A stretch of 64,000 bases of DNA from Chloroflexota bacterium (GTDB lineage Bacteria; Chloroflexota; Anaerolineae; Anaerolineales; UBA4823). The notes below the pieces were generated by a model. The model had not been told where the DNA came from. It made no database searches and was given only the letters and a program-made list of their open reading frames with translations. Shown one piece after another: positions 1-64,000 of the stretch (position 1 is its first letter; every line of letters starts with the position of its first letter). The stretch covers positions 62,001 to 126,000 of the forward strand of contig JAKQIM010000031.1 in NCBI GenBank assembly GCA_029557965.1. The letters are read 5' to 3'. The position numbers and the translations under genes were made by a program.

Positions 1-792
1 CGAAAGGGAGGCATCTTGCACCGGGCGCCCATTCACAAAGAAAATGATCTCGCGCCGGTTTGAACGCGTCAGACTGGTGGGGCTGATAAAACCAGTCACC
101 CGCAGGCCATCTTCTTCTGAGATCACTTCCAACATCTGGCGGGCAATATCAACGCCGTACAGGGTTGCCAAAACCTCACGCCGGTCGCCATTTCCACTGG
201 TCATCAGCGCTGGACGGCCATCTTGATGCAAATGAAAACGCACATGTGGATAAGCCAGGGCATAGCGCGTGACCAATTCATCAATATGGCGGCGTTCGGT
301 AGCATCTTGCTTGAGGAACTTCAGGCGGGCAGGCACGTTATAGAAAAGGTCTTCCACCCGCACCACCGTTCCCACTGGCGCGCCCACCAGCTCCAATTGG
401 CCCACGTGGCCCCCCTCCACCCGCAGGCGAGCCCCCCCCTCGGCTGCCGCCGGGCGAGAGGTGAGGGTCAGGCGCGCCACCGAACCAATTGAAGCCAGGG
501 CTTCACCGCGGAAGCCCAGTGTAGCAATGCGAAAAAGGTCATCCGCCCGCTCCAACTTGCTCGTGGCATGCCGCTCAAGCGCCAAAGCCAGCTCAGCAGC
601 CGGGATGCCGCAGCCATTATCGGCAATCTCAACCAGGCGTTTGCCAGCCCCCTCCACATGAATGCTGACCTGGCTGGCTTTGGCGTCCAGGGCATTTTCC
701 AACAATTCTTTGATCACAGAGGCCGGGCGTTCTACCACCTCGCCGGCAGCAATCTGCGAGGCAACCTCAGAGGGTAAAAGATGAATAGGCAT
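1..792 (-). CDS. mutL: DNA mismatch repair protein MutL, N-terminal part (cut by window edge)
   Basis: The minus strand is open from the ATG at 792 to base 1, giving the first 264 residues of MutL, whose full length is usually about 600. MutL is the ATPase that links mismatch recognition by MutS to downstream repair. The GHKL ATPase motifs are visible: the E-x-x-x-N segment (KELLENALDA, about residues 27-36), the DNGCGI motif (about 58-63) and the GFRGEAL motif (about 93-99). No stop or frameshift occurs in the visible part. It is transcribed divergently from the HAD gene at 839. A TATAAT box ends 8 bases before the ATG, so the mRNA is probably leaderless. The C-terminal domain lies outside the window. 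Confidence 0.97.
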   Translation of the reverse strand, partial: MPIHLLPSEVASQIAAGEVVERPASVIKELLENALDAKASQVSIHVEGAGKRLVEIADNGCGIPAAELALALERHATSKLERADDLFRIATLGFRGEALASIGSVARLTLTSRPAAAEGGARLRVEGGHVGQLELVGAPVGTVVRVEDLFYNVPARLKFLKQDATERRHIDELVTRYALAYPHVRFHLHQDGRPALMTSGNGDRREVLATLYGVDIARQMLEVISEEDGLRVTGFISPTSLTRSNRREIIFFVNGRPVQDASLS

Positions 793-806
793 AGATCTAT
801 ATTATA
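793..806 (-). promoter_or_regulatory. mutL -10 box, probably leaderless
   Basis: On the minus strand TATAAT lies at 806-801, followed by 8 bases and the mutL ATG, so transcription would begin at or next to the start codon. No Shine-Dalgarno sequence is present. No good -35 is visible, because the -35 position coincides with the -10 box of the opposite promoter. Confidence 0.7.
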
Positions 807-825
807 CCGAATGCTGAATATCTCG

Positions 826-838
826 TATAATACTCCCC
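826..838 (+). promoter_or_regulatory. -10 box of the HAD gene, probably leaderless
   Basis: TATAAT at 826-831 is followed by 7 bases and the ATG at 839. There is no Shine-Dalgarno sequence. The two divergent -10 boxes are separated by 19 bases (807-825), so each falls in the -35 region of the other. Confidence 0.7.
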
Positions 839-1531
839 ATGCAATACACGACCCTCTTCTTTGACCTTGACGAAACACTGTACCCACCCAACAGCGGATT
901 ATGGGAGGGCATCCGGCAGCGCATCCATGACTACATGCAGGCTTTATTGGGCCTGCCCTCGGCGGATATCAGCAGGCTGCGCGAGGAATACATGGCCCAA
1001 TATGGCACCACGCTGCGCGGCCTTCAAGCCCATTACCATGTCGATACTGAAGAATACCTGGCTTATGTTCATGACCTGCCCTTGCGCAGTTACATTGGGC
1101 CCGACCCCAACCTGCATGACCTGCTGCTCAGCTTGCCCCAGCGGCGCTTCATATTCACCAATGCCGATACCAACCATGCCCGGCGGGTGATGGATGTGAT
1201 TGGTGTAACGGATTGCTTTGACGGCATTATCGATATCGAAGCTTTGCAATTTATCAGCAAGCCAGATCCCGCGGCCTACTGGCGCGCCTTAGAGCTGGCC
1301 GACGAGCCAGACCCAAGCCATTGTGTGTTGTTTGAGGATTCTGCCCATAACCTGGCACCTGCCCGACAGATGGGCTTTTTGACCATCCTGGTAGGCGACC
1401 GCCCTGCCACCCCAGCCGCCCAACACATCATCCATAACCTGCACCAACTGCCGGCTGCCCTGCCCGAACTGTGGAACGGCAGCAGCCTGCCCAACGCCAT
1501 GCGCGGCTCAGGGGTGGAGATCGCCCGGTGA
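839..1531 (+). CDS. HAD-superfamily hydrolase, pyrimidine 5'-nucleotidase-like
   Basis: A 230-residue cytosolic HAD phosphatase. Motif I is FFDLDETLYP near the N-terminus (nucleophile and acid/base Asp), motif II is the FTNAD segment (about residues 107-111), motif III is SKPD and motif IV is FEDS. The all-helical cap after motif I and the DLDETL-YP signature match the pyrimidine 5'-nucleotidase (SSM1/SDT1-like) branch, which dephosphorylates pyrimidine nucleoside monophosphates. Substrate is inferred from family only. The stop overlaps the start of the CoA-transferase gene in a GTGA arrangement, so the two are translationally coupled. The promoter is directly before the ATG. Confidence 0.88.
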   Translation: MQYTTLFFDLDETLYPPNSGLWEGIRQRIHDYMQALLGLPSADISRLREEYMAQYGTTLRGLQAHYHVDTEEYLAYVHDLPLRSYIGPDPNLHDLLLSLPQRRFIFTNADTNHARRVMDVIGVTDCFDGIIDIEALQFISKPDPAAYWRALELADEPDPSHCVLFEDSAHNLAPARQMGFLTILVGDRPATPAAQHIIHNLHQLPAALPELWNGSSLPNAMRGSGVEIAR

Positions 1532-2325
1532 ACAAGCTAATTTCTATTGAGGAAGCGGCGGCCTGTATTACCCCTGGTAGTATGCTGGCCCTGGGCGGGA
1601 TGACGCTCTACCGCAGGCCGGTGGCCTTTGTGCAGGCGCTGCTCCGCCGCTACCGCCGCAACAGCCAGCCCAGCGGGCTAACCCTGTTATCATTCACGGC
1701 CGGCCTAGAAAGCGATTGGCTGGTAGGCGCTGGCCTGGTGCAGGTTGTGCGCAGTTGTTATTTTGGGTTAGAAATCTTCGGCCTGGCGCCCATGTTCACC
1801 TACCGCGCCGGGCACGGCGAAGTTGAGATCATTGAAGAGACCGAAACCAGCCTGGCCATGGGGCTGCGCGCTCAAATGGCGGGGGTGGGCTTTATGCCTG
1901 GGCGCGCCTGGATCGGTACAGACCTGCCGCGCCTGCGCCCCGACGTGCAAACCATCCGCGATCCTTATCATGGCGAAACGCTGATGGCTTTTCCTGCCAT
2001 CCGGCCCGATTTTGCTGTCATCCATGCCCTGCGCGCCGATCCACACGGCAATGCTGAGATCGGTATCAATAAAGCCATTGATGAAGAATTGGCCATTGCT
2101 TCGGGCACCGTCATCGTCACCGCCGAAGAGATCGTCCCTGAGTTAGAACGGGCGGCATTGGTGGCCCCCTTTGTCGAAGCGGTGGTACACACGCCGCACG
2201 GCGCATCGCCCAGCTCTTGCCACCCTTTGTACCCATTGGATGGCGAAGCGATCTTGGCTTACACTGAGCAGGTCAGCGACCCGGCTTCGCTGGAAGTTTA
2301 TCTCCAGCAGATGCTGGGTGAGTGA
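1528..2325 (+). CDS. CoA-transferase alpha subunit, glutaconate CoA-transferase A-like
   Basis: The protein has 265 residues from a GTG start at 1528 that overlaps the preceding stop by 4 bases; GGGGTGGAGA just upstream can serve as ribosome binding site. A longer reading from 1471 lies inside the HAD gene and is rejected. The N-terminal pattern (a hydrophobic glycine-rich LALGGM segment near residue 20) and the LRADPHGNAEIG segment are typical of the alpha subunit of family I CoA-transferases such as GctA. That family works as an alpha-beta pair, and the catalytic Glu sits in beta. No beta subunit is adjacent, so it either partners with a distant gene or has another role. Confidence 0.8.
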   Translation: MNKLISIEEAAACITPGSMLALGGMTLYRRPVAFVQALLRRYRRNSQPSGLTLLSFTAGLESDWLVGAGLVQVVRSCYFGLEIFGLAPMFTYRAGHGEVEIIEETETSLAMGLRAQMAGVGFMPGRAWIGTDLPRLRPDVQTIRDPYHGETLMAFPAIRPDFAVIHALRADPHGNAEIGINKAIDEELAIASGTVIVTAEEIVPELERAALVAPFVEAVVHTPHGASPSSCHPLYPLDGEAILAYTEQVSDPASLEVYLQQMLGE

Positions 2326-2434
2326 TGGACGTTTATCATTTTCTAACACTAGTGTGGTAATCTATACGCTATACTCAACCTGCATGCAGGCCAGAAGCCA
2401 TGTTTGTGGTTTAAGGGTATGAGGAGAAAACCGT

Positions 2435-3667
2435 ATGAATTCGAAACCGCTTTACATCGTCATTGGGATCGTCGCTGCCATTATCTTGCTCGTCGGGTCC
2501 TGCTCGGCTGGCTTTATCGGTGGCATGGTGCTCGCCCCTGGCCGGCAAGAAAGCCCCAGCACAGCCAGCGACCCGGCCCCATTCATAGAGGGTACCACAA
2601 CCGGCCCGTCTGAAGATACCCAGGCCCTGTTCACGCCTTTCTGGGAAGCCTGGCGCTTCGTGCACGATTATTATTTTGATCAGCCTGTGGATGATACGCT
2701 GCTCATGCAAGGTGCCATCCGCGGTATGCTCGAAGCCCTGGGCGACCAGCACACCAGTTACATGGATCCCCAAGAATTCAAAGATGCCAATGCCGACCTG
2801 GTGGGCTACGATGGCATTGGCGCATGGGTGAATACCGAGGGCGACTATCTGACCATCGTTGAACCGATGAACGACTCACCGGCTGAGGCCGCCGGGCTGC
2901 AGGCCGGTGACCAGGTGATCGCCATCGATGGCGAAGACATGACCGGCACCCTGCCCGAAAATGCCCGCCTGCGGGTGTTGGGCGAGGCCGGCACCAGCGT
3001 CATCCTCACCATCCGCCGCGAAGGTGTGGAAGAGCCGTTTGATGTAACCGTCACGCGGGCGCATATCGTCGTTCAAAGCGTCGAATATGAGATCCTGGAA
3101 GGAAATATCGCCTACATCCGGCTGAACCAGTTCAGCGAAACCAGCCCCGATGATCTGCACGCCGCGCTAGAAGCCCTGATGGCACAAGAACCCAAAGGCC
3201 TGATCCTTGACCTGCGCAATAACGGCGGCGGCTACCTCAACGCGGCCGTTGAAATTGGCTCCGAATTCATTCAAGACGGCGTGATCGCCTACGAAGAGTA
3301 TGGCGATGGCGCTCGCGATACATACACCGCCAGCGGCCAGGGCGTTGCCTACGATATCCCCATGGTCGTCTTGGTCAACGAATGGTCGGCATCGGCCTCT
3401 GAGCTGGTGGCTGGCGCCCTGCAAGACCGCGGCCGGGCTGCCCTGGTGGGTGTGACCACCTTCGGCAAAGGCTCTGTGCAAACCTGGATCCCGCTTTCAG
3501 ACGAACAGGGTGCCGTTCGCGTGACCATTGCGCGTTGGCTGACACCTGATCAACGCTGGATCCACGAGATTGGGCTCACGCCCGACTATGTGGTTGAGCG
3601 CACCGACGCAGACATCGAGAATGATGTTGACCCTCAACTACAGAAAGCACTCGAACTGCTGAAGTAA
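2435..3667 (+). CDS. S41 family C-terminal processing peptidase (CtpA-like)
   Basis: A 410-residue secreted or membrane-anchored serine protease. An N-terminal hydrophobic segment (about residues 7-32, containing a Cys that may be a lipobox) is followed by a short low-complexity linker, an N-terminal helical domain, a PDZ domain (about 118-200, with the PAEAAGLQAGDQVIAIDG core) and the protease core. The nucleophile region reads VNEWSASASE and the general-base Lys is in FGKGSVQ, the Ser/Lys dyad of the family. Members trim or degrade extracytoplasmic proteins from the C-terminus. The ATG has a good ribosome binding site (GAGGAG). The gene stands alone between an orphan CoA-transferase and a zinc peptidase. 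Confidence 0.95.
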   Translation: MNSKPLYIVIGIVAAIILLVGSCSAGFIGGMVLAPGRQESPSTASDPAPFIEGTTTGPSEDTQALFTPFWEAWRFVHDYYFDQPVDDTLLMQGAIRGMLEALGDQHTSYMDPQEFKDANADLVGYDGIGAWVNTEGDYLTIVEPMNDSPAEAAGLQAGDQVIAIDGEDMTGTLPENARLRVLGEAGTSVILTIRREGVEEPFDVTVTRAHIVVQSVEYEILEGNIAYIRLNQFSETSPDDLHAALEALMAQEPKGLILDLRNNGGGYLNAAVEIGSEFIQDGVIAYEEYGDGARDTYTASGQGVAYDIPMVVLVNEWSASASELVAGALQDRGRAALVGVTTFGKGSVQTWIPLSDEQGAVRVTIARWLTPDQRWIHEIGLTPDYVVERTDADIENDVDPQLQKALELLK

Positions 3668-3676
3668 GGATTCCTG

Positions 3677-3708
3677 TGAGGTGATGGCCCGGAAAGGCCA
3701 TCACCTCA
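3677..3708 (+). other. perfect 13-bp hairpin between two peptidase genes
   Basis: TGAGGTGATGGCC (3677-3689) pairs perfectly with 3696-3708 around the loop CGGAAA. No T-run follows, so it is not a classic intrinsic terminator. It sits in the 53-base gap between the S41 and zinc peptidase genes and may be a mRNA processing or stability element, or an atypical terminator. Confidence 0.6.
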
Positions 3709-3720
3709 GGACAATTAGCC

Positions 3721-4416
3721 ATGTTTTTCGATTCACGCTACCTGATGTACATGCTGCCGGCATTTTTGCTGATGATGCTGGCCCAAGCATATGTTTCGAT
3801 GGCTTACCGCCGCTGGAGCCAGGTGCCAGCCCGCAGCCGCCTGACGGGTGCCCAGGCTGCCCAACGACTGATGATGGCTGCCGGCCTGTACCACATCCGC
3901 ATTGAAGGCATCCGCGGAAACCTAACCGACCATTACGATCCCTCCACCAAGGTGCTGCGGCTTTCAGAGGGCGTCTACAACAGCCCCTCGGTGGCCGCCC
4001 TGGCGATTGCCGCCCACGAGTTGGGCCATGCCATGCAAGACCAAGAAGGGTACTTCCTGCTGCGCCTGAGAGCAGCCCTGGTGCCAGCGGTGAACATTGG
4101 CTCTTACCTGGGCTGGATCTTGATCGTCTTGGGCTTGATGCTCCAGATGGCAAACCTGGCCTGGCTGGGGGTATTGGTATTCTCAGGCGGAGCACTCTTT
4201 GCACTGGCCACCCTGCCCGTTGAGCTAGATGCATCTGCTCGCGCTCGCCGCCTGCTGGCCGATACTGGCATTGTGGCCGGAGAAGATGAAGCTCGCGGCG
4301 TTAACAGCGTGCTGACTGCTGCCGCCCTGACCTATGTTGCCAGCCTTTTCAGCGCTGTGATGCAACTCTTGTATTTTACTGGCCTTGCGGGCGGCATAGG
4401 CCGGCGAGAGGATTAA
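3721..4416 (+). CDS. membrane neutral zinc metallopeptidase (YugP-like)
   Basis: A 231-residue integral membrane protein of the Zn_peptidase_2/YugP family. It begins with a transmembrane segment, has the zinc-binding motif HELGHAMQDQ at about residues 99-108, and then several further hydrophobic segments (roughly 120-165 and near the C-terminus). The Glu that usually supplies the third ligand or lies near it is probably in the PVELDASARA segment, about residue 165. Function in the family is poorly defined; it is presumed to cleave membrane proteins. The gene follows an S41 protease and precedes a polytopic membrane protein by 10 bases, so the latter pair is likely one operon. Confidence 0.9.
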   Translation: MFFDSRYLMYMLPAFLLMMLAQAYVSMAYRRWSQVPARSRLTGAQAAQRLMMAAGLYHIRIEGIRGNLTDHYDPSTKVLRLSEGVYNSPSVAALAIAAHELGHAMQDQEGYFLLRLRAALVPAVNIGSYLGWILIVLGLMLQMANLAWLGVLVFSGGALFALATLPVELDASARARRLLADTGIVAGEDEARGVNSVLTAAALTYVASLFSAVMQLLYFTGLAGGIGRRED

Positions 4417-4426
4417 CGCCCCCCGC

Positions 4427-5458
4427 ATGGTTGCCAGCGTACGTAAGTTCCTCATTGCCATCATTCTCATGCTGGGCATCCTGTTCGTCATTGGGCGGGC
4501 GGCTGAGCTCGAATCGATCGTTGCAACCATTCAACAGGGCGATTGGCGTTTTTTGGTGGCGGCATTGGTTTTGTGGCTTGCCTGGCTGGTCAGCGTTGCC
4601 GCCTGCTTTCGCGGCATTTACCGCGGCTTAGGTATCCAAGAAAGCATCGCCTCCATGCTTTTGCTGGTAGCTTCGGCTAACTTTGTAAATGTGATTGCGC
4701 CTTCGGGCGGTGTCGGAGGCATCACCATATTCGTTGCTGAAGCCCGCCGTCGCAATTACTCGCCTGCCCGCGCCATGGTCGCCGGGGCGCTGTATGTGCT
4801 CTTCGATTACATTGGCTTCTTATCTGTACTGGCACTCGGCCTGATCGTGCTCATCCGGCGTAATAACCTGAACACAGGCGAAATTGTGGCTTCGGCGGTC
4901 CTGGTTACAGTGGCAACAGTGCTGGCCCTGCTGCTTTACCTGGGCACACGCTCGGGGCAAGCCCTGGGGCGTGTCTTGGCCTGGGGCGTGCGCGTGGTCA
5001 ACCGGGTCTCTCGTCCCTTCACCCACCGTGAGACCTTATCCGAACAGCGCTCCACAGAGTTTGCCAACGACGCCGCCGAAGGATTGCTCGAACTCCACAA
5101 CCGGCCGCATTCCATGATCACCCCCATCAGCATGGCGTTGACCAGCAAAGGCTTCTTGGTGCTGATCCTGCTTTTATGTTTCCTGGCTTTTCGGGTGCCT
5201 GTCTCGGTAGGCACAGTGATTGCCGGTTACAGCATTGCTTACCTCTTCGTCATTGTCTCACCCACGCCCGCCGGGATTGGAATCGTGGAAGGCGCCCTGA
5301 CGCTGTCATTAACCTCCATGTATATCCCACTTGAAGCCGCCGCCCTGATCACGCTGGCCTATCGCGGCATCACCTTCTGGCTGCCGCTGCTGGTGGGGAT
5401 GATCGCTTTTCGCCTACTTAGCCGGCAAAGTGGTGAAAAATCGCCCGAGAAGTATTGA
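4427..5458 (+). CDS. flippase-like membrane protein (lysylphosphatidylglycerol synthase TM / YbhN family)
   Basis: A 343-residue polytopic membrane protein with about eight hydrophobic segments. The segment with SANFVNVIAPSGGVGG (about residues 83-98) and the SPTPAGIGIVEG segment near residue 280 are hallmarks of the family formed by the membrane part of MprF and by YbhN/AglD-like proteins. These are thought to flip or bind lipid-linked substrates. The soluble aminoacyl-transferase half of MprF is absent. The start is 10 bases after the preceding stop, with a weak ribosome binding site. Confidence 0.85.
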   Translation: MVASVRKFLIAIILMLGILFVIGRAAELESIVATIQQGDWRFLVAALVLWLAWLVSVAACFRGIYRGLGIQESIASMLLLVASANFVNVIAPSGGVGGITIFVAEARRRNYSPARAMVAGALYVLFDYIGFLSVLALGLIVLIRRNNLNTGEIVASAVLVTVATVLALLLYLGTRSGQALGRVLAWGVRVVNRVSRPFTHRETLSEQRSTEFANDAAEGLLELHNRPHSMITPISMALTSKGFLVLILLLCFLAFRVPVSVGTVIAGYSIAYLFVIVSPTPAGIGIVEGALTLSLTSMYIPLEAAALITLAYRGITFWLPLLVGMIAFRLLSRQSGEKSPEKY

Positions 5459-5492
5459 CTCCCAACCCATCTCAATTTAGAATCTGACCGCT

Positions 5493-5525
5493 AAAGCCTG
5501 CCAGGCTACATGCCAGGTGGGCTTT
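5493..5525 (+). terminator. probable intrinsic terminator
   Basis: AAAGCCTGCC at 5493-5502 pairs with GGTGGGCTTT at 5516-5525 (one G-T pair) around a 13-base loop. A short T-rich tail (CTTAT) follows. It separates the flippase-like gene from the KimA operon. Confidence 0.5.
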
Positions 5526-5565
5526 CTTATCCCGATGGATATTGCTGGTAGAAAAGAAGTATCAT

Positions 5566-7512
5566 ATGAATAACTACGATCAAGATGAACACGATCCGGG
5601 CGTTCTCCACCGTGCCACCGAGTACAAACCACCCAGGTCGCTGCGCACCTGGTTTTTAGGGCGCCCCCTCCCCACCGCTGACGCCCCCCACCAAACAATT
5701 GGAAAAGCAGTTGGCCTGGCTGTCTTTGCATCAGACGCATTGTCATCCACGGCTTATGCCACCCAAGAAATCATGGTTATCCTGGCTGCAGCAGGCACCA
5801 TTGCTTTTGGCTATGTCTTCCCCATCGCCATCGCCATTGCCATCCTGTTGGCCATCGTGGCCATCTCTTACGAACAGACGGTTCACGCCTATCCAAACGG
5901 CGGTGGCGCCTACATCGTCGTTCGCGATAACCTGGGCCAACTGCCGGCTCAAATTGCCGGCGCCGCGCTGCTGACCGATTACATTCTCACCGTTGCGGTT
6001 TCCATCTCGTCTGGCGTCGCCCAGATCGTCTCAGCTTTCCCTACCTTATTCGATTACCGGGTCATGATCTCGATTGGGTTGGTGATCTTCATCATGCTCA
6101 TCAACCTGCGTGGGGTCAAAGAATCGGGCGTTACCTTTGCCATCCCCACCTATTATTTTATTGGCATCATGGCCATCACGGTAATGGTCGGCATAATACG
6201 CTACCTGACTGGGTCTTTAGGCCAGGTGATGGATCCCCCCACCATGCACGCCATTGAAAGTGCCGTGGCAGTCACCCCCTTCTTGATCTTGCATGCCTTC
6301 TCCAGCGGCACCGCTGCCCTGACGGGCATCGAGGCCATCTCGGATGGCATCCAGGCCTTCAAAGAACCGCGCAGCCGCAACGCAGGCATCACCCTGGTCT
6401 GGATGGCAAGCATCCTGGCGGCCTTCTTCCTGGCGATCTCCTTCCTGGCTTCGCAAATTGGGGCAGTGCCGTCTGAAGAGGAAACGGTCATTTCACAGTT
6501 GGCCCGCACGATCTACGGCGGGCAAGGGCCTTTTTATCTGGCCCTGATCGCCGGTACCACCGTCATCCTGATCATGGCGACCAACACCTCGTATGCAGAT
6601 TTTCCCCGCCTGAGCGCATTCTTGGCCATGGACAGCTACCTGCCGCGCCAGTTTGCTTTTCGCGGCAGCCGCCTGGTCTATTCAACTGGCATCGTGGCAT
6701 TGGCGGCAGTAGCCTGCGCTCTGATCATCATCTTCCAGGCCAGCGTCACCCGGCTGATCCCGCTGTATGCCGTTGGAGTGTTTTTATCATTCACCCTCTC
6801 ACAATCGGGCATGGCGCGCCGTTGGTGGAAGGCAGGCCATCTCAAGCCCGGCGAAAAGGTGGTCCAGCGCGGCTCTACCCTGCAGCATGACCGCCTGTGG
6901 AAACTAAAGATGGTGATCAACGGCTTTGGCGCGCTCTGCACCCTGGTGGTAGTGCTCGTCTTCGCGGTCACCAAGTTCGCCGCCGGCGCCTGGGTGGTGC
7001 TGATCTTGATCCCGATATTGGTGGCAGTCTTCACCTTTATCCATACCCACTACAAGAACCTGGCCCGCCGCCTATCGCTGGAAAACTACGGCGCACCCGC
7101 CCGCATCGCTCGCCATCGGGTCATCCTGCTGGTCAGCAGTGTGCACCGCGGCACCTTAGCCGCCTTACGCTACGCCCTCACCCTGTCAGACGACATCACT
7201 GCCGTCCACGTTTCCATGGATCCGGCCGAAGCCGAAAAGGTGAAGCAAAAGTGGGAGACCTGGGGCGATGGCTTACGCCTGGTGATGCTGGATTCTCCTT
7301 ACCGCCTGTTGGCAGAGCCGCTTCTAGAATACATTGAAGATGTAGCCGAGAAACGCCAACCCAACGAGATCATCACCATTGTCGTACCGCAGTTCGTTTC
7401 ACGCCGCTGGTATAGCAGCCTGCTGCACACCAACACAGCATTCTGGCTCCGGATGGCGTTGATTTTCAAACCTGGCATCGTCATCACCGATGTACCTTAC
7501 CAGGTAGATTAA
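5566..7512 (+). CDS. KimA-like high-affinity potassium importer (APC superfamily)
   Basis: A 648-residue protein with about 12 transmembrane helices and a C-terminal cytoplasmic domain of about 130 residues. It resembles Bacillus subtilis KimA (YdaO) along its length: the N-terminal helix motif SDALSSTAYAT, the TDYILTVAVS helix, the AFSSGTAALTGIEAISDG segment, the PLYAVGVF-TLSQSGM segment and the C-terminal AVHVSMD and VPQFVSRRWY segments. KimA is a K+/H+ symporter whose cytoplasmic domain binds c-di-AMP. The K+ function here is inferred from that similarity and from the two TrkA/RCK genes that follow. I chose the ATG at 5566, with GAAAAGAAG upstream, over an in-frame TTG at 5542. Confidence 0.87.
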   Translation: MNNYDQDEHDPGVLHRATEYKPPRSLRTWFLGRPLPTADAPHQTIGKAVGLAVFASDALSSTAYATQEIMVILAAAGTIAFGYVFPIAIAIAILLAIVAISYEQTVHAYPNGGGAYIVVRDNLGQLPAQIAGAALLTDYILTVAVSISSGVAQIVSAFPTLFDYRVMISIGLVIFIMLINLRGVKESGVTFAIPTYYFIGIMAITVMVGIIRYLTGSLGQVMDPPTMHAIESAVAVTPFLILHAFSSGTAALTGIEAISDGIQAFKEPRSRNAGITLVWMASILAAFFLAISFLASQIGAVPSEEETVISQLARTIYGGQGPFYLALIAGTTVILIMATNTSYADFPRLSAFLAMDSYLPRQFAFRGSRLVYSTGIVALAAVACALIIIFQASVTRLIPLYAVGVFLSFTLSQSGMARRWWKAGHLKPGEKVVQRGSTLQHDRLWKLKMVINGFGALCTLVVVLVFAVTKFAAGAWVVLILIPILVAVFTFIHTHYKNLARRLSLENYGAPARIARHRVILLVSSVHRGTLAALRYALTLSDDITAVHVSMDPAEAEKVKQKWETWGDGLRLVMLDSPYRLLAEPLLEYIEDVAEKRQPNEIITIVVPQFVSRRWYSSLLHTNTAFWLRMALIFKPGIVITDVPYQVD

Positions 7513-7525
7513 GGAGCAGTATCTT

Positions 7526-8185
7526 ATGAACTATACCGTAATTGGTTGTGGACGGGTGGGCGCCGAGCTGGCCTACCGCTTATTCCAAAGAGGCCACCAG
7601 GTTACCATTATTGACCAGGCCAGCAAGGCCTTCAATAACCTGCCGCCCGACTTTTTGGGCCGCACGTTAGAGGGAGAAGCCCTCGACCAGAGCGTGCTGC
7701 GCCGCGCCAACATCGAACAAGCTGACGGCGTGGCGGTTGTAACAAACTCTGATTCTACCAATGTGGTCGTGGCCCATGCAGTGCGCAGTGCATTTAATAT
7801 CCAAAACATCATTGCCCGCAACTACGACCCCGCCTGGCGCCCAATGTTTGAAGCTTTCAACCTGCAAGTGGTCAGCTCCTCGAGTTGGGGAGCGCAGCGT
7901 GTGGAAGAACTGCTCTATAACACCCAGATGCGCACCGTATTCTCAGCGGGCAATGGCGAGGTAGAGATCTACGAATTTACCATCCCCAAAGCCTGGGCTG
8001 GGCATACCCTGGGAGAGATCATCACTGGCAGCGAATGCAGCCCCGTGGGACTGACACGCGCCGGGCGGGCGATCTTGCCATCTTGCGAGACGGCCTTAGA
8101 TGAAAACGACGTCGTTTTGGTGAGTGCCACCTTTGACGGCATCAAAGCCCTACGCAGCCAGCTAGACAGCGAGAAGGAGGCCTGA
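7526..8185 (+). CDS. TrkA-family potassium channel/transporter regulator (first copy)
   Basis: A 219-residue cytosolic RCK protein. The Rossmann dinucleotide motif GCGRVGAELA lies at residues 8-17, with a DQASKAFN acidic end to the second strand, and a TrkA-C domain follows from about residue 140. Such proteins bind NAD(H), ATP or c-di-AMP and gate K+ transporters. It lies 13 bases after the KimA-like gene with an AGGAG ribosome binding site, and one base before a second copy, so all three are one operon. Confidence 0.92.
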   Translation: MNYTVIGCGRVGAELAYRLFQRGHQVTIIDQASKAFNNLPPDFLGRTLEGEALDQSVLRRANIEQADGVAVVTNSDSTNVVVAHAVRSAFNIQNIIARNYDPAWRPMFEAFNLQVVSSSSWGAQRVEELLYNTQMRTVFSAGNGEVEIYEFTIPKAWAGHTLGEIITGSECSPVGLTRAGRAILPSCETALDENDVVLVSATFDGIKALRSQLDSEKEA

Positions 8186-8186
8186 T

Positions 8187-8870
8187 ATGTTTGTTCTCAT
8201 TGCCGGCGGCGGGCGCACCGGAACCCAACTCGCCACGCTGATCTTGAACCAGGGGCATACGGTTCGCCTGATTGAGCATCGCGAAGATGTTTTGGCGCGT
8301 TTGCACCGCGAGCTGCCCACCGAAGTGATCTTCCAGGGTCACGCCACCGATCCAGCTATCCTCGAACAGGCTGATGTTCGAGACGCCAATGTTGTCGCGG
8401 CGACCACCACCAACGACTCGGACAACCTGGTCACTTGCTTCCTGGCTCGCGCCCGTTACCAGGTTCCCCGCACCATTGCGCGCATCAACAACCCACGCAA
8501 TGCCTGGCTGTTCGACAGCAAGTTCCATGTCGATGTATCCCTCAACCAGGCCGATATCATGTCTAGCCTGATCGAAGAGGAAATGTCACTCGGCGATATG
8601 ATGACCCTGCTCAAGCTGCGGCGTGGCGCCTACTCGTTGATCGAGGAGAAGATTCCCGCCAATGCACAAGCGATCGGAAAAGCCATCAAAGATCTGGCCT
8701 TGCCGGCCGAATGTGTCATCGCCGGCATCATCCGTCACGGCAATTTGATCTTGCCGCGCGGCGCCACCATCTTCGAGCCAGGCGATGAAGTCCTTGCCAT
8801 CACCGACCGCAGCGGTGCAGAACAAATGGCAGCCATTTTTTCTGCACCCGAAAAGAAAAATGGCCTTTGA
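8187..8870 (+). CDS. TrkA-family potassium channel/transporter regulator (second copy)
   Basis: A 227-residue RCK protein starting one base after the first copy ends, with a strong GAAGGAGG ribosome binding site. Residues 4-13 carry the dinucleotide motif (AGGGRTGTQL), the acid at the end of strand two is in RLIEHRED, and a TrkA-C domain spans about 140-220. The pair probably forms hetero-oligomers that control the adjacent importer; this is inference from the operon. Its stop codon overlaps the -35 element of the rpmH promoter. Confidence 0.92.
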   Translation: MFVLIAGGGRTGTQLATLILNQGHTVRLIEHREDVLARLHRELPTEVIFQGHATDPAILEQADVRDANVVAATTTNDSDNLVTCFLARARYQVPRTIARINNPRNAWLFDSKFHVDVSLNQADIMSSLIEEEMSLGDMMTLLKLRRGAYSLIEEKIPANAQAIGKAIKDLALPAECVIAGIIRHGNLILPRGATIFEPGDEVLAITDRSGAEQMAAIFSAPEKKNGL

Positions 8871-8895
8871 CCAATCCCCATCCTTCGGGTATAAT
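8867..8895 (+). promoter_or_regulatory. sigma-70-type promoter for rpmH
   Basis: TTGACC (8867-8872), a 17-base spacer and TATAAT (8890-8895). The -35 overlaps the end of the second TrkA gene. A leader of about 46 bases carries the ribosome binding site AGGAAAG ahead of rpmH. Confidence 0.85.
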
Positions 8896-8947
8896 CGGGA
8901 TTCGTTTGCTGAGAAACAGCAAATAATAATCTATATAGGAAAGTAGA

Positions 8948-9124
8948 ATGCCAAAGCGAACTTATCAACCCAAAATCCGCCGCCGCCTGCGCGTGCATGG
9001 TTTCCGCTCCCGCATGGCGACCGCTGACGGTCGCAAGGTGCTCAAAAGCCGCCGCCTGAAGGGTCGCTATCGCCTGACCGTTGTCAAAAACAACCACGTC
9101 AAGCACACCAACTGGAACAGCTGA
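8948..9124 (+). CDS. rpmH: 50S ribosomal protein L34
   Basis: The product is 58 residues long. It begins [20 protein letters not shown] and continues with the RMAT[20 protein letters not shown] core, the unmistakable L34 pattern. L34 is usually 44-50 residues, so this one has a C-terminal extension of about 10 residues ending in HTNWNS. It opens the rpmH-rnpA-yidD-yidC-jag block that is often close to the replication origin, although dnaA is not adjacent here. Confidence 0.97.
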
Positions 9125-9206
9125 TAGGCCGGTGGCGCTGGCGGGCAAGCAACTCCCCAAGACCAATGACCTGCTCAGCTAACCAGCAGGCAAAGAGCTT
9201 CCGTGG

Positions 9207-9539
9207 GTGAAACGCAGTTTCCGCCTAACAAGATCAACCGACTTCAAGCGGGTGCGGCAATTTGGAAAATCTTACGCCCACCCGCTTGTTGTGTTGGTTA
9301 CACTGCCCAACCCGGGCACAGACAGCCGTTGTGGGGTGGCGGCTGGGCGTTCTTTAGGTGGAGCCGTACAGCGCAACCGGGCCAAGCGCATGCTGCGCGA
9401 GGCCATGCGTCCTTTAATGACCGTGATTCGGCCTGGCTGGGATCTGCTTTTGCTTTCCCGCCGGCCGTTGGCACAAGCTCAATTGCCCGAGATCCAGTCT
9501 GCCCTACAGCAGCTTCTTCGTCGGGCTGGTTTGCTATAA
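9207..9539 (+). CDS. rnpA: ribonuclease P protein component
   Basis: A 110-residue basic protein with a GTG start at 9207, in the canonical position after rpmH. It has the N-terminal FRLTRSTDFKRV segment and the RNR motif (GGAVQRNRAKRMLREAMR, about residues 51-68) that contacts the RNase P RNA. RnpA helps the catalytic RNA bind pre-tRNA 5' leaders. Length and motifs are normal. The RNase P RNA gene is not in this window. Confidence 0.96.
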   Translation: MKRSFRLTRSTDFKRVRQFGKSYAHPLVVLVTLPNPGTDSRCGVAAGRSLGGAVQRNRAKRMLREAMRPLMTVIRPGWDLLLLSRRPLAQAQLPEIQSALQQLLRRAGLL

Positions 9540-9545
9540 GCGCAC

Positions 9546-9839
9546 ATGGGAAGCGAATTGCAGCCTGAAGTGGATGTCCAACCAGATCCGAACCTGCGTG
9601 ACCTGCCGGTCAACTTTTGGACCCTGGCGCGTTGGCCTGCGTTGGCTTTGATCCGCCTGTACCAGATGACCATTGCGCGCGGCATCCCCGAGGGCACCTG
9701 CCGCTTCTATCCCACCTGCTCGCATTATGGTTACCAGGCAATCTATAAATACGGGCTGCTCAAAGGCGGTTTCATGGCCGCCTGGCGCGTGATTCGCTGC
9801 AACCCGTTCAATCCCGGAGGCCTCGACCCGGTGCCCTAA
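9546..9839 (+). CDS. yidD: membrane protein insertion efficiency factor YidD
   Basis: A 97-residue protein of the YidD family, six bases downstream of rnpA. The conserved core is present: ALIRLYQ, then [15 protein letters not shown] (three conserved Cys with the later RCNPF) and the GGLDPVP ending. An extra acidic N-terminal stretch of about 25 residues precedes the usual start; a shorter start is not obvious. YidD is a peripheral membrane protein that assists YidC-dependent insertion, which fits yidC two genes downstream. Confidence 0.95.
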
Positions 9840-9886
9840 GGCACCCTCTGGCCGCTGGATGTTTATCGAAAGCGACTGACCTACCG

Positions 9887-10966
9887 ATGAAACTGAAATT
9901 TTTCACCCTGCTCCCCATTGTTCTCCTTGCCGCTGTTTTGTTGAGTGCCTGCGGCAACTCTCGCTATTACACCCCCACCAACTGGCCCGGTGTAACAGCA
10001 GATGAAAACACGGCCTATGTAGCCTACAACACCTTCGTCTACGCAGTTGACCTGAACACCGGGGCCGAAAAGTGGCGCTTCCCTGAAAAGGCCGACGCCA
10101 AGATGACCTTCTTCTCAGACCCGGTGCTGACCCCTGATGGCCAATTACTGGCTGCCAGCTACAACCATTTCTTGTACAGCATAGACCCCGTCACCGCCGC
10201 CCAAAACTGGGTCTTTGAGGGGTCTAAGAACCGCCTGGTTGCCAGCCCTCTGGTTACCGAAAATGGCATTTTCCTCACCTCCACCGATGGCTTCGTATAT
10301 GCCCTGGACTTCAACGGGCGCTCTGTGTGGAGTTTCGAAACCGGCAACGCCATCTGGTCACAACCGGCCACAGACGGTGCTGAGCGCCTGTTTGTCTCTT
10401 CGCTGGACCATCACGTTTACGCCTTAGACCTGAAGACCGGCCAACAGATTTGGCAAAGTGAAGACCTCAACGGGGCATTGGTCGGCGCTCCGGCTTACAG
10501 CGAGAGCAATGATATGCTCTACATCGGCACATTCAACAACGAGCTCTTGGCCCTGGATGCCTCGAACGGGCAGGTTCAGTGGCGCTTTGCCACCCAGGCC
10601 TGGGTCTGGTCTGCGCCTGCGGTTTCAGATGGCGTCTTATACTTTGGTGACCAGCAGGGCAATTTCTACGCCGTTGATGTGAGCACCCACGCAGCCTTAT
10701 GGCGCATCCAACCTCAGCCCGATACCCCCATTGTTACCACACCCCTGGTGGTAGAAGATAAGATCCATTTCTCCGCCGCCACCAACATCTACACGGTCAA
10801 TGACCAGGGCGGCATCACCCTGACCCAACCCATCAGCGGCCTGATGTATGCCAGCCCCGTGCTGGCAGGCAACCTGATCCTGGCTGCGCCCCTGGATAAC
10901 GACGCATTGTTGATTGCCTTGCAGCAGAGTGGTGCACAGGCCTGGAATTTCATCCCTGAGAAATAA
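9887..10966 (+). CDS. secreted PQQ-type seven-bladed beta-propeller lipoprotein (BamB-like)
   Basis: A 359-residue lipoprotein. A signal peptide ends in the lipobox LLSAC (Cys about residue 22). The rest has seven repeats ending in a W-x-F/S/I pattern (EKWRF, QNWVF, SVWSF, QIWQS, VQWRF, ALWRI, QAWNF), about 45 residues apart, consistent with a seven-bladed pyrroloquinoline-quinone-like propeller. No enzyme residues are evident. BamB of Gram-negative bacteria has the same architecture, but the homology is one of fold. Its place between yidD and yidC suggests a role on the outer face of the membrane in insertion or folding; this is inference. Confidence 0.85.
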   Translation: MKLKFFTLLPIVLLAAVLLSACGNSRYYTPTNWPGVTADENTAYVAYNTFVYAVDLNTGAEKWRFPEKADAKMTFFSDPVLTPDGQLLAASYNHFLYSIDPVTAAQNWVFEGSKNRLVASPLVTENGIFLTSTDGFVYALDFNGRSVWSFETGNAIWSQPATDGAERLFVSSLDHHVYALDLKTGQQIWQSEDLNGALVGAPAYSESNDMLYIGTFNNELLALDASNGQVQWRFATQAWVWSAPAVSDGVLYFGDQQGNFYAVDVSTHAALWRIQPQPDTPIVTTPLVVEDKIHFSAATNIYTVNDQGGITLTQPISGLMYASPVLAGNLILAAPLDNDALLIALQQSGAQAWNFIPEK

Positions 10967-11007
10967 CACGCCTTTCATGGTGTGCTGACTTTTACGGAGA
11001 AAACGTT

Positions 11008-11784
11008 ATGTGGGATACCCTTATTATCCAACCCATGATCAACCTGCTGCTGTGGATCTATAGCGTGGTTGGACAAAACTTCGGCCTGGCAATCATCATC
11101 TTCACCGTGCTGATCCGCCTGCTCACCCATCCGCTGACAGTCCAGCAGATGAAAAGCGCCAAGGCCATGCAAGATATGCAGCAGTCGAAAAAGTGGCTCG
11201 AAATCCAAAAGAAATACAAAGATAACAAAGAGGCCCTGGCGCAAGAACAGATGAAGCTCTACCAAGAGCTGGGCATTAACCCGTTTGGCTCTTGCTTGCC
11301 CCTGGTGATCCAATTCCCGATCATCATCGGTCTCTACCAGGCTGTCACCCGTGCTCTGGCGGTCACCCCGCTGCAGCTCTTGGATTTCTCCAGCCATATC
11401 TATCCCTGGATCAATGCCTCCAACCTCATCCCGCTCAACAGCAAATTCTTGTGGCTGAACCTGAGCCTGCCTGAACAGAGCTACGGTGTGATGATTGGTT
11501 CCATTGGGTTGCCCATTATCACCATCCTGGTGGTGGTCACCACATTCTTCCAATCGAAATTGATGACCCCGCCGCCTGCCAACCCCAATGACCAGTCTGC
11601 GCAGATGACAAAAATGATGAACCTCTACATGCCGTTATTGATGGGTTGGATGTCTTACACCCTGTCTTCTGGCCTGGCGCTGTATTTCTTGGTCAGCAAC
11701 CTGGTGGGCGTGATCCAATATGCGGCCATGGGGCGGCTGAATTGGAGCAACTTGTTCCCCGGCCGAAAACCAACAACCAAGTAA
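11008..11784 (+). CDS. yidC: membrane protein insertase YidC/Oxa1 family
   Basis: A 258-residue Oxa1/YidC-type insertase of the short (Gram-positive-like) form with no periplasmic domain. The family core has transmembrane segments at about residues 20-40, 95-115, 155-185 and 205-240, the amphipathic charged loop (MKSAKAMQDMQQSKKW...) after the first, and NPFGSCLPLVIQFPIIIGLYQ starting the second. The conserved Arg of the hydrophilic groove is in IRLLTHPLTVQQ (about residue 38). It inserts membrane proteins with or without Sec. Genes yidD upstream and jag downstream are its usual partners. Confidence 0.96.
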   Translation: MWDTLIIQPMINLLLWIYSVVGQNFGLAIIIFTVLIRLLTHPLTVQQMKSAKAMQDMQQSKKWLEIQKKYKDNKEALAQEQMKLYQELGINPFGSCLPLVIQFPIIIGLYQAVTRALAVTPLQLLDFSSHIYPWINASNLIPLNSKFLWLNLSLPEQSYGVMIGSIGLPIITILVVVTTFFQSKLMTPPPANPNDQSAQMTKMMNLYMPLLMGWMSYTLSSGLALYFLVSNLVGVIQYAAMGRLNWSNLFPGRKPTTK

Positions 11785-11803
11785 ACAATGTGGGAAAACG
11801 TAT

Positions 11804-12583
11804 ATGAACACACAACGCGCAACGCTTGAATCAATCGCCCCCACTGTTGAAGAAGCAGTGGAAAAGGGCCTGGCTGAGCTGGGTTTAACCCGCGAAGCTG
11901 TGGAAGTAGAAGTATTAGATGAAGGCAGCCGTGGGCTGTTTGGCCTGGGCACTCGCCATGCACGCATCCGCCTGACAGTCTTAGGCGAAGAGATAAAGCC
12001 CGTGCCTGCCGAAAATGCCTTGCCCGCAGCAGAGATGGTTGTAGAAGAGCCTGCTGAGCAGCCAGCCGTCACCACCCGGCCTGCCGAGCCCCAGCCTGCC
12101 AAGACAGCGACCGACGACACCCTCGAAATGGCGCATACCGTGGTTGCTGAACTGCTGGAACGCATGGGCATCCGGGCCGAAGTAGATGCCAGCTATGGCA
12201 ATGCAGATGATGATCGCAGTGACCTGCCCATCCTGGTCGATATTCGCGGCGACGACCTGAGCGTGTTGATCGGAAAACGCTCTGAGACCCTGAACGCCCT
12301 GCAGTATATCGCCCGCCTGATCCTCAGCAAAGAGCTGGATCGCATGGTGACCCTGGTGTTAGATGTCGAAGGCTACCGCAACCGCCGCGATAAGCAGCTC
12401 CGCCTGCTTGCCCGCCGCATGGCCGACCAGGCCATTAAAACCGGCCGCCGCCAGGTGCTTGAACCCATGCCGCCCAACGAGCGCCGCATCATCCACATGG
12501 AACTGCGCGAGCATCCACAGGTTATTACAGAAAGCTCTGGCGACGAACCGCACCGCAAAGTCAATATCATCCCCAAAGACTGA
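11804..12583 (+). CDS. jag: Jag/KhpB RNA-binding protein (Jag_N, KH, R3H)
   Basis: A 259-residue protein. The N-terminal Jag_N domain (about 5-55) contains GLFGLGTRHARI; a variable acidic linker follows; the KH domain (about 110-185) has the GxxG loop as LIGKRSETLNALQYI; the R3H domain (about 190-255) includes ERRIIHMEL. Jag/SpoIIIJ-associated proteins (KhpB) bind small RNAs and mRNAs and affect cell elongation. It lies 19 bases after yidC in the standard order. Confidence 0.95.
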   Translation: MNTQRATLESIAPTVEEAVEKGLAELGLTREAVEVEVLDEGSRGLFGLGTRHARIRLTVLGEEIKPVPAENALPAAEMVVEEPAEQPAVTTRPAEPQPAKTATDDTLEMAHTVVAELLERMGIRAEVDASYGNADDDRSDLPILVDIRGDDLSVLIGKRSETLNALQYIARLILSKELDRMVTLVLDVEGYRNRRDKQLRLLARRMADQAIKTGRRQVLEPMPPNERRIIHMELREHPQVITESSGDEPHRKVNIIPKD

Positions 12584-12602
12584 TCGCCCTTGAAAGGTCA
12601 GG

Positions 12603-12614
12603 TATAATTCACTT
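12603..12614 (+). promoter_or_regulatory. -10 box of the PfkB gene, probably leaderless
   Basis: TATAAT at 12603-12608 is followed by six bases and the ATG at 12615. No Shine-Dalgarno is present and no good -35 is visible. Confidence 0.65.
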
Positions 12615-13463
12615 ATGTTCAACCTGGCCCCACTAGAGGCGATCGATTACCTGGTGATCGGCCATCTTTGCCGCGACCTCGGCCCTGCTGGGCCACACCT
12701 GGGCGGCACTGTGGCCTATTCTGCATTGACAGCCAGGGCTTTGGGGCTGCGCGTGGGCATTGTGACAGCCTGGGGCGGCGAGGTGCCGCTTGGCCCGCTG
12801 CAGCACATTCCGATCGCCAATTACCCTGCCGATCACAGCACCACCTTCGAAAACATTTACCACAATGGCGTGCGCGCCCAGGTGATCCACGAGGTGGCCC
12901 CCAACCTGGATTATTATATGATCCCCGAACCCTGGCGGCAGGCGGGCATCGTTCACCTGGGCCCCGTGGCGCAAGAAGTAGCGCCAGACCTGGTGCGCCG
13001 CTTCCCCAATGCCCTGGTTGGGCTTACGCCCCAAGGCTGGCTGCGCGCCTGGGATGCCCAGGGGCATGTTTACCCCAGCGAATGGCCCGAAGCGGCCTTT
13101 GCTTTGGAACAAACCGGGGCAGCGGTAATCAGCCAGGATGACGTCGAGGGCGATGAACACCGCATTGAAGAAATGGCCGCATCTTGCCGTGTGCTGGCAG
13201 TTACTGAGGGCCTGAACGGCGCCCGCCTGTACTGGAATGGTGATGTGCGCCGCTTCCGCGCCCCCAGCGTGCCTGAAATCGATGCCACCGGCGCCGGCGA
13301 TATTTTTGCGGCTGCCTTTTTCACCCGCCTGTATACCACGCGTGACCCCTGGGAGGCCGCCCGCTTTGCCACGCAGATTGCATCCATCTCAGTCACCCGT
13401 CCCGGACTGGATGGCATTCCAACCCCGGCCGAAGTGCAAGAATGCCTGATGGAGGTGCTCTAG
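12615..13463 (+). CDS. PfkB-family sugar/nucleoside kinase
   Basis: A 282-residue cytosolic kinase of the ribokinase/PfkB family. The early GGTVAYSALTARALG segment (about 30-44) matches the family's N-terminal substrate-binding signature, and the C-terminal ATP-site signature DATGAGDIFAAAFFTRL (about 223-239) carries the catalytic Asp of the GAGD motif. The substrate cannot be told from sequence. The gene sits between jag and parA; its last codon is immediately followed by the parA ATG, so the three downstream genes may share its promoter. Confidence 0.9.
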   Translation: MFNLAPLEAIDYLVIGHLCRDLGPAGPHLGGTVAYSALTARALGLRVGIVTAWGGEVPLGPLQHIPIANYPADHSTTFENIYHNGVRAQVIHEVAPNLDYYMIPEPWRQAGIVHLGPVAQEVAPDLVRRFPNALVGLTPQGWLRAWDAQGHVYPSEWPEAAFALEQTGAAVISQDDVEGDEHRIEEMAASCRVLAVTEGLNGARLYWNGDVRRFRAPSVPEIDATGAGDIFAAAFFTRLYTTRDPWEAARFATQIASISVTRPGLDGIPTPAEVQECLMEVL

Positions 13464-14267
13464 ATGGGCCGCGTTTATACCCTTGCCAACCAAAAAGGTG
13501 GGGTTGGTAAAACCACCACCGCCATTAACCTGAGTGCCTACCTGGCATACTACGGCCAGCGCGTCCTGCTGGTTGACCTTGATCCGCAAGCCAATGCCAC
13601 CTCTTGCCTGGGCGTCGATAAGCAGACGGTCAAAACCGGCACGTATGACGTCATCATTGGTTCTACCCCCGCCCTCCCCACCATCCTGCACAACCCTCGC
13701 CTGAAGCTTTCTTTGATGCCATCCTCCCCTGCCCTGGCAGGGGCCGAGGTCGAATTGGTCTCTGAGTTGGCGCGCGAAAACCGCCTCAAAGAAGCGCTCA
13801 AGCCGATCGTTGAACGCTATGATTACATCATCATCGATTGCCCGCCCTCTTTGGGCCTGCTGACGCTTAACGGGATTGTTGCTGCACAAGATGGGATCAT
13901 CATCCCGGTACAGTGTGAATACCTGGCCCTGGAAGGCATTGGACAGCTAACCCAAACCATCGCCCGCATCCGCGCCGCACTGTTCCCCGACCTGCGCCTG
14001 CGCGGGGTGGTGATGACCATGTTCGATGGACGCACCAAGCTCAGCAGCGATGTGGTGGCTGAAGTCCACCGCCACTTCCCTGAGCAGATCTTCAAAACGG
14101 TCATCCCGCGCACCGTACGCCTGGCCGAAGCGCCATCGTTTGGACAGCCAATTTCTGTCTTTGCCCCTGCATCCAGCGGCGCCCAGGCCTATGCCGACCT
14201 GGCGCGCGAGGTCTTGCAGGGCGACGGCATCCATATTCCGCTACCTGAAAGCCAAACCCCAGCTTGA
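13464..14267 (+). CDS. parA: chromosome partitioning ATPase ParA/Soj
   Basis: A 267-residue ParA-family ATPase. The deviant Walker A motif [18 protein letters not shown] (about residues 10-27) includes the signature first Lys, Walker A' is [12 protein letters not shown] (about 34-45) and Walker B is [11 protein letters not shown] (about 118-128). ParA binds the nucleoid nonspecifically and moves ParB-parS complexes. The ATG abuts the preceding stop, and parB follows with almost no gap. The short N-terminus without a DNA-binding HTH is the chromosomal (Soj) type. Confidence 0.97.
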
Positions 14268-14275
14268 GCAACCCT

Positions 14276-15157
14276 ATGACAAAAAAATCTGGCCTTGGTA
14301 AAGGGCTTGATGCCCTGATCCCTAGTGGAGAATTCCTCCCCCCTCCCCCCAGCCAACCTGCGACGGCAAGTGGTGCTGTGCTGGCTTCGGTTACCAGCAT
14401 CATCCCCAACCCGCGCCAGCCGCGCACGCATTTTGATCCTGCCGAATTGGCTGACCTGGCGGCTTCTATCCGTCAAAATGGCATCATCCAGCCGTTGATC
14501 GTGACGCGCGCCCCTCAGCCGGACCAATATATTCTGATCGCTGGCGAACGACGCCTTATGGCGGCCCGCCAGGCCGGCTTGGCCAATGTGCCCATCATCC
14601 TGCGCGAAGCAACCGAACAGCAGCGCCTGGAATTGGCCTTGATCGAGAACGTTCAGCGTTCCGATCTCAGCCCGCTCGAAGCTGCCGAGGCTTACCGCCA
14701 CCTGGCAGAAGATTTCAAGCTCTCGCATGATGAGATTGCCACGCGCGTGGGCAAGTCGCGCGTCACGATCACCAACACCCTGCGCCTGCTAAAACTCCCA
14801 GCGGCTGTTCAGCAAGCCCTGGCTCAAGACCAGATCAGCGAAGGCCACGCCCGCGCCCTGCTCTCTCTTTCCAGCGCACAGGCCCAGTCTGCTGCCCTGC
14901 AAACCATCCTCAAGCACGATCTCAACGTGCGCCAAACCGAAGAGTTGGTGCGCAAGCTGAGCGGGCAAAAACCCGAACCCCTGCCCAAGCCTGCCCCTGC
15001 TCCCGAGGTGAACGCCCTGGAAGATCGCTTGCGCCAACGCCTGGGCACGCGCGTTACCCTTAACCCGCGTAAAAAAGGCGGCACGGTGGTTATTCATTAC
15101 TACTCTAATGAAGAGTTGGATGCAATCGTAACCCACCTGCTCGGAGAAGAAAAATAG
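14276..15157 (+). CDS. parB: chromosome partitioning protein ParB
   Basis: A 293-residue ParB/Spo0J protein. The N-terminus TKKSGLGKGLDALIP is the usual ParA-stimulating segment, so I chose the ATG at 14276 over a TTG at 14264 that overlaps the parA stop. The CTP-binding motifs GERRLMAARQAG and ENVQRSDLSPLEAA follow, then a helix-turn-helix (LSHDEIATRVGKSRVTITNTLRL split over about 145-170) and a C-terminal dimerisation domain. ParB loads on parS as a CTP-dependent clamp. I found no canonical parS palindrome in the window. The stop TAG overlaps the apparent start of the next gene. Confidence 0.96.
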   Translation: MTKKSGLGKGLDALIPSGEFLPPPPSQPATASGAVLASVTSIIPNPRQPRTHFDPAELADLAASIRQNGIIQPLIVTRAPQPDQYILIAGERRLMAARQAGLANVPIILREATEQQRLELALIENVQRSDLSPLEAAEAYRHLAEDFKLSHDEIATRVGKSRVTITNTLRLLKLPAAVQQALAQDQISEGHARALLSLSSAQAQSAALQTILKHDLNVRQTEELVRKLSGQKPEPLPKPAPAPEVNALEDRLRQRLGTRVTLNPRKKGGTVVIHYYSNEELDAIVTHLLGEEK

Positions 15158-16743
15158 CCACGCTGCTGTACAATGCTCGTATTCATACGCTGGATCCGCT
15201 CCAGCCGCAGGCAACTGCCCTGGCAATCCAAGATGGCCGCATCGCAGCCGTTGGCTCAGATGATGCACTCATAGACGCCTATGGCAAACAAGATGCCATC
15301 GATGTCCAGGGCCAGGCTGTGATTCCCGGCCTGACAGATGCCCACCTGCACCTGGAATATTACGCCTTCAGCCTGCAAAAGATCGACTGCGAAACCCCCA
15401 CCCGCCAGGAATGCCTGCAGCGGGTGGCTGAGCGCGTCCAGAACACCCCCGAAGGCACATGGATCCAGGGGCACGGCTGGAACCAAAACCTGTGGCCTGA
15501 GGGCTTTGGCAGTGCAGCCGACCTGGACGCCGTGGCCCCGCACCATCCTGTTTTTTTAACCGCCAAGTCTCTGCATGCGGCCTGGGCCAACACGCGCGCC
15601 CTCCAAATTGCCAATATCACTGCCAGCACGCCAGACCCCGCCGGAGGGCGCTTCGGACGCCTGGCAGATGGCAGCCCAGATGGGATTTTGTTTGAATCTG
15701 CCGCCAACGAAGTTCAACGTGCCATACCCGATCCACAGGTCGAAGAAGTGCGCCAGGCAATTCGCCTGGCCCAGCCAATCTTGTGGCAGATGGGGATCAC
15801 AGGCGTGCACGATTTTGACCGCAGGCGCTGTTTCAGCGCCCTACAGCTTCTGCACGCCAACGGCGAGCTTGGTTTGCGCACCGTCAAGAGCATCCCGCTG
15901 GAAGACCTGCCGCATGCGGTTGCATTGGGCTTACGCAGCGGCTTTGGCGACGATTGGCTGCGCATTGGCTCAGTCAAATGTTTTGCAGATGGCGCTTTAG
16001 GCCCACAGACCGCCGCCATGCTCTCGCCATACGAGGGCAGCACCGATCAACGCGGCATGTTGTTCATGGATGCTGAAGAGATGTGCGAATTGACCCGCCC
16101 AGCAGTGGCAAATGGCCTCAGCCTGGCTGTGCATGCCATCGGTGACCGTGCCAACCACGAGGTGCTTGAGGCCTACGCGCGCCTGCGCGAGATTGAACGC
16201 AGCCTTCCAGGCAGCCAGCCGCCATTGCGCCACCGCGTTGAGCACCTCCAACTGCTGCACGCCCAAGATACCCATCGCTTGGCCAGCCTGGGTGTCATTG
16301 CATCCATGCAGCCCATCCACGCCACATCCGATATGTTCATCGCCGATCACTTTTGGGGCCAGCGATCTGCCCTGGCTTATGCCTGGCGCACCCAGCTCCA
16401 ACACCAGGCACACCTGGCTTTTGGCTCAGATGCGCCCGTAGAATCGCCCAACCCGTTTTGGGGCCTGCATGCCGCAGTGACCCGCATGCGCCGAGAAGGG
16501 CACCCCACCCCAGCCGGCTGGCATGCCGAACAGTGCCTGTCAATCGAAGAGGCCCTGCACGGTTTCACCACGGGCCCGGCATATGCAGCCGGCATGGAAG
16601 ACCGCCTCGGCCGCCTGGCATCTGGCTTTTGGGCCGATTTGCTGCTCTTAGCAGTCGACCCCTTCACCTGCCCGCCAGATCAGCTTTACAAGCTGCACCC
16701 CTCTGCCACGATGGTAGCCGGCAAGTGGGTTTACCAGTCATAA
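15154..16743 (+). CDS. YtcJ-like amidohydrolase with no canonical start codon
   Basis: A metal-dependent amidohydrolase of about 529 residues. Homology-like sequence begins right after parB: residues read ATLLYNARIHTLDP, the normal N-terminal strand of the family, but no ATG, GTG or TTG occurs in this frame between the upstream stop at 15109 and a GTG at 15319, which lies far inside the domain. The best-placed initiator is ATA at 15154, overlapping the parB TAG stop as ATAG, with GGAGAAGA a few bases upstream. The metal site HxH is in DAHLHLE (about residue 62-66), and downstream His/Asp motifs include LAVHAIGDRAN and AFGSDAPVESPNPF. Substrate is unknown. Confidence 0.85.
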   Translation: MATLLYNARIHTLDPLQPQATALAIQDGRIAAVGSDDALIDAYGKQDAIDVQGQAVIPGLTDAHLHLEYYAFSLQKIDCETPTRQECLQRVAERVQNTPEGTWIQGHGWNQNLWPEGFGSAADLDAVAPHHPVFLTAKSLHAAWANTRALQIANITASTPDPAGGRFGRLADGSPDGILFESAANEVQRAIPDPQVEEVRQAIRLAQPILWQMGITGVHDFDRRRCFSALQLLHANGELGLRTVKSIPLEDLPHAVALGLRSGFGDDWLRIGSVKCFADGALGPQTAAMLSPYEGSTDQRGMLFMDAEEMCELTRPAVANGLSLAVHAIGDRANHEVLEAYARLREIERSLPGSQPPLRHRVEHLQLLHAQDTHRLASLGVIASMQPIHATSDMFIADHFWGQRSALAYAWRTQLQHQAHLAFGSDAPVESPNPFWGLHAAVTRMRREGHPTPAGWHAEQCLSIEEALHGFTTGPAYAAGMEDRLGRLASGFWADLLLLAVDPFTCPPDQLYKLHPSATMVAGKWVYQS

Positions 16744-16772
16744 AAAAACGGCGCTGGCGGCGCCGTTTTTTT
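16742..16772. terminator. bidirectional intrinsic terminator
   Basis: A perfect 13-bp stem (16742-16754 with 16760-16772) whose outer part is seven A-T pairs and whose inner part is CGGCGC/GCGCCG, loop TGGCG. It separates the convergent amidohydrolase and sortase genes and has a U-run in both directions. Confidence 0.9.
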
Positions 16773-16795
16773 TATTCTGACTTAGAGGGTGTAAT

Positions 16796-18469
16796 TTAGC
16801 GACTGCCGCTGCGGGCAATCTCTTCCACGCGCACCAGCTCAGCAAAGACAACCAGGCGCGATAGATAGACTTCGCGCTCATCATCCCATTCGGTGCAGGT
16901 GACGAGTGTGATCTGCGATTTATCGGTCGCGGCAACCACAGAAAGGTCATCCTCTGACACAACCGCTTTATCGCGCACCTGGTACGTGTACATATTCTGC
17001 TCGGTATAGAGGATCACAAACTCGCCCGGAGGCAATTCCTCCAGGTAGCGGAACGGCCCATCGCCGCCACCCCGGATGGTGACATGCCCTGCCAGGCCTG
17101 TGTTGCTGCCCAGGCCCGGCCAAGAGGTATCGCCCATCCAGGCCACTTCCTGGCGCAAGCCAGCGATGAACCAACTCTGCCCATCATATGGCACATACTT
17201 GACCACCGTATCCAACATCAGGGCCGGGATGATGATGCGCGTGACCGGGCTGGTATCGGGCATGGGTTCGCCCGCCTGGGGCGTGACCAAGACCTCTGGC
17301 GTGGGAATGGGGAAGGAAGGCAGCGTTACGATCGGGGTTGCTTCAGGCGTAGAATAAATGTAGGCCGGCTGGTGATCTATCGGCGGAACGTTAGTGCCAT
17401 CAGCCTGGGTCAGTTGCGTGGCGGTTGCCGTGCCGGGGGCATACGCCTGCGGGGTTTCTGGGCTGGGAAGGAAGACCCCCGCCGCAGCCATCCCCGAAAC
17501 CACACCCACCACCAGCAGCAGCACGCCCACACCCAAGATCCATGTGGCACCTTGCTGTTTCTGGTTACGCGCCCACCAACCGTACAGCACCAACAAGCAG
17601 CCTAACACACCAGCCAGCAGGGCCTGGACCAACATCGTACGCTCGGCCTGGGCTGCCGCTTGGGCCGCCGCCCGCTCTTTCCAATCCAACGGCAACTCAC
17701 CCGTACCGGGCAATCCCGTGATAACCACCTTGTAGTTCACCGTGGCAGTCTTCGTCTTGTTCTGATCATAGGTCAGCGTCACCAGGTTGGTCAGCGTCTC
17801 TGTCTTCGTAAGACCGCTATTGACCTTGACCACCACCGTGATCGAAACCTCATCACCGCCAATAATGTCACCCAGGCTGACCGTTAAGGAGTGCGCCGAT
17901 TTGCTGACCACACCGCGTCCAGAGGTCACCGTTTCTACGTCAATGTAGGAGGGGAAGGAATCTGCCACCAGGGCACCGTAGATCGGGCCAGTGCCGTTGT
18001 TTTCTACGACAATTGTAAAGGTGAACCGTTCGCCGATCTTAGCTTCGGTGGGGGTAACCTTCACCGACATCGCAGGGTTTGACACCAAAGTGCCCGTAAC
18101 CGTCACGGTCGGCGTGCGGGTTGGGGTAGCCTGCGTGCCAGTGCGCGTCACCGTGGGCGTTTGAGTATTGGTTGAGGTGCCCGTGGGGGTCGGCGTGACC
18201 GTCAGCGTGGGCGTAGCCGTATCGGTAGAGGTTGCAGTAGGCGTGGGGGTTGGTGTCAGCTCAGCCGGAAGCAGCTTAAAGATAATGGGCAAGAACATAT
18301 CATTGGGGGCGTTTGGCGCCGCGCCTGCATGCTGCGGCGCGCTGGCACGGCTGGCCACAAAAGGATAGAACAGAAAAACGCCTGCCAATACAGCCAACAG
18401 GGTCCAAAAAAACAGCTTTTTCCATGAAAGCCTGGGAGAACCTGATCTGCCTGACTCTTGCATATTCAT
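16796..18469 (-). CDS. surface DUF11-type domain protein fused to a sortase, with internal LPGTG sorting signal
   Basis: A 557-residue membrane protein. Order: N-terminal TM (about 18-40), a Thr/Pro-rich stalk (about 70-130), a DUF11-like adhesive beta domain (about 135-245), an LPGTG motif at 253-257, TM segments at about 282-300 and 310-335, a second Pro-rich linker, and a sortase domain (about 405-550). The sortase triad is complete: His462 in AGHVT, Cys525 in TLVTC and Arg538 in YLSRLVV. Sortases cut LPxTG and attach surface proteins; here the motif plus following TM and basic residues is in the same chain. The start is the ATG at 18469; a TATAAT box lies 7 bases upstream. An upstream extension is rejected. 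Confidence 0.88.
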   Translation of the reverse strand: MNMQESGRSGSPRLSWKKLFFWTLLAVLAGVFLFYPFVASRASAPQHAGAAPNAPNDMFLPIIFKLLPAELTPTPTPTATSTDTATPTLTVTPTPTGTSTNTQTPTVTRTGTQATPTRTPTVTVTGTLVSNPAMSVKVTPTEAKIGERFTFTIVVENNGTGPIYGALVADSFPSYIDVETVTSGRGVVSKSAHSLTVSLGDIIGGDEVSITVVVKVNSGLTKTETLTNLVTLTYDQNKTKTATVNYKVVITGLPGTGELPLDWKERAAAQAAAQAERTMLVQALLAGVLGCLLVLYGWWARNQKQQGATWILGVGVLLLVVGVVSGMAAAGVFLPSPETPQAYAPGTATATQLTQADGTNVPPIDHQPAYIYSTPEATPIVTLPSFPIPTPEVLVTPQAGEPMPDTSPVTRIIIPALMLDTVVKYVPYDGQSWFIAGLRQEVAWMGDTSWPGLGSNTGLAGHVTIRGGGDGPFRYLEELPPGEFVILYTEQNMYTYQVRDKAVVSEDDLSVVAATDKSQITLVTCTEWDDEREVYLSRLVVFAELVRVEEIARSGSR

Positions 18470-18482
18470 GAAAGCTATTATA
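18470..18482 (-). promoter_or_regulatory. -10 box of the sortase fusion gene, probably leaderless
   Basis: On the minus strand TATAAT (18482-18477) is followed by seven bases and the ATG at 18469. No ribosome binding site is visible. The -35 is weak. Confidence 0.65.
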
Positions 18483-18537
18483 TCATTTCGAGGGATAACT
18501 CTTTGCAACTTTTGAGCCCGCTTTGCATCTAATATTT

Positions 18538-18747
18538 GTGACCAACCATCACCCACCTGCTCAGACCCGACTCACTACCGCCCTGCCGGCCCGTATCATT
18601 GACACAGCAGCCCAGGCAGTCAGCCTGCCGCGCGCAGGCGACCCCTGTCCGATCTGCCGCCAGGGCAGCCTGGATTACGATGGCCTGCTGAACTTATCCT
18701 GCCCGGCCTGTGGACAGGTTTTTGGCGACGGCGGCGGCTGCACCTGA
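18538..18747 (+). CDS. small zinc-ribbon protein
   Basis: A predicted 69-residue protein from a GTG at 18538; a TTG at 18523 is also possible. The C-terminal half has two CxxC pairs, CPIC and CPAC, 17 residues apart, forming a probable zinc ribbon, and it ends in a Gly-rich FGDGGGCT tail with one more Cys. I do not recognise a named family. It is transcribed away from the sortase gene and lies 60 bases before the selenoprotein gene. Coding is supported by the ordered Cys spacing, but the start is uncertain. Confidence 0.5.
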   Translation: MTNHHPPAQTRLTTALPARIIDTAAQAVSLPRAGDPCPICRQGSLDYDGLLNLSCPACGQVFGDGGGCT

Positions 18748-18807
18748 TAAGGACATCGGAGCCCCGGGTGGGCCACAGACTGAATTCAAATAGAAAAAGG
18801 AGTATTC

Positions 18808-19476
18808 ATGACCAATCCATTGCTCAACGACGAGGTTGCAGGCCAGGTAAAGGACGTTTTCTCAAACCAGCTCAAACACCCGGTAGAAATCTTGTTTTTT
18901 GGCTCAAAAGATAACTGCGAGATGTGCGACGAAACCCACAAACTGCTCGGAGAGGTTACGGCGCTCTCAGATAAGCTTCATTTAACAGTGTATGACCTGG
19001 ACGAAAACAAAAGCCTGGCCAGCCAGTACCATGTCAGCATGGCCCCCACCATCGTAGTTGCCGGGCGCGAGGGCGACCAGGTGACCGATTACGGCGTTCG
19101 TTTTGCCGGCATCCCCTCCGGCTATGAATTCAGCTCGCTCATCCAGGGGCTGATCCTGGTTTCGGGCCGCGACTCAGGGCTGGCCCCCGCAACTCGCCAG
19201 GCCCTAAAAGAGCTAAAAAAGCCTGTCCTCTTACAAGTTTTCGTCACCCCTACCTGACCCTACTGCCCGCGAGCCGTGGTGCTCGCTCATCAGCTTGCTG
19301 TTGAGAACCCCCTGGTGCAGGCCGAGATGGTCGAGGCAATGGAATTCCCCGACCTGGCAGACCGGCACAATGTCAGTGGTGTGCCGCAGACCACCATCAA
19401 TGACGGGGCCAATCATGTGGTGGGGGCAGTGCCCGAAGACCACCTGTTAGCTGAGATCCAAAAGATTTTGAATTGA
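18808..19476 (+). CDS. selenocysteine-containing glutaredoxin-like protein disulfide oxidoreductase (UPYC site)
   Basis: A 222-residue protein with two thioredoxin folds, read through an in-frame TGA at 19255-19257 (residue 150). The first fold has a CEMC site (Cys37, Cys40) after the strand EILFFGS. The second begins VLLQVFVTPT, then TGA, then PYCPRAVVLAHQLA, exactly where related proteins (Pyrococcus PDO, the N-terminal domain of AhpF) have CPYC. After TGA the same frame stays open for 72 codons and encodes the rest of the fold, including VSGVPQTTIN with its cis-Pro. A hairpin starts 11 bases past the TGA. Selenocysteine insertion is the best reading; a nonsense mutation at this Cys is the alternative. 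The ribosome binding site is AAAAAGGAG. A TTG-initiated osmC-like gene follows 13 bases downstream. Confidence 0.9.
19255..19286 (+). promoter_or_regulatory. putative bacterial SECIS element after the TGA codon
   Basis: The UGA codon (19255-19257) is followed by a perfect stem GCGAGC (19269-19274) and GCTCGC (19281-19286) with the six-base loop CGTGGT. The apical loop begins 17 bases after the UGA, inside the roughly 16-37 base range of bacterial SECIS hairpins, and contains the G-U that SelB usually recognises. The stem also codes for residues of the protein, as is normal in bacteria. Confidence 0.75.
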
Positions 19477-19489
19477 ACGGGAGGTACAG

Positions 19490-19909
19490 TTGAACGCAAA
19501 AGTTACCTGGAAAGGCCGGATGAGTTTTAGCGGCGAGGCCGATTCTGGCTTCAGTGTCCGCTTGGGCACTGACCCTGCCGTGGGCGGCGATAATGATGGC
19601 CCGCGCCCCATGGAGCTGATCGCCATAGGGTTAGCTGGCTGCACCGGCATGGATGTGATCTCAATCCTGCAGAAAAAACGCCAGGATGTGACCGATTTTG
19701 AGGTCAAGGTGCATGCAGAGCGAGCATCTGAGCATCCCAAAGTTTTCACCCAAATCGAGTTGGAGTACGTCATCACAGGCCGCAGCATCGATCCTGAAGC
19801 AGTGGAACGCGCCATTGAGCTTTCAGAGAACAAATACTGCCCAGCCCAGGCTATGCTGGCAAAAGCCAGCTCCATCACCCACCATTACACGATCGTCGAG
19901 ATCGAATGA
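19490..19909 (+). CDS. OsmC-family peroxiredoxin-like protein
   Basis: A 139-residue OsmC/Ohr fold protein. The two redox cysteines are present in LAGCTGMDV (about residue 45) and ENKYCPAQAML (about 113). OsmC/Ohr proteins reduce organic hydroperoxides using a dithiol donor. The start is TTG at 19490 with a strong GGGAGG ribosome binding site six bases upstream. It is 13 bases from the selenoprotein gene, which could plausibly supply reducing power; this is inferred from the operon only. Confidence 0.93.
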   Translation: MNAKVTWKGRMSFSGEADSGFSVRLGTDPAVGGDNDGPRPMELIAIGLAGCTGMDVISILQKKRQDVTDFEVKVHAERASEHPKVFTQIELEYVITGRSIDPEAVERAIELSENKYCPAQAMLAKASSITHHYTIVEIE

Positions 19910-19912
19910 TCC

Positions 19913-19958
19913 AAAACGATGGTAGAGCGCTCACCCAACAGCGCTCTACCATCGTTTT
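19913..19958 (+). terminator. intrinsic terminator, 19-bp perfect stem
   Basis: AAAACGATGGTAGAGCGCT (19913-19931) pairs perfectly with 19940-19958 around an 8-base loop, followed by TTA. It ends the selenoprotein-osmC operon. Confidence 0.92.
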
Positions 19959-19981
19959 TAGTAACCGGCTGTGTCCAACAC

Positions 19982-20009
19982 TTGACACACCCTTTATCCA
20001 TGCTATAAT
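19982..20009 (+). promoter_or_regulatory. consensus sigma-70 promoter for rho, with a long leader
   Basis: TTGACA (19982-19987), a 16-base spacer and TATAAT (20004-20009), identical to consensus in both boxes. The mRNA leader before the rho ATG is about 144 bases and encodes no obvious peptide. rho is commonly autoregulated by attenuation in its leader. Confidence 0.88.
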
Positions 20010-20159
20010 GCGGAAGTATTAAACTCCCCCCCCAGGTGTGCGTTTTACCAAATGATTCCCAATTCTTAGCTGCGTTGCGCGGGGTAACTGCGAGAGTTGG
20101 CGTTTTTAACCCAATCCAAACCTATTGATACCCTATTACATTTGTGAGACAACTGAACA

Positions 20160-21440
20160 ATGAAAGTTATTGAACTACAAAGTGCCCCCTTGGCTACCTT
20201 GCGTCAGATGGCCAGGGAATTAGACATTTCTGGCGCAAACCGTTTAAAAAAGGATGACCTGATCCTGCGCATCCAGCAGTCAGAGGCCGAGAAAGAAGGC
20301 ATCGAATTGCGCGGCGGCATCCTCGAAATCATGAGCGATGGCATCGGCTTCTTGCGGTCAGGCCATTACCAGCCTGGCGCATACGACGTTTATGTCTCGC
20401 AATCGCAGATCCGCCGCTACAGCCTGCGCGATGGTGACCTGGTGATCGGTCACGTGCGCCCGCCGCGCGAATCTGAAAAGCATTACGGCTTGCTTAAAGT
20501 TGAATCCATTAACGGTGTCGACCCTGAAGAGGCCAAGTACCGGCCCACCTTCGAAACACTGACCCCCATCTTCCCAGATATGCGCTTCAACTTAGAGACT
20601 GACCGCCATACCCTGGCGACGCGTCTCATTAACCTGGTCACCCCCATCGGGCGCGGCCAGCGCGGCCTGATCGTATCTCCCCCCAAGGCTGGTAAGACCA
20701 CCATCTTGAAACAGCTTGCAAACGCCATCTCCACCAACCATCCCGATGTATACCTGATGGTAGCGTTGATCGGCGAGCGTCCTGAAGAAGTGACGGATAT
20801 GGATCGCTCGGTGGACGCCGAAGTGATCTCCTCTACATTTGATGAGCCGGTTACCTCGCACGTTCGCGTGGCCGAGATGGCCCTGGAGCGCGCCAAGCGC
20901 CTGACCGAAACCGGCCGCCACGTGGTGATCCTGATGGACTCGATCACCCGCCTGGCACGTGCCTATAACCTGGTGGTCAACCCCTCTGGCCGCACCCTCT
21001 CCGGCGGTATTGACCCCTCTGCACTCTACCCGCCCAAGCGCTTTTTCGGCGCTGCCCGTAACATTGAAGAGGGCGGTTCGCTCACCATCATCGCCACCTG
21101 CCTGGTGGATACTGGCTCACGCATGGATGATGTTGTATACGAAGAGTTCAAGGGCACCGGCAATATGGAGCTTCACCTCTCACGCCGCCTTCAAGAACGG
21201 CGCGTCTTCCCGGCTATCGATATTGAGCGTTCATCTACCCGCCGCGAAGAGCTTTTGCTCGGCCCCGACATCACGCCGCGTGTGTGGCTCATGCGCCGTA
21301 TGTATGACCAGATGATCGCCTCTCCGCCCTATGGTGCAGGTCTGGACCCATCCACCGCCACCGAGGCGATCTTGCAGCGTCTCTCGCGCACAGAAGATAA
21401 CCAGCGCTTCTTAGAGACCCTGCACGAGGACTCCAACTAG
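20160..21440 (+). CDS. rho: transcription termination factor Rho
   Basis: A 426-residue hexameric RNA helicase. The N-terminal helical and cold-shock RNA-binding domains (about 1-130) include the [10 protein letters not shown] segment. The Walker A is [15 protein letters not shown] (about 179-193), the Walker B is [17 protein letters not shown] (about 255-271), and the Q-loop/R-loop region [28 protein letters not shown] follows. Length is typical with no large Gram-positive insert. Rho ends untranslated transcripts. It has its own strong promoter and is followed by an M23 peptidase gene five bases away. Confidence 0.98.
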
Positions 21441-21445
21441 TTATC

Positions 21446-22561
21446 ATGGACGAGCAAGTTTCTGCTGTAACACCTCCGGCGGCTCCCCGCCGTTCAGATC
21501 GCGTTCTTACCGCGGGCGCCTGGGTAATTGCCGCCACCCTGGTCCTGCTGGCCGTCTACCTGGGTTGGCGCTCACGCACCAACCAGGCCGCCGCGGCCAT
21601 AGAACCATCCGATACAGCATCAACCATCCAACCAACGCTCACGCCCAACCCCCTGGCTGAGGATGTAGGGCTTCCGGCCTTGCCCGGGCGCCCTGCCACG
21701 CGGGCCATTGCCAGGCAAGCCGCTCTCCATACGATCATTCCCACCCGGCCACGCCAACAAGCTGTATCGTACGTGGTCAGCAGTGGCGATTCGATTTTTG
21801 GCATTGCATCGGCTTACGGCATCGACCCAGAGACCGTGTTGTGGGCTAATTACGATCAATTGAACGACGATCCAGACATGCTCAGCCTGGGCATGGAATT
21901 GAACATCCCACCCGTAAACGGGGTTTATTACCAATGGCAAGAGGGCGATACGGTTGAGGCCATTGCCACACAATTCAAGGCTGAGGCCGAAGATATCTTA
22001 AGCTGGCCCGGCAACCAAGTCGATCTGACAAACCCCAAGTTCGAAGCCGGGCAGTGGATCATGATTCCAGATGGCGAACGCGAGTTCCAGCAGTGGATCG
22101 TGCCCACCATCGCCCGCGATAATTCAGGTGTCAACGCATCAGTGCTTGGGCCTGGTGCTTGCACCGGCAGTTACGATGGCGCCTATGGCTCAGGAGCATT
22201 TGCCTGGCCCACAGCCAGCCATGTTCTCTCTGGCAATGATTACTGGTCTGGTCACCTGGGGATTGACATTGCTGGCAGCACCGGCGATGGGATCTTTGCC
22301 TCCGATGCTGGTGTGGTGGTCTTTGCAGGTTGGGCCCTGAATGGCTACGGCTACATGGTGATGATCGACCACGGCACTGGCTACCAGACCCTCTATGCCC
22401 ACCTCAGCTCGGTCAGCGCGGCCTGTGGGCAAAGCGTTTACACCGGCACCTATATCGGTGGGATGGGCAGTACAGGCAATTCCACCGGCCCCCACCTCCA
22501 TTATGAAGTACGCTTCATGGGAGGTTTCATCAACCCCTGGTTCGTTCTCCCAGCCCCATAG
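21446..22561 (+). CDS. LysM-containing M23 family metallopeptidase
   Basis: A 371-residue exported protein with an N-terminal TM or signal anchor (about 23-43). LysM-like segments follow: YVVSSGDSIFGIASAYGIDPETVLWAN (about 109-135) and a second near 165-210 (WQEGDTVEAIATQFK). The C-terminal M23/LytM domain (about 255-371) has both zinc motifs, HLGIDIAG (HxxxD) and HLHYEV (HxH). Such enzymes cleave cross-bridges in peptidoglycan. It is five bases from the end of rho. Activity is likely intact, in contrast to the PBP-like protein at 37 kb. Confidence 0.93.
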   Translation: MDEQVSAVTPPAAPRRSDRVLTAGAWVIAATLVLLAVYLGWRSRTNQAAAAIEPSDTASTIQPTLTPNPLAEDVGLPALPGRPATRAIARQAALHTIIPTRPRQQAVSYVVSSGDSIFGIASAYGIDPETVLWANYDQLNDDPDMLSLGMELNIPPVNGVYYQWQEGDTVEAIATQFKAEAEDILSWPGNQVDLTNPKFEAGQWIMIPDGEREFQQWIVPTIARDNSGVNASVLGPGACTGSYDGAYGSGAFAWPTASHVLSGNDYWSGHLGIDIAGSTGDGIFASDAGVVVFAGWALNGYGYMVMIDHGTGYQTLYAHLSSVSAACGQSVYTGTYIGGMGSTGNSTGPHLHYEVRFMGGFINPWFVLPAP

Positions 22562-22598
22562 AATCTACCCCTGAGAAATCAGAGAAAAGGAACTTACA

Positions 22599-22784
22599 AT
22601 GACCAAAGCCGATCCTGAACCCACCACCCAGACCCTGGCCGAAACCGATAATTACATGGCCTGGAGCGCCAGCGAGCCCGATGGCGAAACTACCTATCAC
22701 ATCGAGCTGAACAACATTACGTTACATTTCTTTGAAGAAGAGTGGCGTGAATTTCAAAAACTGGTGCGCACAATTTTCAAGTAA
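22599..22784 (+). CDS. small conserved-looking acidic protein, unknown function
   Basis: A 61-residue acidic protein with a clear AAAAGG ribosome binding site. The N-terminal third is polar; the C-terminal part (YHIELNNITLHFFEEEWREF) looks like a beta strand pair followed by an amphipathic helix. No family recognised. It is the last gene of the plus-strand run from rho, and its stop touches the end of the convergent gene. Confidence 0.6.
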   Translation: MTKADPEPTTQTLAETDNYMAWSASEPDGETTYHIELNNITLHFFEEEWREFQKLVRTIFK

Positions 22785-24425
22785 CTAAGGCGAACTCGTC
22801 ACCTTATCCACGTAATCAATCGCCGGTTCGCAAGCCTCAGTCAGGTAATCTGAGATGTGCTCCCAATCCATAGTGGCCCTGGCGGCCCAAGACGTGTACA
22901 TGGCGTAAGAAATACAGCCTGGCCCGCTGTGGTAATTGGCCACCGTCAGTCGCCACAAATCCTCATAGCTGACTACTGAACCGGGGATCTTATTGGTAGC
23001 ATTGTAAACGATCTGCGCCACCTGTTCGCAGTTGGCCAACAGGGTGTGCGCAAACAAATTGATGCTGAAATCAGCATGCGCCAGGTCAATACCGGCCGGG
23101 CAGTCTGGGCAGTCCACCTTGGCTTCTAATGCCAGGGCGCCGCGCAAGATTGCCCGGCTTTCTGTATCCAGGTACACGTAACCGCGCGCACAGGCGTTTT
23201 CATCTAGTACCAGGGGGCAAAATTGGTTGAAGAAATCAGGATTCCATAATAACACAGCTTCTGCCCCATTATCGGTCAGTTGACCCAAGCCAAATTCATA
23301 CGGCACCCGAAACATGCCCGGCCAGAATTGGCTTTCTTGGGCAAAGATATTCTTCATCAACTGCGCCGGTACCCCGGTTTCATTGGCAACCTCAACCATC
23401 CTGGCATCAAAACGGTTCTGCCATTCTTCTACCAACGGCAGAGCAGCTTCTAAGCCGCAGGCATCTGAATAGCCATTCAAAAGCAGCCCGCCCCCCGCAC
23501 AAGCCGAAGCATCTACCAGGCCCTGGGCAATCAAACGTCCAGCCAGGTAATTGTAAGGCATATTGGTCGCAAGCAGCTCAGTTGCCTCAGGCGTGCGCAG
23601 CCAGTTTGGGGGACCTCCCACCGGCGGGAAGGCCTGCCACACCTGGGCGCAACTGGCTGTTTCACGGCCCTGCCACTGGCTGCTCAACACATCCACATAC
23701 CAGCCGCTTCCAGTAGGAGAAGCGCTCACCCCGCTGTCAATCACACGCACCTGGGCTGAATAATGCTCACTGGAATCACCGTAGCTAGAATCAGCCCAGA
23801 ATTCGAAAGTTGTCCCCACGTATGCCGTGGGTGAGAGCGGCACCTCGCAGGTTGGGGCAGTGCACCCATAAGGCACACCGTTGATCAGCACATTGATCGC
23901 CGTGATCTGCTCGTTTGGCAGCGGTTCCACGCCCGTCAACAACAAAGAAGGGATTTCTGCGCAGAAATTATCTATCGATGTCGGGTCGCAGCCCGTCAAC
24001 GTAACAGCCACCGAGGGCGAGGGCAAATCCACCAGGATGGTTCTCTCTGCGGGGGCATTGCTGACTGCATAGAGATACAATCCCTGGCAGTATGCCGTGT
24101 TGCCGTCAATAGCTTCCAACTCCCCGCATGCCGGGGTATTGATCCATTGATTGTAGATCGTCCCGCCACAATCGACGAAGATCTCATCATTCGTCGGCCA
24201 ACCTTCGTGGTCGATGAACACCTGGCACATCAGACTGCTGTCATACCAGCGCAGCAGCCACCATTCATAACGTGTGTAGTTAACAACGATCGATTCTTGG
24301 CGCACACCCGGCTCTGGCTCATCCCCCGTTCCGCCCGCAGCCCAGCCCGGCTCTGTCCTCACAAATATAGACGCGAGGAACAAGCTTGCTAGCAGTACCC
24401 TGACGAAGCGAGCCGGCTTATTCAT
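22785..24425 (-). CDS. secreted Cys-rich protein with a lytic-transglycosylase-like domain
   Basis: A 546-residue exported protein. A signal peptide spans about 1-30. The middle (about 30-250) is rich in Cys and beta structure with no family I recognise. The C-terminal part (about 335-530) looks like an SLT domain: VPAQLMKNIFAQESQFWPG provides the catalytic-type Glu in the ES motif, and EFGLGQLTDNG matches the GLMQ-like segment, with many added Cys. The start at 24425 is chosen because a promoter (TTGACA-17-TATCTT) ends 8 bases before it; an in-frame GTG at 24449 lies inside that promoter. Peptidoglycan cleavage is inferred. Confidence 0.75.
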   Translation of the reverse strand: MNKPARFVRVLLASLFLASIFVRTEPGWAAGGTGDEPEPGVRQESIVVNYTRYEWWLLRWYDSSLMCQVFIDHEGWPTNDEIFVDCGGTIYNQWINTPACGELEAIDGNTAYCQGLYLYAVSNAPAERTILVDLPSPSVAVTLTGCDPTSIDNFCAEIPSLLLTGVEPLPNEQITAINVLINGVPYGCTAPTCEVPLSPTAYVGTTFEFWADSSYGDSSEHYSAQVRVIDSGVSASPTGSGWYVDVLSSQWQGRETASCAQVWQAFPPVGGPPNWLRTPEATELLATNMPYNYLAGRLIAQGLVDASACAGGGLLLNGYSDACGLEAALPLVEEWQNRFDARMVEVANETGVPAQLMKNIFAQESQFWPGMFRVPYEFGLGQLTDNGAEAVLLWNPDFFNQFCPLVLDENACARGYVYLDTESRAILRGALALEAKVDCPDCPAGIDLAHADFSINLFAHTLLANCEQVAQIVYNATNKIPGSVVSYEDLWRLTVANYHSGPGCISYAMYTSWAARATMDWEHISDYLTEACEPAIDYVDKVTSSP

Positions 24426-24462
24426 CACGATAAAAGATATCATGTTCACCCAAGCTTGTCAA
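24426..24462 (-). promoter_or_regulatory. promoter of the SLT-like gene, leaderless
   Basis: On the minus strand TTGACA (24462-24457), 17-base spacer, TATCTT (24439-24434), then 8 bases to the ATG at 24425. There is no ribosome binding site. Confidence 0.75.
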
Positions 24463-24487
24463 TGTTGTCGGGTTTCAGTTTTGTGAC

Positions 24488-24522
24488 TTGCGAGGAGGGC
24501 CAGCCCATGATAAACTCTAAGC
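24488..24522 (+). promoter_or_regulatory. promoter of the receiver/roadblock/TnpA-like gene, leaderless
   Basis: TTGCGA (24488-24493), a 17-base spacer, TAAACT (24511-24516), then six bases to the ATG at 24523. It is divergent from the promoter of the SLT-like gene, with 25 bases between the two -35 boxes. Confidence 0.65.
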
Positions 24523-26118
24523 ATGGCTGAGGTGATTTCCGTTCTGGTTGCCAGTGCAACACCCGGCTTTGGGGAGTTGATCCAGCAAACACTCGAAGAA
24601 ACCGGGCTGTATAAGGTGCTGCTGATAGATAGCGGCAGTGAAGCGCTTGACTGCATGCAGAGCATGCCTTTTTCCTTAGCCATCCTGGATAGTTTTTTAC
24701 CCGATGTTACCCTGCCCCAACTGATCTCTGAGTTCAAAAAGATATCCCCTGCAATTCACCTGGTGGTCATTCCACCCAATAACGACCCCTCAGACCCTGA
24801 GTTGGTACAGGCTGGCGTGCACGGCTTCCTCACAAAGCCATTTTACCTGCCCGACCTGCTTGATACCGTTTCTGAGGCCTTGCACCAGGGCTCAAGTGCA
24901 GAGACTCAAACGCCGCCCCAATTTGCGCCGCTCAACCACACACAAGGGTTGGATTGGCTGCAAGATGTCAGCCGCGCCGCCCAGCACCTCACTCGCCTTT
25001 CATTAGAATCATCTGCCCAAGCCGCCCTGATCGTACGCGACGGTCAGTTGTGGGCCTACGCCGGGCAGTTAGCCCAGCCTGCCGCCCAAGAAATGGCCGC
25101 TGTGGTGACCAGCTTCTGGGCCAACGATGCCGCTTCGCGGCCGGGTGGCCCCTCAGGAGATATGGTGCGCCTGGTGCGCCTGGATATCACTGCCGCCGAA
25201 TACATGTTGTATGCCACCGCCTTGGGCAAGGGTATGGTGTTGGCGCTGGCCTTTAATGCCGAAACCCCCTTCAGCAAGATCCGCACCCAAGCCAGCCAAT
25301 TGGCACGCGCCCTGGCTTCACCGCCCGGCGCGCACCCCGTCCAGCCTCGCCCCGATTTGGCCATCCCGCTTTCACAGCTTCCACCGCCGCCCAACATCAA
25401 GCCGCTATTGGAAGATGTTCCGCCGCCCTCCCCCTCCAGGCGGGTTCAAGAGCCTATCAGCCGCCCGCGCCCAGATCTTAATATCCAATTATCTGCCAGC
25501 CCGCAGGTCAGTGCCCAGGCCAAGATATTTCCCAGCACCGAAGCCGCCGCGCCGGTCATTGCCCCAGCACCAGCCCTCCCCCCCAAAAACCAGGTTGCAG
25601 TCGATATGCTGCCTGCCTCAGCCCTGCCCCAACCCCAGCCAGCCGCCTCGCCGGCGCCTGTCGAAGCCCAAGACGAGAGCCTTGAACTGCGCCCCATCTC
25701 GCCTGGGCTGCACAACCTGGTTTACGCCTGTGTGCTGATCCCTCGCCTGCCCCAACATTACCTGACGGGTGACCTGGGCGCCCGCCTGGGCGAATGGATC
25801 CCCCAGCTTTGCCTGGCTTATGGTTGGCGATTGGATCACATCGCCGTACGTCCTGACTATATTGAATGGGTGGCTGGCGTGGCACCAACCACGTCTCCCA
25901 GCTACCTGATGCGCGTCTTGCGCCAACAAACTTCACAGCGCATCTTTGCTGACTTCCCAAACCTCGGTCGCGAGAACCCCTCCGGTGACTTTTGGGCCCC
26001 GGGTTACCTGATCATGAGCAGCCCCCAGCCGCCTCCCGCACATGTGATCCGCGAGTTCATCCAACAGACCCGCCACCACCAGGGTGCCTCTCGGCCACCA
26101 GACCTGCCTCGCCTTTAA
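24523..26118 (+). CDS. receiver-roadblock protein with C-terminal inactive IS200/IS605 TnpA-like domain
   Basis: A 531-residue cytosolic protein in three parts. Residues 4-125 form a response-regulator receiver with Asp56 (LAILDSFLPD) and Lys in FLTKPF, but the acidic Mg-binding pair of strand one is missing (LVASATPG). Residues about 145-265 resemble a roadblock/LC7 domain. After a Pro-rich linker (about 270-390), residues about 398-520 follow the Y1 transposase pattern: YACVLIPRL, a LGEWIPQLCLAYGWRLDHI helix-strand, RPDYIEWVA where TnpA has PDHVHLLV, SPSYLMRVLRQQTSQRIF, and IREFIQQTR where TnpA has the catalytic Tyr. Both His and the Tyr are replaced, so it should bind nucleic acid without cutting it. 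It is followed six bases later by polA. Confidence 0.82.
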   Translation: MAEVISVLVASATPGFGELIQQTLEETGLYKVLLIDSGSEALDCMQSMPFSLAILDSFLPDVTLPQLISEFKKISPAIHLVVIPPNNDPSDPELVQAGVHGFLTKPFYLPDLLDTVSEALHQGSSAETQTPPQFAPLNHTQGLDWLQDVSRAAQHLTRLSLESSAQAALIVRDGQLWAYAGQLAQPAAQEMAAVVTSFWANDAASRPGGPSGDMVRLVRLDITAAEYMLYATALGKGMVLALAFNAETPFSKIRTQASQLARALASPPGAHPVQPRPDLAIPLSQLPPPPNIKPLLEDVPPPSPSRRVQEPISRPRPDLNIQLSASPQVSAQAKIFPSTEAAAPVIAPAPALPPKNQVAVDMLPASALPQPQPAASPAPVEAQDESLELRPISPGLHNLVYACVLIPRLPQHYLTGDLGARLGEWIPQLCLAYGWRLDHIAVRPDYIEWVAGVAPTTSPSYLMRVLRQQTSQRIFADFPNLGRENPSGDFWAPGYLIMSSPQPPPAHVIREFIQQTRHHQGASRPPDLPRL

Positions 26119-26124
26119 ATCGCA

Positions 26125-28941
26125 ATGCCTCCCACCATATATCTGCTTGACGGTCACGCACTAGCTTATCGCGCTTACTACGCCCTGACACGCGGTTCAC
26201 CCGCGGCCTTCACCACCCATGCCGGAGAACCGACTGCCGGTGTGTATGGCTTCACCAGCATCTTGCTGCGCATTTTAGAACAAGACCGGCCCGATTACCT
26301 GGCTGTTACCTTTGACACAGGCAAAACGTTTCGCGACGAAATGTTCCCCGAATACAAAGCCACCCGCGCCAAGATGCCCGATGATTTACGCCCGCAGATG
26401 AAGCGCATCCGCCAGCTTGTGGATGCTTTCAACATTCCTCGCCTGGAGCTGGAAGGTTACGAGGCTGATGATGTGCTCGGCAGCCTGGCCTGCCAGCTCT
26501 CAGCACAAGGCTACGGGGTCAAGATCATCACCGGCGATCGTGACCTCTTGCAATTGGTCAACGAACGTATCCTGGTTAACCTGCCTGGCAAAGGCGGCGC
26601 TGAATCAAAGGATTATTTTGCCCAAGACGTGTTGGAGTACCTGGGCGTACGCCCCGACCAGGTGATCGACTATAAAGCCCTGGTGGGCGACACATCTGAT
26701 AACATCCCCGGTGTGACAGGCATTGGTGAGAAAACTGCCGTCAACCTGTTGGCAAAGTACGAAACCCTAGAAGGCATTTATGCCCACCTGGATGAGCTGG
26801 CCGATGGGGTGCGCAAGAAGCTAGAAGCCGGGCGCGCCAACGCCGATCTCAGCCGGCGCTTGGCCACCATTGTCACCGACCTGCCGCTCAAGATGGACCT
26901 GGACAAAGCCCGCACCGAGCATTTCGACCCGGAACAAGTAGAAGCCATCTTCCGCGAGCTTGAATTTCGCACTTTGCTCAAAAAGCTGACCGATCTCTAC
27001 CCGTTATATGGCAAAGCCCAACCCGCGCACAAAGGCCAACAACTCTCGCTGTTCGAGACCGCCGCGCCGCCCCCCGCAGAAGCCCCCGCCCCTGCCCTGT
27101 CTGCCGCCCCAGGCCCAATCGATTACCAGGTAATCGATACGCCCGCGGCCCTAAAGAGCCTGGCCGAGCGCTTGCAAAAAGCCAGCCTGATCGCCTTTGA
27201 CACCGAAACCACCTCCACCGATCCCATGCGGGCCGACCTGGTGGGCATCTCGCTGGCGGTGGAAGGCAGCCAGGGGTATTACATCCCCGTGGGGCACAAC
27301 CCCGGCATGGGCAAGCAGTTACCCCTGAAAGACGTTCTGGAGGCCCTGCGCGGCCCATTGACTGACCCGCGTATCCAGAAGGCCGGCCACAACCTGAAGT
27401 ACGATTTCATTATGCTCGCCCGCCAGGGATTGCGCACTGCCCCCCTATCGTTTGACACCATGATCGCCGAATGGCTGACCAACCCGGCCTCGCACAACCT
27501 GGGCCTAAAGAACCTGGCCTGGGTGCGCCTGAATCTCTCGATGACCGAGATCCAGGCATTGATTGGTTCAGGGAAGAACCAGCGCAGCATGGCCGAAGTG
27601 CCCGTTGTCGACGCGGCCGCCTACGCCGCCGCCGATGCCGCGGCTGTGATGCAGTTGATCCCCCACTTGCGCGCCGAGTTAGAAGCCGGGCCCGGGCTGC
27701 GCCTGCTCGAAGAGATCGAGATGCCCCTGGTCAGCGTACTGGCCGATATGGAAATGACCGGCATCAGCCTGGATACAAGCTTCCTGGCCCAAATGTCAGC
27801 CGAGTTGGCCACCCGCCTGGCAGAAATCGAGACCCAGGTGTACGAGCTGGTCGGCCAACCATTCAACATCAATTCTACCCAACAACTCTCACAAGCTCTC
27901 TTTGAGCGCCTGAAGCTTTCTCCGCCCGATCGTACCCGCCGTACCGAGCGGGGGCACTATTCCACCTCGGCTGACGTGCTTGAAGCGCTGAGCGGCAAAC
28001 ACCCGGTGGTAGACCTGGTCTTAGAGCAGCGCGAGCTCTCGAAGCTTAAATCCACCTACCTGGATGCACTGCCCTTGCAGGTGAACCCCAATACCGGGCG
28101 CGTGCATACATCTTATAATCAGACCGGCTCGGTCACCGGGCGCATTGCCTCGTCTGATCCCAATCTCCAAAACATCCCCATTCGCACCGACCTAGGCAGG
28201 CAGGTGCGGCGCGCCTTCGTTGCCGCACCGGGTTGGCAATTGCTCTCGGTCGATTACTCACAAGTAGAGCTGCGCATTGCCGCCCATATGGCCGATGACC
28301 AGGCCATGCTCAACGCCTTCCGCCTTGGGCAAGATATCCACGCCGCCACGGCCGCCGCCATTTTCGGCATTCCACTCGAGCAGGTCAATAAAACCCAGCG
28401 CCGGCATGCCAAAGCGGTCAACTTTGGCCTGATCTACGGGATGAGCGCCTTCGGCCTGACCCGCAGCAGCGAGCTGACCCTGGCAGAAGCAGAAGATTTC
28501 ATCGATGCCTATTTCAAGCAGTTCCCCGGCATCAAAAGCTACCTGGATGGCATTCGCCTCTTGGCTGCCCAACAGGGCTATGTTGAGACGCTCTTGGGGC
28601 GGCGGCGGCTCTTCCCAGGCTTAAAAACTCAGCAAAACCAGGCCATCCGCAATCGCGAAGAACGCGAAGCCATCAATGCACCCATCCAGGGTACCGCGGC
28701 GGATATCATGAAGATCGCCATGCTGCATCTGCCGCCAGCGCTGAAAGAAGCCGGCCTGTCGGCGCGGATTTTACTTCAAGTTCATGATGAATTAGTGTTA
28801 GAATGTCCTTCAGACCAGTTACGCCCAACCGCCGAGTTGGTGCGCACTGTAATGGAAAAAGCCTACTCACTCAAGGCCCCGCTGCGTGCCGAAACCCGCA
28901 GTGGGCAGAATTGGGGTGAGTTGATGCCACTGGAACTTTAG
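26125..28941 (+). CDS. polA: DNA polymerase I
   Basis: A 938-residue family A polymerase with all three domains. The 5' nuclease (about 1-290) has LLDGHALAYRAYYAL, the EADDVLG and ITGDRDLLQL acidic motifs and the GVTGIGEKTA helix-hairpin-helix. The 3'-5' exonuclease (about 330-510) keeps its acidic residues in IAFDTETTSTDP and YAAADAAAVMQL, so proofreading looks functional. The polymerase (about 530-938) has DPNLQNIPIRT, motif A VDYSQVELRI, motif B KAVNFGLIYG and motif C QVHDELVLE. It fills gaps and removes Okazaki primers. The ATG follows the preceding stop by six bases. Confidence 0.98.
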   Translation: MPPTIYLLDGHALAYRAYYALTRGSPAAFTTHAGEPTAGVYGFTSILLRILEQDRPDYLAVTFDTGKTFRDEMFPEYKATRAKMPDDLRPQMKRIRQLVDAFNIPRLELEGYEADDVLGSLACQLSAQGYGVKIITGDRDLLQLVNERILVNLPGKGGAESKDYFAQDVLEYLGVRPDQVIDYKALVGDTSDNIPGVTGIGEKTAVNLLAKYETLEGIYAHLDELADGVRKKLEAGRANADLSRRLATIVTDLPLKMDLDKARTEHFDPEQVEAIFRELEFRTLLKKLTDLYPLYGKAQPAHKGQQLSLFETAAPPPAEAPAPALSAAPGPIDYQVIDTPAALKSLAERLQKASLIAFDTETTSTDPMRADLVGISLAVEGSQGYYIPVGHNPGMGKQLPLKDVLEALRGPLTDPRIQKAGHNLKYDFIMLARQGLRTAPLSFDTMIAEWLTNPASHNLGLKNLAWVRLNLSMTEIQALIGSGKNQRSMAEVPVVDAAAYAAADAAAVMQLIPHLRAELEAGPGLRLLEEIEMPLVSVLADMEMTGISLDTSFLAQMSAELATRLAEIETQVYELVGQPFNINSTQQLSQALFERLKLSPPDRTRRTERGHYSTSADVLEALSGKHPVVDLVLEQRELSKLKSTYLDALPLQVNPNTGRVHTSYNQTGSVTGRIASSDPNLQNIPIRTDLGRQVRRAFVAAPGWQLLSVDYSQVELRIAAHMADDQAMLNAFRLGQDIHAATAAAIFGIPLEQVNKTQRRHAKAVNFGLIYGMSAFGLTRSSELTLAEAEDFIDAYFKQFPGIKSYLDGIRLLAAQQGYVETLLGRRRLFPGLKTQQNQAIRNREEREAINAPIQGTAADIMKIAMLHLPPALKEAGLSARILLQVHDELVLECPSDQLRPTAELVRTVMEKAYSLKAPLRAETRSGQNWGELMPLEL

Positions 28942-28950
28942 GGAGATCGT

Positions 28951-31275
28951 ATGGCAGGAAATCAAGAACGCTTTCAACAAGCAATGAACCAGGGCCATTC
29001 AGCCGCCTGGGACCAGGCCTGGGACAAAGCAGCCGGCTATTACCGCCAGGCACTGGCAGAGTTTCCGGATGAGCCGAAAGCCCTCACCAACCTGGCTTTG
29101 GCGCTCTATGAAGTGCAAGACTTTGATAATGCACTAAAAACCTACCAGCGCGCCGCCAACGTTTCTCCCAATGACCCCCTGCCACACGAAAAAGTCGCCG
29201 AATTGTTAGAACGCACCGGCAACGTGGATCAGGCTTGCAAGACCTATCTGGAAGTCGCTGAAAAGTATGCCCGCAACAAGGATATCGAAAAGGCGATCGA
29301 AAACTGGACCAGCGTGGTAAGCCTTAATCCCGAAAATGTGGTGGCGCACTCGCGCCTGGCCCTGGTTTACGAACGCCTGAACCGTAAACAACAGGCGATC
29401 ATGGAATACGTGGCTGTCGCCAGCCTGATGCAGCACAGCGGCGAGGTACAAAAAGCCGTCCAGACCATCAACCACTTGCTGCAAGTATATCCCGACAGCA
29501 ACGAGGCCACACAGGCCCTGTCTATGATCCAGACCGGCAAGCCGCTGCCCAAGCCGCGCCGCCCGCGCGGCTCGACCGGCCCCCTCACCATGGCCCAGGT
29601 CAAACAGCTCGACACAACCAAGACGGATGCCAGAGAACGCGCCAGCATTGATCCAATCCAAGAGGCCCGCCAGGCAGCCCTGACCGCCCTGGCCGGTATG
29701 CTCTTTGAGCAATCGGCTGAAACCCAGCCCGCCCAACAACAGGCCAGAGGGCTGACCTCGATCGTCAAAGGCACTGCCATCCTTGGACAGCACATTGACT
29801 ATACGAAGATGACCCTGCACATCAGCCAGGCCATCGATCTACAGTCGCACGGCAAAGATGCCGATGCCATCAACGAACTGGAGCGCGCTATGGAAGCCGG
29901 CCTGATCGAAAGCCCGGCAGCCCATTTCAACCTGGGCATGCTGCTGGCCAAAGGCGAGCGCATGGAAAGCGCCGTGCGCAACCTGCAGCGAGCCGTCAAA
30001 CACACCAGCTTTGCGCTGGGCGCCCGCCTGCTGCTCGGCCAAACCTACCGCAAGATGGAACGCAACAAAGAGGCCGCCATCGAGTATCTCGAAGCCCTCA
30101 AAATTGCCGACTCTGAGAATGTCTCAGCCGAGTATGCCGAAGAATTAAGCCAACTCTACGAACCGATCATCGAAGCCTTTGGTCAGAAGGATGATCCTCA
30201 ATTCCAGCTCCGCATTTGCGACAACATCAACGCCATGCTTGTCCGTGCCGACTGGCGCACGCACATCAAGCGCGCCCGACAGCAGCTCCCCGCCCAGTCA
30301 GAAGGCACCCCGCCCATCCCATTGGCCGAAATGCTCACCGAGGCCAGCAGCAGCCAGGTGGTTGAATCCCTCTCCAAGGTCAATAACCTGGCCCGCAAGG
30401 GTCACCTTCGCACCGCCATGGAAGAGGCCTACTACGCATTGAAGTTTGCCCCTACCTACCTGCCCCTGCACATATGCATTGGCGACCTGCTCTTGCAAGA
30501 TAACCACATCGCCGAGGCCGTGCACAAATACACCGTAGTAGCTGAAAGCTACAGTGTGCGCGGCGAAGCCAACCGCGCGATTGCACTGCTGAAGCGCGTC
30601 AGCGAGCTGGCCCCCATGGATATGGAGCCCCGCAATCACTTGATCGACTTGATGATGGAGCGCGGCCAGGTTGAAGAGACGGTGCGCGAATTCCTGAAGC
30701 TGGCTGAGGTGTACTACAGCCAGGCCGATTTAAGCATGGCCCGCAAAACCTATACCCGCGCCCTACGCTATGCCCAACAGGCCAATGTAGACCGCGCCAC
30801 CAAGGTCAACCTGCTGCACCGCATGGCAGATATCGACATGCAAAGCCTCGATTGGCGCCAGGCATTGCGCGTCTTTGACCAGGTGCGCACCCTCGAGCCA
30901 GATGACGCCAAGGCCCGCGGCATGTTGATTGATCTCAATTTGCGCCTTGGGCAAACTGCCCAGGCCCTGGCTGAGGTCGATAACTACATTGCCCATCTGC
31001 TGAACAGCGGGCAAAATCCGAAGGCGCTGGAATTTTTGACCACCCTGGTACAAGAGAATCCCAAGCAGCCTGCCATGCACCGCCGCCTGGGAGAATTCTA
31101 CCGCCAGGTGGGGCGCACCGATGACGCGATCGAGCAGCTTGACGCTGCGATCAATCTATTCTTACAATCTGGCAATCGCGCCGCAGCCGCCGAAACCGTC
31201 ATGGCCATCCTGGCCCTTAACCCTGCCAACCCTGCCGATTATCAACAGATGTTGGCTAAGCTGCAGCAGAAGTAA
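28951..31275 (+). CDS. large tetratricopeptide-repeat protein
   Basis: A 774-residue cytosolic protein made of helical TPR units, for example NLALALYEVQDFDNALKTY (about 45-65), NLGMLLAKGERMESAVRNL and RLGEFYRQVGRTDDAIEQL. A basic Pro-rich linker (KPLPKPRRPRGSTGP, about 196-210) divides an N-terminal TPR block from the rest. No signal peptide and no enzymatic domain are visible, so a scaffold or adaptor role is likely. It has a GGGAG ribosome binding site, starts 9 bases after polA and ends at a strong terminator. Confidence 0.88.
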   Translation: MAGNQERFQQAMNQGHSAAWDQAWDKAAGYYRQALAEFPDEPKALTNLALALYEVQDFDNALKTYQRAANVSPNDPLPHEKVAELLERTGNVDQACKTYLEVAEKYARNKDIEKAIENWTSVVSLNPENVVAHSRLALVYERLNRKQQAIMEYVAVASLMQHSGEVQKAVQTINHLLQVYPDSNEATQALSMIQTGKPLPKPRRPRGSTGPLTMAQVKQLDTTKTDARERASIDPIQEARQAALTALAGMLFEQSAETQPAQQQARGLTSIVKGTAILGQHIDYTKMTLHISQAIDLQSHGKDADAINELERAMEAGLIESPAAHFNLGMLLAKGERMESAVRNLQRAVKHTSFALGARLLLGQTYRKMERNKEAAIEYLEALKIADSENVSAEYAEELSQLYEPIIEAFGQKDDPQFQLRICDNINAMLVRADWRTHIKRARQQLPAQSEGTPPIPLAEMLTEASSSQVVESLSKVNNLARKGHLRTAMEEAYYALKFAPTYLPLHICIGDLLLQDNHIAEAVHKYTVVAESYSVRGEANRAIALLKRVSELAPMDMEPRNHLIDLMMERGQVEETVREFLKLAEVYYSQADLSMARKTYTRALRYAQQANVDRATKVNLLHRMADIDMQSLDWRQALRVFDQVRTLEPDDAKARGMLIDLNLRLGQTAQALAEVDNYIAHLLNSGQNPKALEFLTTLVQENPKQPAMHRRLGEFYRQVGRTDDAIEQLDAAINLFLQSGNRAAAAETVMAILALNPANPADYQQMLAKLQQK

Positions 31276-31298
31276 ACCACCAGAGAAATTTGGCCTAA

Positions 31299-31342
31299 AA
31301 AGCGCTTGGGGCGGTGCCAATATGGACCGCCCCAAGCGCTTT
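31299..31342. terminator. bidirectional terminator, 17-bp perfect stem
   Basis: AAAGCGCTTGGGGCGGT (31299-31315) pairs perfectly with 31326-31342 around a 10-base loop. It lies between the convergent TPR gene and the secreted repeat protein gene. Confidence 0.9.
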
Positions 31343-31361
31343 CTCATCCATCAAAAGGAAC

Positions 31362-32309
31362 TTACCGCCAGATGCTGAAAGATGTGACGGTCCGGTCTTC
31401 CAGTTCGTAGCTGGTAGCAATAATGAAGATCTCGGCGATTCCATCAGGCTGTCCGTTGAACAGAAAATCCTGCGTCGCCATCCCGTGTTCATTGGTCAAG
31501 GCCACGTAACGCAACCCCTCGCCGTTTGGCAAGCGGACAATGACCTGGACCGTCACATTTTCTGCCGGGCGCAAGTTTTGATCTTGCACCACAACATCCA
31601 CGAATTGATGACCACTGGATGCCAGGCTGGGCCGGCGCACAAAAGCATGTGCATTCAGGCTGATCACCGTGTAGGGGATATTGTCGCCCTCCTGGCTGGG
31701 CAGCAAACGGATCGGATCCTCGTAAAGATCGAAGTAACGAGCACCCAGGTCTGTCAACACCACACGCTGGCCCGAGGGCAGATCAGGCTTCCATTCAAAA
31801 CGCGCCCGCTGGAAATACTGCACCATCACACCATCGTGGATCTCGATCTCAGAGATTGGGTACCCAAACTGGGCAATCCCACCGTTGGTGTTAAAGAATT
31901 CCAAGAAGGCATAGCAGACCGGCAGCCCATCTTCAGGGATGCGGCGACAGGCCGTCATGTTTGAAGCAGTGGGTACCACAGCCCCCGGTCCATCCACCTG
32001 GTAAAGGTACTCTCCCAACAGCGTCAACATCACCCGCGGCTCAAAGGGCATCTCAGGATGCAGCTCGAAACGCGCCCGCTGGAAGTATTGGATTTGCATC
32101 CCATTCTGGTCGACAAATGCATCGGTGATCGGGTAGCCAAATACCATCTGCGGGTTTGGGACGCTGTTGTACATCGCCAGGAAATCCCCAGTCACCCAGT
32201 GGCCGGTTTCAGGGAAGTAACGCGCATCTTCTCCCTGGGCCAAAGTCAGCAGCCCGGGCAGCATCAGGCCCACCAGCAGGGTAAGGGTCAATAAGCCCCA
32301 CTTCTTCAT
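31362..32309 (-). CDS. secreted protein with two FGYPI...YFQRARFE repeats
   Basis: A 315-residue exported protein with a signal peptide (about 1-25). Two repeats of about 50-60 residues share the pattern FGYPI-x(10-13)-G-x-x-(I/V)QYFQRARFE-x-x-P, at about residues 58-90 and 145-180; each is followed by a V(M/V)LT-LG segment. This resembles LGFP-type repeats of cell-surface proteins. The C-terminal 90 residues look like an immunoglobulin-type domain (VDVVVQDQNLRPAENVTVQV). I chose the ATG at 32309 because a good promoter ends six bases upstream of it. A role at the cell surface is inferred. Confidence 0.8.
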   Translation of the reverse strand: MKKWGLLTLTLLVGLMLPGLLTLAQGEDARYFPETGHWVTGDFLAMYNSVPNPQMVFGYPITDAFVDQNGMQIQYFQRARFELHPEMPFEPRVMLTLLGEYLYQVDGPGAVVPTASNMTACRRIPEDGLPVCYAFLEFFNTNGGIAQFGYPISEIEIHDGVMVQYFQRARFEWKPDLPSGQRVVLTDLGARYFDLYEDPIRLLPSQEGDNIPYTVISLNAHAFVRRPSLASSGHQFVDVVVQDQNLRPAENVTVQVIVRLPNGEGLRYVALTNEHGMATQDFLFNGQPDGIAEIFIIATSYELEDRTVTSFSIWR

Positions 32310-32344
32310 AAATAGATTATAGCCAATCCTTGGTTTAGATACAA
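32310..32344 (-). promoter_or_regulatory. promoter of the secreted repeat protein, leaderless
   Basis: On the minus strand TTGTAT (32344-32339), 17-base spacer, TATAAT (32321-32316), then six bases to the ATG at 32309, with no ribosome binding site. Confidence 0.78.
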
Positions 32345-32381
32345 TACCCAACAGGCCCAAAAATGATGCAAAATCGTTACT

Positions 32382-33074
32382 TTATCGCGAACTTACGTTT
32401 AACAGGATTTCCGAGAGCGCAGATGTGCTCGGCAGGATCAGGTCTGCTCCGGTCGAGTTCAATTCTGCCTCTTCGCCAAAGCCGCACAACACACCCACGG
32501 TTTGAGCCCCAGCCGCCTTACCGGCGCGCATATCCACCGTGGTATCGCCGATCATCAGGCAAGCCTGTGGGGGCAGCCCCATTTGCTCAGCCGCCCACAA
32601 GATCGGGTCGGGATAAGGCTTGGTATGTTTGCAGGTTTGAGCAGCCGCCACGCAGCGGAAAAAGGGCCTCAACCCAAACTGATCCAAGAACCGCTCTGTG
32701 CTGCGCAAGCCGCGCGCCGTAACCACGCTCATCGGATAATGTGGCAGCAGGCACTCCAGCATGCCCCGTACCCCATCGATCAACAAGAAAGGCGACTCCG
32801 ATTTGCCCAGCCCCTGGCGGTAGAAAAAGTCACCCATCGCGGCAATGGCGCCGTCAATGCCCAGCCGGTCGGGCACGCCTGCCATGAAGTTGGCCGGGTT
32901 CTCAGTGACCATGACCACCCGCCTGGCAAAGGGCAGCGGGTCACGCTGAGGAAAGACAAAGCGCAGAGGCGATAACCAGTGCACCAGCTTCCGTACGAAC
33001 TGGTCATCGGTATCGCTGAGCGTGCCATCGACATCGAAACACAACCCCTGTATGCGGCTTAGATCAAGTGGCAT
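32382..33074 (-). CDS. HAD-superfamily phosphatase, phosphoglycolate phosphatase-like
   Basis: A 230-residue HAD hydrolase. Motif I is LCFDVDGTLSDTD (about residues 10-22), motif II lies in MSVVTARG, motif III is the Lys in KHTKPYPDP and motif IV is MIGDTTVDMRAGKAAGA. The cap type and motifs fit the Gph/PGMB branch; the substrate is not defined. The chosen ATG at 33074 follows a GAGG-type ribosome binding site; a TTG at 33104 would add ten poorly conserved residues. It is preceded on the same strand by a very small membrane protein gene. Confidence 0.85.
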   Translation of the reverse strand: MPLDLSRIQGLCFDVDGTLSDTDDQFVRKLVHWLSPLRFVFPQRDPLPFARRVVMVTENPANFMAGVPDRLGIDGAIAAMGDFFYRQGLGKSESPFLLIDGVRGMLECLLPHYPMSVVTARGLRSTERFLDQFGLRPFFRCVAAAQTCKHTKPYPDPILWAAEQMGLPPQACLMIGDTTVDMRAGKAAGAQTVGVLCGFGEEAELNSTGADLILPSTSALSEILLNVSSR

Positions 33075-33093
33075 AACGGGTAATTCCTCAACC

Positions 33094-33219
33094 TCACAGG
33101 CCAATTGAAGGGAATGCCATCAGTACCGCCAGCCCCCCCACCAACAGGCTCGAGCACAGGCAAACTACGATTAGCAGAACCAGGCAAGATAGGTAAATAT
33201 TCCGGCTTCTCTCAGACAT
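33094..33219 (-). CDS. small single-pass membrane protein (41 residues)
   Basis: A 41-residue peptide beginning MSERSRNIYLSCLVLLIVVC with one long hydrophobic helix (about 8-35) and basic residues at the N-terminus. It has a good ribosome binding site (CTGGAGAA) and its own promoter, so it is probably real. It precedes the HAD phosphatase gene on the same strand and is divergent from the ECF sigma gene. No family recognised. Confidence 0.6.
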   Translation of the reverse strand: MSERSRNIYLSCLVLLIVVCLCSSLLVGGLAVLMAFPSIGL

Positions 33220-33237
33220 GGGCTTCTCCAGGGTCGC

Positions 33238-33266
33238 ATTGTAATCGCCTTTACCAAGAAGGGCAA
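33238..33266 (-). promoter_or_regulatory. promoter of the small membrane protein / HAD phosphatase unit
   Basis: On the minus strand TTGCCC (33266-33261), 17-base spacer, TACAAT (33243-33238). A short leader with a Shine-Dalgarno sequence follows. Confidence 0.65.
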
Positions 33267-33308
33267 TAGAAAAGGCAGAATCAACCCTTGTCATAGAAAA
33301 TTCTCGGT

Positions 33309-33322
33309 TACAATTATGCGGT
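33309..33322 (+). promoter_or_regulatory. -10 box of the ECF sigma gene, probably leaderless
   Basis: TACAAT (33309-33314) is followed by eight bases and the ATG at 33323. A TTGTCA lies 15 bases upstream of it, which is short for a -35. Confidence 0.5.
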
Positions 33323-33934
33323 ATGGACGAGCCCGCTCTGATCCAGGCCGCCTGCCAGGGTGATCTGGATTCATTCAATCACCTGGTTTTAGTCTACCAA
33401 GACCAGGTGTATCACCAGGCCTATCGCATGATGGGGGATGAGGCCGCGGCTGCTGACGCGTCTCAAGAGGCCTTTATCTCGGCTTTTCACCATATCCGCT
33501 CGTACCGCGGCGGTTCTTTCCGCGCCTGGCTGCTGCGCATTGTGACCAATGCCTGCTATGATGAGCTGCGCAGGCGCCAACGCCGGCCCACCACCCCCCT
33601 TGAGCCATTGGATGACAGCGGTGAAGAGATCGAATCCCCGCGCTGGATGGTCGATCCGCAAGATTCGCCAGAAGAATCCCTGGACCGCAGCGAACTGCGC
33701 CAGGCGATTGAACACTGCCTGCAACATCTTCCGGATGACTTCCGCGCCGCCGTATTAATGGTAGATATCCAGGGCATGGATTACACCGAAGCCGCCCAGG
33801 CCTTGGGCAAACCGTTAGGCACGGTCAAGAGCAGGCTGGCGCGCGCCCGCCTGCGCATGCGCGACTGCCTGAAAGGCTTCTGGGAACTTTTACCTGCGGT
33901 ATTTCGTCATGATGATGAGAACCGAGAGATGTGA
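33323..33934 (+). CDS. ECF-type RNA polymerase sigma factor
   Basis: A 203-residue sigma-70 family factor with only regions 2 and 4. Region 2 (about 10-80) includes the DASQEAFISAFHHI and FRAWLLRIVTNACYDELRRR segments; region 4 (about 130-185) has the DYTEAAQALGKPLGTVKSRLARAR helix-turn-helix in two parts. It directs RNA polymerase to a specific regulon, normally in response to envelope signals. Its stop overlaps the start of the membrane-bound anti-sigma candidate by one base. Confidence 0.93.
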   Translation: MDEPALIQAACQGDLDSFNHLVLVYQDQVYHQAYRMMGDEAAAADASQEAFISAFHHIRSYRGGSFRAWLLRIVTNACYDELRRRQRRPTTPLEPLDDSGEEIESPRWMVDPQDSPEESLDRSELRQAIEHCLQHLPDDFRAAVLMVDIQGMDYTEAAQALGKPLGTVKSRLARARLRMRDCLKGFWELLPAVFRHDDENREM

Positions 33935-35022
33935 TGATCAAAACCCAATTATCCGCGCGCGACTATGAAGTACTTTCAGCCTACCTGGACGGGCAGCTAA
34001 ACAGCAAAGAACGTGCCCGCCTGGAAGCGCGCCTGATCACCACCCCCGCCTTACAGACCACCCTGGATGACCTGCAAAAGACCCGCTCACTGCTGCGCAG
34101 CCTGCCCCGGCCGCGCCGCCCGCGCAGTTTTGTCTTGACGCCGCAGATGGTCACCACCCGGCAGCCTAAGCCCAGGCCGCTTTTCCCTGCTTTCAGCCTG
34201 GCATCAGCCGTCAGTAGTTTGCTTTTGGTATTGGTGATGTTGGGAGATTTCTTGGGGTTAGCCCCCCGCGCTGTACAGTATGCAATGCCAGAGCATGCTC
34301 AGCCCGTGGCGCTCGAGGCGCCTCAACCAGAGGCCGCTGTCAACGATGCCGGAATGGCCCAAGAAGCTGCTGTGGTGGCAGAAACAATGCTGGTCACAGA
34401 AACGGCAGACGTTGCCTTCGCCCAGATACTACCCACCGCCTCTGAGGCAGATAACCTGGCAATGGGTGGCGCCCTGCCCAGCGAAGAGCCAAGCGCAAAA
34501 ATCGTGCCCACTGAGGTCATTAACGAACCGATCGAGTTACCAGTAGAGCCCTCACCTGCCCCGGTTGACATCGTTGGCATCTCTGCCAGCCTTCCCATAG
34601 AGCCAATTACCCCCACCATTGCCGCCACCCAAGATGCCACCACTTCGCGCGCCCTGCCCGCCACGGCCACGCCCACCATGACCCCCGAAGCGACAGCCAC
34701 CCCCACCATACTTACCCCAACCGTGGCCATGCCCACCTTTACTGAGACGGCCGAAGCCGCCGCCCTGGCTATCCTTTTGGATACGGCCACCCCCGAATCC
34801 ACCGCTACCTCGCCCCCCCCAACCCCCACCGTTGACACCGATGATGGAGAGCCAGCCACCGCCATCGAAAACCAGCCCACCTCCCAACCTGAAAGAGAAG
34901 GGGACGCGCTAGTTTCAACTGGCCGCTCAGGCACACTGCTCACAATTGAGATCGTCCTGGGTGCACTGGCAGTCGTGACTGGCCTGGCAGCCTTCCTTTT
35001 GCGGCGCGGAAGCCGGGCATGA
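33934..35022 (+). CDS. membrane-bound anti-sigma factor candidate with Thr/Pro-rich extracellular stalk
   Basis: A 362-residue protein from ATG 33934, or 363 from the GTG at 33931, which overlaps the sigma stop. The N-terminal cytoplasmic part (about 1-60, SAYLDGQLNSKERARLEARL) resembles the RseA/anti-sigma helical domain but lacks the zinc HxxxCxxC motif. A TM helix lies at about 85-108, then a long Ala/Thr/Pro-rich stalk, and a second TM near the end (about 333-355) followed by RRGSRA. The C-terminus resembles a sorting or anchor tail but has no LPxTG. It probably sequesters the sigma factor encoded just upstream. Confidence 0.75.
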   Translation: MIKTQLSARDYEVLSAYLDGQLNSKERARLEARLITTPALQTTLDDLQKTRSLLRSLPRPRRPRSFVLTPQMVTTRQPKPRPLFPAFSLASAVSSLLLVLVMLGDFLGLAPRAVQYAMPEHAQPVALEAPQPEAAVNDAGMAQEAAVVAETMLVTETADVAFAQILPTASEADNLAMGGALPSEEPSAKIVPTEVINEPIELPVEPSPAPVDIVGISASLPIEPITPTIAATQDATTSRALPATATPTMTPEATATPTILTPTVAMPTFTETAEAAALAILLDTATPESTATSPPPTPTVDTDDGEPATAIENQPTSQPEREGDALVSTGRSGTLLTIEIVLGALAVVTGLAAFLLRRGSRA

Positions 35023-35240
35023 TCGCACAGCAGGTGCACTTCTGCCCCTGCTGTAGAACCCCCTTAAGCCAAGAACAACGCTTTGGCCGCTTGCGTCCAA
35101 TTTCCCCAGCCTGCGGCTGGGTTTTCTTTCCTGACCCCCAGGTGGCTGCCGCGGCTGTGCTGACCAACCAGGCGGGTGAAGTTTTATTGGTACCGCGCGC
35201 CAATGAGCCCCACCGCGGCTGTTGGAGGCTGCCCGAGTAA
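35019..35240 (+). pseudogene. truncated Nudix hydrolase remnant
   Basis: The 73-residue reading has a zinc-ribbon N-terminus (CPCC and a single Cys in PACGW) and then the start of a Nudix domain (PQVAAAAVLTNQAGEVLLVPRANEPHRGCWRLPE). It ends at TAA just where the GG of the usual LPGG sequence would begin, so the Nudix box with the catalytic Glu residues is absent. Nothing downstream in any frame restores it. The gene overlaps the preceding gene in ATGA fashion and may still be translated, but hydrolase activity is not possible. Confidence 0.75.
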
Positions 35241-35349
35241 ATACCCCCAAACCTATCCCATTTTGAAAATTATATGGTAAACTAAGGTTATGTTAATATT
35301 GCTCCAAGGTTTCCTATTTTCCCAGACCCTCAAATAAAAGGAGAATGAG

Positions 35350-37032
35350 ATGAAGAAACACCCGCTTAAGCCCTTATTGTGGCTCATGAACATTGTGATC
35401 ATCGTCAGCTTGGCTTGTGGCGGCAGCACCCCCACGGCAGCCCCTGCCCCCACGCAGCCCCCACCCCCCACAGATGTGCCCCAACCCACTGAGCCTCCAC
35501 CCCCCACCGAGCCCCCAGCTCCCACCGTCTCTCCCCTGCTGATATCCAGCCTGGGAGATGTCGAAAGAGCTGTCATTCAGATCGAGGCTGAAGGCACCTT
35601 CATTGACCCAGAGGTTGGCTGGAATGTTAATGTAGGCAAACGTGGCTCAGGCGTGATCATCGATCCGTCTGGCATTGCCATCACCAACAACCATGTTGTC
35701 ACCGGGGCCGCCATTCTGCGCGTGTGGGTTGGCGGCGACACCAGCAAAACCTACAACGCCAAGGTTTTAGGTGTCTCAGAATGTTCAGACCTGGCTGTAA
35801 TCGACATCGATGGCGACGGATTCCCCTATATGCAATGGGTAGATGGCACGATCAACGTCGGGCAGCAAGTTTATGCTGCCGGCTTCCCCCTGGGTGATCC
35901 ACGCTTCACGCTGACCGATGGCATCGTGTCCAAGGCCTCAGCCGATGGCGAAACAAGCTGGGCATCGGTTGACTCGGTCATTGAACACACCGCCAAGATC
36001 AACCCCGGTAACTCGGGAGGCCCCCTGGTGGATGCCAACGGCGCCCTGGTAGGGATCAATTACGCCATCGTCTCTGAAACCGACCAGAACTTTGCCATCA
36101 GCCGTGACGAAGCCCTACCCATCATCGACCAGCTCCGCCTGGGCAAAAACATCGAATCCATCGGCGTGAACGGTGGTGCGGTTTACGGCACGATCAACGA
36201 AGATCCCATCTCGGGCGTGTGGGTGCGTTCTGTGGCCTCTGGCTCGCCGGCTGACAATGCCGGCATCCTGCCGGGCGATATCATCTACATGATCGAGAAT
36301 GAGGTACTGGGCCTGGATGGCACCATGGCCGATTACTGTGATGTGCTGCGCAGCCGTAACTCAGGCGATACCATGTCGGTCACGGTTATCCGCTGGTCTG
36401 ATCTTTCGCTGTGGGAAGGCCAGCTCAATGGAGACGAGATCGAGCTGACCGGCTACTTCGCTGGCGGCGGCACCGGCGGCGACACCGGTGGTGACACCGG
36501 CGGCGATACCGCTTCACTGCCTGCCAACTGCCTCGAATCAGAAGACAACTACGGTTACATGTCTTGCCTGGATGACTCTTACTCCATTATGGTCGATGTG
36601 CCCCTGGAATGGTGGGACGTTAACGGCGGCTCTTGGACCTGGGATGGGGACGAGATTGGCGTAGCGATCTCGGCGGCGCCCAGTAATGCTGACTTCTTCG
36701 ATTACTATGATGCCCCCGGTGTGTTCTTCGGCGCATCAGCCACCTTTGCCCAGATCGGCGGCTACGTGCAGTTCCTGGACTACTACAACGGCACGTACCT
36801 CGATGGCTGTAAGTACAGTGGGCGTTATGATTATAACGACGGCATCTACCGCGGCAAGTACGATGCCTTCTATAACTGCGGCGGTACTGGTGGCTTTGAT
36901 ACCTACGTACTCTCGGCTGTGCCGATTGATACCCCCACCGCCGCCATCATCCTGGTCATCGTCCAGGTGCCCAAGGGCGAGACCACAATTGTAGACACCA
37001 TCTGGAACACCTTCCTGGTGGGCGATCTATAA
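35350..37032 (+). CDS. HtrA/S1C trypsin-like serine protease lipoprotein with PDZ
   Basis: A 560-residue lipoprotein with signal peptide and lipobox (VSLAC, Cys about 23), a Pro/Thr-rich linker (about 25-60), and a trypsin-like domain with complete triad: His in ITNNHVV (about 116), Asp in CSDLAVIDI (about 149) and Ser in INPGNSGGPLV (about 222). A PDZ domain follows (about 275-365), then a GGDTGGDTGGDT repeat linker and a C-terminal domain of about 180 residues that I do not recognise. It probably degrades misfolded proteins outside the membrane. A strong ribosome binding site (AAAAGGAGAA) precedes the ATG. Confidence 0.93.
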   Translation: MKKHPLKPLLWLMNIVIIVSLACGGSTPTAAPAPTQPPPPTDVPQPTEPPPPTEPPAPTVSPLLISSLGDVERAVIQIEAEGTFIDPEVGWNVNVGKRGSGVIIDPSGIAITNNHVVTGAAILRVWVGGDTSKTYNAKVLGVSECSDLAVIDIDGDGFPYMQWVDGTINVGQQVYAAGFPLGDPRFTLTDGIVSKASADGETSWASVDSVIEHTAKINPGNSGGPLVDANGALVGINYAIVSETDQNFAISRDEALPIIDQLRLGKNIESIGVNGGAVYGTINEDPISGVWVRSVASGSPADNAGILPGDIIYMIENEVLGLDGTMADYCDVLRSRNSGDTMSVTVIRWSDLSLWEGQLNGDEIELTGYFAGGGTGGDTGGDTGGDTASLPANCLESEDNYGYMSCLDDSYSIMVDVPLEWWDVNGGSWTWDGDEIGVAISAAPSNADFFDYYDAPGVFFGASATFAQIGGYVQFLDYYNGTYLDGCKYSGRYDYNDGIYRGKYDAFYNCGGTGGFDTYVLSAVPIDTPTAAIILVIVQVPKGETTIVDTIWNTFLVGDL

Positions 37033-37047
37033 ACACACTGGTGATAT

Positions 37048-37083
37048 AAAAAATCTGCGGGCCTGGTGGCCCGCAGATTTTTT
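37048..37083. terminator. bidirectional terminator, 16-bp perfect stem
   Basis: The arms 37048-37063 and 37068-37083 pair perfectly around TGGT, with six A-T pairs at the base. The stop codon of the convergent PBP-like gene lies within the 3' arm. Confidence 0.93.
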
Positions 37084-39976
37084 ATCGCTGGATCGTGAAG
37101 GTAATTTCTTCCTGGCTGGTATTGCCTGCCAGGTCAGTTGCCGCCACACGCAGCGTATGTTCACCCAGGCTCGGCGCCCACAACACGGTAAAGGGCGGCT
37201 GAGAAAGCGTTACCACGGGTTTCTCATCAATATAAAAGACCACCTGGGCCAATTCCAGGTCGTCAGAGGCCTGGGCCTGCAGCAGCACACCATCCCCATC
37301 ATCGCCAAATGCAAGCGAGTCCCCAGCCTGCGGGTATAGGATCGTTACTTCTGGAGCCTGGTTGTCCACCGTCACCTGCAAGATGGCTGTTTGCACGCGT
37401 TGGCTACCTTCAACAACCAGCAGTTGCACAGCATATAGCCCACTCAAGGCGCTTGTATCCCAGGTGCCCAAAATGCCATCTTTCACAGGCTTGTGCACAT
37501 CTTCTCCAACCAGGGTCCAGGTTTGAGGATTCAGACCCTGCCCCACTTGCAAACGGTAATACGCAAAATCAGCGCCGCTGGCCGTGCCGCGAAAAGTAAC
37601 CTCTCCGCTCACATGGGCAAACATTTCAGGCGCGCTGATCCGCACCCCCTCCAGCAGCGGCGGCTCATACAAAACATCATAATCATCCGGCGGCACCGCA
37701 AGCCCTGCCCGCGCTGCCCAAGCATAGGCTTGAGGCGGCAGGCGCAAGTATAGGCGTTCCTCAATCAAATCGGCCGGCGTGAATACGGTTGCCAGTCGGC
37801 CAGTCTCACGGTTAACCTGCACGCGCTGGTAGAGATAATCGGCCTGAACAGGTTCACTGCCCGTCAAAAACACCTCGCTGACCACGCTGGGGCAGTCGGC
37901 GGTGGGCAGCAAGCCGGATGGATCGCACACCATCACCTGGCTCACACCCACCGGGGCCTTCCAGGCTTCTGCCGGCTGGCCGCGCAGCGCAAATTGCAGC
38001 ACAGCATGCCACAAGGCCGCTGCCAGTTCTGGATCCAACGGCCGCAGCCCGGCAGAAGTCTCTACGCTGCTCGAACGGCCCACCCACACACTGACCACCA
38101 ATTGGGGCGTATAGCCCACCGTCCAAACATCCATGCCGTCCAACGAGCGGCCCAGCTTGGCCCCTGCCGGACGACCAATCTCGAGCGCATTGGGATGCCC
38201 CAGGCTGGGCCAGCGGGCCGTCTCATCGCTGAGCACATGCGTCAATAGATAAGCCAGTTGTGGGGTCACAATCGCCCGCGACTGCGCCTCAGGCCAGCCC
38301 AGCCACAGGCTGCCATTGGCATCTTCGACCCTTAATGCCAGTTGAGGTTGCAAAGCCGCGCCATCCTCTCCCGCAGCCTGTTCTGCCTGCCCCACCAACA
38401 GGCCCTGGTACGCCAACACGCCATAAGCCTGGGCGCTCTCCAACAAGGTCGCCGGCCCATCTAAGAAAGCCGCACTGCCGGTTTGCAGGGCCGGACGCGT
38501 CAGCGAAGCCAGGCCGAACTGGCGGGCTGTGCGCCAGGCATTCTCAACCCCCACCTGCTCTAACACTTGCAAGGCCGGCGGCAGGTAATCGTTAGCCAGG
38601 GCAGTCCGCAAGCGCAGCGGGCCATGGTAATCTGCATCTGGGGTGGGTTCGGCCTCATCTTCGGGTGGCAAATCCCACAGCAAAGAGGCCGGGCTCAGCC
38701 CACGCGTGAAGCCAGTCAGGTACACAAAGGGAGAAAGTAAAGTCCCAGCCGGGCGTCCGGGTGAGCGCAGAGCCGTCGCCTCGTCCGCTGGGTCACTGGC
38801 CAATGCCAGCACTTGCCCGGTATGCGGGTCATAAACGACCACGCTGGCATTCAAATCAAGCTGCGCTGCGTTGGCATCCAATTGCAAGGTGGGCAGCAAA
38901 CGCGCCGCATCGCACGCGCTTTCGCCGGCAGTCTCATCGACCGTGCCCTGGCCTGTTATCAGGCTCAGGTGAGCCACCGTGGCACATGTCACCTGCAATT
39001 GCAAATCGTAATCCAGCGTGGTCACGATGCGCAAACCGCCGCGCTGGATCACCTGCTCTGGGGCTTCTGGCTGCAACTGCGCCAGCAGCAGCTCCACAAA
39101 AGCCGGCGCCAGGTTTTCTGCCGCTTGGGCTGGCTGGTAGGTAACGGCTTTTTCATCAGCCGCCAGCACCTCATCCACGCTCAGCCAGCCAGACAGCATC
39201 ATCGTCTGCAAGATCTGCTTCTGGCGTTGGCGCACCACCTCAGACGCAGCCCAAGGGTTGATATCGGGCGCTTCAGCCACTGCCGCCAGGGTGGCGGCCT
39301 CTGCCGGGGTGAGATGCGCCGCAGATTTGCCAAAATATACCTGGGCAGCGTTCTCAACCCCATAGATCCACTCGCCGTAGCAGGCGCTGTTCAGGTACCA
39401 TTCCAGCACCCTGGCGCGTCCAAACCGGCTGACCAATTGGGCCGCCAGCAGGCGCTCGCGCAGGTTCCGCAGCACCGAGGGCGGCTCATCCCACAACAGC
39501 ATGTCAATCACCAGGCGTTGTGCCAGGGTGGGGTGCGTACCCGTGTTCCAGCCTTCCAGGCGGTAACCAGGATTTTCCCAAAACGTAGGGTCCAGGCTGG
39601 CCAGGGTTGCCCCAATGACCGCCTCAGGCTGCACGGGCTCATCCCCCAGGTTCTCGCCGCTGACCAGCAAATAGCGGCGCTCTTCCACAGCAGGGTTCTC
39701 CATTTCCAGGATCAGGTGTTCGCCGCTGCGGTCGTATATACGGGTAGGTTGGAGCAGTAAGCCATCTGGGGGGTCTAACAAGACCGGCAGTTCATCCAAA
39801 GAGGGCAGGTCACGCAGCAAAGTGGTATAACCCGCCAGGGCTGCCAGGAAGATCAAAGCCAGGGATAAGCTCAACAGGGTGCTGCAACCCAGCCCAAACC
39901 GTCCAGACGGTTGGCGCTGCGCCCGGCTGCGCCGCCGGTTCCGAAAACGAACAGCACGCGAAACGGTGAAGCTCAT
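37082..39976 (-). CDS. PBP1-like bifunctional penicillin-binding protein with degenerate catalytic sites
   Basis: A 964-residue membrane protein with class A PBP architecture: a basic cytoplasmic tail, a TM helix (about 30-52), a GT51 glycosyltransferase domain (about 90-270), a transpeptidase domain (about 370-665) and a C-terminal Ig-like region (about 770-964). The fold signatures (ENAAQVYFGKSAAHLTPAEAATLAA; VWTVGYTPQLVVSVWVG) are clear, but the catalytic residues are not. The GT51 Glu of EDxxF is Leu128, the SxxK motif is TLLS (412-415), the SxN motif is lost, and KTG is KLG (607-609). It is likely a structural or regulatory pseudoenzyme. Its ATG overlaps the end of recN by four bases. 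Confidence 0.87.
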   Translation of the reverse strand: MSFTVSRAVRFRNRRRSRAQRQPSGRFGLGCSTLLSLSLALIFLAALAGYTTLLRDLPSLDELPVLLDPPDGLLLQPTRIYDRSGEHLILEMENPAVEERRYLLVSGENLGDEPVQPEAVIGATLASLDPTFWENPGYRLEGWNTGTHPTLAQRLVIDMLLWDEPPSVLRNLRERLLAAQLVSRFGRARVLEWYLNSACYGEWIYGVENAAQVYFGKSAAHLTPAEAATLAAVAEAPDINPWAASEVVRQRQKQILQTMMLSGWLSVDEVLAADEKAVTYQPAQAAENLAPAFVELLLAQLQPEAPEQVIQRGGLRIVTTLDYDLQLQVTCATVAHLSLITGQGTVDETAGESACDAARLLPTLQLDANAAQLDLNASVVVYDPHTGQVLALASDPADEATALRSPGRPAGTLLSPFVYLTGFTRGLSPASLLWDLPPEDEAEPTPDADYHGPLRLRTALANDYLPPALQVLEQVGVENAWRTARQFGLASLTRPALQTGSAAFLDGPATLLESAQAYGVLAYQGLLVGQAEQAAGEDGAALQPQLALRVEDANGSLWLGWPEAQSRAIVTPQLAYLLTHVLSDETARWPSLGHPNALEIGRPAGAKLGRSLDGMDVWTVGYTPQLVVSVWVGRSSSVETSAGLRPLDPELAAALWHAVLQFALRGQPAEAWKAPVGVSQVMVCDPSGLLPTADCPSVVSEVFLTGSEPVQADYLYQRVQVNRETGRLATVFTPADLIEERLYLRLPPQAYAWAARAGLAVPPDDYDVLYEPPLLEGVRISAPEMFAHVSGEVTFRGTASGADFAYYRLQVGQGLNPQTWTLVGEDVHKPVKDGILGTWDTSALSGLYAVQLLVVEGSQRVQTAILQVTVDNQAPEVTILYPQAGDSLAFGDDGDGVLLQAQASDDLELAQVVFYIDEKPVVTLSQPPFTVLWAPSLGEHTLRVAATDLAGNTSQEEITFTIQR

Positions 39977-41718
39977 GCCCCTCGCGCCTGGCCTGCCGCG
40001 TCAAGCAGCTCTTGGGCCGAGCGGCGGGTGCCTTCACTCACTTCGCCCATCATCTGGGCTAATTCTAACAAGCGTACCTGCCCCTCCAAAGCCTGCACCC
40101 GGGTCAGCGTGCGGCCATCTCTGAGGTCTTTTTGGACGCAAAAGTGCTGCTCGCCATAGGCGGCCAACTGCGGCAGGTGGGTAACGCACAACACCTGGTG
40201 CTGGCGGGCCAGGTTCCACAGCTTGCGCCCCACCACACCCCCCACCCGCCCACCAATGCCCTGGTCGATCTCATCGAAGATCAAGGTAGGCACCTGGTCG
40301 GCGAGCGCCAACACATTTTTGATCGCCAACATCAAGCGAGAAGTTTCGCCTCCTGAGGCGATCTTTACCAACGGCTTCAAACCTTCACCCGGGTTGGGGG
40401 CCACCAAAAACTCCACCTTCTCCAGCCCGCTGGCATCAAAAGCCAGGCGCTGTCCATCTTCCAGCAGCACACCGTCTGAATCGGGCCGCTGGCGGAAATC
40501 AACCTTGAAATGCGCCCCCGACATGCTCAGGCTGTCCAGCTCGTGCTCCATGGCCCCCTCCAGCATTTGAGCCGCCGCATGGCGCTTCTCAGACAAGACC
40601 AATCCCTGCTTACCCAGGGTCTGTAGCAGCCGCCCTTCCAGGCCCTGCAGTTCAACAATGCGCTCAGAAGCATGGGTAATGGCATCCAACTGGGCCCGCG
40701 CCTGCTCAGCAAAAGCCAACACCGCCCGGATATCCTCACCATACTTGCGCTTGAGGTTATGGATCAGGTTCAGGCGTTCTTCCACTTGATCCAGGCGCTT
40801 GGGGTTGAATTCAATCTCTTCCACATAATCGCGCAGGCTGACACACAGGTCCGACAGATTCTCAGAAACCAACTGCGCCTGTTCGCTCAGGTCTACCTTT
40901 GCCGGGTCCAGGCGAGCCAGGTTGCTCAGAGCGCTGACCACCTGACCCACCAGGTCTGTCACTGCCGGAGATTCGGGCATGCCCTCATCCAATAACTGGA
41001 TCGCTTCTTGCGAGAGCGCGGCCAGGCCCTCGGCGTTTGCCAGGCGGTTGCGTTCGGTGCGCAGGTCTTCTTCTTCGCCAGGCTGTAAGCGCGCCACCTC
41101 AATTTCATTGATCTGGTAGGTCAAAATATCGGTACGGCGGGCAGCTTCGCTCTCAGCCAGCCGCAGGTCAGCCAGCTCTCGGCGCAGGGCCTGCAGCTGA
41201 ACGTAAGTCTGGTGATATGCATTGAGCGGCTCTTCCACCCCCGCAAAGCGATCCAACAGGCCCAGGTGATGACTGACCTGCAGGAGTGATAAATGCTCAG
41301 ATTGACCGTGTACATCGACCAGGTAGGCGCTCAATTGCACCAGCAAGCCCACATTCACGCTGCGTCCATTCACCCGCGCAATCGAACGCCCATTGGAGCG
41401 GATCTCGCGCCCGATCGCAAGCGACTTGATCGCCGCGCCGGGCGCATCGTCTTCCAATAACCCTTCGCGCTCCAACAATTCCTGAAGCGGCGCCCTGGTT
41501 GCCCCATTTAACTCAAAGATGGCTTCGATATTGGCCCGGTTTGCCCCCGCCCGCACCATGGTGGCATCTGAGCGCCCGCCCAAGATCGCCTCAACGGCAT
41601 CGATGATGATGGATTTACCGGCGCCCGTCTCACCGGTGAAAATGTTCAACCCCGGATGAAAACTCAGCTCCAGGTGGTCAATGATGGCAAAATTTTCAAT
41701 GCGCAGTTCAGTTAGCAT
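39973..41718 (-). CDS. recN: DNA repair protein RecN
   Basis: A 581-residue SMC-like ATPase. Residues 1-10 read MLTELRIENF, Walker A is FTGETGAGKSIIIDA (about 28-42), coiled coil spans about 160-370, the signature is IASGGETSRLMLAIK (about 448-462) and Walker B is TLIFDEIDQGIGG (about 475-487). RecN tethers broken DNA ends during double-strand break repair. Length is typical. It is in a minus-strand run with ssb, translin, the Cas4-like genes and nadK upstream and is translationally coupled to the PBP-like gene. Confidence 0.96.
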   Translation of the reverse strand: MLTELRIENFAIIDHLELSFHPGLNIFTGETGAGKSIIIDAVEAILGGRSDATMVRAGANRANIEAIFELNGATRAPLQELLEREGLLEDDAPGAAIKSLAIGREIRSNGRSIARVNGRSVNVGLLVQLSAYLVDVHGQSEHLSLLQVSHHLGLLDRFAGVEEPLNAYHQTYVQLQALRRELADLRLAESEAARRTDILTYQINEIEVARLQPGEEEDLRTERNRLANAEGLAALSQEAIQLLDEGMPESPAVTDLVGQVVSALSNLARLDPAKVDLSEQAQLVSENLSDLCVSLRDYVEEIEFNPKRLDQVEERLNLIHNLKRKYGEDIRAVLAFAEQARAQLDAITHASERIVELQGLEGRLLQTLGKQGLVLSEKRHAAAQMLEGAMEHELDSLSMSGAHFKVDFRQRPDSDGVLLEDGQRLAFDASGLEKVEFLVAPNPGEGLKPLVKIASGGETSRLMLAIKNVLALADQVPTLIFDEIDQGIGGRVGGVVGRKLWNLARQHQVLCVTHLPQLAAYGEQHFCVQKDLRDGRTLTRVQALEGQVRLLELAQMMGEVSEGTRRSAQELLDAAGQARGA

Positions 41719-41730
41719 AGCTCACAACCT

Positions 41731-42297
41731 CTAACCAATTTTGATCCCCGATAAGCGGTAGTACACGGTCGAAGCAACCATCACCGTATAAACGCCAGGC
41801 CATAACAAAGAGACAAAAGCCCCCGCTCCGCCCACCCCGGTGTAGTTCATCCATGCAATCGCCCCGATCAAAGTGCTGAAGAACACCGGCAAAGCCCCAA
41901 TCACAGCCGCAGCCGTAGTCGTCCAGGTCAGGTAACGGCCGCGGCGCTTGCGGATCACAAAACGCACCGCTTCAGCCATGATCACACCGGCTATTGGGGC
42001 AATGAACAACACAAAAAAGCCCATGACAGAGGCCACCTGGCTGCCCAGGAACGACAAGAAAGCCACCAGCACAAAGGCCACCGGGTAGTCATACACCCTC
42101 ACGGTTTCAAAAACCTTTTGCTGGCCCCGAACACAGTCTTTACACCGGTAGCCGGTGGGGGTCAACACCGCGCACTTGGGACAGATAAGCTTCTCACAGC
42201 GGTTACAACGCAGGGTGGTCTCTACCTGTGGGTGCGTGGCGCAGTACAAAGGCGAAGAAGGAGCGGAAGGTAAAGGATCAACAGTTGTCATCGTCAC
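41731..42297 (-). CDS. B-box-type zinc finger membrane protein
   Basis: A 188-residue protein. The N-terminal cytoplasmic part (about 15-60) has a B-box/RING-like zinc motif with C-x2-H and repeated CxxC pairs (CATHP, CNRCEKLICPKC, CKDC). About four hydrophobic segments follow between residues 75 and 180. The combination of an N-terminal zinc finger and a membrane domain occurs in several bacterial phyla and its role is not known. It starts one base before the nadK stop region, so it is co-transcribed with nadK and recN. Confidence 0.78.
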   Translation of the reverse strand: MTMTTVDPLPSAPSSPLYCATHPQVETTLRCNRCEKLICPKCAVLTPTGYRCKDCVRGQQKVFETVRVYDYPVAFVLVAFLSFLGSQVASVMGFFVLFIAPIAGVIMAEAVRFVIRKRRGRYLTWTTTAAAVIGALPVFFSTLIGAIAWMNYTGVGGAGAFVSLLWPGVYTVMVASTVYYRLSGIKIG

Positions 42298-43173
42298 TCA
42301 ACCATTTTTATAATTGGATTGGTTCATGCCCATATGCGGCGTAAGATTACGATAAAAATAGCCCGGATCTTGGAAACGGATGAAGTGCACCGAATGTTTC
42401 CCAGCAAATACATCCACCCGGTCACTCTCTGCCAACCCCACCGGTGCTTGCCCATCCACGCTGAAAACGGCCTGGCTGTCGCCATCTACCGTCATGCTGA
42501 CGGAGGAACCCTCTGCCAACACCAGCGCCCGGTCAAGGGACAGGTGCGGCGCAACCGGCACCAGCAAGATGTTACGCAGCTCTGGCGGCAAGATGGGCCC
42601 GCCCGCGGCCAGGGCATATGCCGTTGAGCCGGTGGGCGTGGCCGCGATCAGGGCATCGGCCACAAAGGTGGTCAGGTGGCGTCCATCTACCATGGTGGCA
42701 ATGTGCACGGCACGGATGGTCTGCCCGCGGCTGACCACCACCTCGTTCAGCACATCCCAGCTCCCCTGCTTCTCACCCGCGCGCCAGTGCTCGGCAGTCA
42801 GCATCATGCGGTTTTCCAGCCAATAATCGCCCGCCAATAAGCGCGGTATAAAACTGCGCCATTCTTGCTTATGGATCTCCATCAAGAAACCCAGGCGTCC
42901 CATATTGATCCCCAGCAAAGGCAGCTCCCCCGGCGCGCAAAGATGCCCGGCCCTCAAGATCGTTCCATCCCCGCCCAGGGCAATCAGCAGGTCAAACTCT
43001 CCAGCTTTGACGCGCTTGCGCAGTCCTTCGTCATACAACATGCCATGAACAGTCTGCGTATCATGTTCTTGCAGGTAAGCCGCCAGCTCTTTGGCCTCAG
43101 GGGCGGCTTCGGGCACCTTGGGATGCGCAACGATAACGATCTTGCGAGGAATGGGCGATTTTGGATCCATCAC
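42298..43173 (-). CDS. nadK: NAD kinase
   Basis: A 291-residue ATP-NAD kinase. The GGDGT motif (ALGGDGTILRAGHL, about 66-79) and the NEVVVSRG segment (about 156-163), which binds the substrate, are present, as is the later TPTGSTAYALAAGGPILPP motif. It phosphorylates NAD to NADP. Start is ATG 43173 or the next ATG, three bases later. In many bacteria nadK is near recN, as here. Confidence 0.96.
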   Translation of the reverse strand: MMDPKSPIPRKIVIVAHPKVPEAAPEAKELAAYLQEHDTQTVHGMLYDEGLRKRVKAGEFDLLIALGGDGTILRAGHLCAPGELPLLGINMGRLGFLMEIHKQEWRSFIPRLLAGDYWLENRMMLTAEHWRAGEKQGSWDVLNEVVVSRGQTIRAVHIATMVDGRHLTTFVADALIAATPTGSTAYALAAGGPILPPELRNILLVPVAPHLSLDRALVLAEGSSVSMTVDGDSQAVFSVDGQAPVGLAESDRVDVFAGKHSVHFIRFQDPGYFYRNLTPHMGMNQSNYKNG

Positions 43174-43179
43174 TACGTA

Positions 43180-43698
43180 TTATATCCTGAGCACCTGGTC
43201 GCAAACACTGCGAAAACCGCAGTGCGCACAGCGCTCTGGGGCATCGTGAGAGCGCGGCAGGTTCTTCTGGTTAGATTTTTCGTGCAGCTCGCCGATGATG
43301 TTCAAAACGGCCTCTTCTAGGGCCGGCGTATAATCGACCGCAAAAGTGCGCGTGGGATAATTGATGATGCCATAAGGCGGGCGCTTACCATACGTGCGTT
43401 CTACCAGCAAGCAATATGCCCCCAATTGGTAAATATGGGCATCATAAGGCGCATCGACCGCACGCGTTGATTTGACCTCTACCGGGATGATCACATCGCC
43501 TTGCTCGACCAGGTAATCAGGCTTGCCTGTCAGACCCAGGTCGGGATCAAAGAGCGGTTTCTCGGCTTTGTTCCAACGGCTGGTATCGGCATAGATCACT
43601 CGCCCACCCGGCAGACCAAGCTGGCGTTTTTGATAACCCGAAAGGACAAATAAAACCACCGCCAACAGTAAACATAAGATCCCAACAATAGGCCACAT
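43180..43698 (-). CDS. Cas4-like PD-(D/E)XK nuclease, C-terminal part with membrane anchor
   Basis: A 172-residue protein with an N-terminal TM (about 3-22) followed by the catalytic core of a Cas4/RecB-type nuclease: LTGKPDYLVEQG (motif II Asp) and IIPVEVKSTRA (E-x-K motif III), then the QLGAYCLL helix. The C-terminus has ERCAHCGFRSVC, the three-Cys half (C-x2-C-x5-C) of the [4Fe-4S] site. The first Cys of this site, in the N-terminal segment of normal Cas4, is absent but occurs in the 86-residue protein encoded just upstream. There are no CRISPR genes nearby. Confidence 0.82.
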   Translation of the reverse strand: MWPIVGILCLLLAVVLFVLSGYQKRQLGLPGGRVIYADTSRWNKAEKPLFDPDLGLTGKPDYLVEQGDVIIPVEVKSTRAVDAPYDAHIYQLGAYCLLVERTYGKRPPYGIINYPTRTFAVDYTPALEEAVLNIIGELHEKSNQKNLPRSHDAPERCAHCGFRSVCDQVLRI

Positions 43699-43707
43699 AA
43701 GGTCACT

Positions 43708-43968
43708 TTAGAAGACTGGCTCAGCCAGGCTGGCTAACAGGGCCTGCACGGCAACAACACTTAAGATCACCACGCCCAACAACACCAGCCCGTAAGCCAG
43801 GGTTTTCAAACAACCCGAAGCCAGGGCCATCCGCCCGTGCTGCTCGTGCAGATCACTGCCGGCGGCTAATTCAGCCAGGTTTTGGCTCTCATAACCCTGG
43901 CGGTCATACCACCAGGCCCTCTGGCAGAAGAGGTAAGAACCGAGTTCAGAGGCGCGGACGATGCGCAT
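43708..43968 (-). CDS. Cas4-like N-terminal part with membrane anchor
   Basis: An 86-residue protein starting MRIVRASELGSYLFCQRAWW, the standard N-terminal motif of Cas4-like nucleases with its single cluster-binding Cys (Cys15). A short helical part follows and the C-terminal third is a TM helix (about 55-80). The stop is TAA and the next gene starts 9 bases later, so the two would form a complete nuclease as two chains meeting at the membrane. A frameshift is unlikely because both parts have their own TM and start. Confidence 0.78.
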   Translation of the reverse strand: MRIVRASELGSYLFCQRAWWYDRQGYESQNLAELAAGSDLHEQHGRMALASGCLKTLAYGLVLLGVVILSVVAVQALLASLAEPVF

Positions 43969-43972
43969 GGGT

Positions 43973-44623
43973 TTATCCGTTTGAATTCTGGTGGCGGTCC
44001 AGGCGTTCTTCCAGTTGATGCATGCTGTTTTCCAGGCGGCCCTGGCGCAGGCTCATGGTCAGGTCGCCGCGCGTGCGCTCAATGATGGCCCGTGCCACGT
44101 CGGTCAGGCGGCGCAGCCCACCCGTGATGGCATCGGGATAATCCATGGTCACCAGCACCGCGTAGATATCGTCCATTTCACCCAGTAAGCGCTCGGCTTC
44201 GGCAGGCTGATCTTTTAACAGTGCATCCAGGCTGCGGCGGCGCAGCTCGCCCACCGCCTCTGATAGGCCCTGCAAATAGGTCGCCGGCTCAAGAGAAAGC
44301 TCCTCGGGGCTGGGCAGCGGCTTAGCGCCCACCAGGGCATACACCAGGTTCGCTTCGGCGTATTCTTTGAGCGCATCCTGTGTGTAGCCGGCATGGTACA
44401 GGTCGGGGAAATCATCCAGGTCGCTGCGCAGGGCGGCTGCCAGGCCGGCCGCGTCTGCCAGGTGCTGCTGTGCCAGCGGCTCTTCGTCGCGATGAATGGC
44501 GCGGATGGCATTGGCACAATGGCGCGTGAGGGTACGGGCCTGTGAAAGCGCCCGATCGCGTGCCGCTGTGCGTACCTCAAAGGCCGCATGGATACGCTCA
44601 GCAATCTCGTCTAATTCGGGCAT
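43973..44623 (-). CDS. translin family protein
   Basis: A 216-residue all-helical protein matching archaeal and bacterial translin: AIRAIHRDEE (about 40-50), DLYHAGYTQDALKEYAEANLVYAL (in two parts, about 75-100), LPSPEELSLEPATYLQGLSEAVGELRR (split) and YPDAITGGLRRLTDVARAIIERTRGDLT (split, near 165-195). Translins are octameric single-strand RNA/DNA binding proteins; with TRAX, which is absent here, they can act as RNases. The ATG at 44623 has a GAGGAG ribosome binding site; a longer reading to 44749 overlaps DUF3467 and is rejected. It lies four bases after the DUF3467 gene. Confidence 0.92.
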   Translation of the reverse strand: MPELDEIAERIHAAFEVRTAARDRALSQARTLTRHCANAIRAIHRDEEPLAQQHLADAAGLAAALRSDLDDFPDLYHAGYTQDALKEYAEANLVYALVGAKPLPSPEELSLEPATYLQGLSEAVGELRRRSLDALLKDQPAEAERLLGEMDDIYAVLVTMDYPDAITGGLRRLTDVARAIIERTRGDLTMSLRQGRLENSMHQLEERLDRHQNSNG

Positions 44624-44627
44624 GCGC

Positions 44628-44972
44628 TTACTCCTCTTTGTCCTTCTCTTTATCCTTGGCTGGCGGACGGAAAAGAAAATCTGCCAGGGTAGACTCAGTG
44701 GGGGTCTTGATCTCGCCGAAAGCCGTCTCATAGCGCGCCAGGTTTTCACCCAAGGCCCGGTAAAGCAGCTTGGCCCCCAATGGCGACATCACCACCCGCG
44801 CATTGACGCGCGCTTGCGGCAAGCCGGGCAGTAAATGGGCAAAATCAAACACCAGCTCAGAAGGAGAATGAGCGATGCGCACCAGGTTAGCATAGACCGA
44901 ATCCAGATCAGCGCGCACCTCCAAAACAGGGTGCGTGGGCACGGGGGGACGGTTGTTTGCAGGCAGGGACAT
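44628..44972 (-). CDS. DUF3467 protein
   Basis: A 114-residue protein of the DUF3467 family: DSVYANLVRIAHSPSELVFDF, split by me as DSVYANLVRI and AHSPSELVFDF (about 24-45), then ARVVMSPLGAKLLYRALGENLARYE and FGEI. The C-terminus is a charged Lys/Glu tail. The function is unknown; the family is widespread and often paired with DNA or RNA processing genes. It is between ssb and translin on the same strand. Confidence 0.88.
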   Translation of the reverse strand: MSLPANNRPPVPTHPVLEVRADLDSVYANLVRIAHSPSELVFDFAHLLPGLPQARVNARVVMSPLGAKLLYRALGENLARYETAFGEIKTPTESTLADFLFRPPAKDKEKDKEE

Positions 44973-45051
44973 GAATGCCTCCAGATAGGCGGCAGGTGGC
45001 CGCCAGGCTTACACAACGACCACCTGCTCACACCTACGTCACAGATTGAAT

Positions 45052-45468
45052 TTAGAAGGGGATCGGCTCATCGTCGGCAGGGGCTTCAGAGGCCGCATAA
45101 CCTGCGCCGCCATCTTCGTCGCCGCGGGATGACAAGAAGCGCACTGTTTGAGCGTTCACTTCAAAAGAAGCGCCGGTCGTGCCATCCTGGCGTGAGTAAA
45201 CGCGCGGCCCACCGGTTTCTTTATCGGGAACAAGACGCCCTTCTACCAAGACCTTACTCCCCCGCTTGAGGTATTGGTTGCAGGTCTCGGCCTGCTTACC
45301 CCAGGTAGAGACGCGGAACCAGATGGTTTCTTTGACCATCTGCCCGTCGCTGCCGGTGTATTGGCGGTTGGTTGCCAGGCTGAAGTTGGTCACCGCCTGC
45401 CCCGAGGGCGTATAACGCATCTCGGGATCCTTGCCCAGATTGCCAACAATGATAATGGTGTGGTACAT
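45052..45468 (-). CDS. ssb: single-stranded DNA-binding protein
   Basis: A 138-residue SSB. The OB fold (about 1-110) begins MYHTIIIVGNLGKDPEMRYT and includes WFRVSTWGKQAETCNQYLKRG; a short acidic linker ends in DDEPIPF, the canonical tail that recruits repair proteins. I chose the ATG at 45468 because of the GGAGGA ribosome binding site just upstream. The leader contains an 8-bp hairpin (45507-45527) and an upstream TACAAT box near 45572. It is the first gene of the run to recN. Confidence 0.96.
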   Translation of the reverse strand: MYHTIIIVGNLGKDPEMRYTPSGQAVTNFSLATNRQYTGSDGQMVKETIWFRVSTWGKQAETCNQYLKRGSKVLVEGRLVPDKETGGPRVYSRQDGTTGASFEVNAQTVRFLSSRGDEDGGAGYAASEAPADDEPIPF

Positions 45469-45604
45469 GGGAAATCCTCCTGTACGGTGAGCGGGCTGTC
45501 GAATGTTCCGGGTGACCACCACCCGGAGGCAGGTCCCTGGTTACACTCACCGATCTTTACAGAACAATTGTACTCTATTCGCCCGCTTTTCGTGAGGGGA
45601 ATTG

Positions 45605-45636
45605 GGGGTGCAGTTTCGGGCAGCAAACTGCACCCC
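45605..45636 (-). terminator. hairpin terminator of the GH3 gene
   Basis: GGGGTGCAGTTT (45605-45616) pairs perfectly with AAACTGCACCCC (45625-45636) around an 8-base loop, just beyond the end of the GH3 gene. The T-run is short, so the terminator is moderate. Confidence 0.65.
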
Positions 45637-45642
45637 ACATCA

Positions 45643-47919
45643 TCACTCCATACCGTGCACCTGCTTCAACAGGCCGGCTACCATATCCTCTGGATGAACC
45701 GGCAGCGCGCTCGCCATGAACATGAGCACGCTCACCAATGGCATATCATTCATCATTTCCATGACATCCACGCCGATAGAACCTTCGCCCTCGCCGCCGC
45801 CAAAGGTTTGCCTGCTCTGGATTTGGATCTGCTCGTAGTAAGGCCCAAATACCACCTTGCCCCGTCGATCATCCATCCATTCTCGGATCGTAGATTCTTT
45901 GTCGAGAATGCAGGGCAGGCTCAGGGTTGATTCAAGATTGACCGTTAGCACCTGGCGGATATCGTCTGCTGAAGCCGCGATCAGGATATCGAATTCGCCA
46001 TCCTCGGTGATCCACTGCTTGTACTTGGGGTGGTAATAGGCAAAGGCGCGGAAATCCAGCGGGATAGAGACGGATTTGGTCTCGCCGGGTTCAAGCGCCA
46101 CCTTTGCAAAGCCCTTCAATTCCTTCTCGGGCCGCACCAGGCCAGACTTTTGATCGTGGACGTAGACCTGGACGATTTCTTTGCCGCCCACACCGCCGGT
46201 GTTCGTCACATCCACCGTCACGGTCAACCCATCAATGTCTTTGAAGGTCTTGGCCGATACCCTGGGGTTGCTGTACGCAAAAGTGGTGTAACTCAACCCG
46301 TGGCCAAAGGGGAACAAGACTGGGATTTCTTTCATATCATAGTACCGGTAGCCAATGAACAACCCCTCCCCATAGCGCACCTGGCCCGCGCCCCCTGGCC
46401 AATTGAGATGAGCAGGGGTATCCGCCAGCTTATGTGGGAACGTTTCAGCCAACTTACCGCTGGGATTGACCTTGCCATACAGCACATCTGCAATCGCCGC
46501 GCCCCCCGCCTGGCCCATCATCCACCCTTCGAGCACAGCAGCCACGCCGTCAATCCACTCACCCATCGCAACCGGCGCACCGTTGTTCAGCACCACCACC
46601 GTATTGGGTTGGACTTTAGATACTGCCTTGATCAGCGCCACCTGCTGTCCGGTCAAGTCCAGGTCGTTCCGGTCATAACCTTCAGACTCTTTAAAAGAAG
46701 GCAAAGCGATGTATAACACCGCCACGTCTGCCGAACGCGCTAGCCCAACCGCCTGGTCGATCATCCCTGGGCGGTAAGAATTATCAGTAGGGTAACCTTC
46801 CGCATAGCTCAGCTCGGCACCCACGGCCCGCTCTTTCAACTCCTTGAACGGCACAGCCACTTTGGTGGGGTTGATGTGCGAACTGCCCCCGCCCTGGAAA
46901 TGAGCCGTCTCTGCTGAACGCCCAATCACGGCAATGTGCTGTTGGTTCTTCAGCGGCAAGAGGCCGTTGTTCTTGAGCAGAACCATCCCTTCTGCCGCAA
47001 CCTTACGCGCCAGCTCATGGTGAGCATCCACGTCAAACTTGCCGCCCTTGGGCGTTTCTTTGGCCTTGAACACAATCCGCAAGATGCGGCGCACGGCTTC
47101 GTCCAGCACACTTTCGTCCAACTCGCCAGATCGCACCGCGTCTACCACCGCCTGCACGTGCCGGTCTTGAGGACCGGGCATTTCCCAGTCCAATCCACCT
47201 TTCAACGCCGCCACGCGATCTCGCACCGCACCCCAGTCCGAAACCACCAGGCCTTCAAAACCCCATTCCTTTTTGAGGATGTCGGTCAAAAGGTAATGGT
47301 GCTCTGAAGCGAAGGTGCCATTGACCTTGTTATACGAGCACATCACCGTCCAGGGGCGAGCCTCTTTGACCGCTTTTTCAAAGGCAGGCAGGTAGATCTC
47401 GCGCAAGGTGCGCTCATCCACATCTGCGCTGATGGTAAAGCGCTGGAATTCCTGGTTGTTGGCGGCATAATGTTTCAGCGATGTTCCCACCCCCTTGCCT
47501 TGCACACCCCGGATCAGGCTGGCGGCCATTTCTCCCGCCAGGTAAGGGTCTTCTGAGTAGTATTCGAAGTTGCGCCCTCCCAAGGGAGAACGTTTCATGT
47601 TCGCCCCGGGACCAAGCACCACATCCACGTTCAAGGCAATACATTCCTCCGCCAAAGCCTCACCCATCTTCTGAACCAGGTCCAGATCCCAGGTCGAAGC
47701 ACTGCAAGAAGCGGTGGGGAAGCAGGTGGCAGGCAGGCTCTCAACAGTGATGGAATTGACATCTGGCACGCGCCGCACACCGTGCGGGCCATCCGAGCAG
47801 GTCAGCTCTGGGATGCCCAGGCGCTCCACCGGGGTAGCCGTCCATGCGCTGGCACCGGTACACAATGCAGCTTTTTCCTCCAGGGTCATTTTTGCGATCA
47901 ACGATTGAAGTTCTGTCAT
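45643..47919 (-). CDS. glycoside hydrolase family 3 beta-glucosidase
   Basis: A 758-residue three-domain GH3 enzyme. The N-terminal barrel (about 1-290) has DGPHGVRR, GPGANMKRSPLGGRNFEYYSEDP (split) and the nucleophile in GLVVSDWGAV (about residue 230). The alpha/beta sandwich (about 310-520) carries GGGSSHINP and the catalytic-acid region KESEGYDRNDLDLTG (split). A fibronectin III-like domain (about 575-660) has VQVYVHDQKSG. There is no signal peptide, so it is cytosolic and cleaves beta-glucosides or oligosaccharides. The last 60 residues are an additional hydrophobic tail not typical of the family. Confidence 0.93.
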   Translation of the reverse strand: MTELQSLIAKMTLEEKAALCTGASAWTATPVERLGIPELTCSDGPHGVRRVPDVNSITVESLPATCFPTASCSASTWDLDLVQKMGEALAEECIALNVDVVLGPGANMKRSPLGGRNFEYYSEDPYLAGEMAASLIRGVQGKGVGTSLKHYAANNQEFQRFTISADVDERTLREIYLPAFEKAVKEARPWTVMCSYNKVNGTFASEHHYLLTDILKKEWGFEGLVVSDWGAVRDRVAALKGGLDWEMPGPQDRHVQAVVDAVRSGELDESVLDEAVRRILRIVFKAKETPKGGKFDVDAHHELARKVAAEGMVLLKNNGLLPLKNQQHIAVIGRSAETAHFQGGGSSHINPTKVAVPFKELKERAVGAELSYAEGYPTDNSYRPGMIDQAVGLARSADVAVLYIALPSFKESEGYDRNDLDLTGQQVALIKAVSKVQPNTVVVLNNGAPVAMGEWIDGVAAVLEGWMMGQAGGAAIADVLYGKVNPSGKLAETFPHKLADTPAHLNWPGGAGQVRYGEGLFIGYRYYDMKEIPVLFPFGHGLSYTTFAYSNPRVSAKTFKDIDGLTVTVDVTNTGGVGGKEIVQVYVHDQKSGLVRPEKELKGFAKVALEPGETKSVSIPLDFRAFAYYHPKYKQWITEDGEFDILIAASADDIRQVLTVNLESTLSLPCILDKESTIREWMDDRRGKVVFGPYYEQIQIQSRQTFGGGEGEGSIGVDVMEMMNDMPLVSVLMFMASALPVHPEDMVAGLLKQVHGME

Positions 47920-48011
47920 TTGGGGTCCCTTTCTATAACATGTAAATTTAGGAAATTGGTATGCCTGCTCAAGGTGAAAACGAGATCATCCACATACAAG
48001 CAGACAAAGGT

Positions 48012-48998
48012 TCAAGTCTTGCTCCAGGCCTGAGCGGCATCAAATAACGCGCCCATTGGCCTCAACTCTGCCACGGGCAAAGCCAGGTTCTTGACCCGTG
48101 TGCGCGGGTACTGCCACACCCGGCTACCTGCCGGCAGGTGCCTGGCCTTGCGGCGGAATTCTGCGCAAGGCATATAACCGCACAAGAATATCTCCAGGCC
48201 GTAAACCCAGATGTTGCCCCAATCTTGCGGGCAGACAATGTGCGCCTCGCCCAGGCGCGGGCTCGAAACCCCCACCCGCCCATCCAAAATGGCCGGGGCA
48301 CGCAGGTAAGACAGGGCGTACAGGTCATCTCCCGCCTCTGTGCGGACGCCCGGAGAAAGGGTCACCTCTTGGCTGCGGAACTCGCGTTGAGCGCCCTGCC
48401 CGCCCAATTCTAGTGTCACCGGCCGCGAACACTCTGATTTCAGCGCCAGGCGCCCCAATGAAGCCCAAAAAGCCGGGCGCCGCCAGGCCTCAGGCAGGGC
48501 GTGCAGCAAAAAGACCGGCTGCTCAGCAGCCATGGCGCGCTGCAAGTCTTGGCTGTGGGGGGTAAGCAAAGCCGTGGTAAAGGCAAAAATGAACAAATCT
48601 TGGGGATGCAGGCTGTCTGACATGGCCTGCTCGCTGGGCACCAGGGCATCGGCCCGCAGCAGCTCGCTGGGGTCAGCTTTGATGCGGTGAATGACCTGTT
48701 TATCGTAAACCAAGAAACTCTTTAGATCACACCGCCGCCCGCCCAGGGCCACATCGTACTGATCGGGGTCGGTAAACGGTGTAGCGCCCAGCGTATCATA
48801 AGGCACCTGGTGCGCCGCCAGGTGCCGCCGGAAGGCCAGCTCAGCCGCCTTGCCCGCCACAATCCGCCGCAGGCGCTGCATATCGCTGCCGCCCATGCGG
48901 TCATAGGTGTGCGGCAGCGAACGGCAAGCATAGGTCACCCCACCCAACGTCAGGTCAGGAGAAAAAGGCAGCCGGACCAGGTCGGATGGGGTGATCAT
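48012..48998 (-). CDS. uncharacterised protein with a PD-(D/E)XK-like nuclease motif
   Basis: A 328-residue protein, no family recognised. Residues 45-98 look like a restriction-endonuclease fold: a helix with GKAAELAFRRHL (Glu candidate), then PFTDPDQYDVALGG and RRCDLKSFLV, giving a D-x(12)-DLK arrangement. The rest is mixed alpha/beta with a Cys-containing C-terminal part (FLCGYMPCAEFRRKARHLPAG). It starts four bases after the zinc-ribbon gene and, with the methyltransferase 150 bases further up, forms one minus-strand run. A restriction-like role is inferred from this neighbourhood only. Confidence 0.6.
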   Translation of the reverse strand: MITPSDLVRLPFSPDLTLGGVTYACRSLPHTYDRMGGSDMQRLRRIVAGKAAELAFRRHLAAHQVPYDTLGATPFTDPDQYDVALGGRRCDLKSFLVYDKQVIHRIKADPSELLRADALVPSEQAMSDSLHPQDLFIFAFTTALLTPHSQDLQRAMAAEQPVFLLHALPEAWRRPAFWASLGRLALKSECSRPVTLELGGQGAQREFRSQEVTLSPGVRTEAGDDLYALSYLRAPAILDGRVGVSSPRLGEAHIVCPQDWGNIWVYGLEIFLCGYMPCAEFRRKARHLPAGSRVWQYPRTRVKNLALPVAELRPMGALFDAAQAWSKT

Positions 48999-49001
48999 TA
49001 T

Positions 49002-49652
49002 CTATACTTTATGACCGCACTCCGGGCAGAACTTAACCCCAGGCTGGAGCTTGGCGCCGCATTCCTTACAGAAAGCTGCCACCTGCATCTTGGTGCCGCA
49101 TTCTGGGCAGAACTTGGCCCCCTGGTCGATCGCCGCGTTGCAGTTCGGGCAAGATGCCCGCACCCCCTCTTTCCAGGCCTTCTGGCTGCTCACCTGAGCC
49201 TGGTCTTCATCAGATGCAACTGCACTGGTCCAAACCGCCTCGGTGGTTTTAGCCGCTTGCGCCGCCGCCATCTCCACCGCCACATCAGGAGCACAGCCCT
49301 TGCACAGGCCTTTGCGCTCGTTCCAACAGCTCTTCTTACAGACCCAAGAAGAACAGCGCGGGCACTGCAAGAAATCGGGCCGCAGCTCTTCCATCGCCTC
49401 CGTAAAGGCCGAGTCGTGAGCCCTCTCCCAGGCAGCCGAGCGCACCTGTTCGCTCAGGTTGGCCGCTTGCCCCAAGATGCCGCCAAACAGGTTGCTGGCC
49501 GCGCCCAGGGCCGTGCTGACCGTGCCCAGGGTATTGGCCTGGAAACGCGTGCGGTAACCCGTCCCACAGCGATCGCAGATAAATTCAAACTGGAAGCCCT
49601 GGTTGGTGCTCAAATCATTATAGTTGCGGGTAAATTCGATCCGTTCTGCCAT
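49002..49652 (-). CDS. multi-zinc-ribbon protein
   Basis: A 216-residue cytosolic protein. An N-terminal zinc site (CDRCG about 26-30) is followed by an Ala/Gly-rich helical part, a second cluster (CPRCSSWVCKKSCWNERKG, split, and CKGC, about 96-120), and at the C-terminus two or three consecutive zinc ribbons of the CPNC...CPEC and CKEC...CPEC form. Such tandem ribbons may bind nucleic acid or proteins. The ATG at 49652 has a TGGAG ribosome binding site. It lies 49 bases downstream of the methyltransferase gene. Confidence 0.8.
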   Translation of the reverse strand: MAERIEFTRNYNDLSTNQGFQFEFICDRCGTGYRTRFQANTLGTVSTALGAASNLFGGILGQAANLSEQVRSAAWERAHDSAFTEAMEELRPDFLQCPRCSSWVCKKSCWNERKGLCKGCAPDVAVEMAAAQAAKTTEAVWTSAVASDEDQAQVSSQKAWKEGVRASCPNCNAAIDQGAKFCPECGTKMQVAAFCKECGAKLQPGVKFCPECGHKV

Positions 49653-49700
49653 ACAACACACTCCATAAGATGATCTAACCTGATTCTAGCACAAAAGTGA

Positions 49701-50540
49701 TCAATTTCCTTCTTTGCGGAATTGAAGACAGTAATGGTGGAAGGTATTGCTCACCCAGGCATTGCCCATACCGTAAGGAGCCAGGCGTTGATTATCCTGG
49801 CACCAGATTTTTTCATCTTTCAATACATAACTGCGGCCCAGGCGTGCCGCCAGGTCCCAGGCCAGGGGGTAGATGCGTCCGCCCTTTTTAACGTTCTTGA
49901 CAATGATGGTCAGATAGGCTCCAACCCTCAGCAGTGGCGACAGGCCTTCATAAATACCCACCAGCCGTTCGACGAACTCCTCATAATCAGCCACGTTGCC
50001 CAGGTCTTGCGGGTCATCCGAATAGATCACGTCCAGGCCGGGGCTGGTACGGCGTTTTTGCTGCGTTTGAGCGCCGCGGGCATGCAACATATCCCAATAC
50101 GGCGGCGAAGTCAGTACATAGTCCACCGGCGGCAGGTCATGCTGGGCAAAGAGCGCCGCCAGTTCAGCCGCATCCCCCGTGATCACCTCAGCCGTCAGTG
50201 CCGCTTCCCCTAGCCCCAGAGCCTGGCTTTCCTCTGCCACCACCTGCCGGGCAATCTCGGCATAAGCGGGGTTCAGCTCAACCCCATAGCTGTGCCGCCC
50301 GCTGCGCAGTGCTGCCACCAGCGTGCTGCCCGTGCCCGCCATCGGATCCAACACCACCTGCCCGCGTTGGGTGAAGAACTCAATAAACTCCTGGGCCAGC
50401 GTTTCGGGGAACTTGGCCGGATGGCGCAGCACGTTCTTCTGGCGCGGCGGTGGATTGTGAACAAACCAGGACTTCTGGAACTTTAACCAAGATTTCGAAT
50501 CCAGGTTGTTCAAACGATTGACATACGGCTTTCTCGCCAT
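49701..50540 (-). CDS. DNA methyltransferase (N4-cytosine/N6-adenine class)
   Basis: A 279-residue SAM-dependent methyltransferase. The N-terminal RHPAKFPETLAQEFIEFF is motif X and VVLDPMAGTGSTLVAAL (about 80-96) is motif I (SAM binding); YVLTSPPYWDMLHARG (about 140-155) is motif IV, with the catalytic SPPYW. The target recognition region is between and after these. The motif order X-I-IV indicates the gamma or alpha topology. Target sequence and whether it modifies cytosine or adenine cannot be told. A nuclease-like gene lies downstream, so a restriction-modification pair is possible. Confidence 0.9.
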   Translation of the reverse strand: MARKPYVNRLNNLDSKSWLKFQKSWFVHNPPPRQKNVLRHPAKFPETLAQEFIEFFTQRGQVVLDPMAGTGSTLVAALRSGRHSYGVELNPAYAEIARQVVAEESQALGLGEAALTAEVITGDAAELAALFAQHDLPPVDYVLTSPPYWDMLHARGAQTQQKRRTSPGLDVIYSDDPQDLGNVADYEEFVERLVGIYEGLSPLLRVGAYLTIIVKNVKKGGRIYPLAWDLAARLGRSYVLKDEKIWCQDNQRLAPYGMGNAWVSNTFHHYCLQFRKEGN

Positions 50541-50583
50541 ACATACTCCATCAATAGAAGTTTTCTTCGGCTATATTTCCGTA

Positions 50584-51381
50584 CTACGGCTCATCTACCA
50601 GTTGGTATACTTTTAGATCTGAAAAATACACTGATAAAAGCTCCGCACTGGAAGAAAGCGCATAGACGCCCACACCACCGGTCAGCAGCGTCCCATCCTT
50701 AACCGTGAATTGATACAGATCATTGATGAAAAAACGCATTTCATCCTTAAGTGCCCAAACCCCCAACCGCACCTGGCCGGGTGCGCCCTGTGGGGCTGCG
50801 CCGCTCAGCATGGTTGCCTGCGGCGAAACGGTCCGGCCCTGGTACAACCGGTCGAGGCGCACGTTGCCATCGCAAGACAGCGAGAAGCGGTAGTAATCGA
50901 TATCCGGTGAAACCCGCAGCAGCAAACCATATTCATCCTTGCCGCGGCAGAAGTTGGTGTTTGCCGTTAGCTCAAGGTAGAAATCGGTGAAAACCGGCTG
51001 CAAACGCACGCTGTACATGTAGACTTTTTCTTCATGGATGACAATGGTCAGGTCATCCTTACCCATCGCCACGCTGCCGGCGGCAGTTTGCCAAAGCATC
51101 CAGGCCGTCTCATCGCTGAAATCATCCTGGAAGAACAGCTCCCCCACATCAGGGCGCATCTGCGGGGTCGGCAGCAGCTCTACAGTCGGCAGCGGTGTGA
51201 ATGTGGGCGTAGTTGGGAACCAAACAGTGGTGGGGGCAGGCGTTTCGGTAGCCGGCACAGGCGTGGCAGAAGGCCGCACGACAACCGGCCTGGTCACCGG
51301 CAGGCAGCCCGTCAAAACCAGCAGAAGGGACAATCCTGCTAGCAAGTGGCACTTGACATGACATTTTTTGACACTTGACAC
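50584..51381 (-). CDS. secreted lipoprotein with a lectin-like beta-sandwich domain
   Basis: A 265-residue lipoprotein from GTG 51381. The signal peptide ends in LLVLTGC (Cys about 26). A Thr/Pro-rich linker (about 30-80) precedes a beta-rich domain (about 85-260) starting LFFQDDFSDETAWMLW, typical of LamG/concanavalin-like or DUF1080-type carbohydrate-binding domains. No catalytic residues are evident. An ATG at 51417 lies within a probable -10 box (TATGAT), so the GTG is preferred. The segment before the signal peptide contains short TGTCA repeats. Confidence 0.72.
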   Translation of the reverse strand: MSSVKKCHVKCHLLAGLSLLLVLTGCLPVTRPVVVRPSATPVPATETPAPTTVWFPTTPTFTPLPTVELLPTPQMRPDVGELFFQDDFSDETAWMLWQTAAGSVAMGKDDLTIVIHEEKVYMYSVRLQPVFTDFYLELTANTNFCRGKDEYGLLLRVSPDIDYYRFSLSCDGNVRLDRLYQGRTVSPQATMLSGAAPQGAPGQVRLGVWALKDEMRFFINDLYQFTVKDGTLLTGGVGVYALSSSAELLSVYFSDLKVYQLVDEP

Positions 51382-51479
51382 TTCGCACAACCTGACAGCT
51401 AATGTAAAATAAATCATATCATTCTAGCACATCCCGATGTAAAACACATCTTGAATTCGATAACCCATAAGGAGAGCCT

Positions 51480-52517
51480 ATGCGTAAGAAGATCACCTTG
51501 ATCACCGGGGCATCTGGCGAAATCGGCCAGGCCCTCATTAAAAACCTGAAAGAAAATTCCGACCTTCCGGTTGTTACGCTTGACCTGAACCCCCTGCCCG
51601 ACGAAGTACAGGCCATGGTCACCGCCCTGCAAGGGGATATCCTTGATAAAGCCCTCTTGGCACGCCTGGTCAGTGAATACGAGATTGAGACCATCTACCA
51701 CCTGGCAGCCCTGCTCTCTACCCGCAGCGAGTTCACCCCCGAAACCGCCCACCGCGTCAATGTTGAGGGCAGCCTGGGTTTGCTGCAGTTGGCCGCCGAA
51801 CAATCTGCCTGGCGCGGCGAGCCGGTTAAATTCATCTTCCCAAGCTCAATTGCTGCCTACGGTCTGCCAGACCTTGAAACCAAGAACAAAGATACCCACG
51901 TGCGCGAATGGGATTGGAACACCCCCCGCACCATGTACGGGTGCAATAAACTGTATTGCGAGATGTTGGGCACCTACTTCAGCGATTACTACCGCCAACT
52001 GGCCCCCGAAAAATCCGTCATGCTCGATTTCCGCAGCCTGCGCTTCCCTGGCCTGATCAGCGCCTTCACCGTGCCCAGCGGCGGCACCAGCGATTACGGC
52101 CCCGAAATGCTGCACCACGCTGCCCAGAACAAGCCCTATGCCTGCTTTGTACGTGAGGACGTGCGCATCCCCTTCATGGCCATGCCCGATGCAGTCAAGG
52201 CCTTGCTCTTGCTCACCAGTGCCAAACGCGAGAACCTGAAACGCCACGTTTACAATATCACCGCCTTCAGCCTCTCGGCAGTCGAATTCCGTGATTGGGT
52301 GCTCAAGTTCTTCCCCAATGCCCAGGTCACCTTCCAACCCGACCTGAAACGGCAGGCGATTGTCGATTCTTGGCCAGGCGATCTGGACGACAGTGCCGCC
52401 CAACAGGATTGGGGCTGGTCGCCGGATTACGGCGTTGAGCGCTCCTTCAAAGAATACCTGGTTCCCAATATCCGCGCCCGCTACCAGGGCTCAAAGATGC
52501 CCAGGACGATCGAATAG
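51480..52517 (+). CDS. SDR-type NAD-dependent dehydrogenase/epimerase, L-threonine 3-dehydrogenase-like
   Basis: A 345-residue extended SDR enzyme. The NAD motif TGASGEIGQALI is at about 9-20, Ser-Tyr-Lys catalysis is shown by FPSSIAAYG and YGCNKLYCE (Y-x3-K, about 158), and the segment FRSLRFPGLISAFTVPSGGTSDYG (split, about 185-205) resembles the SDR-type L-threonine 3-dehydrogenase, which oxidises threonine to 2-amino-3-ketobutyrate. The close similarity of that segment supports the call, but UDP-sugar epimerases are the alternative. The ribosome binding site AAGGAGAG is good. No kbl partner gene is adjacent. Confidence 0.82.
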   Translation: MRKKITLITGASGEIGQALIKNLKENSDLPVVTLDLNPLPDEVQAMVTALQGDILDKALLARLVSEYEIETIYHLAALLSTRSEFTPETAHRVNVEGSLGLLQLAAEQSAWRGEPVKFIFPSSIAAYGLPDLETKNKDTHVREWDWNTPRTMYGCNKLYCEMLGTYFSDYYRQLAPEKSVMLDFRSLRFPGLISAFTVPSGGTSDYGPEMLHHAAQNKPYACFVREDVRIPFMAMPDAVKALLLLTSAKRENLKRHVYNITAFSLSAVEFRDWVLKFFPNAQVTFQPDLKRQAIVDSWPGDLDDSAAQQDWGWSPDYGVERSFKEYLVPNIRARYQGSKMPRTIE

Positions 52518-52541
52518 CCTGATCTTTGAAACCACAAACAC

Positions 52542-52582
52542 ACGCCGGTAGACGCAGATAACAGATCTGCGTTTATCGGCGT
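52542..52582. repeat. two-tier inverted repeat, possible dispersed repeat or terminator
   Basis: ACGCCG (52542-52547) pairs with CGGCGT (52577-52582), and inside it ACGCAGAT (52552-52559) pairs with ATCTGCGT (52565-52572), loop AACAG. There is a 4x4 internal loop. It could end the SDR transcript, but its motif style resembles short palindromic repeats scattered in some genomes. The following 40 bases have a direct repeat of ATGGTAAGAT. Confidence 0.6.
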
Positions 52583-52629
52583 TTATTGATGGTAAGATAT
52601 GCAAGTATGGTAAGATTTGCCTGGTCGAT

Positions 52630-53769
52630 ATGAACACATCCTCCACCCATACGGTTCCTGGCCCTATTGTGCTGTTCGGCTCAGGCGAAACCTCGCCCAG
52701 CGGGCGCAAGGTCTTCGACCGCCTGTTGAGCAAGCTGCCACCCAGCCCGCGCCTGGCCTTGCTTGAAACGCCGGCGGGCTTCGAGCTGAATTCAGCCCGC
52801 GTGATAGGCCGGGTGGCAGAATTCTTCCAACAGCGCCTGCAGAATTACCACCCCCTGGTAGAGACCGTTCCAGCCCGCCAGCGTGGCACACCCTTCAGCC
52901 CCGATGCAGAAGCTATTTTGGAGCCCCTGCTCCAGGCAGACCTGATCTTTATGGGGCCAGGCAGCCCCACCTATGCCGTGCGCCAACTGCGCGACAGCCT
53001 GGCCTGGCATTACATCATCGCCCGTCACTGCCTGGGGGCCACCCTGGCTCTGGCCTCTGCTGCCGCCATCGCCATCAGTTGCTGCGCACTGCCGGTGTAC
53101 GAAATCTTCAAAGTGGGCGATGACCTGCACTGGAAAGAAGGCCTGAACTTGTTTGGCCTGTACGGTTTGCAGTTGGTATTTGTCCCCCATTGGAACAATG
53201 CGGAGGGCGGCGCAGAGTTAGATACCAGCCGCTGTTTCATGGGCCAGGCGCGCTTTGCCCGCCTGATGCAGATGCTGCCCGCAGAACTGACCGTGGTAGG
53301 GCTGGATGAAAGCACGGCCCTGCTGATCGACCCACAAAACGGCCAATGCCATGTCAGCGGCCTTGGCGGCGTGACCTTGCTGCACACCGGGCACAACCAT
53401 CCTGGCTACGCCCCCAACCTGGCTGGCAGCGGTCTGGACGAAATTGCCGAACAACGCAACGGGCACGTTCATTACTATCACAATGGCGAGCGCTTCCCCC
53501 TCAGTGAGATCGGCCCATTCCGGCCTTACCATCCCCAGGCCAACTTGCCTTCAGCAGCCTGGCAGCGCGCCCTGCAAGCCAGCCAGGCTGAGGCACCCAG
53601 CGCCCCAGCCGGCCCGCCTCCCCAGGTTGTGGCCCTGGTTCAAGAACGCCAGGCTGCTCGCCAGCGCAAAGATTGGCCCGCATCTGATGCCCTGCGCCAG
53701 CAGATCGCCGCGCTGGGCTGGGATGTAAAAGACACCCCCAATGGGCCAGAAATCACACAACATCAATAA
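52630..53769 (+). CDS. S51-like peptidase (cyanophycinase/peptidase E family) with C-terminal CysRS-like tail
   Basis: A 379-residue protein. Residues about 10-290 follow the S51 fold: GPIVLFGSGETSPSG at the N-terminus and a nucleophile region LALASAAAIAIS (Ser143), where the family has GxSAGA, and a probable acid/His part near 190-240. After a Pro-rich linker the last 45 residues (ALVQERQAARQRKDWPASDALR, split, then ALGWDVKDTPNGPEI) match the C-terminal helical tail of cysteinyl-tRNA synthetase. The S51 flanking glycine pattern is altered, so peptidase activity is uncertain. It stands alone with its own promoter-like sequences. Confidence 0.75.
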   Translation: MNTSSTHTVPGPIVLFGSGETSPSGRKVFDRLLSKLPPSPRLALLETPAGFELNSARVIGRVAEFFQQRLQNYHPLVETVPARQRGTPFSPDAEAILEPLLQADLIFMGPGSPTYAVRQLRDSLAWHYIIARHCLGATLALASAAAIAISCCALPVYEIFKVGDDLHWKEGLNLFGLYGLQLVFVPHWNNAEGGAELDTSRCFMGQARFARLMQMLPAELTVVGLDESTALLIDPQNGQCHVSGLGGVTLLHTGHNHPGYAPNLAGSGLDEIAEQRNGHVHYYHNGERFPLSEIGPFRPYHPQANLPSAAWQRALQASQAEAPSAPAGPPPQVVALVQERQAARQRKDWPASDALRQQIAALGWDVKDTPNGPEITQHQ

Positions 53770-53821
53770 TCCCTTGCGCCGGTCGTTGGCTATGCGCAAA
53801 TCCTTCCCCAGGAGTTTCCCC

Positions 53822-54741
<920 letters not shown>

Positions 54742-54742
<1 letters not shown>

Positions 54743-55641
54743 TGCGTATGCAAAAATTTATTCAATCTCTGTTGGCACAGCCGGTGCGCTTCACCTGGGA
54801 AATGGCGCGCGATTACGCCCTGATCACAGCCGGGGCGCTCTTGCAAGCCCTGTCGATCCGCTTATTCCTCGTGCCGGCAGGCCTGGTCAACGGCGGCATC
54901 AGCGGCATCGCACAGATCATCAGCCACTATACAGACTTCCCGATCGGCTTGATGATCTTCATTGGCAACCTGCCGCTCTTTTTATTAGGCTGGCGTTACC
55001 TGGGTGGGCGACGTTTTGCCCTGCGCACGGCCTATGCCGTGGTTGCCGTCTCTGTTCTCACTGACCTGCTGGTGCTCTTTTTGCCTGAACATGGTCTGAC
55101 CCAAGACCTGGTGCTCAACACCCTGTATGGGGGTGTCACCAGCGGCATTGGCTATGGCCTGGTCTACCGCGGCCAGGGCACCAGCGGCGGCTCAGATATC
55201 CTGGCGCGCATCTTGAATAATTGGCGCGGCATTTCCATCTCGCAAAGTTACCTGCTGACCGATTCGCTGGTCATGTTCGCTGGTGGGTTGGTCTACAGTT
55301 GGGAAAACGCCCTCTACGCCATTGTGATGCTGTACATCAATGGCATTGCCGCCGAAGTTGCCGCCGAGGGCTCTAATGTGGTCCGCACGGCCATGATCAT
55401 CACCAAAAACACCTCTGCCGTCACACAGCAGATCCTTGAGAACATGGAGCGCGGCGTGACCTTGCTCAATGGGCGCGGTGCCTACACCGGCGAAGAACGC
55501 GACGTACTCTACACCGTCATCACCCGCTCAGAGATCAATCAATTGAAAGCCCTGGTGCGCGAGGCCGATCCACATGCTTTCATCGTCATCGGACAAGCGC
55601 ACGAGGCCCTGGGAGAAGGTTTCAAACCTTTACACCACTGA
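54742..55641 (+). CDS. YitT family membrane protein
   Basis: A 299-residue polytopic membrane protein (DUF161 and DUF2179). The first half (about 20-190) has five or six TM helices, with the VPAGLVNGGISGIAQI segment and GGTSGGSD-like RGQGTSGGSDILARIL. The C-terminal cytosolic DUF2179 domain (about 215-290) includes RGVTLLNGRGAYTGEERDVL (split). Function is unknown; the family is suggested to be transporters. The ATG overlaps the TAA of the preceding gene by one base. Confidence 0.93.
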
Positions 55642-55793
55642 TCGTGGCATAAGTCGCTCAATCAACATAGCCTTCTTGCCGCACCAAAAAGTTTAATTCA
55701 CAACACAAGGACCAGCAATTCCTTGCAACCTTCTGCCACCTCAGGCGTATATACAAACAGAACGATGATGCAAGCATTATCAGGAGCACAAAC

Positions 55794-56387
55794 GTGATCC
55801 AAATCGAGCCGGACCTGATTCTTCAGGCTCAAAAAGGCAATTCCGAAGCCTTTACCACGATTGTGGAGGCTTACCAACGTCCAGTCTTCAACCTGTGTTA
55901 CCGCATGTTGGGCGACCCAGATGAAGCCGAAGACGCTGCTCAAGAAACCTTCCTGCGGGCTTATAACAAGCTCAGGGGCTACGACCCTACACGCGCCTTT
56001 TCTACCTGGCTGCTGTCGATTGCCGCCCACTACTGCATCGATCAGCTCCGCAAGCGCCGCTTGACCCTGGTTTCTATGGATGCAATGCCTTACCTGGACC
56101 CGCCCGACACAAACCCTGGCCCAGAGGCTGCCTTCCACATCAAAGAAGACCAGCGCCGTATCCAGGTTATGCTCAAAGCCCTTGGTCCTCAAGACCGGGC
56201 CGCCGTGGTGTTGTACTACTGGTACGATTTCTCATATGAAGAAATTGCCCAACAGCTTGAGACCACCGTCAGTGCAGTCAAAAGCCGCCTACACCGCGCC
56301 CGGCTCAGCCTGGCACAAACCTGGAGCGAGCAAGAGTCACAACGACTCACCACAGAAGGGAAACGCCATGAATCACCAGCCTTTTAA
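55794..56387 (+). CDS. ECF-type RNA polymerase sigma factor (second)
   Basis: A 197-residue sigma-70 family protein with GTG start and an AGGAG site. Region 2 (about 15-85) has YRMLGDPDEAEDAAQETFLRAY (split) and FSTWLLSIAAHYCIDQLRKRR (split); region 4 (about 130-180) has DFSYEEIAQQLETTVSAVKSRLHRAR (split). The anti-sigma gene overlaps its end by 20 bases, so the three-gene operon 55794-57914 is one regulatory unit. The upstream 150-base gap shows no clear promoter beyond a TATATA near 55750. Confidence 0.94.
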   Translation: MIQIEPDLILQAQKGNSEAFTTIVEAYQRPVFNLCYRMLGDPDEAEDAAQETFLRAYNKLRGYDPTRAFSTWLLSIAAHYCIDQLRKRRLTLVSMDAMPYLDPPDTNPGPEAAFHIKEDQRRIQVMLKALGPQDRAAVVLYYWYDFSYEEIAQQLETTVSAVKSRLHRARLSLAQTWSEQESQRLTTEGKRHESPAF

Positions 56388-56901
56388 AGATTGGCTACTC
56401 TCTGAAGAGCCCCTAGAGGCCCAACAGTCGCAGGCATTGCAGCAGCACCTGCGCGAATGTGCAGACTGCCGCCAGGTTGAAAATGCCTGGGCAGATGCCA
56501 GCGCCCTGCTGCGCCGCACGCCCTATGCTGCCCCCGCCCCTGGCTTTACCGACCGCTGGCAACAGCGCCTGGCAGCCCAAAGGGTGCAAGCCCAACGCAA
56601 ACAAGCCTGGGTTGCGATTGCCGTGACCGCAGGGATTGCTTTTGTGCTGATCGTCTTATTTGGCACCCACGTGTTGGATTTGTTAGCCTCGCCGGCCAGT
56701 TTGCTGCTGGCATGGATTGCCCGCCTGGCCAGCCTGCTCTCGGTGTACGGCATCTTGCAAGAGGTGTTTTCCGTTTTAGGTCGGGTGCCCCCCATGGTAC
56801 CGGCCATCGCCCTGTTCTTTGCAGTCGGCTTTGTTTGCTTCTTAAGTGTGGCCTGGCTCGCCACTTATCGCCAACTTACCACGGCACGGAGGGTAGTATA
56901 A
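56368..56901 (+). CDS. zinc-type anti-sigma factor (ZAS domain), membrane bound
   Basis: A 177-residue protein. The zinc-binding anti-sigma motif H-x3-C-x2-C appears as HLRECADC (about 28-35). Three or so hydrophobic segments follow at about 75-98, 103-125 and 135-165. It binds the sigma factor encoded upstream and releases it under oxidative or envelope stress. The start overlaps the sigma gene by 20 bases and the stop overlaps the next start in TAATG, which favours translational coupling. A longer reading from 56080 lies in the sigma gene and is rejected. Confidence 0.9.
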   Translation: MNHQPFKDWLLSEEPLEAQQSQALQQHLRECADCRQVENAWADASALLRRTPYAAPAPGFTDRWQQRLAAQRVQAQRKQAWVAIAVTAGIAFVLIVLFGTHVLDLLASPASLLLAWIARLASLLSVYGILQEVFSVLGRVPPMVPAIALFFAVGFVCFLSVAWLATYRQLTTARRVV

Positions 56902-57914
56902 TGAAAAACTTTGCCCAAAAACTGCTTGTTTTAGTAATGGTTGTGGGGCTGATCAGCCTGGCACTGCCCCACAACGCCCAGGCAGCCGCCCCAGCAAAGG
57001 TTGTCATCGGTGACACCTACACACTCGAAGATGGCGAACGGCTGGATGAAGACCTTGTCATCCTTGGCGGGATGGTTTCGTTAGAAGAAGGCTCAGTGGT
57101 CAACGGCGATGTCACGGTTATCGGCGGCACTCTTGAAGTTGCCGGCACGATCATGGGCGATATCACTGCCACGGGCGGGTATGCCCACCTGGCCGAAACA
57201 GCCGTGGTGACGGGAGACATCTCTACCGCAGGGGCAGCCCTGAACCGTGACGAGGGCGCCACCATCGAGGGCGAGGTACGCTCTGAGTACACCAACCCCT
57301 TCATCACCATCCCCGGCGGTGTGCCCGTGCCTAGCATCGAAACACATACCCACCCGGTTCTGGCGCTGCTCTACTTCTTTGCTCGCGTGGTGCTGTGGTC
57401 GCTCTTGGCCATGCTGCTGGCGATGTTCGTTGCCGAGCCGCTGCACCGCACATCTGAGGCCGCCCTGACTGAGCCGCTGATTGCCGGCGGGCTGGGTCTC
57501 TTGACGGTGGTGGTGATGCCCCTGGTACTGGTTGCCGTTGGGCTTACCATCCTGCTCCTGCCGGTCAGCCTGGTGGGTTTCTTGCTCTTGGCCTTGGCCT
57601 GGGCCTTCGGCCTGATTGCCTTTGGCACCGAACTGGGCCGGCGCTTCTTTGCCATCTTCCACAAAGATTGGCATCCTGCGCTGGCCGCCGGGGCAGGCAC
57701 TTTCCTGCTCATCCTGGCGCTCAACGGCCTGGATGCAGCCATCCCCTGCCTGGGTTGGATGCCAAAAGCCCTGGTAGGCTTGCTGGGCCTGGGCGGTGTA
57801 ATGCTCACCCGCTTTGGCGCCGAAACATATAATCCCCGCACTGGCTTGCGCGCCTACGCCGTCAACCCGGCTGTCCCCGCTGCGCCACCAGATGAACCCC
57901 CCGCGGCTGAATAA
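56901..57914 (+). CDS. polymer-forming (bactofilin-like) domain membrane protein
   Basis: A 337-residue protein with a signal peptide (about 1-29). The beta-helical repeats (about 32-130) alternate short hydrophobic rungs with Gly (EDLVILGGMVSLEEGSVV, split, GDVTVIGGTLEVAGTI, GDISTAGAALN), like bactofilins and DUF583. Three or four TM helices follow (about 155-290), and a Pro-rich tail ends the chain. The bactofilin part is secreted and may interact with the envelope or polymerise outside. It is the last gene of the sigma/anti-sigma operon and may be the target of the signal. Confidence 0.85.
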   Translation: MKNFAQKLLVLVMVVGLISLALPHNAQAAAPAKVVIGDTYTLEDGERLDEDLVILGGMVSLEEGSVVNGDVTVIGGTLEVAGTIMGDITATGGYAHLAETAVVTGDISTAGAALNRDEGATIEGEVRSEYTNPFITIPGGVPVPSIETHTHPVLALLYFFARVVLWSLLAMLLAMFVAEPLHRTSEAALTEPLIAGGLGLLTVVVMPLVLVAVGLTILLLPVSLVGFLLLALAWAFGLIAFGTELGRRFFAIFHKDWHPALAAGAGTFLLILALNGLDAAIPCLGWMPKALVGLLGLGGVMLTRFGAETYNPRTGLRAYAVNPAVPAAPPDEPPAAE

Positions 57915-57915
57915 A

Positions 57916-57970
57916 TATCTTTACAATGAAAAAGCGGCGCTGTCGGCGCCGCTTTTTCATTGTAAAGATA
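57916..57970. terminator. bidirectional terminator with an unusually long 25-bp perfect stem
   Basis: 57916-57940 and 57946-57970 are perfect inverted repeats around TGTCG, with the GCGGCGC core and A/T-rich ends. It separates the bactofilin-like gene from the convergent lysoplasmalogenase gene, whose stop codon lies within it. Confidence 0.95.
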
Positions 57971-58631
57971 GATAGTACAATATTGCCCCTGCGATGATGC
58001 CCATCTGCCCCAGGTGATAAGGGATCATCACCCGCAGGTGCACATACCTGAGCGGGCGGATAAAGCGGTTCCAGGCCAGGTGAGCATCTGAGAGGCAGAA
58101 TAATATGGCCCCCGCACTGGCCAGCAGGGCAGCCAGCAGAGGCCATTCAGGCCGAAAACAGGTCAACAGCGCTGAAAGCGCCATCAGCCCGATCATCGCC
58201 GAGTAGAACATCACCACCAGGTGCAGCCGGGTGTGTCCGGCAGCCTTCAAGCTCCGCATCAACCGCCGGTTCATCCAAACCCAGCCCAGCGCCAGGATAA
58301 CGCCCAAAACCAACAGCCAGGGGCCAATTGGGGGAAAGGTCTGGTTGAGGCCAATGATGTAAAAAACGTGCGCCACCAAGAAAGATGCCAGCCCGGGGAG
58401 AAAGTAATTCTTGGGCAGCATCAGGAAAACATCCCCCACCAGCGAACAGATCACCGCCAGCATGAACCAAAGCATAAACCCATCTGTGGCCTTGTTTTCA
58501 ATCATCCACAGTAGCAAAGCCAACATAGTCACCGGCTTGGCAAAATAGACCAGGTGCCGGCGCTTTTTCTGTGCAGCGACCCAATTCAGCGCCCCAACCG
58601 CCAGCGCGATGAACAAGAATGTGAATTTCAT
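57957..58631 (-). CDS. lysoplasmalogenase (YhhN family)
   Basis: A 224-residue membrane protein with about seven to eight TM helices. The hallmarks SLVGDVFLMLP (about 64-74) and FCLSDAHLAWNRF (about 177-189), with conserved Asp and His, match the YhhN/TMEM86 lysoplasmalogenase family, which hydrolyses the vinyl ether bond of lysoplasmalogens. Plasmalogens occur in anaerobes, so this would fit an anaerobic lifestyle; this is inference. The ATG overlaps the stop of era by four bases. Confidence 0.9.
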   Translation of the reverse strand: MKFTFLFIALAVGALNWVAAQKKRRHLVYFAKPVTMLALLLWMIENKATDGFMLWFMLAVICSLVGDVFLMLPKNYFLPGLASFLVAHVFYIIGLNQTFPPIGPWLLVLGVILALGWVWMNRRLMRSLKAAGHTRLHLVVMFYSAMIGLMALSALLTCFRPEWPLLAALLASAGAILFCLSDAHLAWNRFIRPLRYVHLRVMIPYHLGQMGIIAGAILYYLSLQ

Positions 58632-59536
58632 GAAGACTTGAACATCTGGCGCACCAGCTTCTCGTCATCGCGCCAGTTCTTGCGCACTTTTACACGCAGT
58701 TCCAAGAACACCTTGCGCCCGCTCATGGCTTCAATTTCACGCCGGGCCGCCGAGCCGATCTTCTTCAGCATGGCCCCATTCTGACCAATGACAATGCCCT
58801 TGTGCGATTCGCGTTCTACAAATAAGGTTGCCACAATATAGGCCCCCTGCTCGCCGCGTTCCTGGTATTCATCGATGCGCACCATAATGCCGTGCGGCAC
58901 CTCGTCTCGCAAGTAGATCAGGCAGGCCTCGCGCACCAGGTCAGCAGAAATCTCACGCTCGAACAGGTCGGTTACCTGTTCACCCGGATAGAACGGCTCA
59001 CCTTCTGGCAAACGGGCCACCATGCGCACCAACAGGGCATCGCGTTCATCGCCCCGCGTGGCCGAGATCGCCATCGTTTCCACCTCAGGCAGCAGGGCCT
59101 GGTATGCCACCAGGCGCTCTGTCAGCACATCCGCGGTCAACACGTCCAACTTATTCAATACCATTAACACCTTATGCGGCTTGCCCAGCTCAACCAGCCA
59201 ACCAGCCAGCAGAGCATCTTCTTCGGTCGGCGCATCACCGGCATCCACCAAAAAGAGCACCAGGTCGCAGTGTTCCAGGGCCTGGCGTGCCTCGGTATTC
59301 ATCCCTTCACCCAGTTTATGCTTGGGCAGATGCACGCCGGGCGTGTCGATAAAGATTACCTGGGCGTTCTCAGTGGTCAAAATGCCCAACTGCCGCCGGC
59401 GCGTAGTCTGCGGCCGCGGTGAAACCGCCGCCACCTTCTGCCCCAAGAGGGCATTGATCAGGGTAGATTTACCCACGTTCGGCCGTCCCATTACGGCGAC
59501 GAAACCGGATTTGAAAGGAGTAAGGTTATTGGTCAT
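58628..59536 (-). CDS. era: GTPase Era
   Basis: A 302-residue ribosome assembly GTPase. G1 is GRPNVGKSTLINALLG, G2 is PQTTRRRQLGI, G3 is DTPGVH, G4 is NKLDVL and G5 is SATRG; a KH domain follows with GQNGAMLKKIGSAARREIEAM (split). It binds 16S rRNA near the 3' end. The start at 59536 is preferred over the ATG nine bases upstream because the latter falls within the probable promoter. It is coupled to the YhhN gene and divergent from rpoB. Confidence 0.97.
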   Translation of the reverse strand: MTNNLTPFKSGFVAVMGRPNVGKSTLINALLGQKVAAVSPRPQTTRRRQLGILTTENAQVIFIDTPGVHLPKHKLGEGMNTEARQALEHCDLVLFLVDAGDAPTEEDALLAGWLVELGKPHKVLMVLNKLDVLTADVLTERLVAYQALLPEVETMAISATRGDERDALLVRMVARLPEGEPFYPGEQVTDLFEREISADLVREACLIYLRDEVPHGIMVRIDEYQERGEQGAYIVATLFVERESHKGIVIGQNGAMLKKIGSAARREIEAMSGRKVFLELRVKVRKNWRDDEKLVRQMFKSS

Positions 59537-59549
59537 GGGGGACATTCTA
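59537..59549 (-). promoter_or_regulatory. -10 box of era, probably leaderless
   Basis: On the minus strand TAGAAT (59549-59544) is followed by seven bases and the ATG at 59536. The interval GTCCCCC has no Shine-Dalgarno sequence. The -35 is weak. Confidence 0.55.
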
Positions 59550-59679
59550 TCATATGTAGAAGAGCTTTATCCACCATAGAAACGCCGAGTAGGCTGAGTA
59601 TTTCCTAATAATCGCCCCTCTGCGACCTCTGTGTCAGTGTTAAAACCCTTTTTCCAATCCAATTCTCATAAAATCCTCT

Positions 59680-59707
59680 TGACCCAGCTTGCTAAAATGA
59701 TATAATA
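59680..59707 (+). promoter_or_regulatory. sigma-70 promoter of rpoB
   Basis: TTGACC (59680-59685), a 16-base spacer, TATAAT (59702-59707), about 244 bases upstream of the rpoB ATG. The interval 59575-59660 before it contains no gene; it includes a CTCTGCGACCTCTGTGTC stretch resembling degenerate dispersed repeats. Confidence 0.85.
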
Positions 59708-59950
59708 CTCTTTTGCGAATCCCCTCATAAAATGGGGGCAAAGGGCGTTTTGTTTAGACTGGCTCCCCCCACCCCTCTTTTGTAAGAGAAGATCGCGTTG
59801 CGTATCAATGTACGATTGGCGTTCTGTAGCGATGGGATTACTTAAGACATAACCAGAACTCCCTGCGTGGTGGGTTGTCTAGACCCATCACGCTTTCTTG
59901 CGTTATACGTGTCCGAGTAAATTAAACCGAGTTTACCCAGGAGAGAATTT
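59708..59950 (+). other. structured 5' leader of rpoB
   Basis: About 240 bases with no reading frame and several hairpins: CCCC/GGGG near 59726-59742, CTCTTTTGTAAGAG near 59777-59790, an 11-bp stem GCGTGGTGGGT with ACCCATCACGC (about 59864-59892, one G-T pair), and GTAAA/TTTAC near 59916-59935, then the AGGAGAG ribosome binding site. Such leaders in RNA polymerase and ribosomal operons often control expression. No known riboswitch class recognised. Confidence 0.55.
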
Positions 59951-62900
59951 ATGGCATCAAAACTGCCCAGCAAGTCTTACGCGCGCATCAAAGTTGATCT
60001 GGATCTGCCAGATCTGATTGAAGTTCAAATTGAGTCGTTTGAGCGCCTCAAAAAAGAAGGGCTTGCTGACCTCTTCCACGAGATTTCACCGATCGAATCG
60101 TACAACAAGGGGATGAAACTGTATTTCCCCAGCCGTACCCCCGAATCGGACCAGTGGAAGCTTACTTATTGGTTTGGCGAACCTAAGCACTCCCTCGAAG
60201 AGTGCGTGGAACGCGACCTGACCTTCGCCAGCCCGCTGTATATCTCAGTCCTGCTGGCTGGGCCCGAAGTCCCCGAGCCGATCAAACAAGAGATCTTCTT
60301 GGGCGATTTCCCCGAGATGACCGAAAAAGGCACCTTTATCATCAATGGTACCGAGCGTGTGGTTGTTTCGCAGCTCATCCGTTCGCCGGGCGTGTACTTT
60401 GAAGCGCCGGTGGATCGCTCCACTGGCCGGCCTTTGGCTGTTTCAAAGCTCATCCCCGATCGCGGCGCCTGGATGGAGTTCGAAACCCGCAAGAGTGATT
60501 ACCTGACCCTGCGCTTCAACCGCAAGCGCACCGTCCCGGTGACCATCTTCCTGCGCGCCCTGGCCGCCGTCAGCGATGGCCTGCCCGATTCACCCATCAA
60601 GACCGGCAGCGACGAAGAGCTGATTGAGCTGTTCCAGGATGTGGACAACAACCCAGACCGCATGTTCATCCCGTCCACCTTCTACCAAGAACCAGCCTGG
60701 GACCTGAGCGGTGGCCTGACCATTGCTGAGGCTGCCCTGCTGGAATTCTTCAAGCGCATGCGCCCTGGCGATCCTGCCACCTTAGACAACGCCCGCGAAT
60801 TCATTGAAGAACAGCTCTTCGATCAGCGCCATTACGACCTGGAACGCGTTGGCCGTTATAAGCTCAACCAAAAGCTTGACCTGCACGAACGCGTTCCAAT
60901 CACCCACCGCATGATCACCAAGTGGGACGTGGTGCGCCTGGTGCGCCGCATGATCATGATCAACAACGGCACCCAGTCGGCCGATGATATCGACCACCTG
61001 GGCAACCGCCGCGCCAAAACCGTTGGCGAGTTGATCCAGGCCAAGCTGCGTATTGGCCTGCGCCGTATGGAACGCGTCATCAAAGAACGCATGTCCATTC
61101 GCGACCAGGATCAACTGACCCCCATTACCCTGATCAACATCCGCCCGGTTGTGGCTGCGCTGCGCGAGTTCTTCGGCTCCAGCCAGCTTTCACAATTCAT
61201 GGATCAAACCAACCCGCTGGCTGAGCTGCGCCACAAACGCACGCTCTCGGCCTTGGGCCCTGGCGGCCTGCGGCGTGAACGCGCCGGCTTCGATGTGCGC
61301 GACGTTCACCACTCGCACTATGGGCGCATCTGCCCTATCGAAACACCTGAAGGCCCCAACATCGGCCTGATCGGCCGCCTGGCATCCTTCGCACGGGTCA
61401 ACGAGTACGGGTTCATCGAGACCCCCTACCGCCGCGTACGCAAGGTACTGGCACCCACTGATCCTTTACTGGTGGGGCGCTCTCTGCGCGAAGATATCAA
61501 AGACCCCGCCAGCGGCGAGGTGCTCTTTGCTGCCGAAACACGCCTGACCGAAGAGATGGTAGCCGCCATCCAGAAACTCAACCTGAAAGAGGTCTTGATC
61601 GTACCCTTCGTTTCAGAAGAAAGCGAATACCTCTCAGCCGATGTCGAAGACCGCTTTGTGATCGCCCAGGCCAACACGCCCCTCAACGAACACAGCGAGT
61701 ATATCCGCAAGCGCGTCTCCTGCCGTTACCACTCCAACTTCCTCTTCGCATCCAACGAAAACATCGATTACATGGATGTGGCCCCGCACCAGATCGTTGG
61801 CATTAGCGCCGCACTGATCCCCTTCTTAGAGCACGACGACGCCAACCGCGCCCTGATGGGCTCGAACATGCAGGCCCAGGCTGTGCCGCTGCTCTCGCCC
61901 GACATCCCCGCTGTTTCAACCGGCATGGAATATCACGCCGCCATGGACTCGGGCCAGGTTGTCATTGCAGAAGAAGATGGCGAAGTGACCTCCGTGACGG
62001 GTAACCGCATTGTGGTGCGCACCGGCAAAGGCGAAAAGGTCTATCAACTGCGCAAATACCAGCGCTCGAACCAAAGCACCTGCATCGACCAGCGCCCGGC
62101 TGTTGTCAAAGGCCAGCGCGTCCGCCGTGGCGACGTGATCGCCGACTCATCTTCCACCGAAAACGGTGAATTGGCCCTCGGCCAGAACGTGGTGGTGGCC
62201 TTCTTATCATGGGAAGGCGCCAACTTCGAAGACGCCATCGTGATCTCTGAACGCCTGGTGCAAGATGATCGCTTTACCTCGGTGCACATCGAAAAATACG
62301 AGGTTGAATCGCGCGATACCCGCCTTGGCCCTGAGGAAATCACCCGTGATATCCCCAACGTCGGTGAAGACGCCATCAAAGATCTGGACGAAACCGGCAT
62401 CATCCGCATCGGTGCCGAGGTCGGCCCGAACGACATCCTGGTGGGCAAGATCTCGCCCAAAGGCGAAAAAGAGCTCACCCCCGAAGAACGCCTGCTGCGC
62501 GCCATCTTCGGCGAGAAATCTCGCGATGTCAAAGACACCTCCTTGCGCATGCCGCACGGCGAGCGCGGGAAGGTGGTGGATGTTAAGGTCTTCACCCGCG
62601 AAGATAACACCGACCTGGCTGCCGGCGTAGATATGATGGTGCGCGTCTCGGTAGCCCAGCGCCGCAAGATCACCGCGGGCGATAAAATGGCCGGCCGCCA
62701 CGGCAACAAGGGCGTGGTCTCACGTGTTGTGGCTGTTGAAGACATGCCCTTCCTCGAAGACGGCATGCCGGTTGACATCGTCCTCAACCCCACCGGTATC
62801 CCGGGGCGTATGAACCTGGGCCAGGTGCTCGAGACCCACCTGGGCTGGGCTTCCAGCCGCATGGGTTTCCGCGCCATCACCCCGGTTTTTGACGGCGCAA

Positions 62901-63853
62901 CCGAAGACGAGATCGAAGCAGAAATGGCGCGCTCCTGGCTGGTTGACCATGCCTGGAATGAAACGGCGCTCAAAGCCTGGGCATGGGTCAAAGAAGGCGA
63001 TTATGACCCCAGCAACTTCGAAGACGATGACGATGTACGCAACGTTTACCTCGAAGCCTGGCTGGGCGAACGCGGCTACAATGCGGCCCAGTTCAATTCC
63101 AATCGAAGCTATGCCCGCATGTCTGCCCTGCGCGAATGGCTGCGCGATTTAGGCTACGATCCCGATAAAGCCATCAAGCCTGATGATCTAAAGCCTGGCA
63201 TGCAGACCAGCGAATACGACACCTACGCAGTCAACACCTGCTTGCGTCTGTGGCTTGAGGGCCAGGGGCAGGATATCGGCAGCGTCACAGACGAAGAGCT
63301 GAAAGCCAAGGCAGAAACATTTTCGGTGAGCACCGGCCTGCCTGTGCCTACGCTGGGCAAGCAGATGTTGCGCGATGGTAAGATTGGCGATCCTTACGAC
63401 CGGCCCGTGACGGTGGGCGTGATGACCATGCTCAAACTGCACCACCTGGTCGAAGACAAGGTCCATGCACGCTCTACAGGCCCTTACAGCTTGGTTTCGC
63501 AGCAGCCCTTGGGTGGTAAGGCCCAGTTCGGTGGCCAGCGCTTCGGTGAGATGGAAGTGTGGGCGCTGGAAGCCTACGGCGCAGCCTACACCCTGCAAGA
63601 AATGCTGACCGTCAAGTCAGACGATGTTCAGGGCCGCGTCAAAACCTACGAAGCGATCGTCAAAGGCGAGGCCATCGAAGAGCCCAGCATTCCGGCATCC
63701 TTCCGCGTACTGGTCAAAGAGCTGCAAAGCCTTGGCCTGGCCGTTGAGGCTGTCACCGATGCTGGCGAGGTGATTAAGTTCGGCAAAGACGAAGAACGCG
63801 CCCGCCCTGTCAAGATGTCCACCGGTTTGCTTGGTTTTGGCGATGGAATGTAG
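59951..63853 (+). CDS. rpoB: DNA-directed RNA polymerase subunit beta with a lineage-specific insert
   Basis: A 1300-residue beta subunit. The N-terminus, lobe and protrusion motifs, the rifampicin region ([21 protein letters not shown], split), and the C-terminal sector [22 protein letters not shown] (split) are standard. Residues about 985-1135 contain an insert of about 110-120 residues between [10 protein letters not shown] and [17 protein letters not shown], where most bacteria have about 35 residues. The insert contains four similar helical units with a WL-x(4)-GY core. Downstream 63854-64000 should lead to rpoC but rpoC does not start in the window. A strong promoter lies just after the stop. 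Confidence 0.98.
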
Positions 63854-63873
63854 AAACCCGAGCAGCAAATATC

Positions 63874-63999
63874 TTGACGCTCTATGTGGTGCGTGGTAAA
63901 ATCGCTCTTCGTACCCTTTAACAAGGCTGGGTGGCACTGTCCACCCCAATTCGATAAATGAACCAACGAGGCGAGGCCATCAGGTACTTGGATGGCCTC
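63874..63999 (+). promoter_or_regulatory. promoter and leader hairpin downstream of rpoB
   Basis: TTGACG (63874-63879), a 17-base spacer and TAAAAT (63897-63902) follow the rpoB stop. A 9-bp perfect hairpin GAGGCCATC/GATGGCCTC spans 63973-63999. An ATG at 63958 is open to the edge but its product does not resemble the start of RpoC, and it has no ribosome binding site. The leader, rather than a gene, probably occupies the end of the window. Confidence 0.6.
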
Positions 64000-64000
64000 C

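Follow-up and report, generated by a model that had tools for sequence, protein, structure and literature searches.

The gene at positions 18808–19476 of the window (the whole 64,000-nucleotide stretch of DNA analysed) almost certainly specifies a complete redox enzyme that carries selenocysteine (Sec) at its second active site, and on comparative sequence evidence is a real selenoprotein. We consider it highly probable that the product is a cytoplasmic protein disulfide oxidoreductase (PDO) of two thioredoxin folds, similar to the N-terminal part of AhpF, in which the C-terminal CPYC motif has Sec where its attacking Cys would stand and UGA codon 150 would be decoded by SelB and tRNA-Sec via a hairpin.

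18808–19476, forward strand: predicted Sec-containing protein disulfide oxidoreductase, 222 amino acids, TIGR02187; ATG start, stop TGA at 19474–19476.
18916–18927, forward strand: first thioredoxin-fold active site, CEMC, residues 37–40.
19255–19266, forward strand: second thioredoxin-fold active site, UPYC, residues 150–153; TGA 19255–19257 (codon 150) read as Sec; Cys or TGA in every relative.
19269–19286, forward strand: putative bacterial SECIS hairpin; 6-bp stem GCGAGC/GCUCGC, loop CGUGGU.

A ribosome-binding-like sequence, AAAAAGGAGT (18794–18803), lies 5' of the ATG at 18808, from which 149 codons lead to the TGA at 19255–19257 and 72 more to the terminal TGA at 19474–19476; reading the first TGA as Sec gives a protein of 222 residues, MTNPLL...FFGSKDNCEMC...VFVTPT-U-PYCPRAV...KILN. 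The initial annotation had described this frame, its coordinates, the in-frame TGA, the PYCPRAV continuation and the CEMC motif exactly as we found them. A standard gene caller ended the gene at TGA 19255–19257. Scanning of the 64-kb window for TGA-interrupted frames gave 11 candidates outside large genes, the UPYC gene included, and none of the other 10 had a redox motif adjoining the TGA.

The read-through protein matched the NCBIfam model TIGR02187 (PDO_seleno_TRX) at 275 bits (curated cut-off 185 bits) over residues 8–219 and model positions 2–208 of 209, and thus belongs to this family across its length. The nearest solved structures were the PDOs of Pyrococcus (the best match, P. furiosus 1a8l, E 1e-43) and Aquifex (2ywm, 2ayt), which share with the window protein two thioredoxin folds, a full-length alignment and active sites at matching places; those are, however, proteins of thermophiles with Cys in the C-terminal site, where the window protein would have Sec. 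Each fold carries a CxxC/UxxC site when aligned by sequence to 1a8l (CEMC, residues 37–40; UPYC, residues 150–153), with codon 150 falling on the first Cys of the second motif in solved PDOs (CPYC in 1a8l). The AhpF N-terminal domain is a homologous two-fold domain (TIGR03140, E 2e-23, N-terminal 196 positions), but the window protein is without the flavoprotein reductase part of AhpF, and identity with AhpF itself was rejected, the score being 82.6 bits against a cut-off of 502.9 with only the N-terminal domain matched and the FAD-containing reductase part missing. Identity as a glutaredoxin was likewise rejected (TIGR02181, 23.5 bits against a cut-off of 90). The earlier label of ‘glutaredoxin-like’ is therefore loosely right at most: the Pfam glutaredoxin model PF00462 exceeded its own cut-off (33.6 vs 22.9) on the C-terminal fold only, while the protein belongs to the two-domain PDO/AhpF-N-terminal family, for which Sec-containing protein disulfide oxidoreductase, not glutaredoxin, is the best name.

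Relatives were collected from genome collections (41) and matches were present in 207 of 396 genomes of the class; codon 150 was readable in 89 loci, counting the window gene (L057). The alignment against homologues that the initial annotation had proposed did reveal Cys at this codon, with TGC or TGT in 56 loci and TGA in the remaining 33, and no other in-frame stop occurred in any of the 89, so that the TGA is neither a sequencing error nor the mark of a pseudogene. The TGA forms came from independent assemblies and were 41–72% identical to the window protein. Between the window gene and ten TGA relatives, identity was 63–79% after the TGA and 53–64% before it, and dN was much lower than dS in all comparisons that allowed an estimate of dS, a pattern that supports purifying selection acting downstream of the TGA.

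Bacterial SECIS elements follow a distance rule, and the hairpin previously claimed at SECIS distance is indeed present, its stem beginning 11 nt after the UGA (arms 19269–19274 and 19281–19286, loop 19275–19280), and is conserved with TGA across relatives. Single-sequence folding showed that the window hairpin is not exceptionally stable (z −1.26), and we therefore relied on comparison. The six-pair stem was intact at the exact place in 21 of 33 TGA forms vs 2 of 56 Cys forms and, among relatives at ≥54% identity, in 14 of 15 TGA vs 1 of 32 Cys forms, as expected of a bacterial selenoprotein gene with a SECIS hairpin immediately downstream of its UGA. Several TGA forms without the window-type stem had another stable, shorter-loop hairpin within that stretch (e.g. 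CCGGGC/GCCUGG, CCAGGC/GCCUGG and CAGGGC/GCCCUG), and three others (L100, L101, L104) had only weak hairpins in the place tested. In an alignment of 18 rows picked from the six-nucleotide-loop class, a selection that favours structure, 99.1% of cells were paired and shifted partners scored much lower; at one pair, both stem arms had changed together in two sequences, G-C being replaced by A-U and by C-G. Because the chosen rows favour structure, the contrast between TGA and Cys forms carries more weight. From the tree, six independent Sec/Cys pairs with good support could be drawn, with the link between stem and Sec as expected in a mean of 3.7 and the opposite in 0, although six pairs are too few for significance and the result weakened when the hairpin was scored more loosely.

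The window belongs to a metagenome-type genome bin (2.16 Mb, 68 contigs, 56% complete, 1% contaminated) that holds tRNA-Sec (73.9 bits, cut-off 47; ARAGORN agrees, anticodon tca), selB (327.5 bits, cut-off 242), selA (542.9 bits, cut-off 268) and selD (359.1 bits, cut-off 125, with an in-frame TGA of its own). All four lie on contigs other than that of the window, the initial annotation having supposed the machinery to be elsewhere; their absence from the window is therefore uninformative, and the lack of SelB and tRNA-Sec, which would have spoken against Sec, did not materialise. The genome thus has the complete set of SelA, SelB, SelD and tRNA-Sec expected for a bacterial selenoprotein. Among the class genomes listed as holding a TGA form, selA was found in 22 of 24, the other two being 67% and 70% complete; since almost the whole class has SelA (318 of 396 genomes), this co-occurrence is consistent with Sec and not discriminating.

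Other genes with an in-frame TGA were also seen in the bin. In selD (L014, G000:C59, about position 1530), the TGA lies in the catalytic motif SSCAG-U-ASK, and selenophosphate synthetase is thus itself a selenoprotein. A second TGA-interrupted redox gene (L107, G000:C18:5902–6267, reverse strand) encodes a peroxiredoxin-like protein (...VVLIFNRGFV-U-PFCQRH...) whose nearest NCBIfam model, SelL-related redox protein, scored 86 bits, below the cut-off of 120; it is probably another selenoprotein of known kind. Formate dehydrogenase, a common selenoprotein, was not found in the 56%-complete bin.

Taken at face value, the TGA could be a true stop that truncates the protein to a single domain, or it could reflect pseudogene decay or a sequencing error in a single codon; the standard gene caller does end there, and the terminal stop is also TGA. 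The recurrence of TGA at codon 150 in 33 loci as divergent as 41–72% identity with no other stop, the purifying selection beyond it and the complete Sec machinery of the genome all argue against this, as does the fact that the first GTG past the TGA (19276) would yield a fragment without an active-site motif, and we regard a stop, pseudogene or error as very improbable and, judging from the alignments, ruled out for practical purposes. Some read-through of UGA by near-cognate tRNAs occurs in general, and insertion of Cys, Trp or another residue by such decoding would be compatible with the sequence alone. We consider this just as improbable, given that codon 150 alternates solely between TGA and Cys codons, that a SECIS-like hairpin accompanies the TGA and that tRNA-Sec, SelA, SelB and SelD are present. 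Decoding as Sec, as the initial annotation had proposed, is favoured by the Cys homologues, the TGA in 32 other loci, the downstream purifying selection, the TGA-linked hairpin and the machinery together.

In the proposed mechanism, host SelB and tRNA-Sec would decode UGA 150, directed by the hairpin right after it. On the model of PDOs already characterised, thiol transfer would take place mainly at the C-terminal site, where the Sec selenolate would attack substrate disulfides and the Se–S bond would then be resolved by Cys153; the CEMC site would in turn relay electrons drawn from an NAD(P)H-dependent reductase, a route that we infer. In Sulfolobus, the PDO (SsPDO) replaces thioredoxin between thioredoxin reductase and the Bcp peroxiredoxins, and thiol transfer hinges on its C-terminal site (PMC7465337). 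The 56%-complete bin had no clear match to thioredoxin reductase, with a sub-threshold partial match of 62.9 bits vs 343. Candidate substrates would be the neighbouring OsmC and peroxiredoxin-type peroxidases, and the best inference is a reducing function toward peroxidases of the OsmC or peroxiredoxin type.

19490–19909, forward strand: OsmC-family protein, about 14 nt downstream of the PDO gene.

The OsmC gene is probably in the same operon as the PDO gene, and in most closer relatives OsmC follows PDO directly or within about 0.6–1.3 kb, with genes for a YruB-type glutaredoxin, a NifX/MrpORP-like protein and a membrane-anchored TlpA/ResA-like thioredoxin intervening and, in several, a rhodanese after OsmC. 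The gene set of this downstream thiol-redox cluster varies by locus (L016, L023, L024, L044, L028), and its NifX/MrpORP-like protein has a His-rich stretch. Such an arrangement leaves some room for the protein being not a general PDO but an electron carrier dedicated to a local thiol-redox module, supplying OsmC and, in relatives, also the TlpA/ResA-like thioredoxin. We think this the less likely role: the window retains PDO and OsmC alone of the cluster, more distant relatives had no OsmC neighbour within the flanks read, and TlpA is extracytoplasmic, so that direct electron uptake from a cytoplasmic PDO would be impossible. Elsewhere in the window, a 586-residue frame with a DUF11 repeat and a C-terminal sortase domain (16796–18556, reverse strand), a 554-residue ORF without a Pfam or NCBIfam match (22785–24449, reverse strand) and a frame that joins a response-regulator receiver domain at its N terminus to an IS200-like (Y1) transposase domain at its C terminus (24523–26118, forward strand) were observed.

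The Sec interpretation is right but not new, and adds no new kind of selenoprotein; the novelty implied by the initial annotation does not hold, the family having been documented as using Sec since 2006. A survey of bacterial selenoproteins in that year listed a ‘Homolog of AhpF, amino-terminal domain’ with two Sec members, in Carboxydothermus and Symbiobacterium, together with three Chloroflexi selenoproteins whose families it did not name (PMC1794560), and reviews of 2022 and 2026 enter the family as TIGR02187, UxxC, ABB15282.1 (PMC9312934, PMC13188914). A PDO_seleno_TRX-type selenoprotein has also been reported from Asgard archaea (PMC11227280), and the NCBI model name itself contains ‘seleno’. 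Sec-containing homologues of the AhpF N-terminal domain had been described in the initial annotation as coming from metagenomes; they are indeed reported, but from sequenced genomes too and not from metagenomes alone. The window protein resembles Carboxydothermus hydrogenoformans ABB15282.1 and the Symbiobacterium thermophilum and Asgard members in exceeding the TIGR02187 curated cut-off, in its UxxC motif and in having one Sec per protein; unlike those, the window gene and its close TGA relatives are hosted by Anaerolineae (Chloroflexota), for which no description of the TIGR02187 selenoprotein family was found in the papers searched. What is new here is the Anaerolineae members, with repeated Sec/Cys switches and a set of neighbouring thiol-redox genes (OsmC, TlpA-like, glutaredoxin-like, rhodanese) that is conserved.

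On a tree built from 86 proteins, 13 Sec/Cys changes were required, at least six of them forced by well-supported branches; Sec and Cys forms have switched at least six times in Anaerolineae. A more speculative proposal, to which we give a low probability, is that Anaerolineae present a natural experiment in which a PDO has passed repeatedly between Sec and Cys at one catalytic codon with a SECIS-type hairpin coming and going alongside, and in which the Sec form may pass electrons to the UPFC peroxiredoxin-like selenoprotein encoded elsewhere in the genome, as a Sec-to-Sec chain. Annotating the read-through mends an error that would split one redox enzyme and lose its active site, and extends a known selenoprotein family in a phylum for which the papers searched gave no account of it. 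With Sec and Cys forms so densely mixed in one class, the benefit and cost of Sec at a single catalytic position could be compared, and these PDO forms would likewise allow a comparative study of how a SECIS hairpin arises and is lost.
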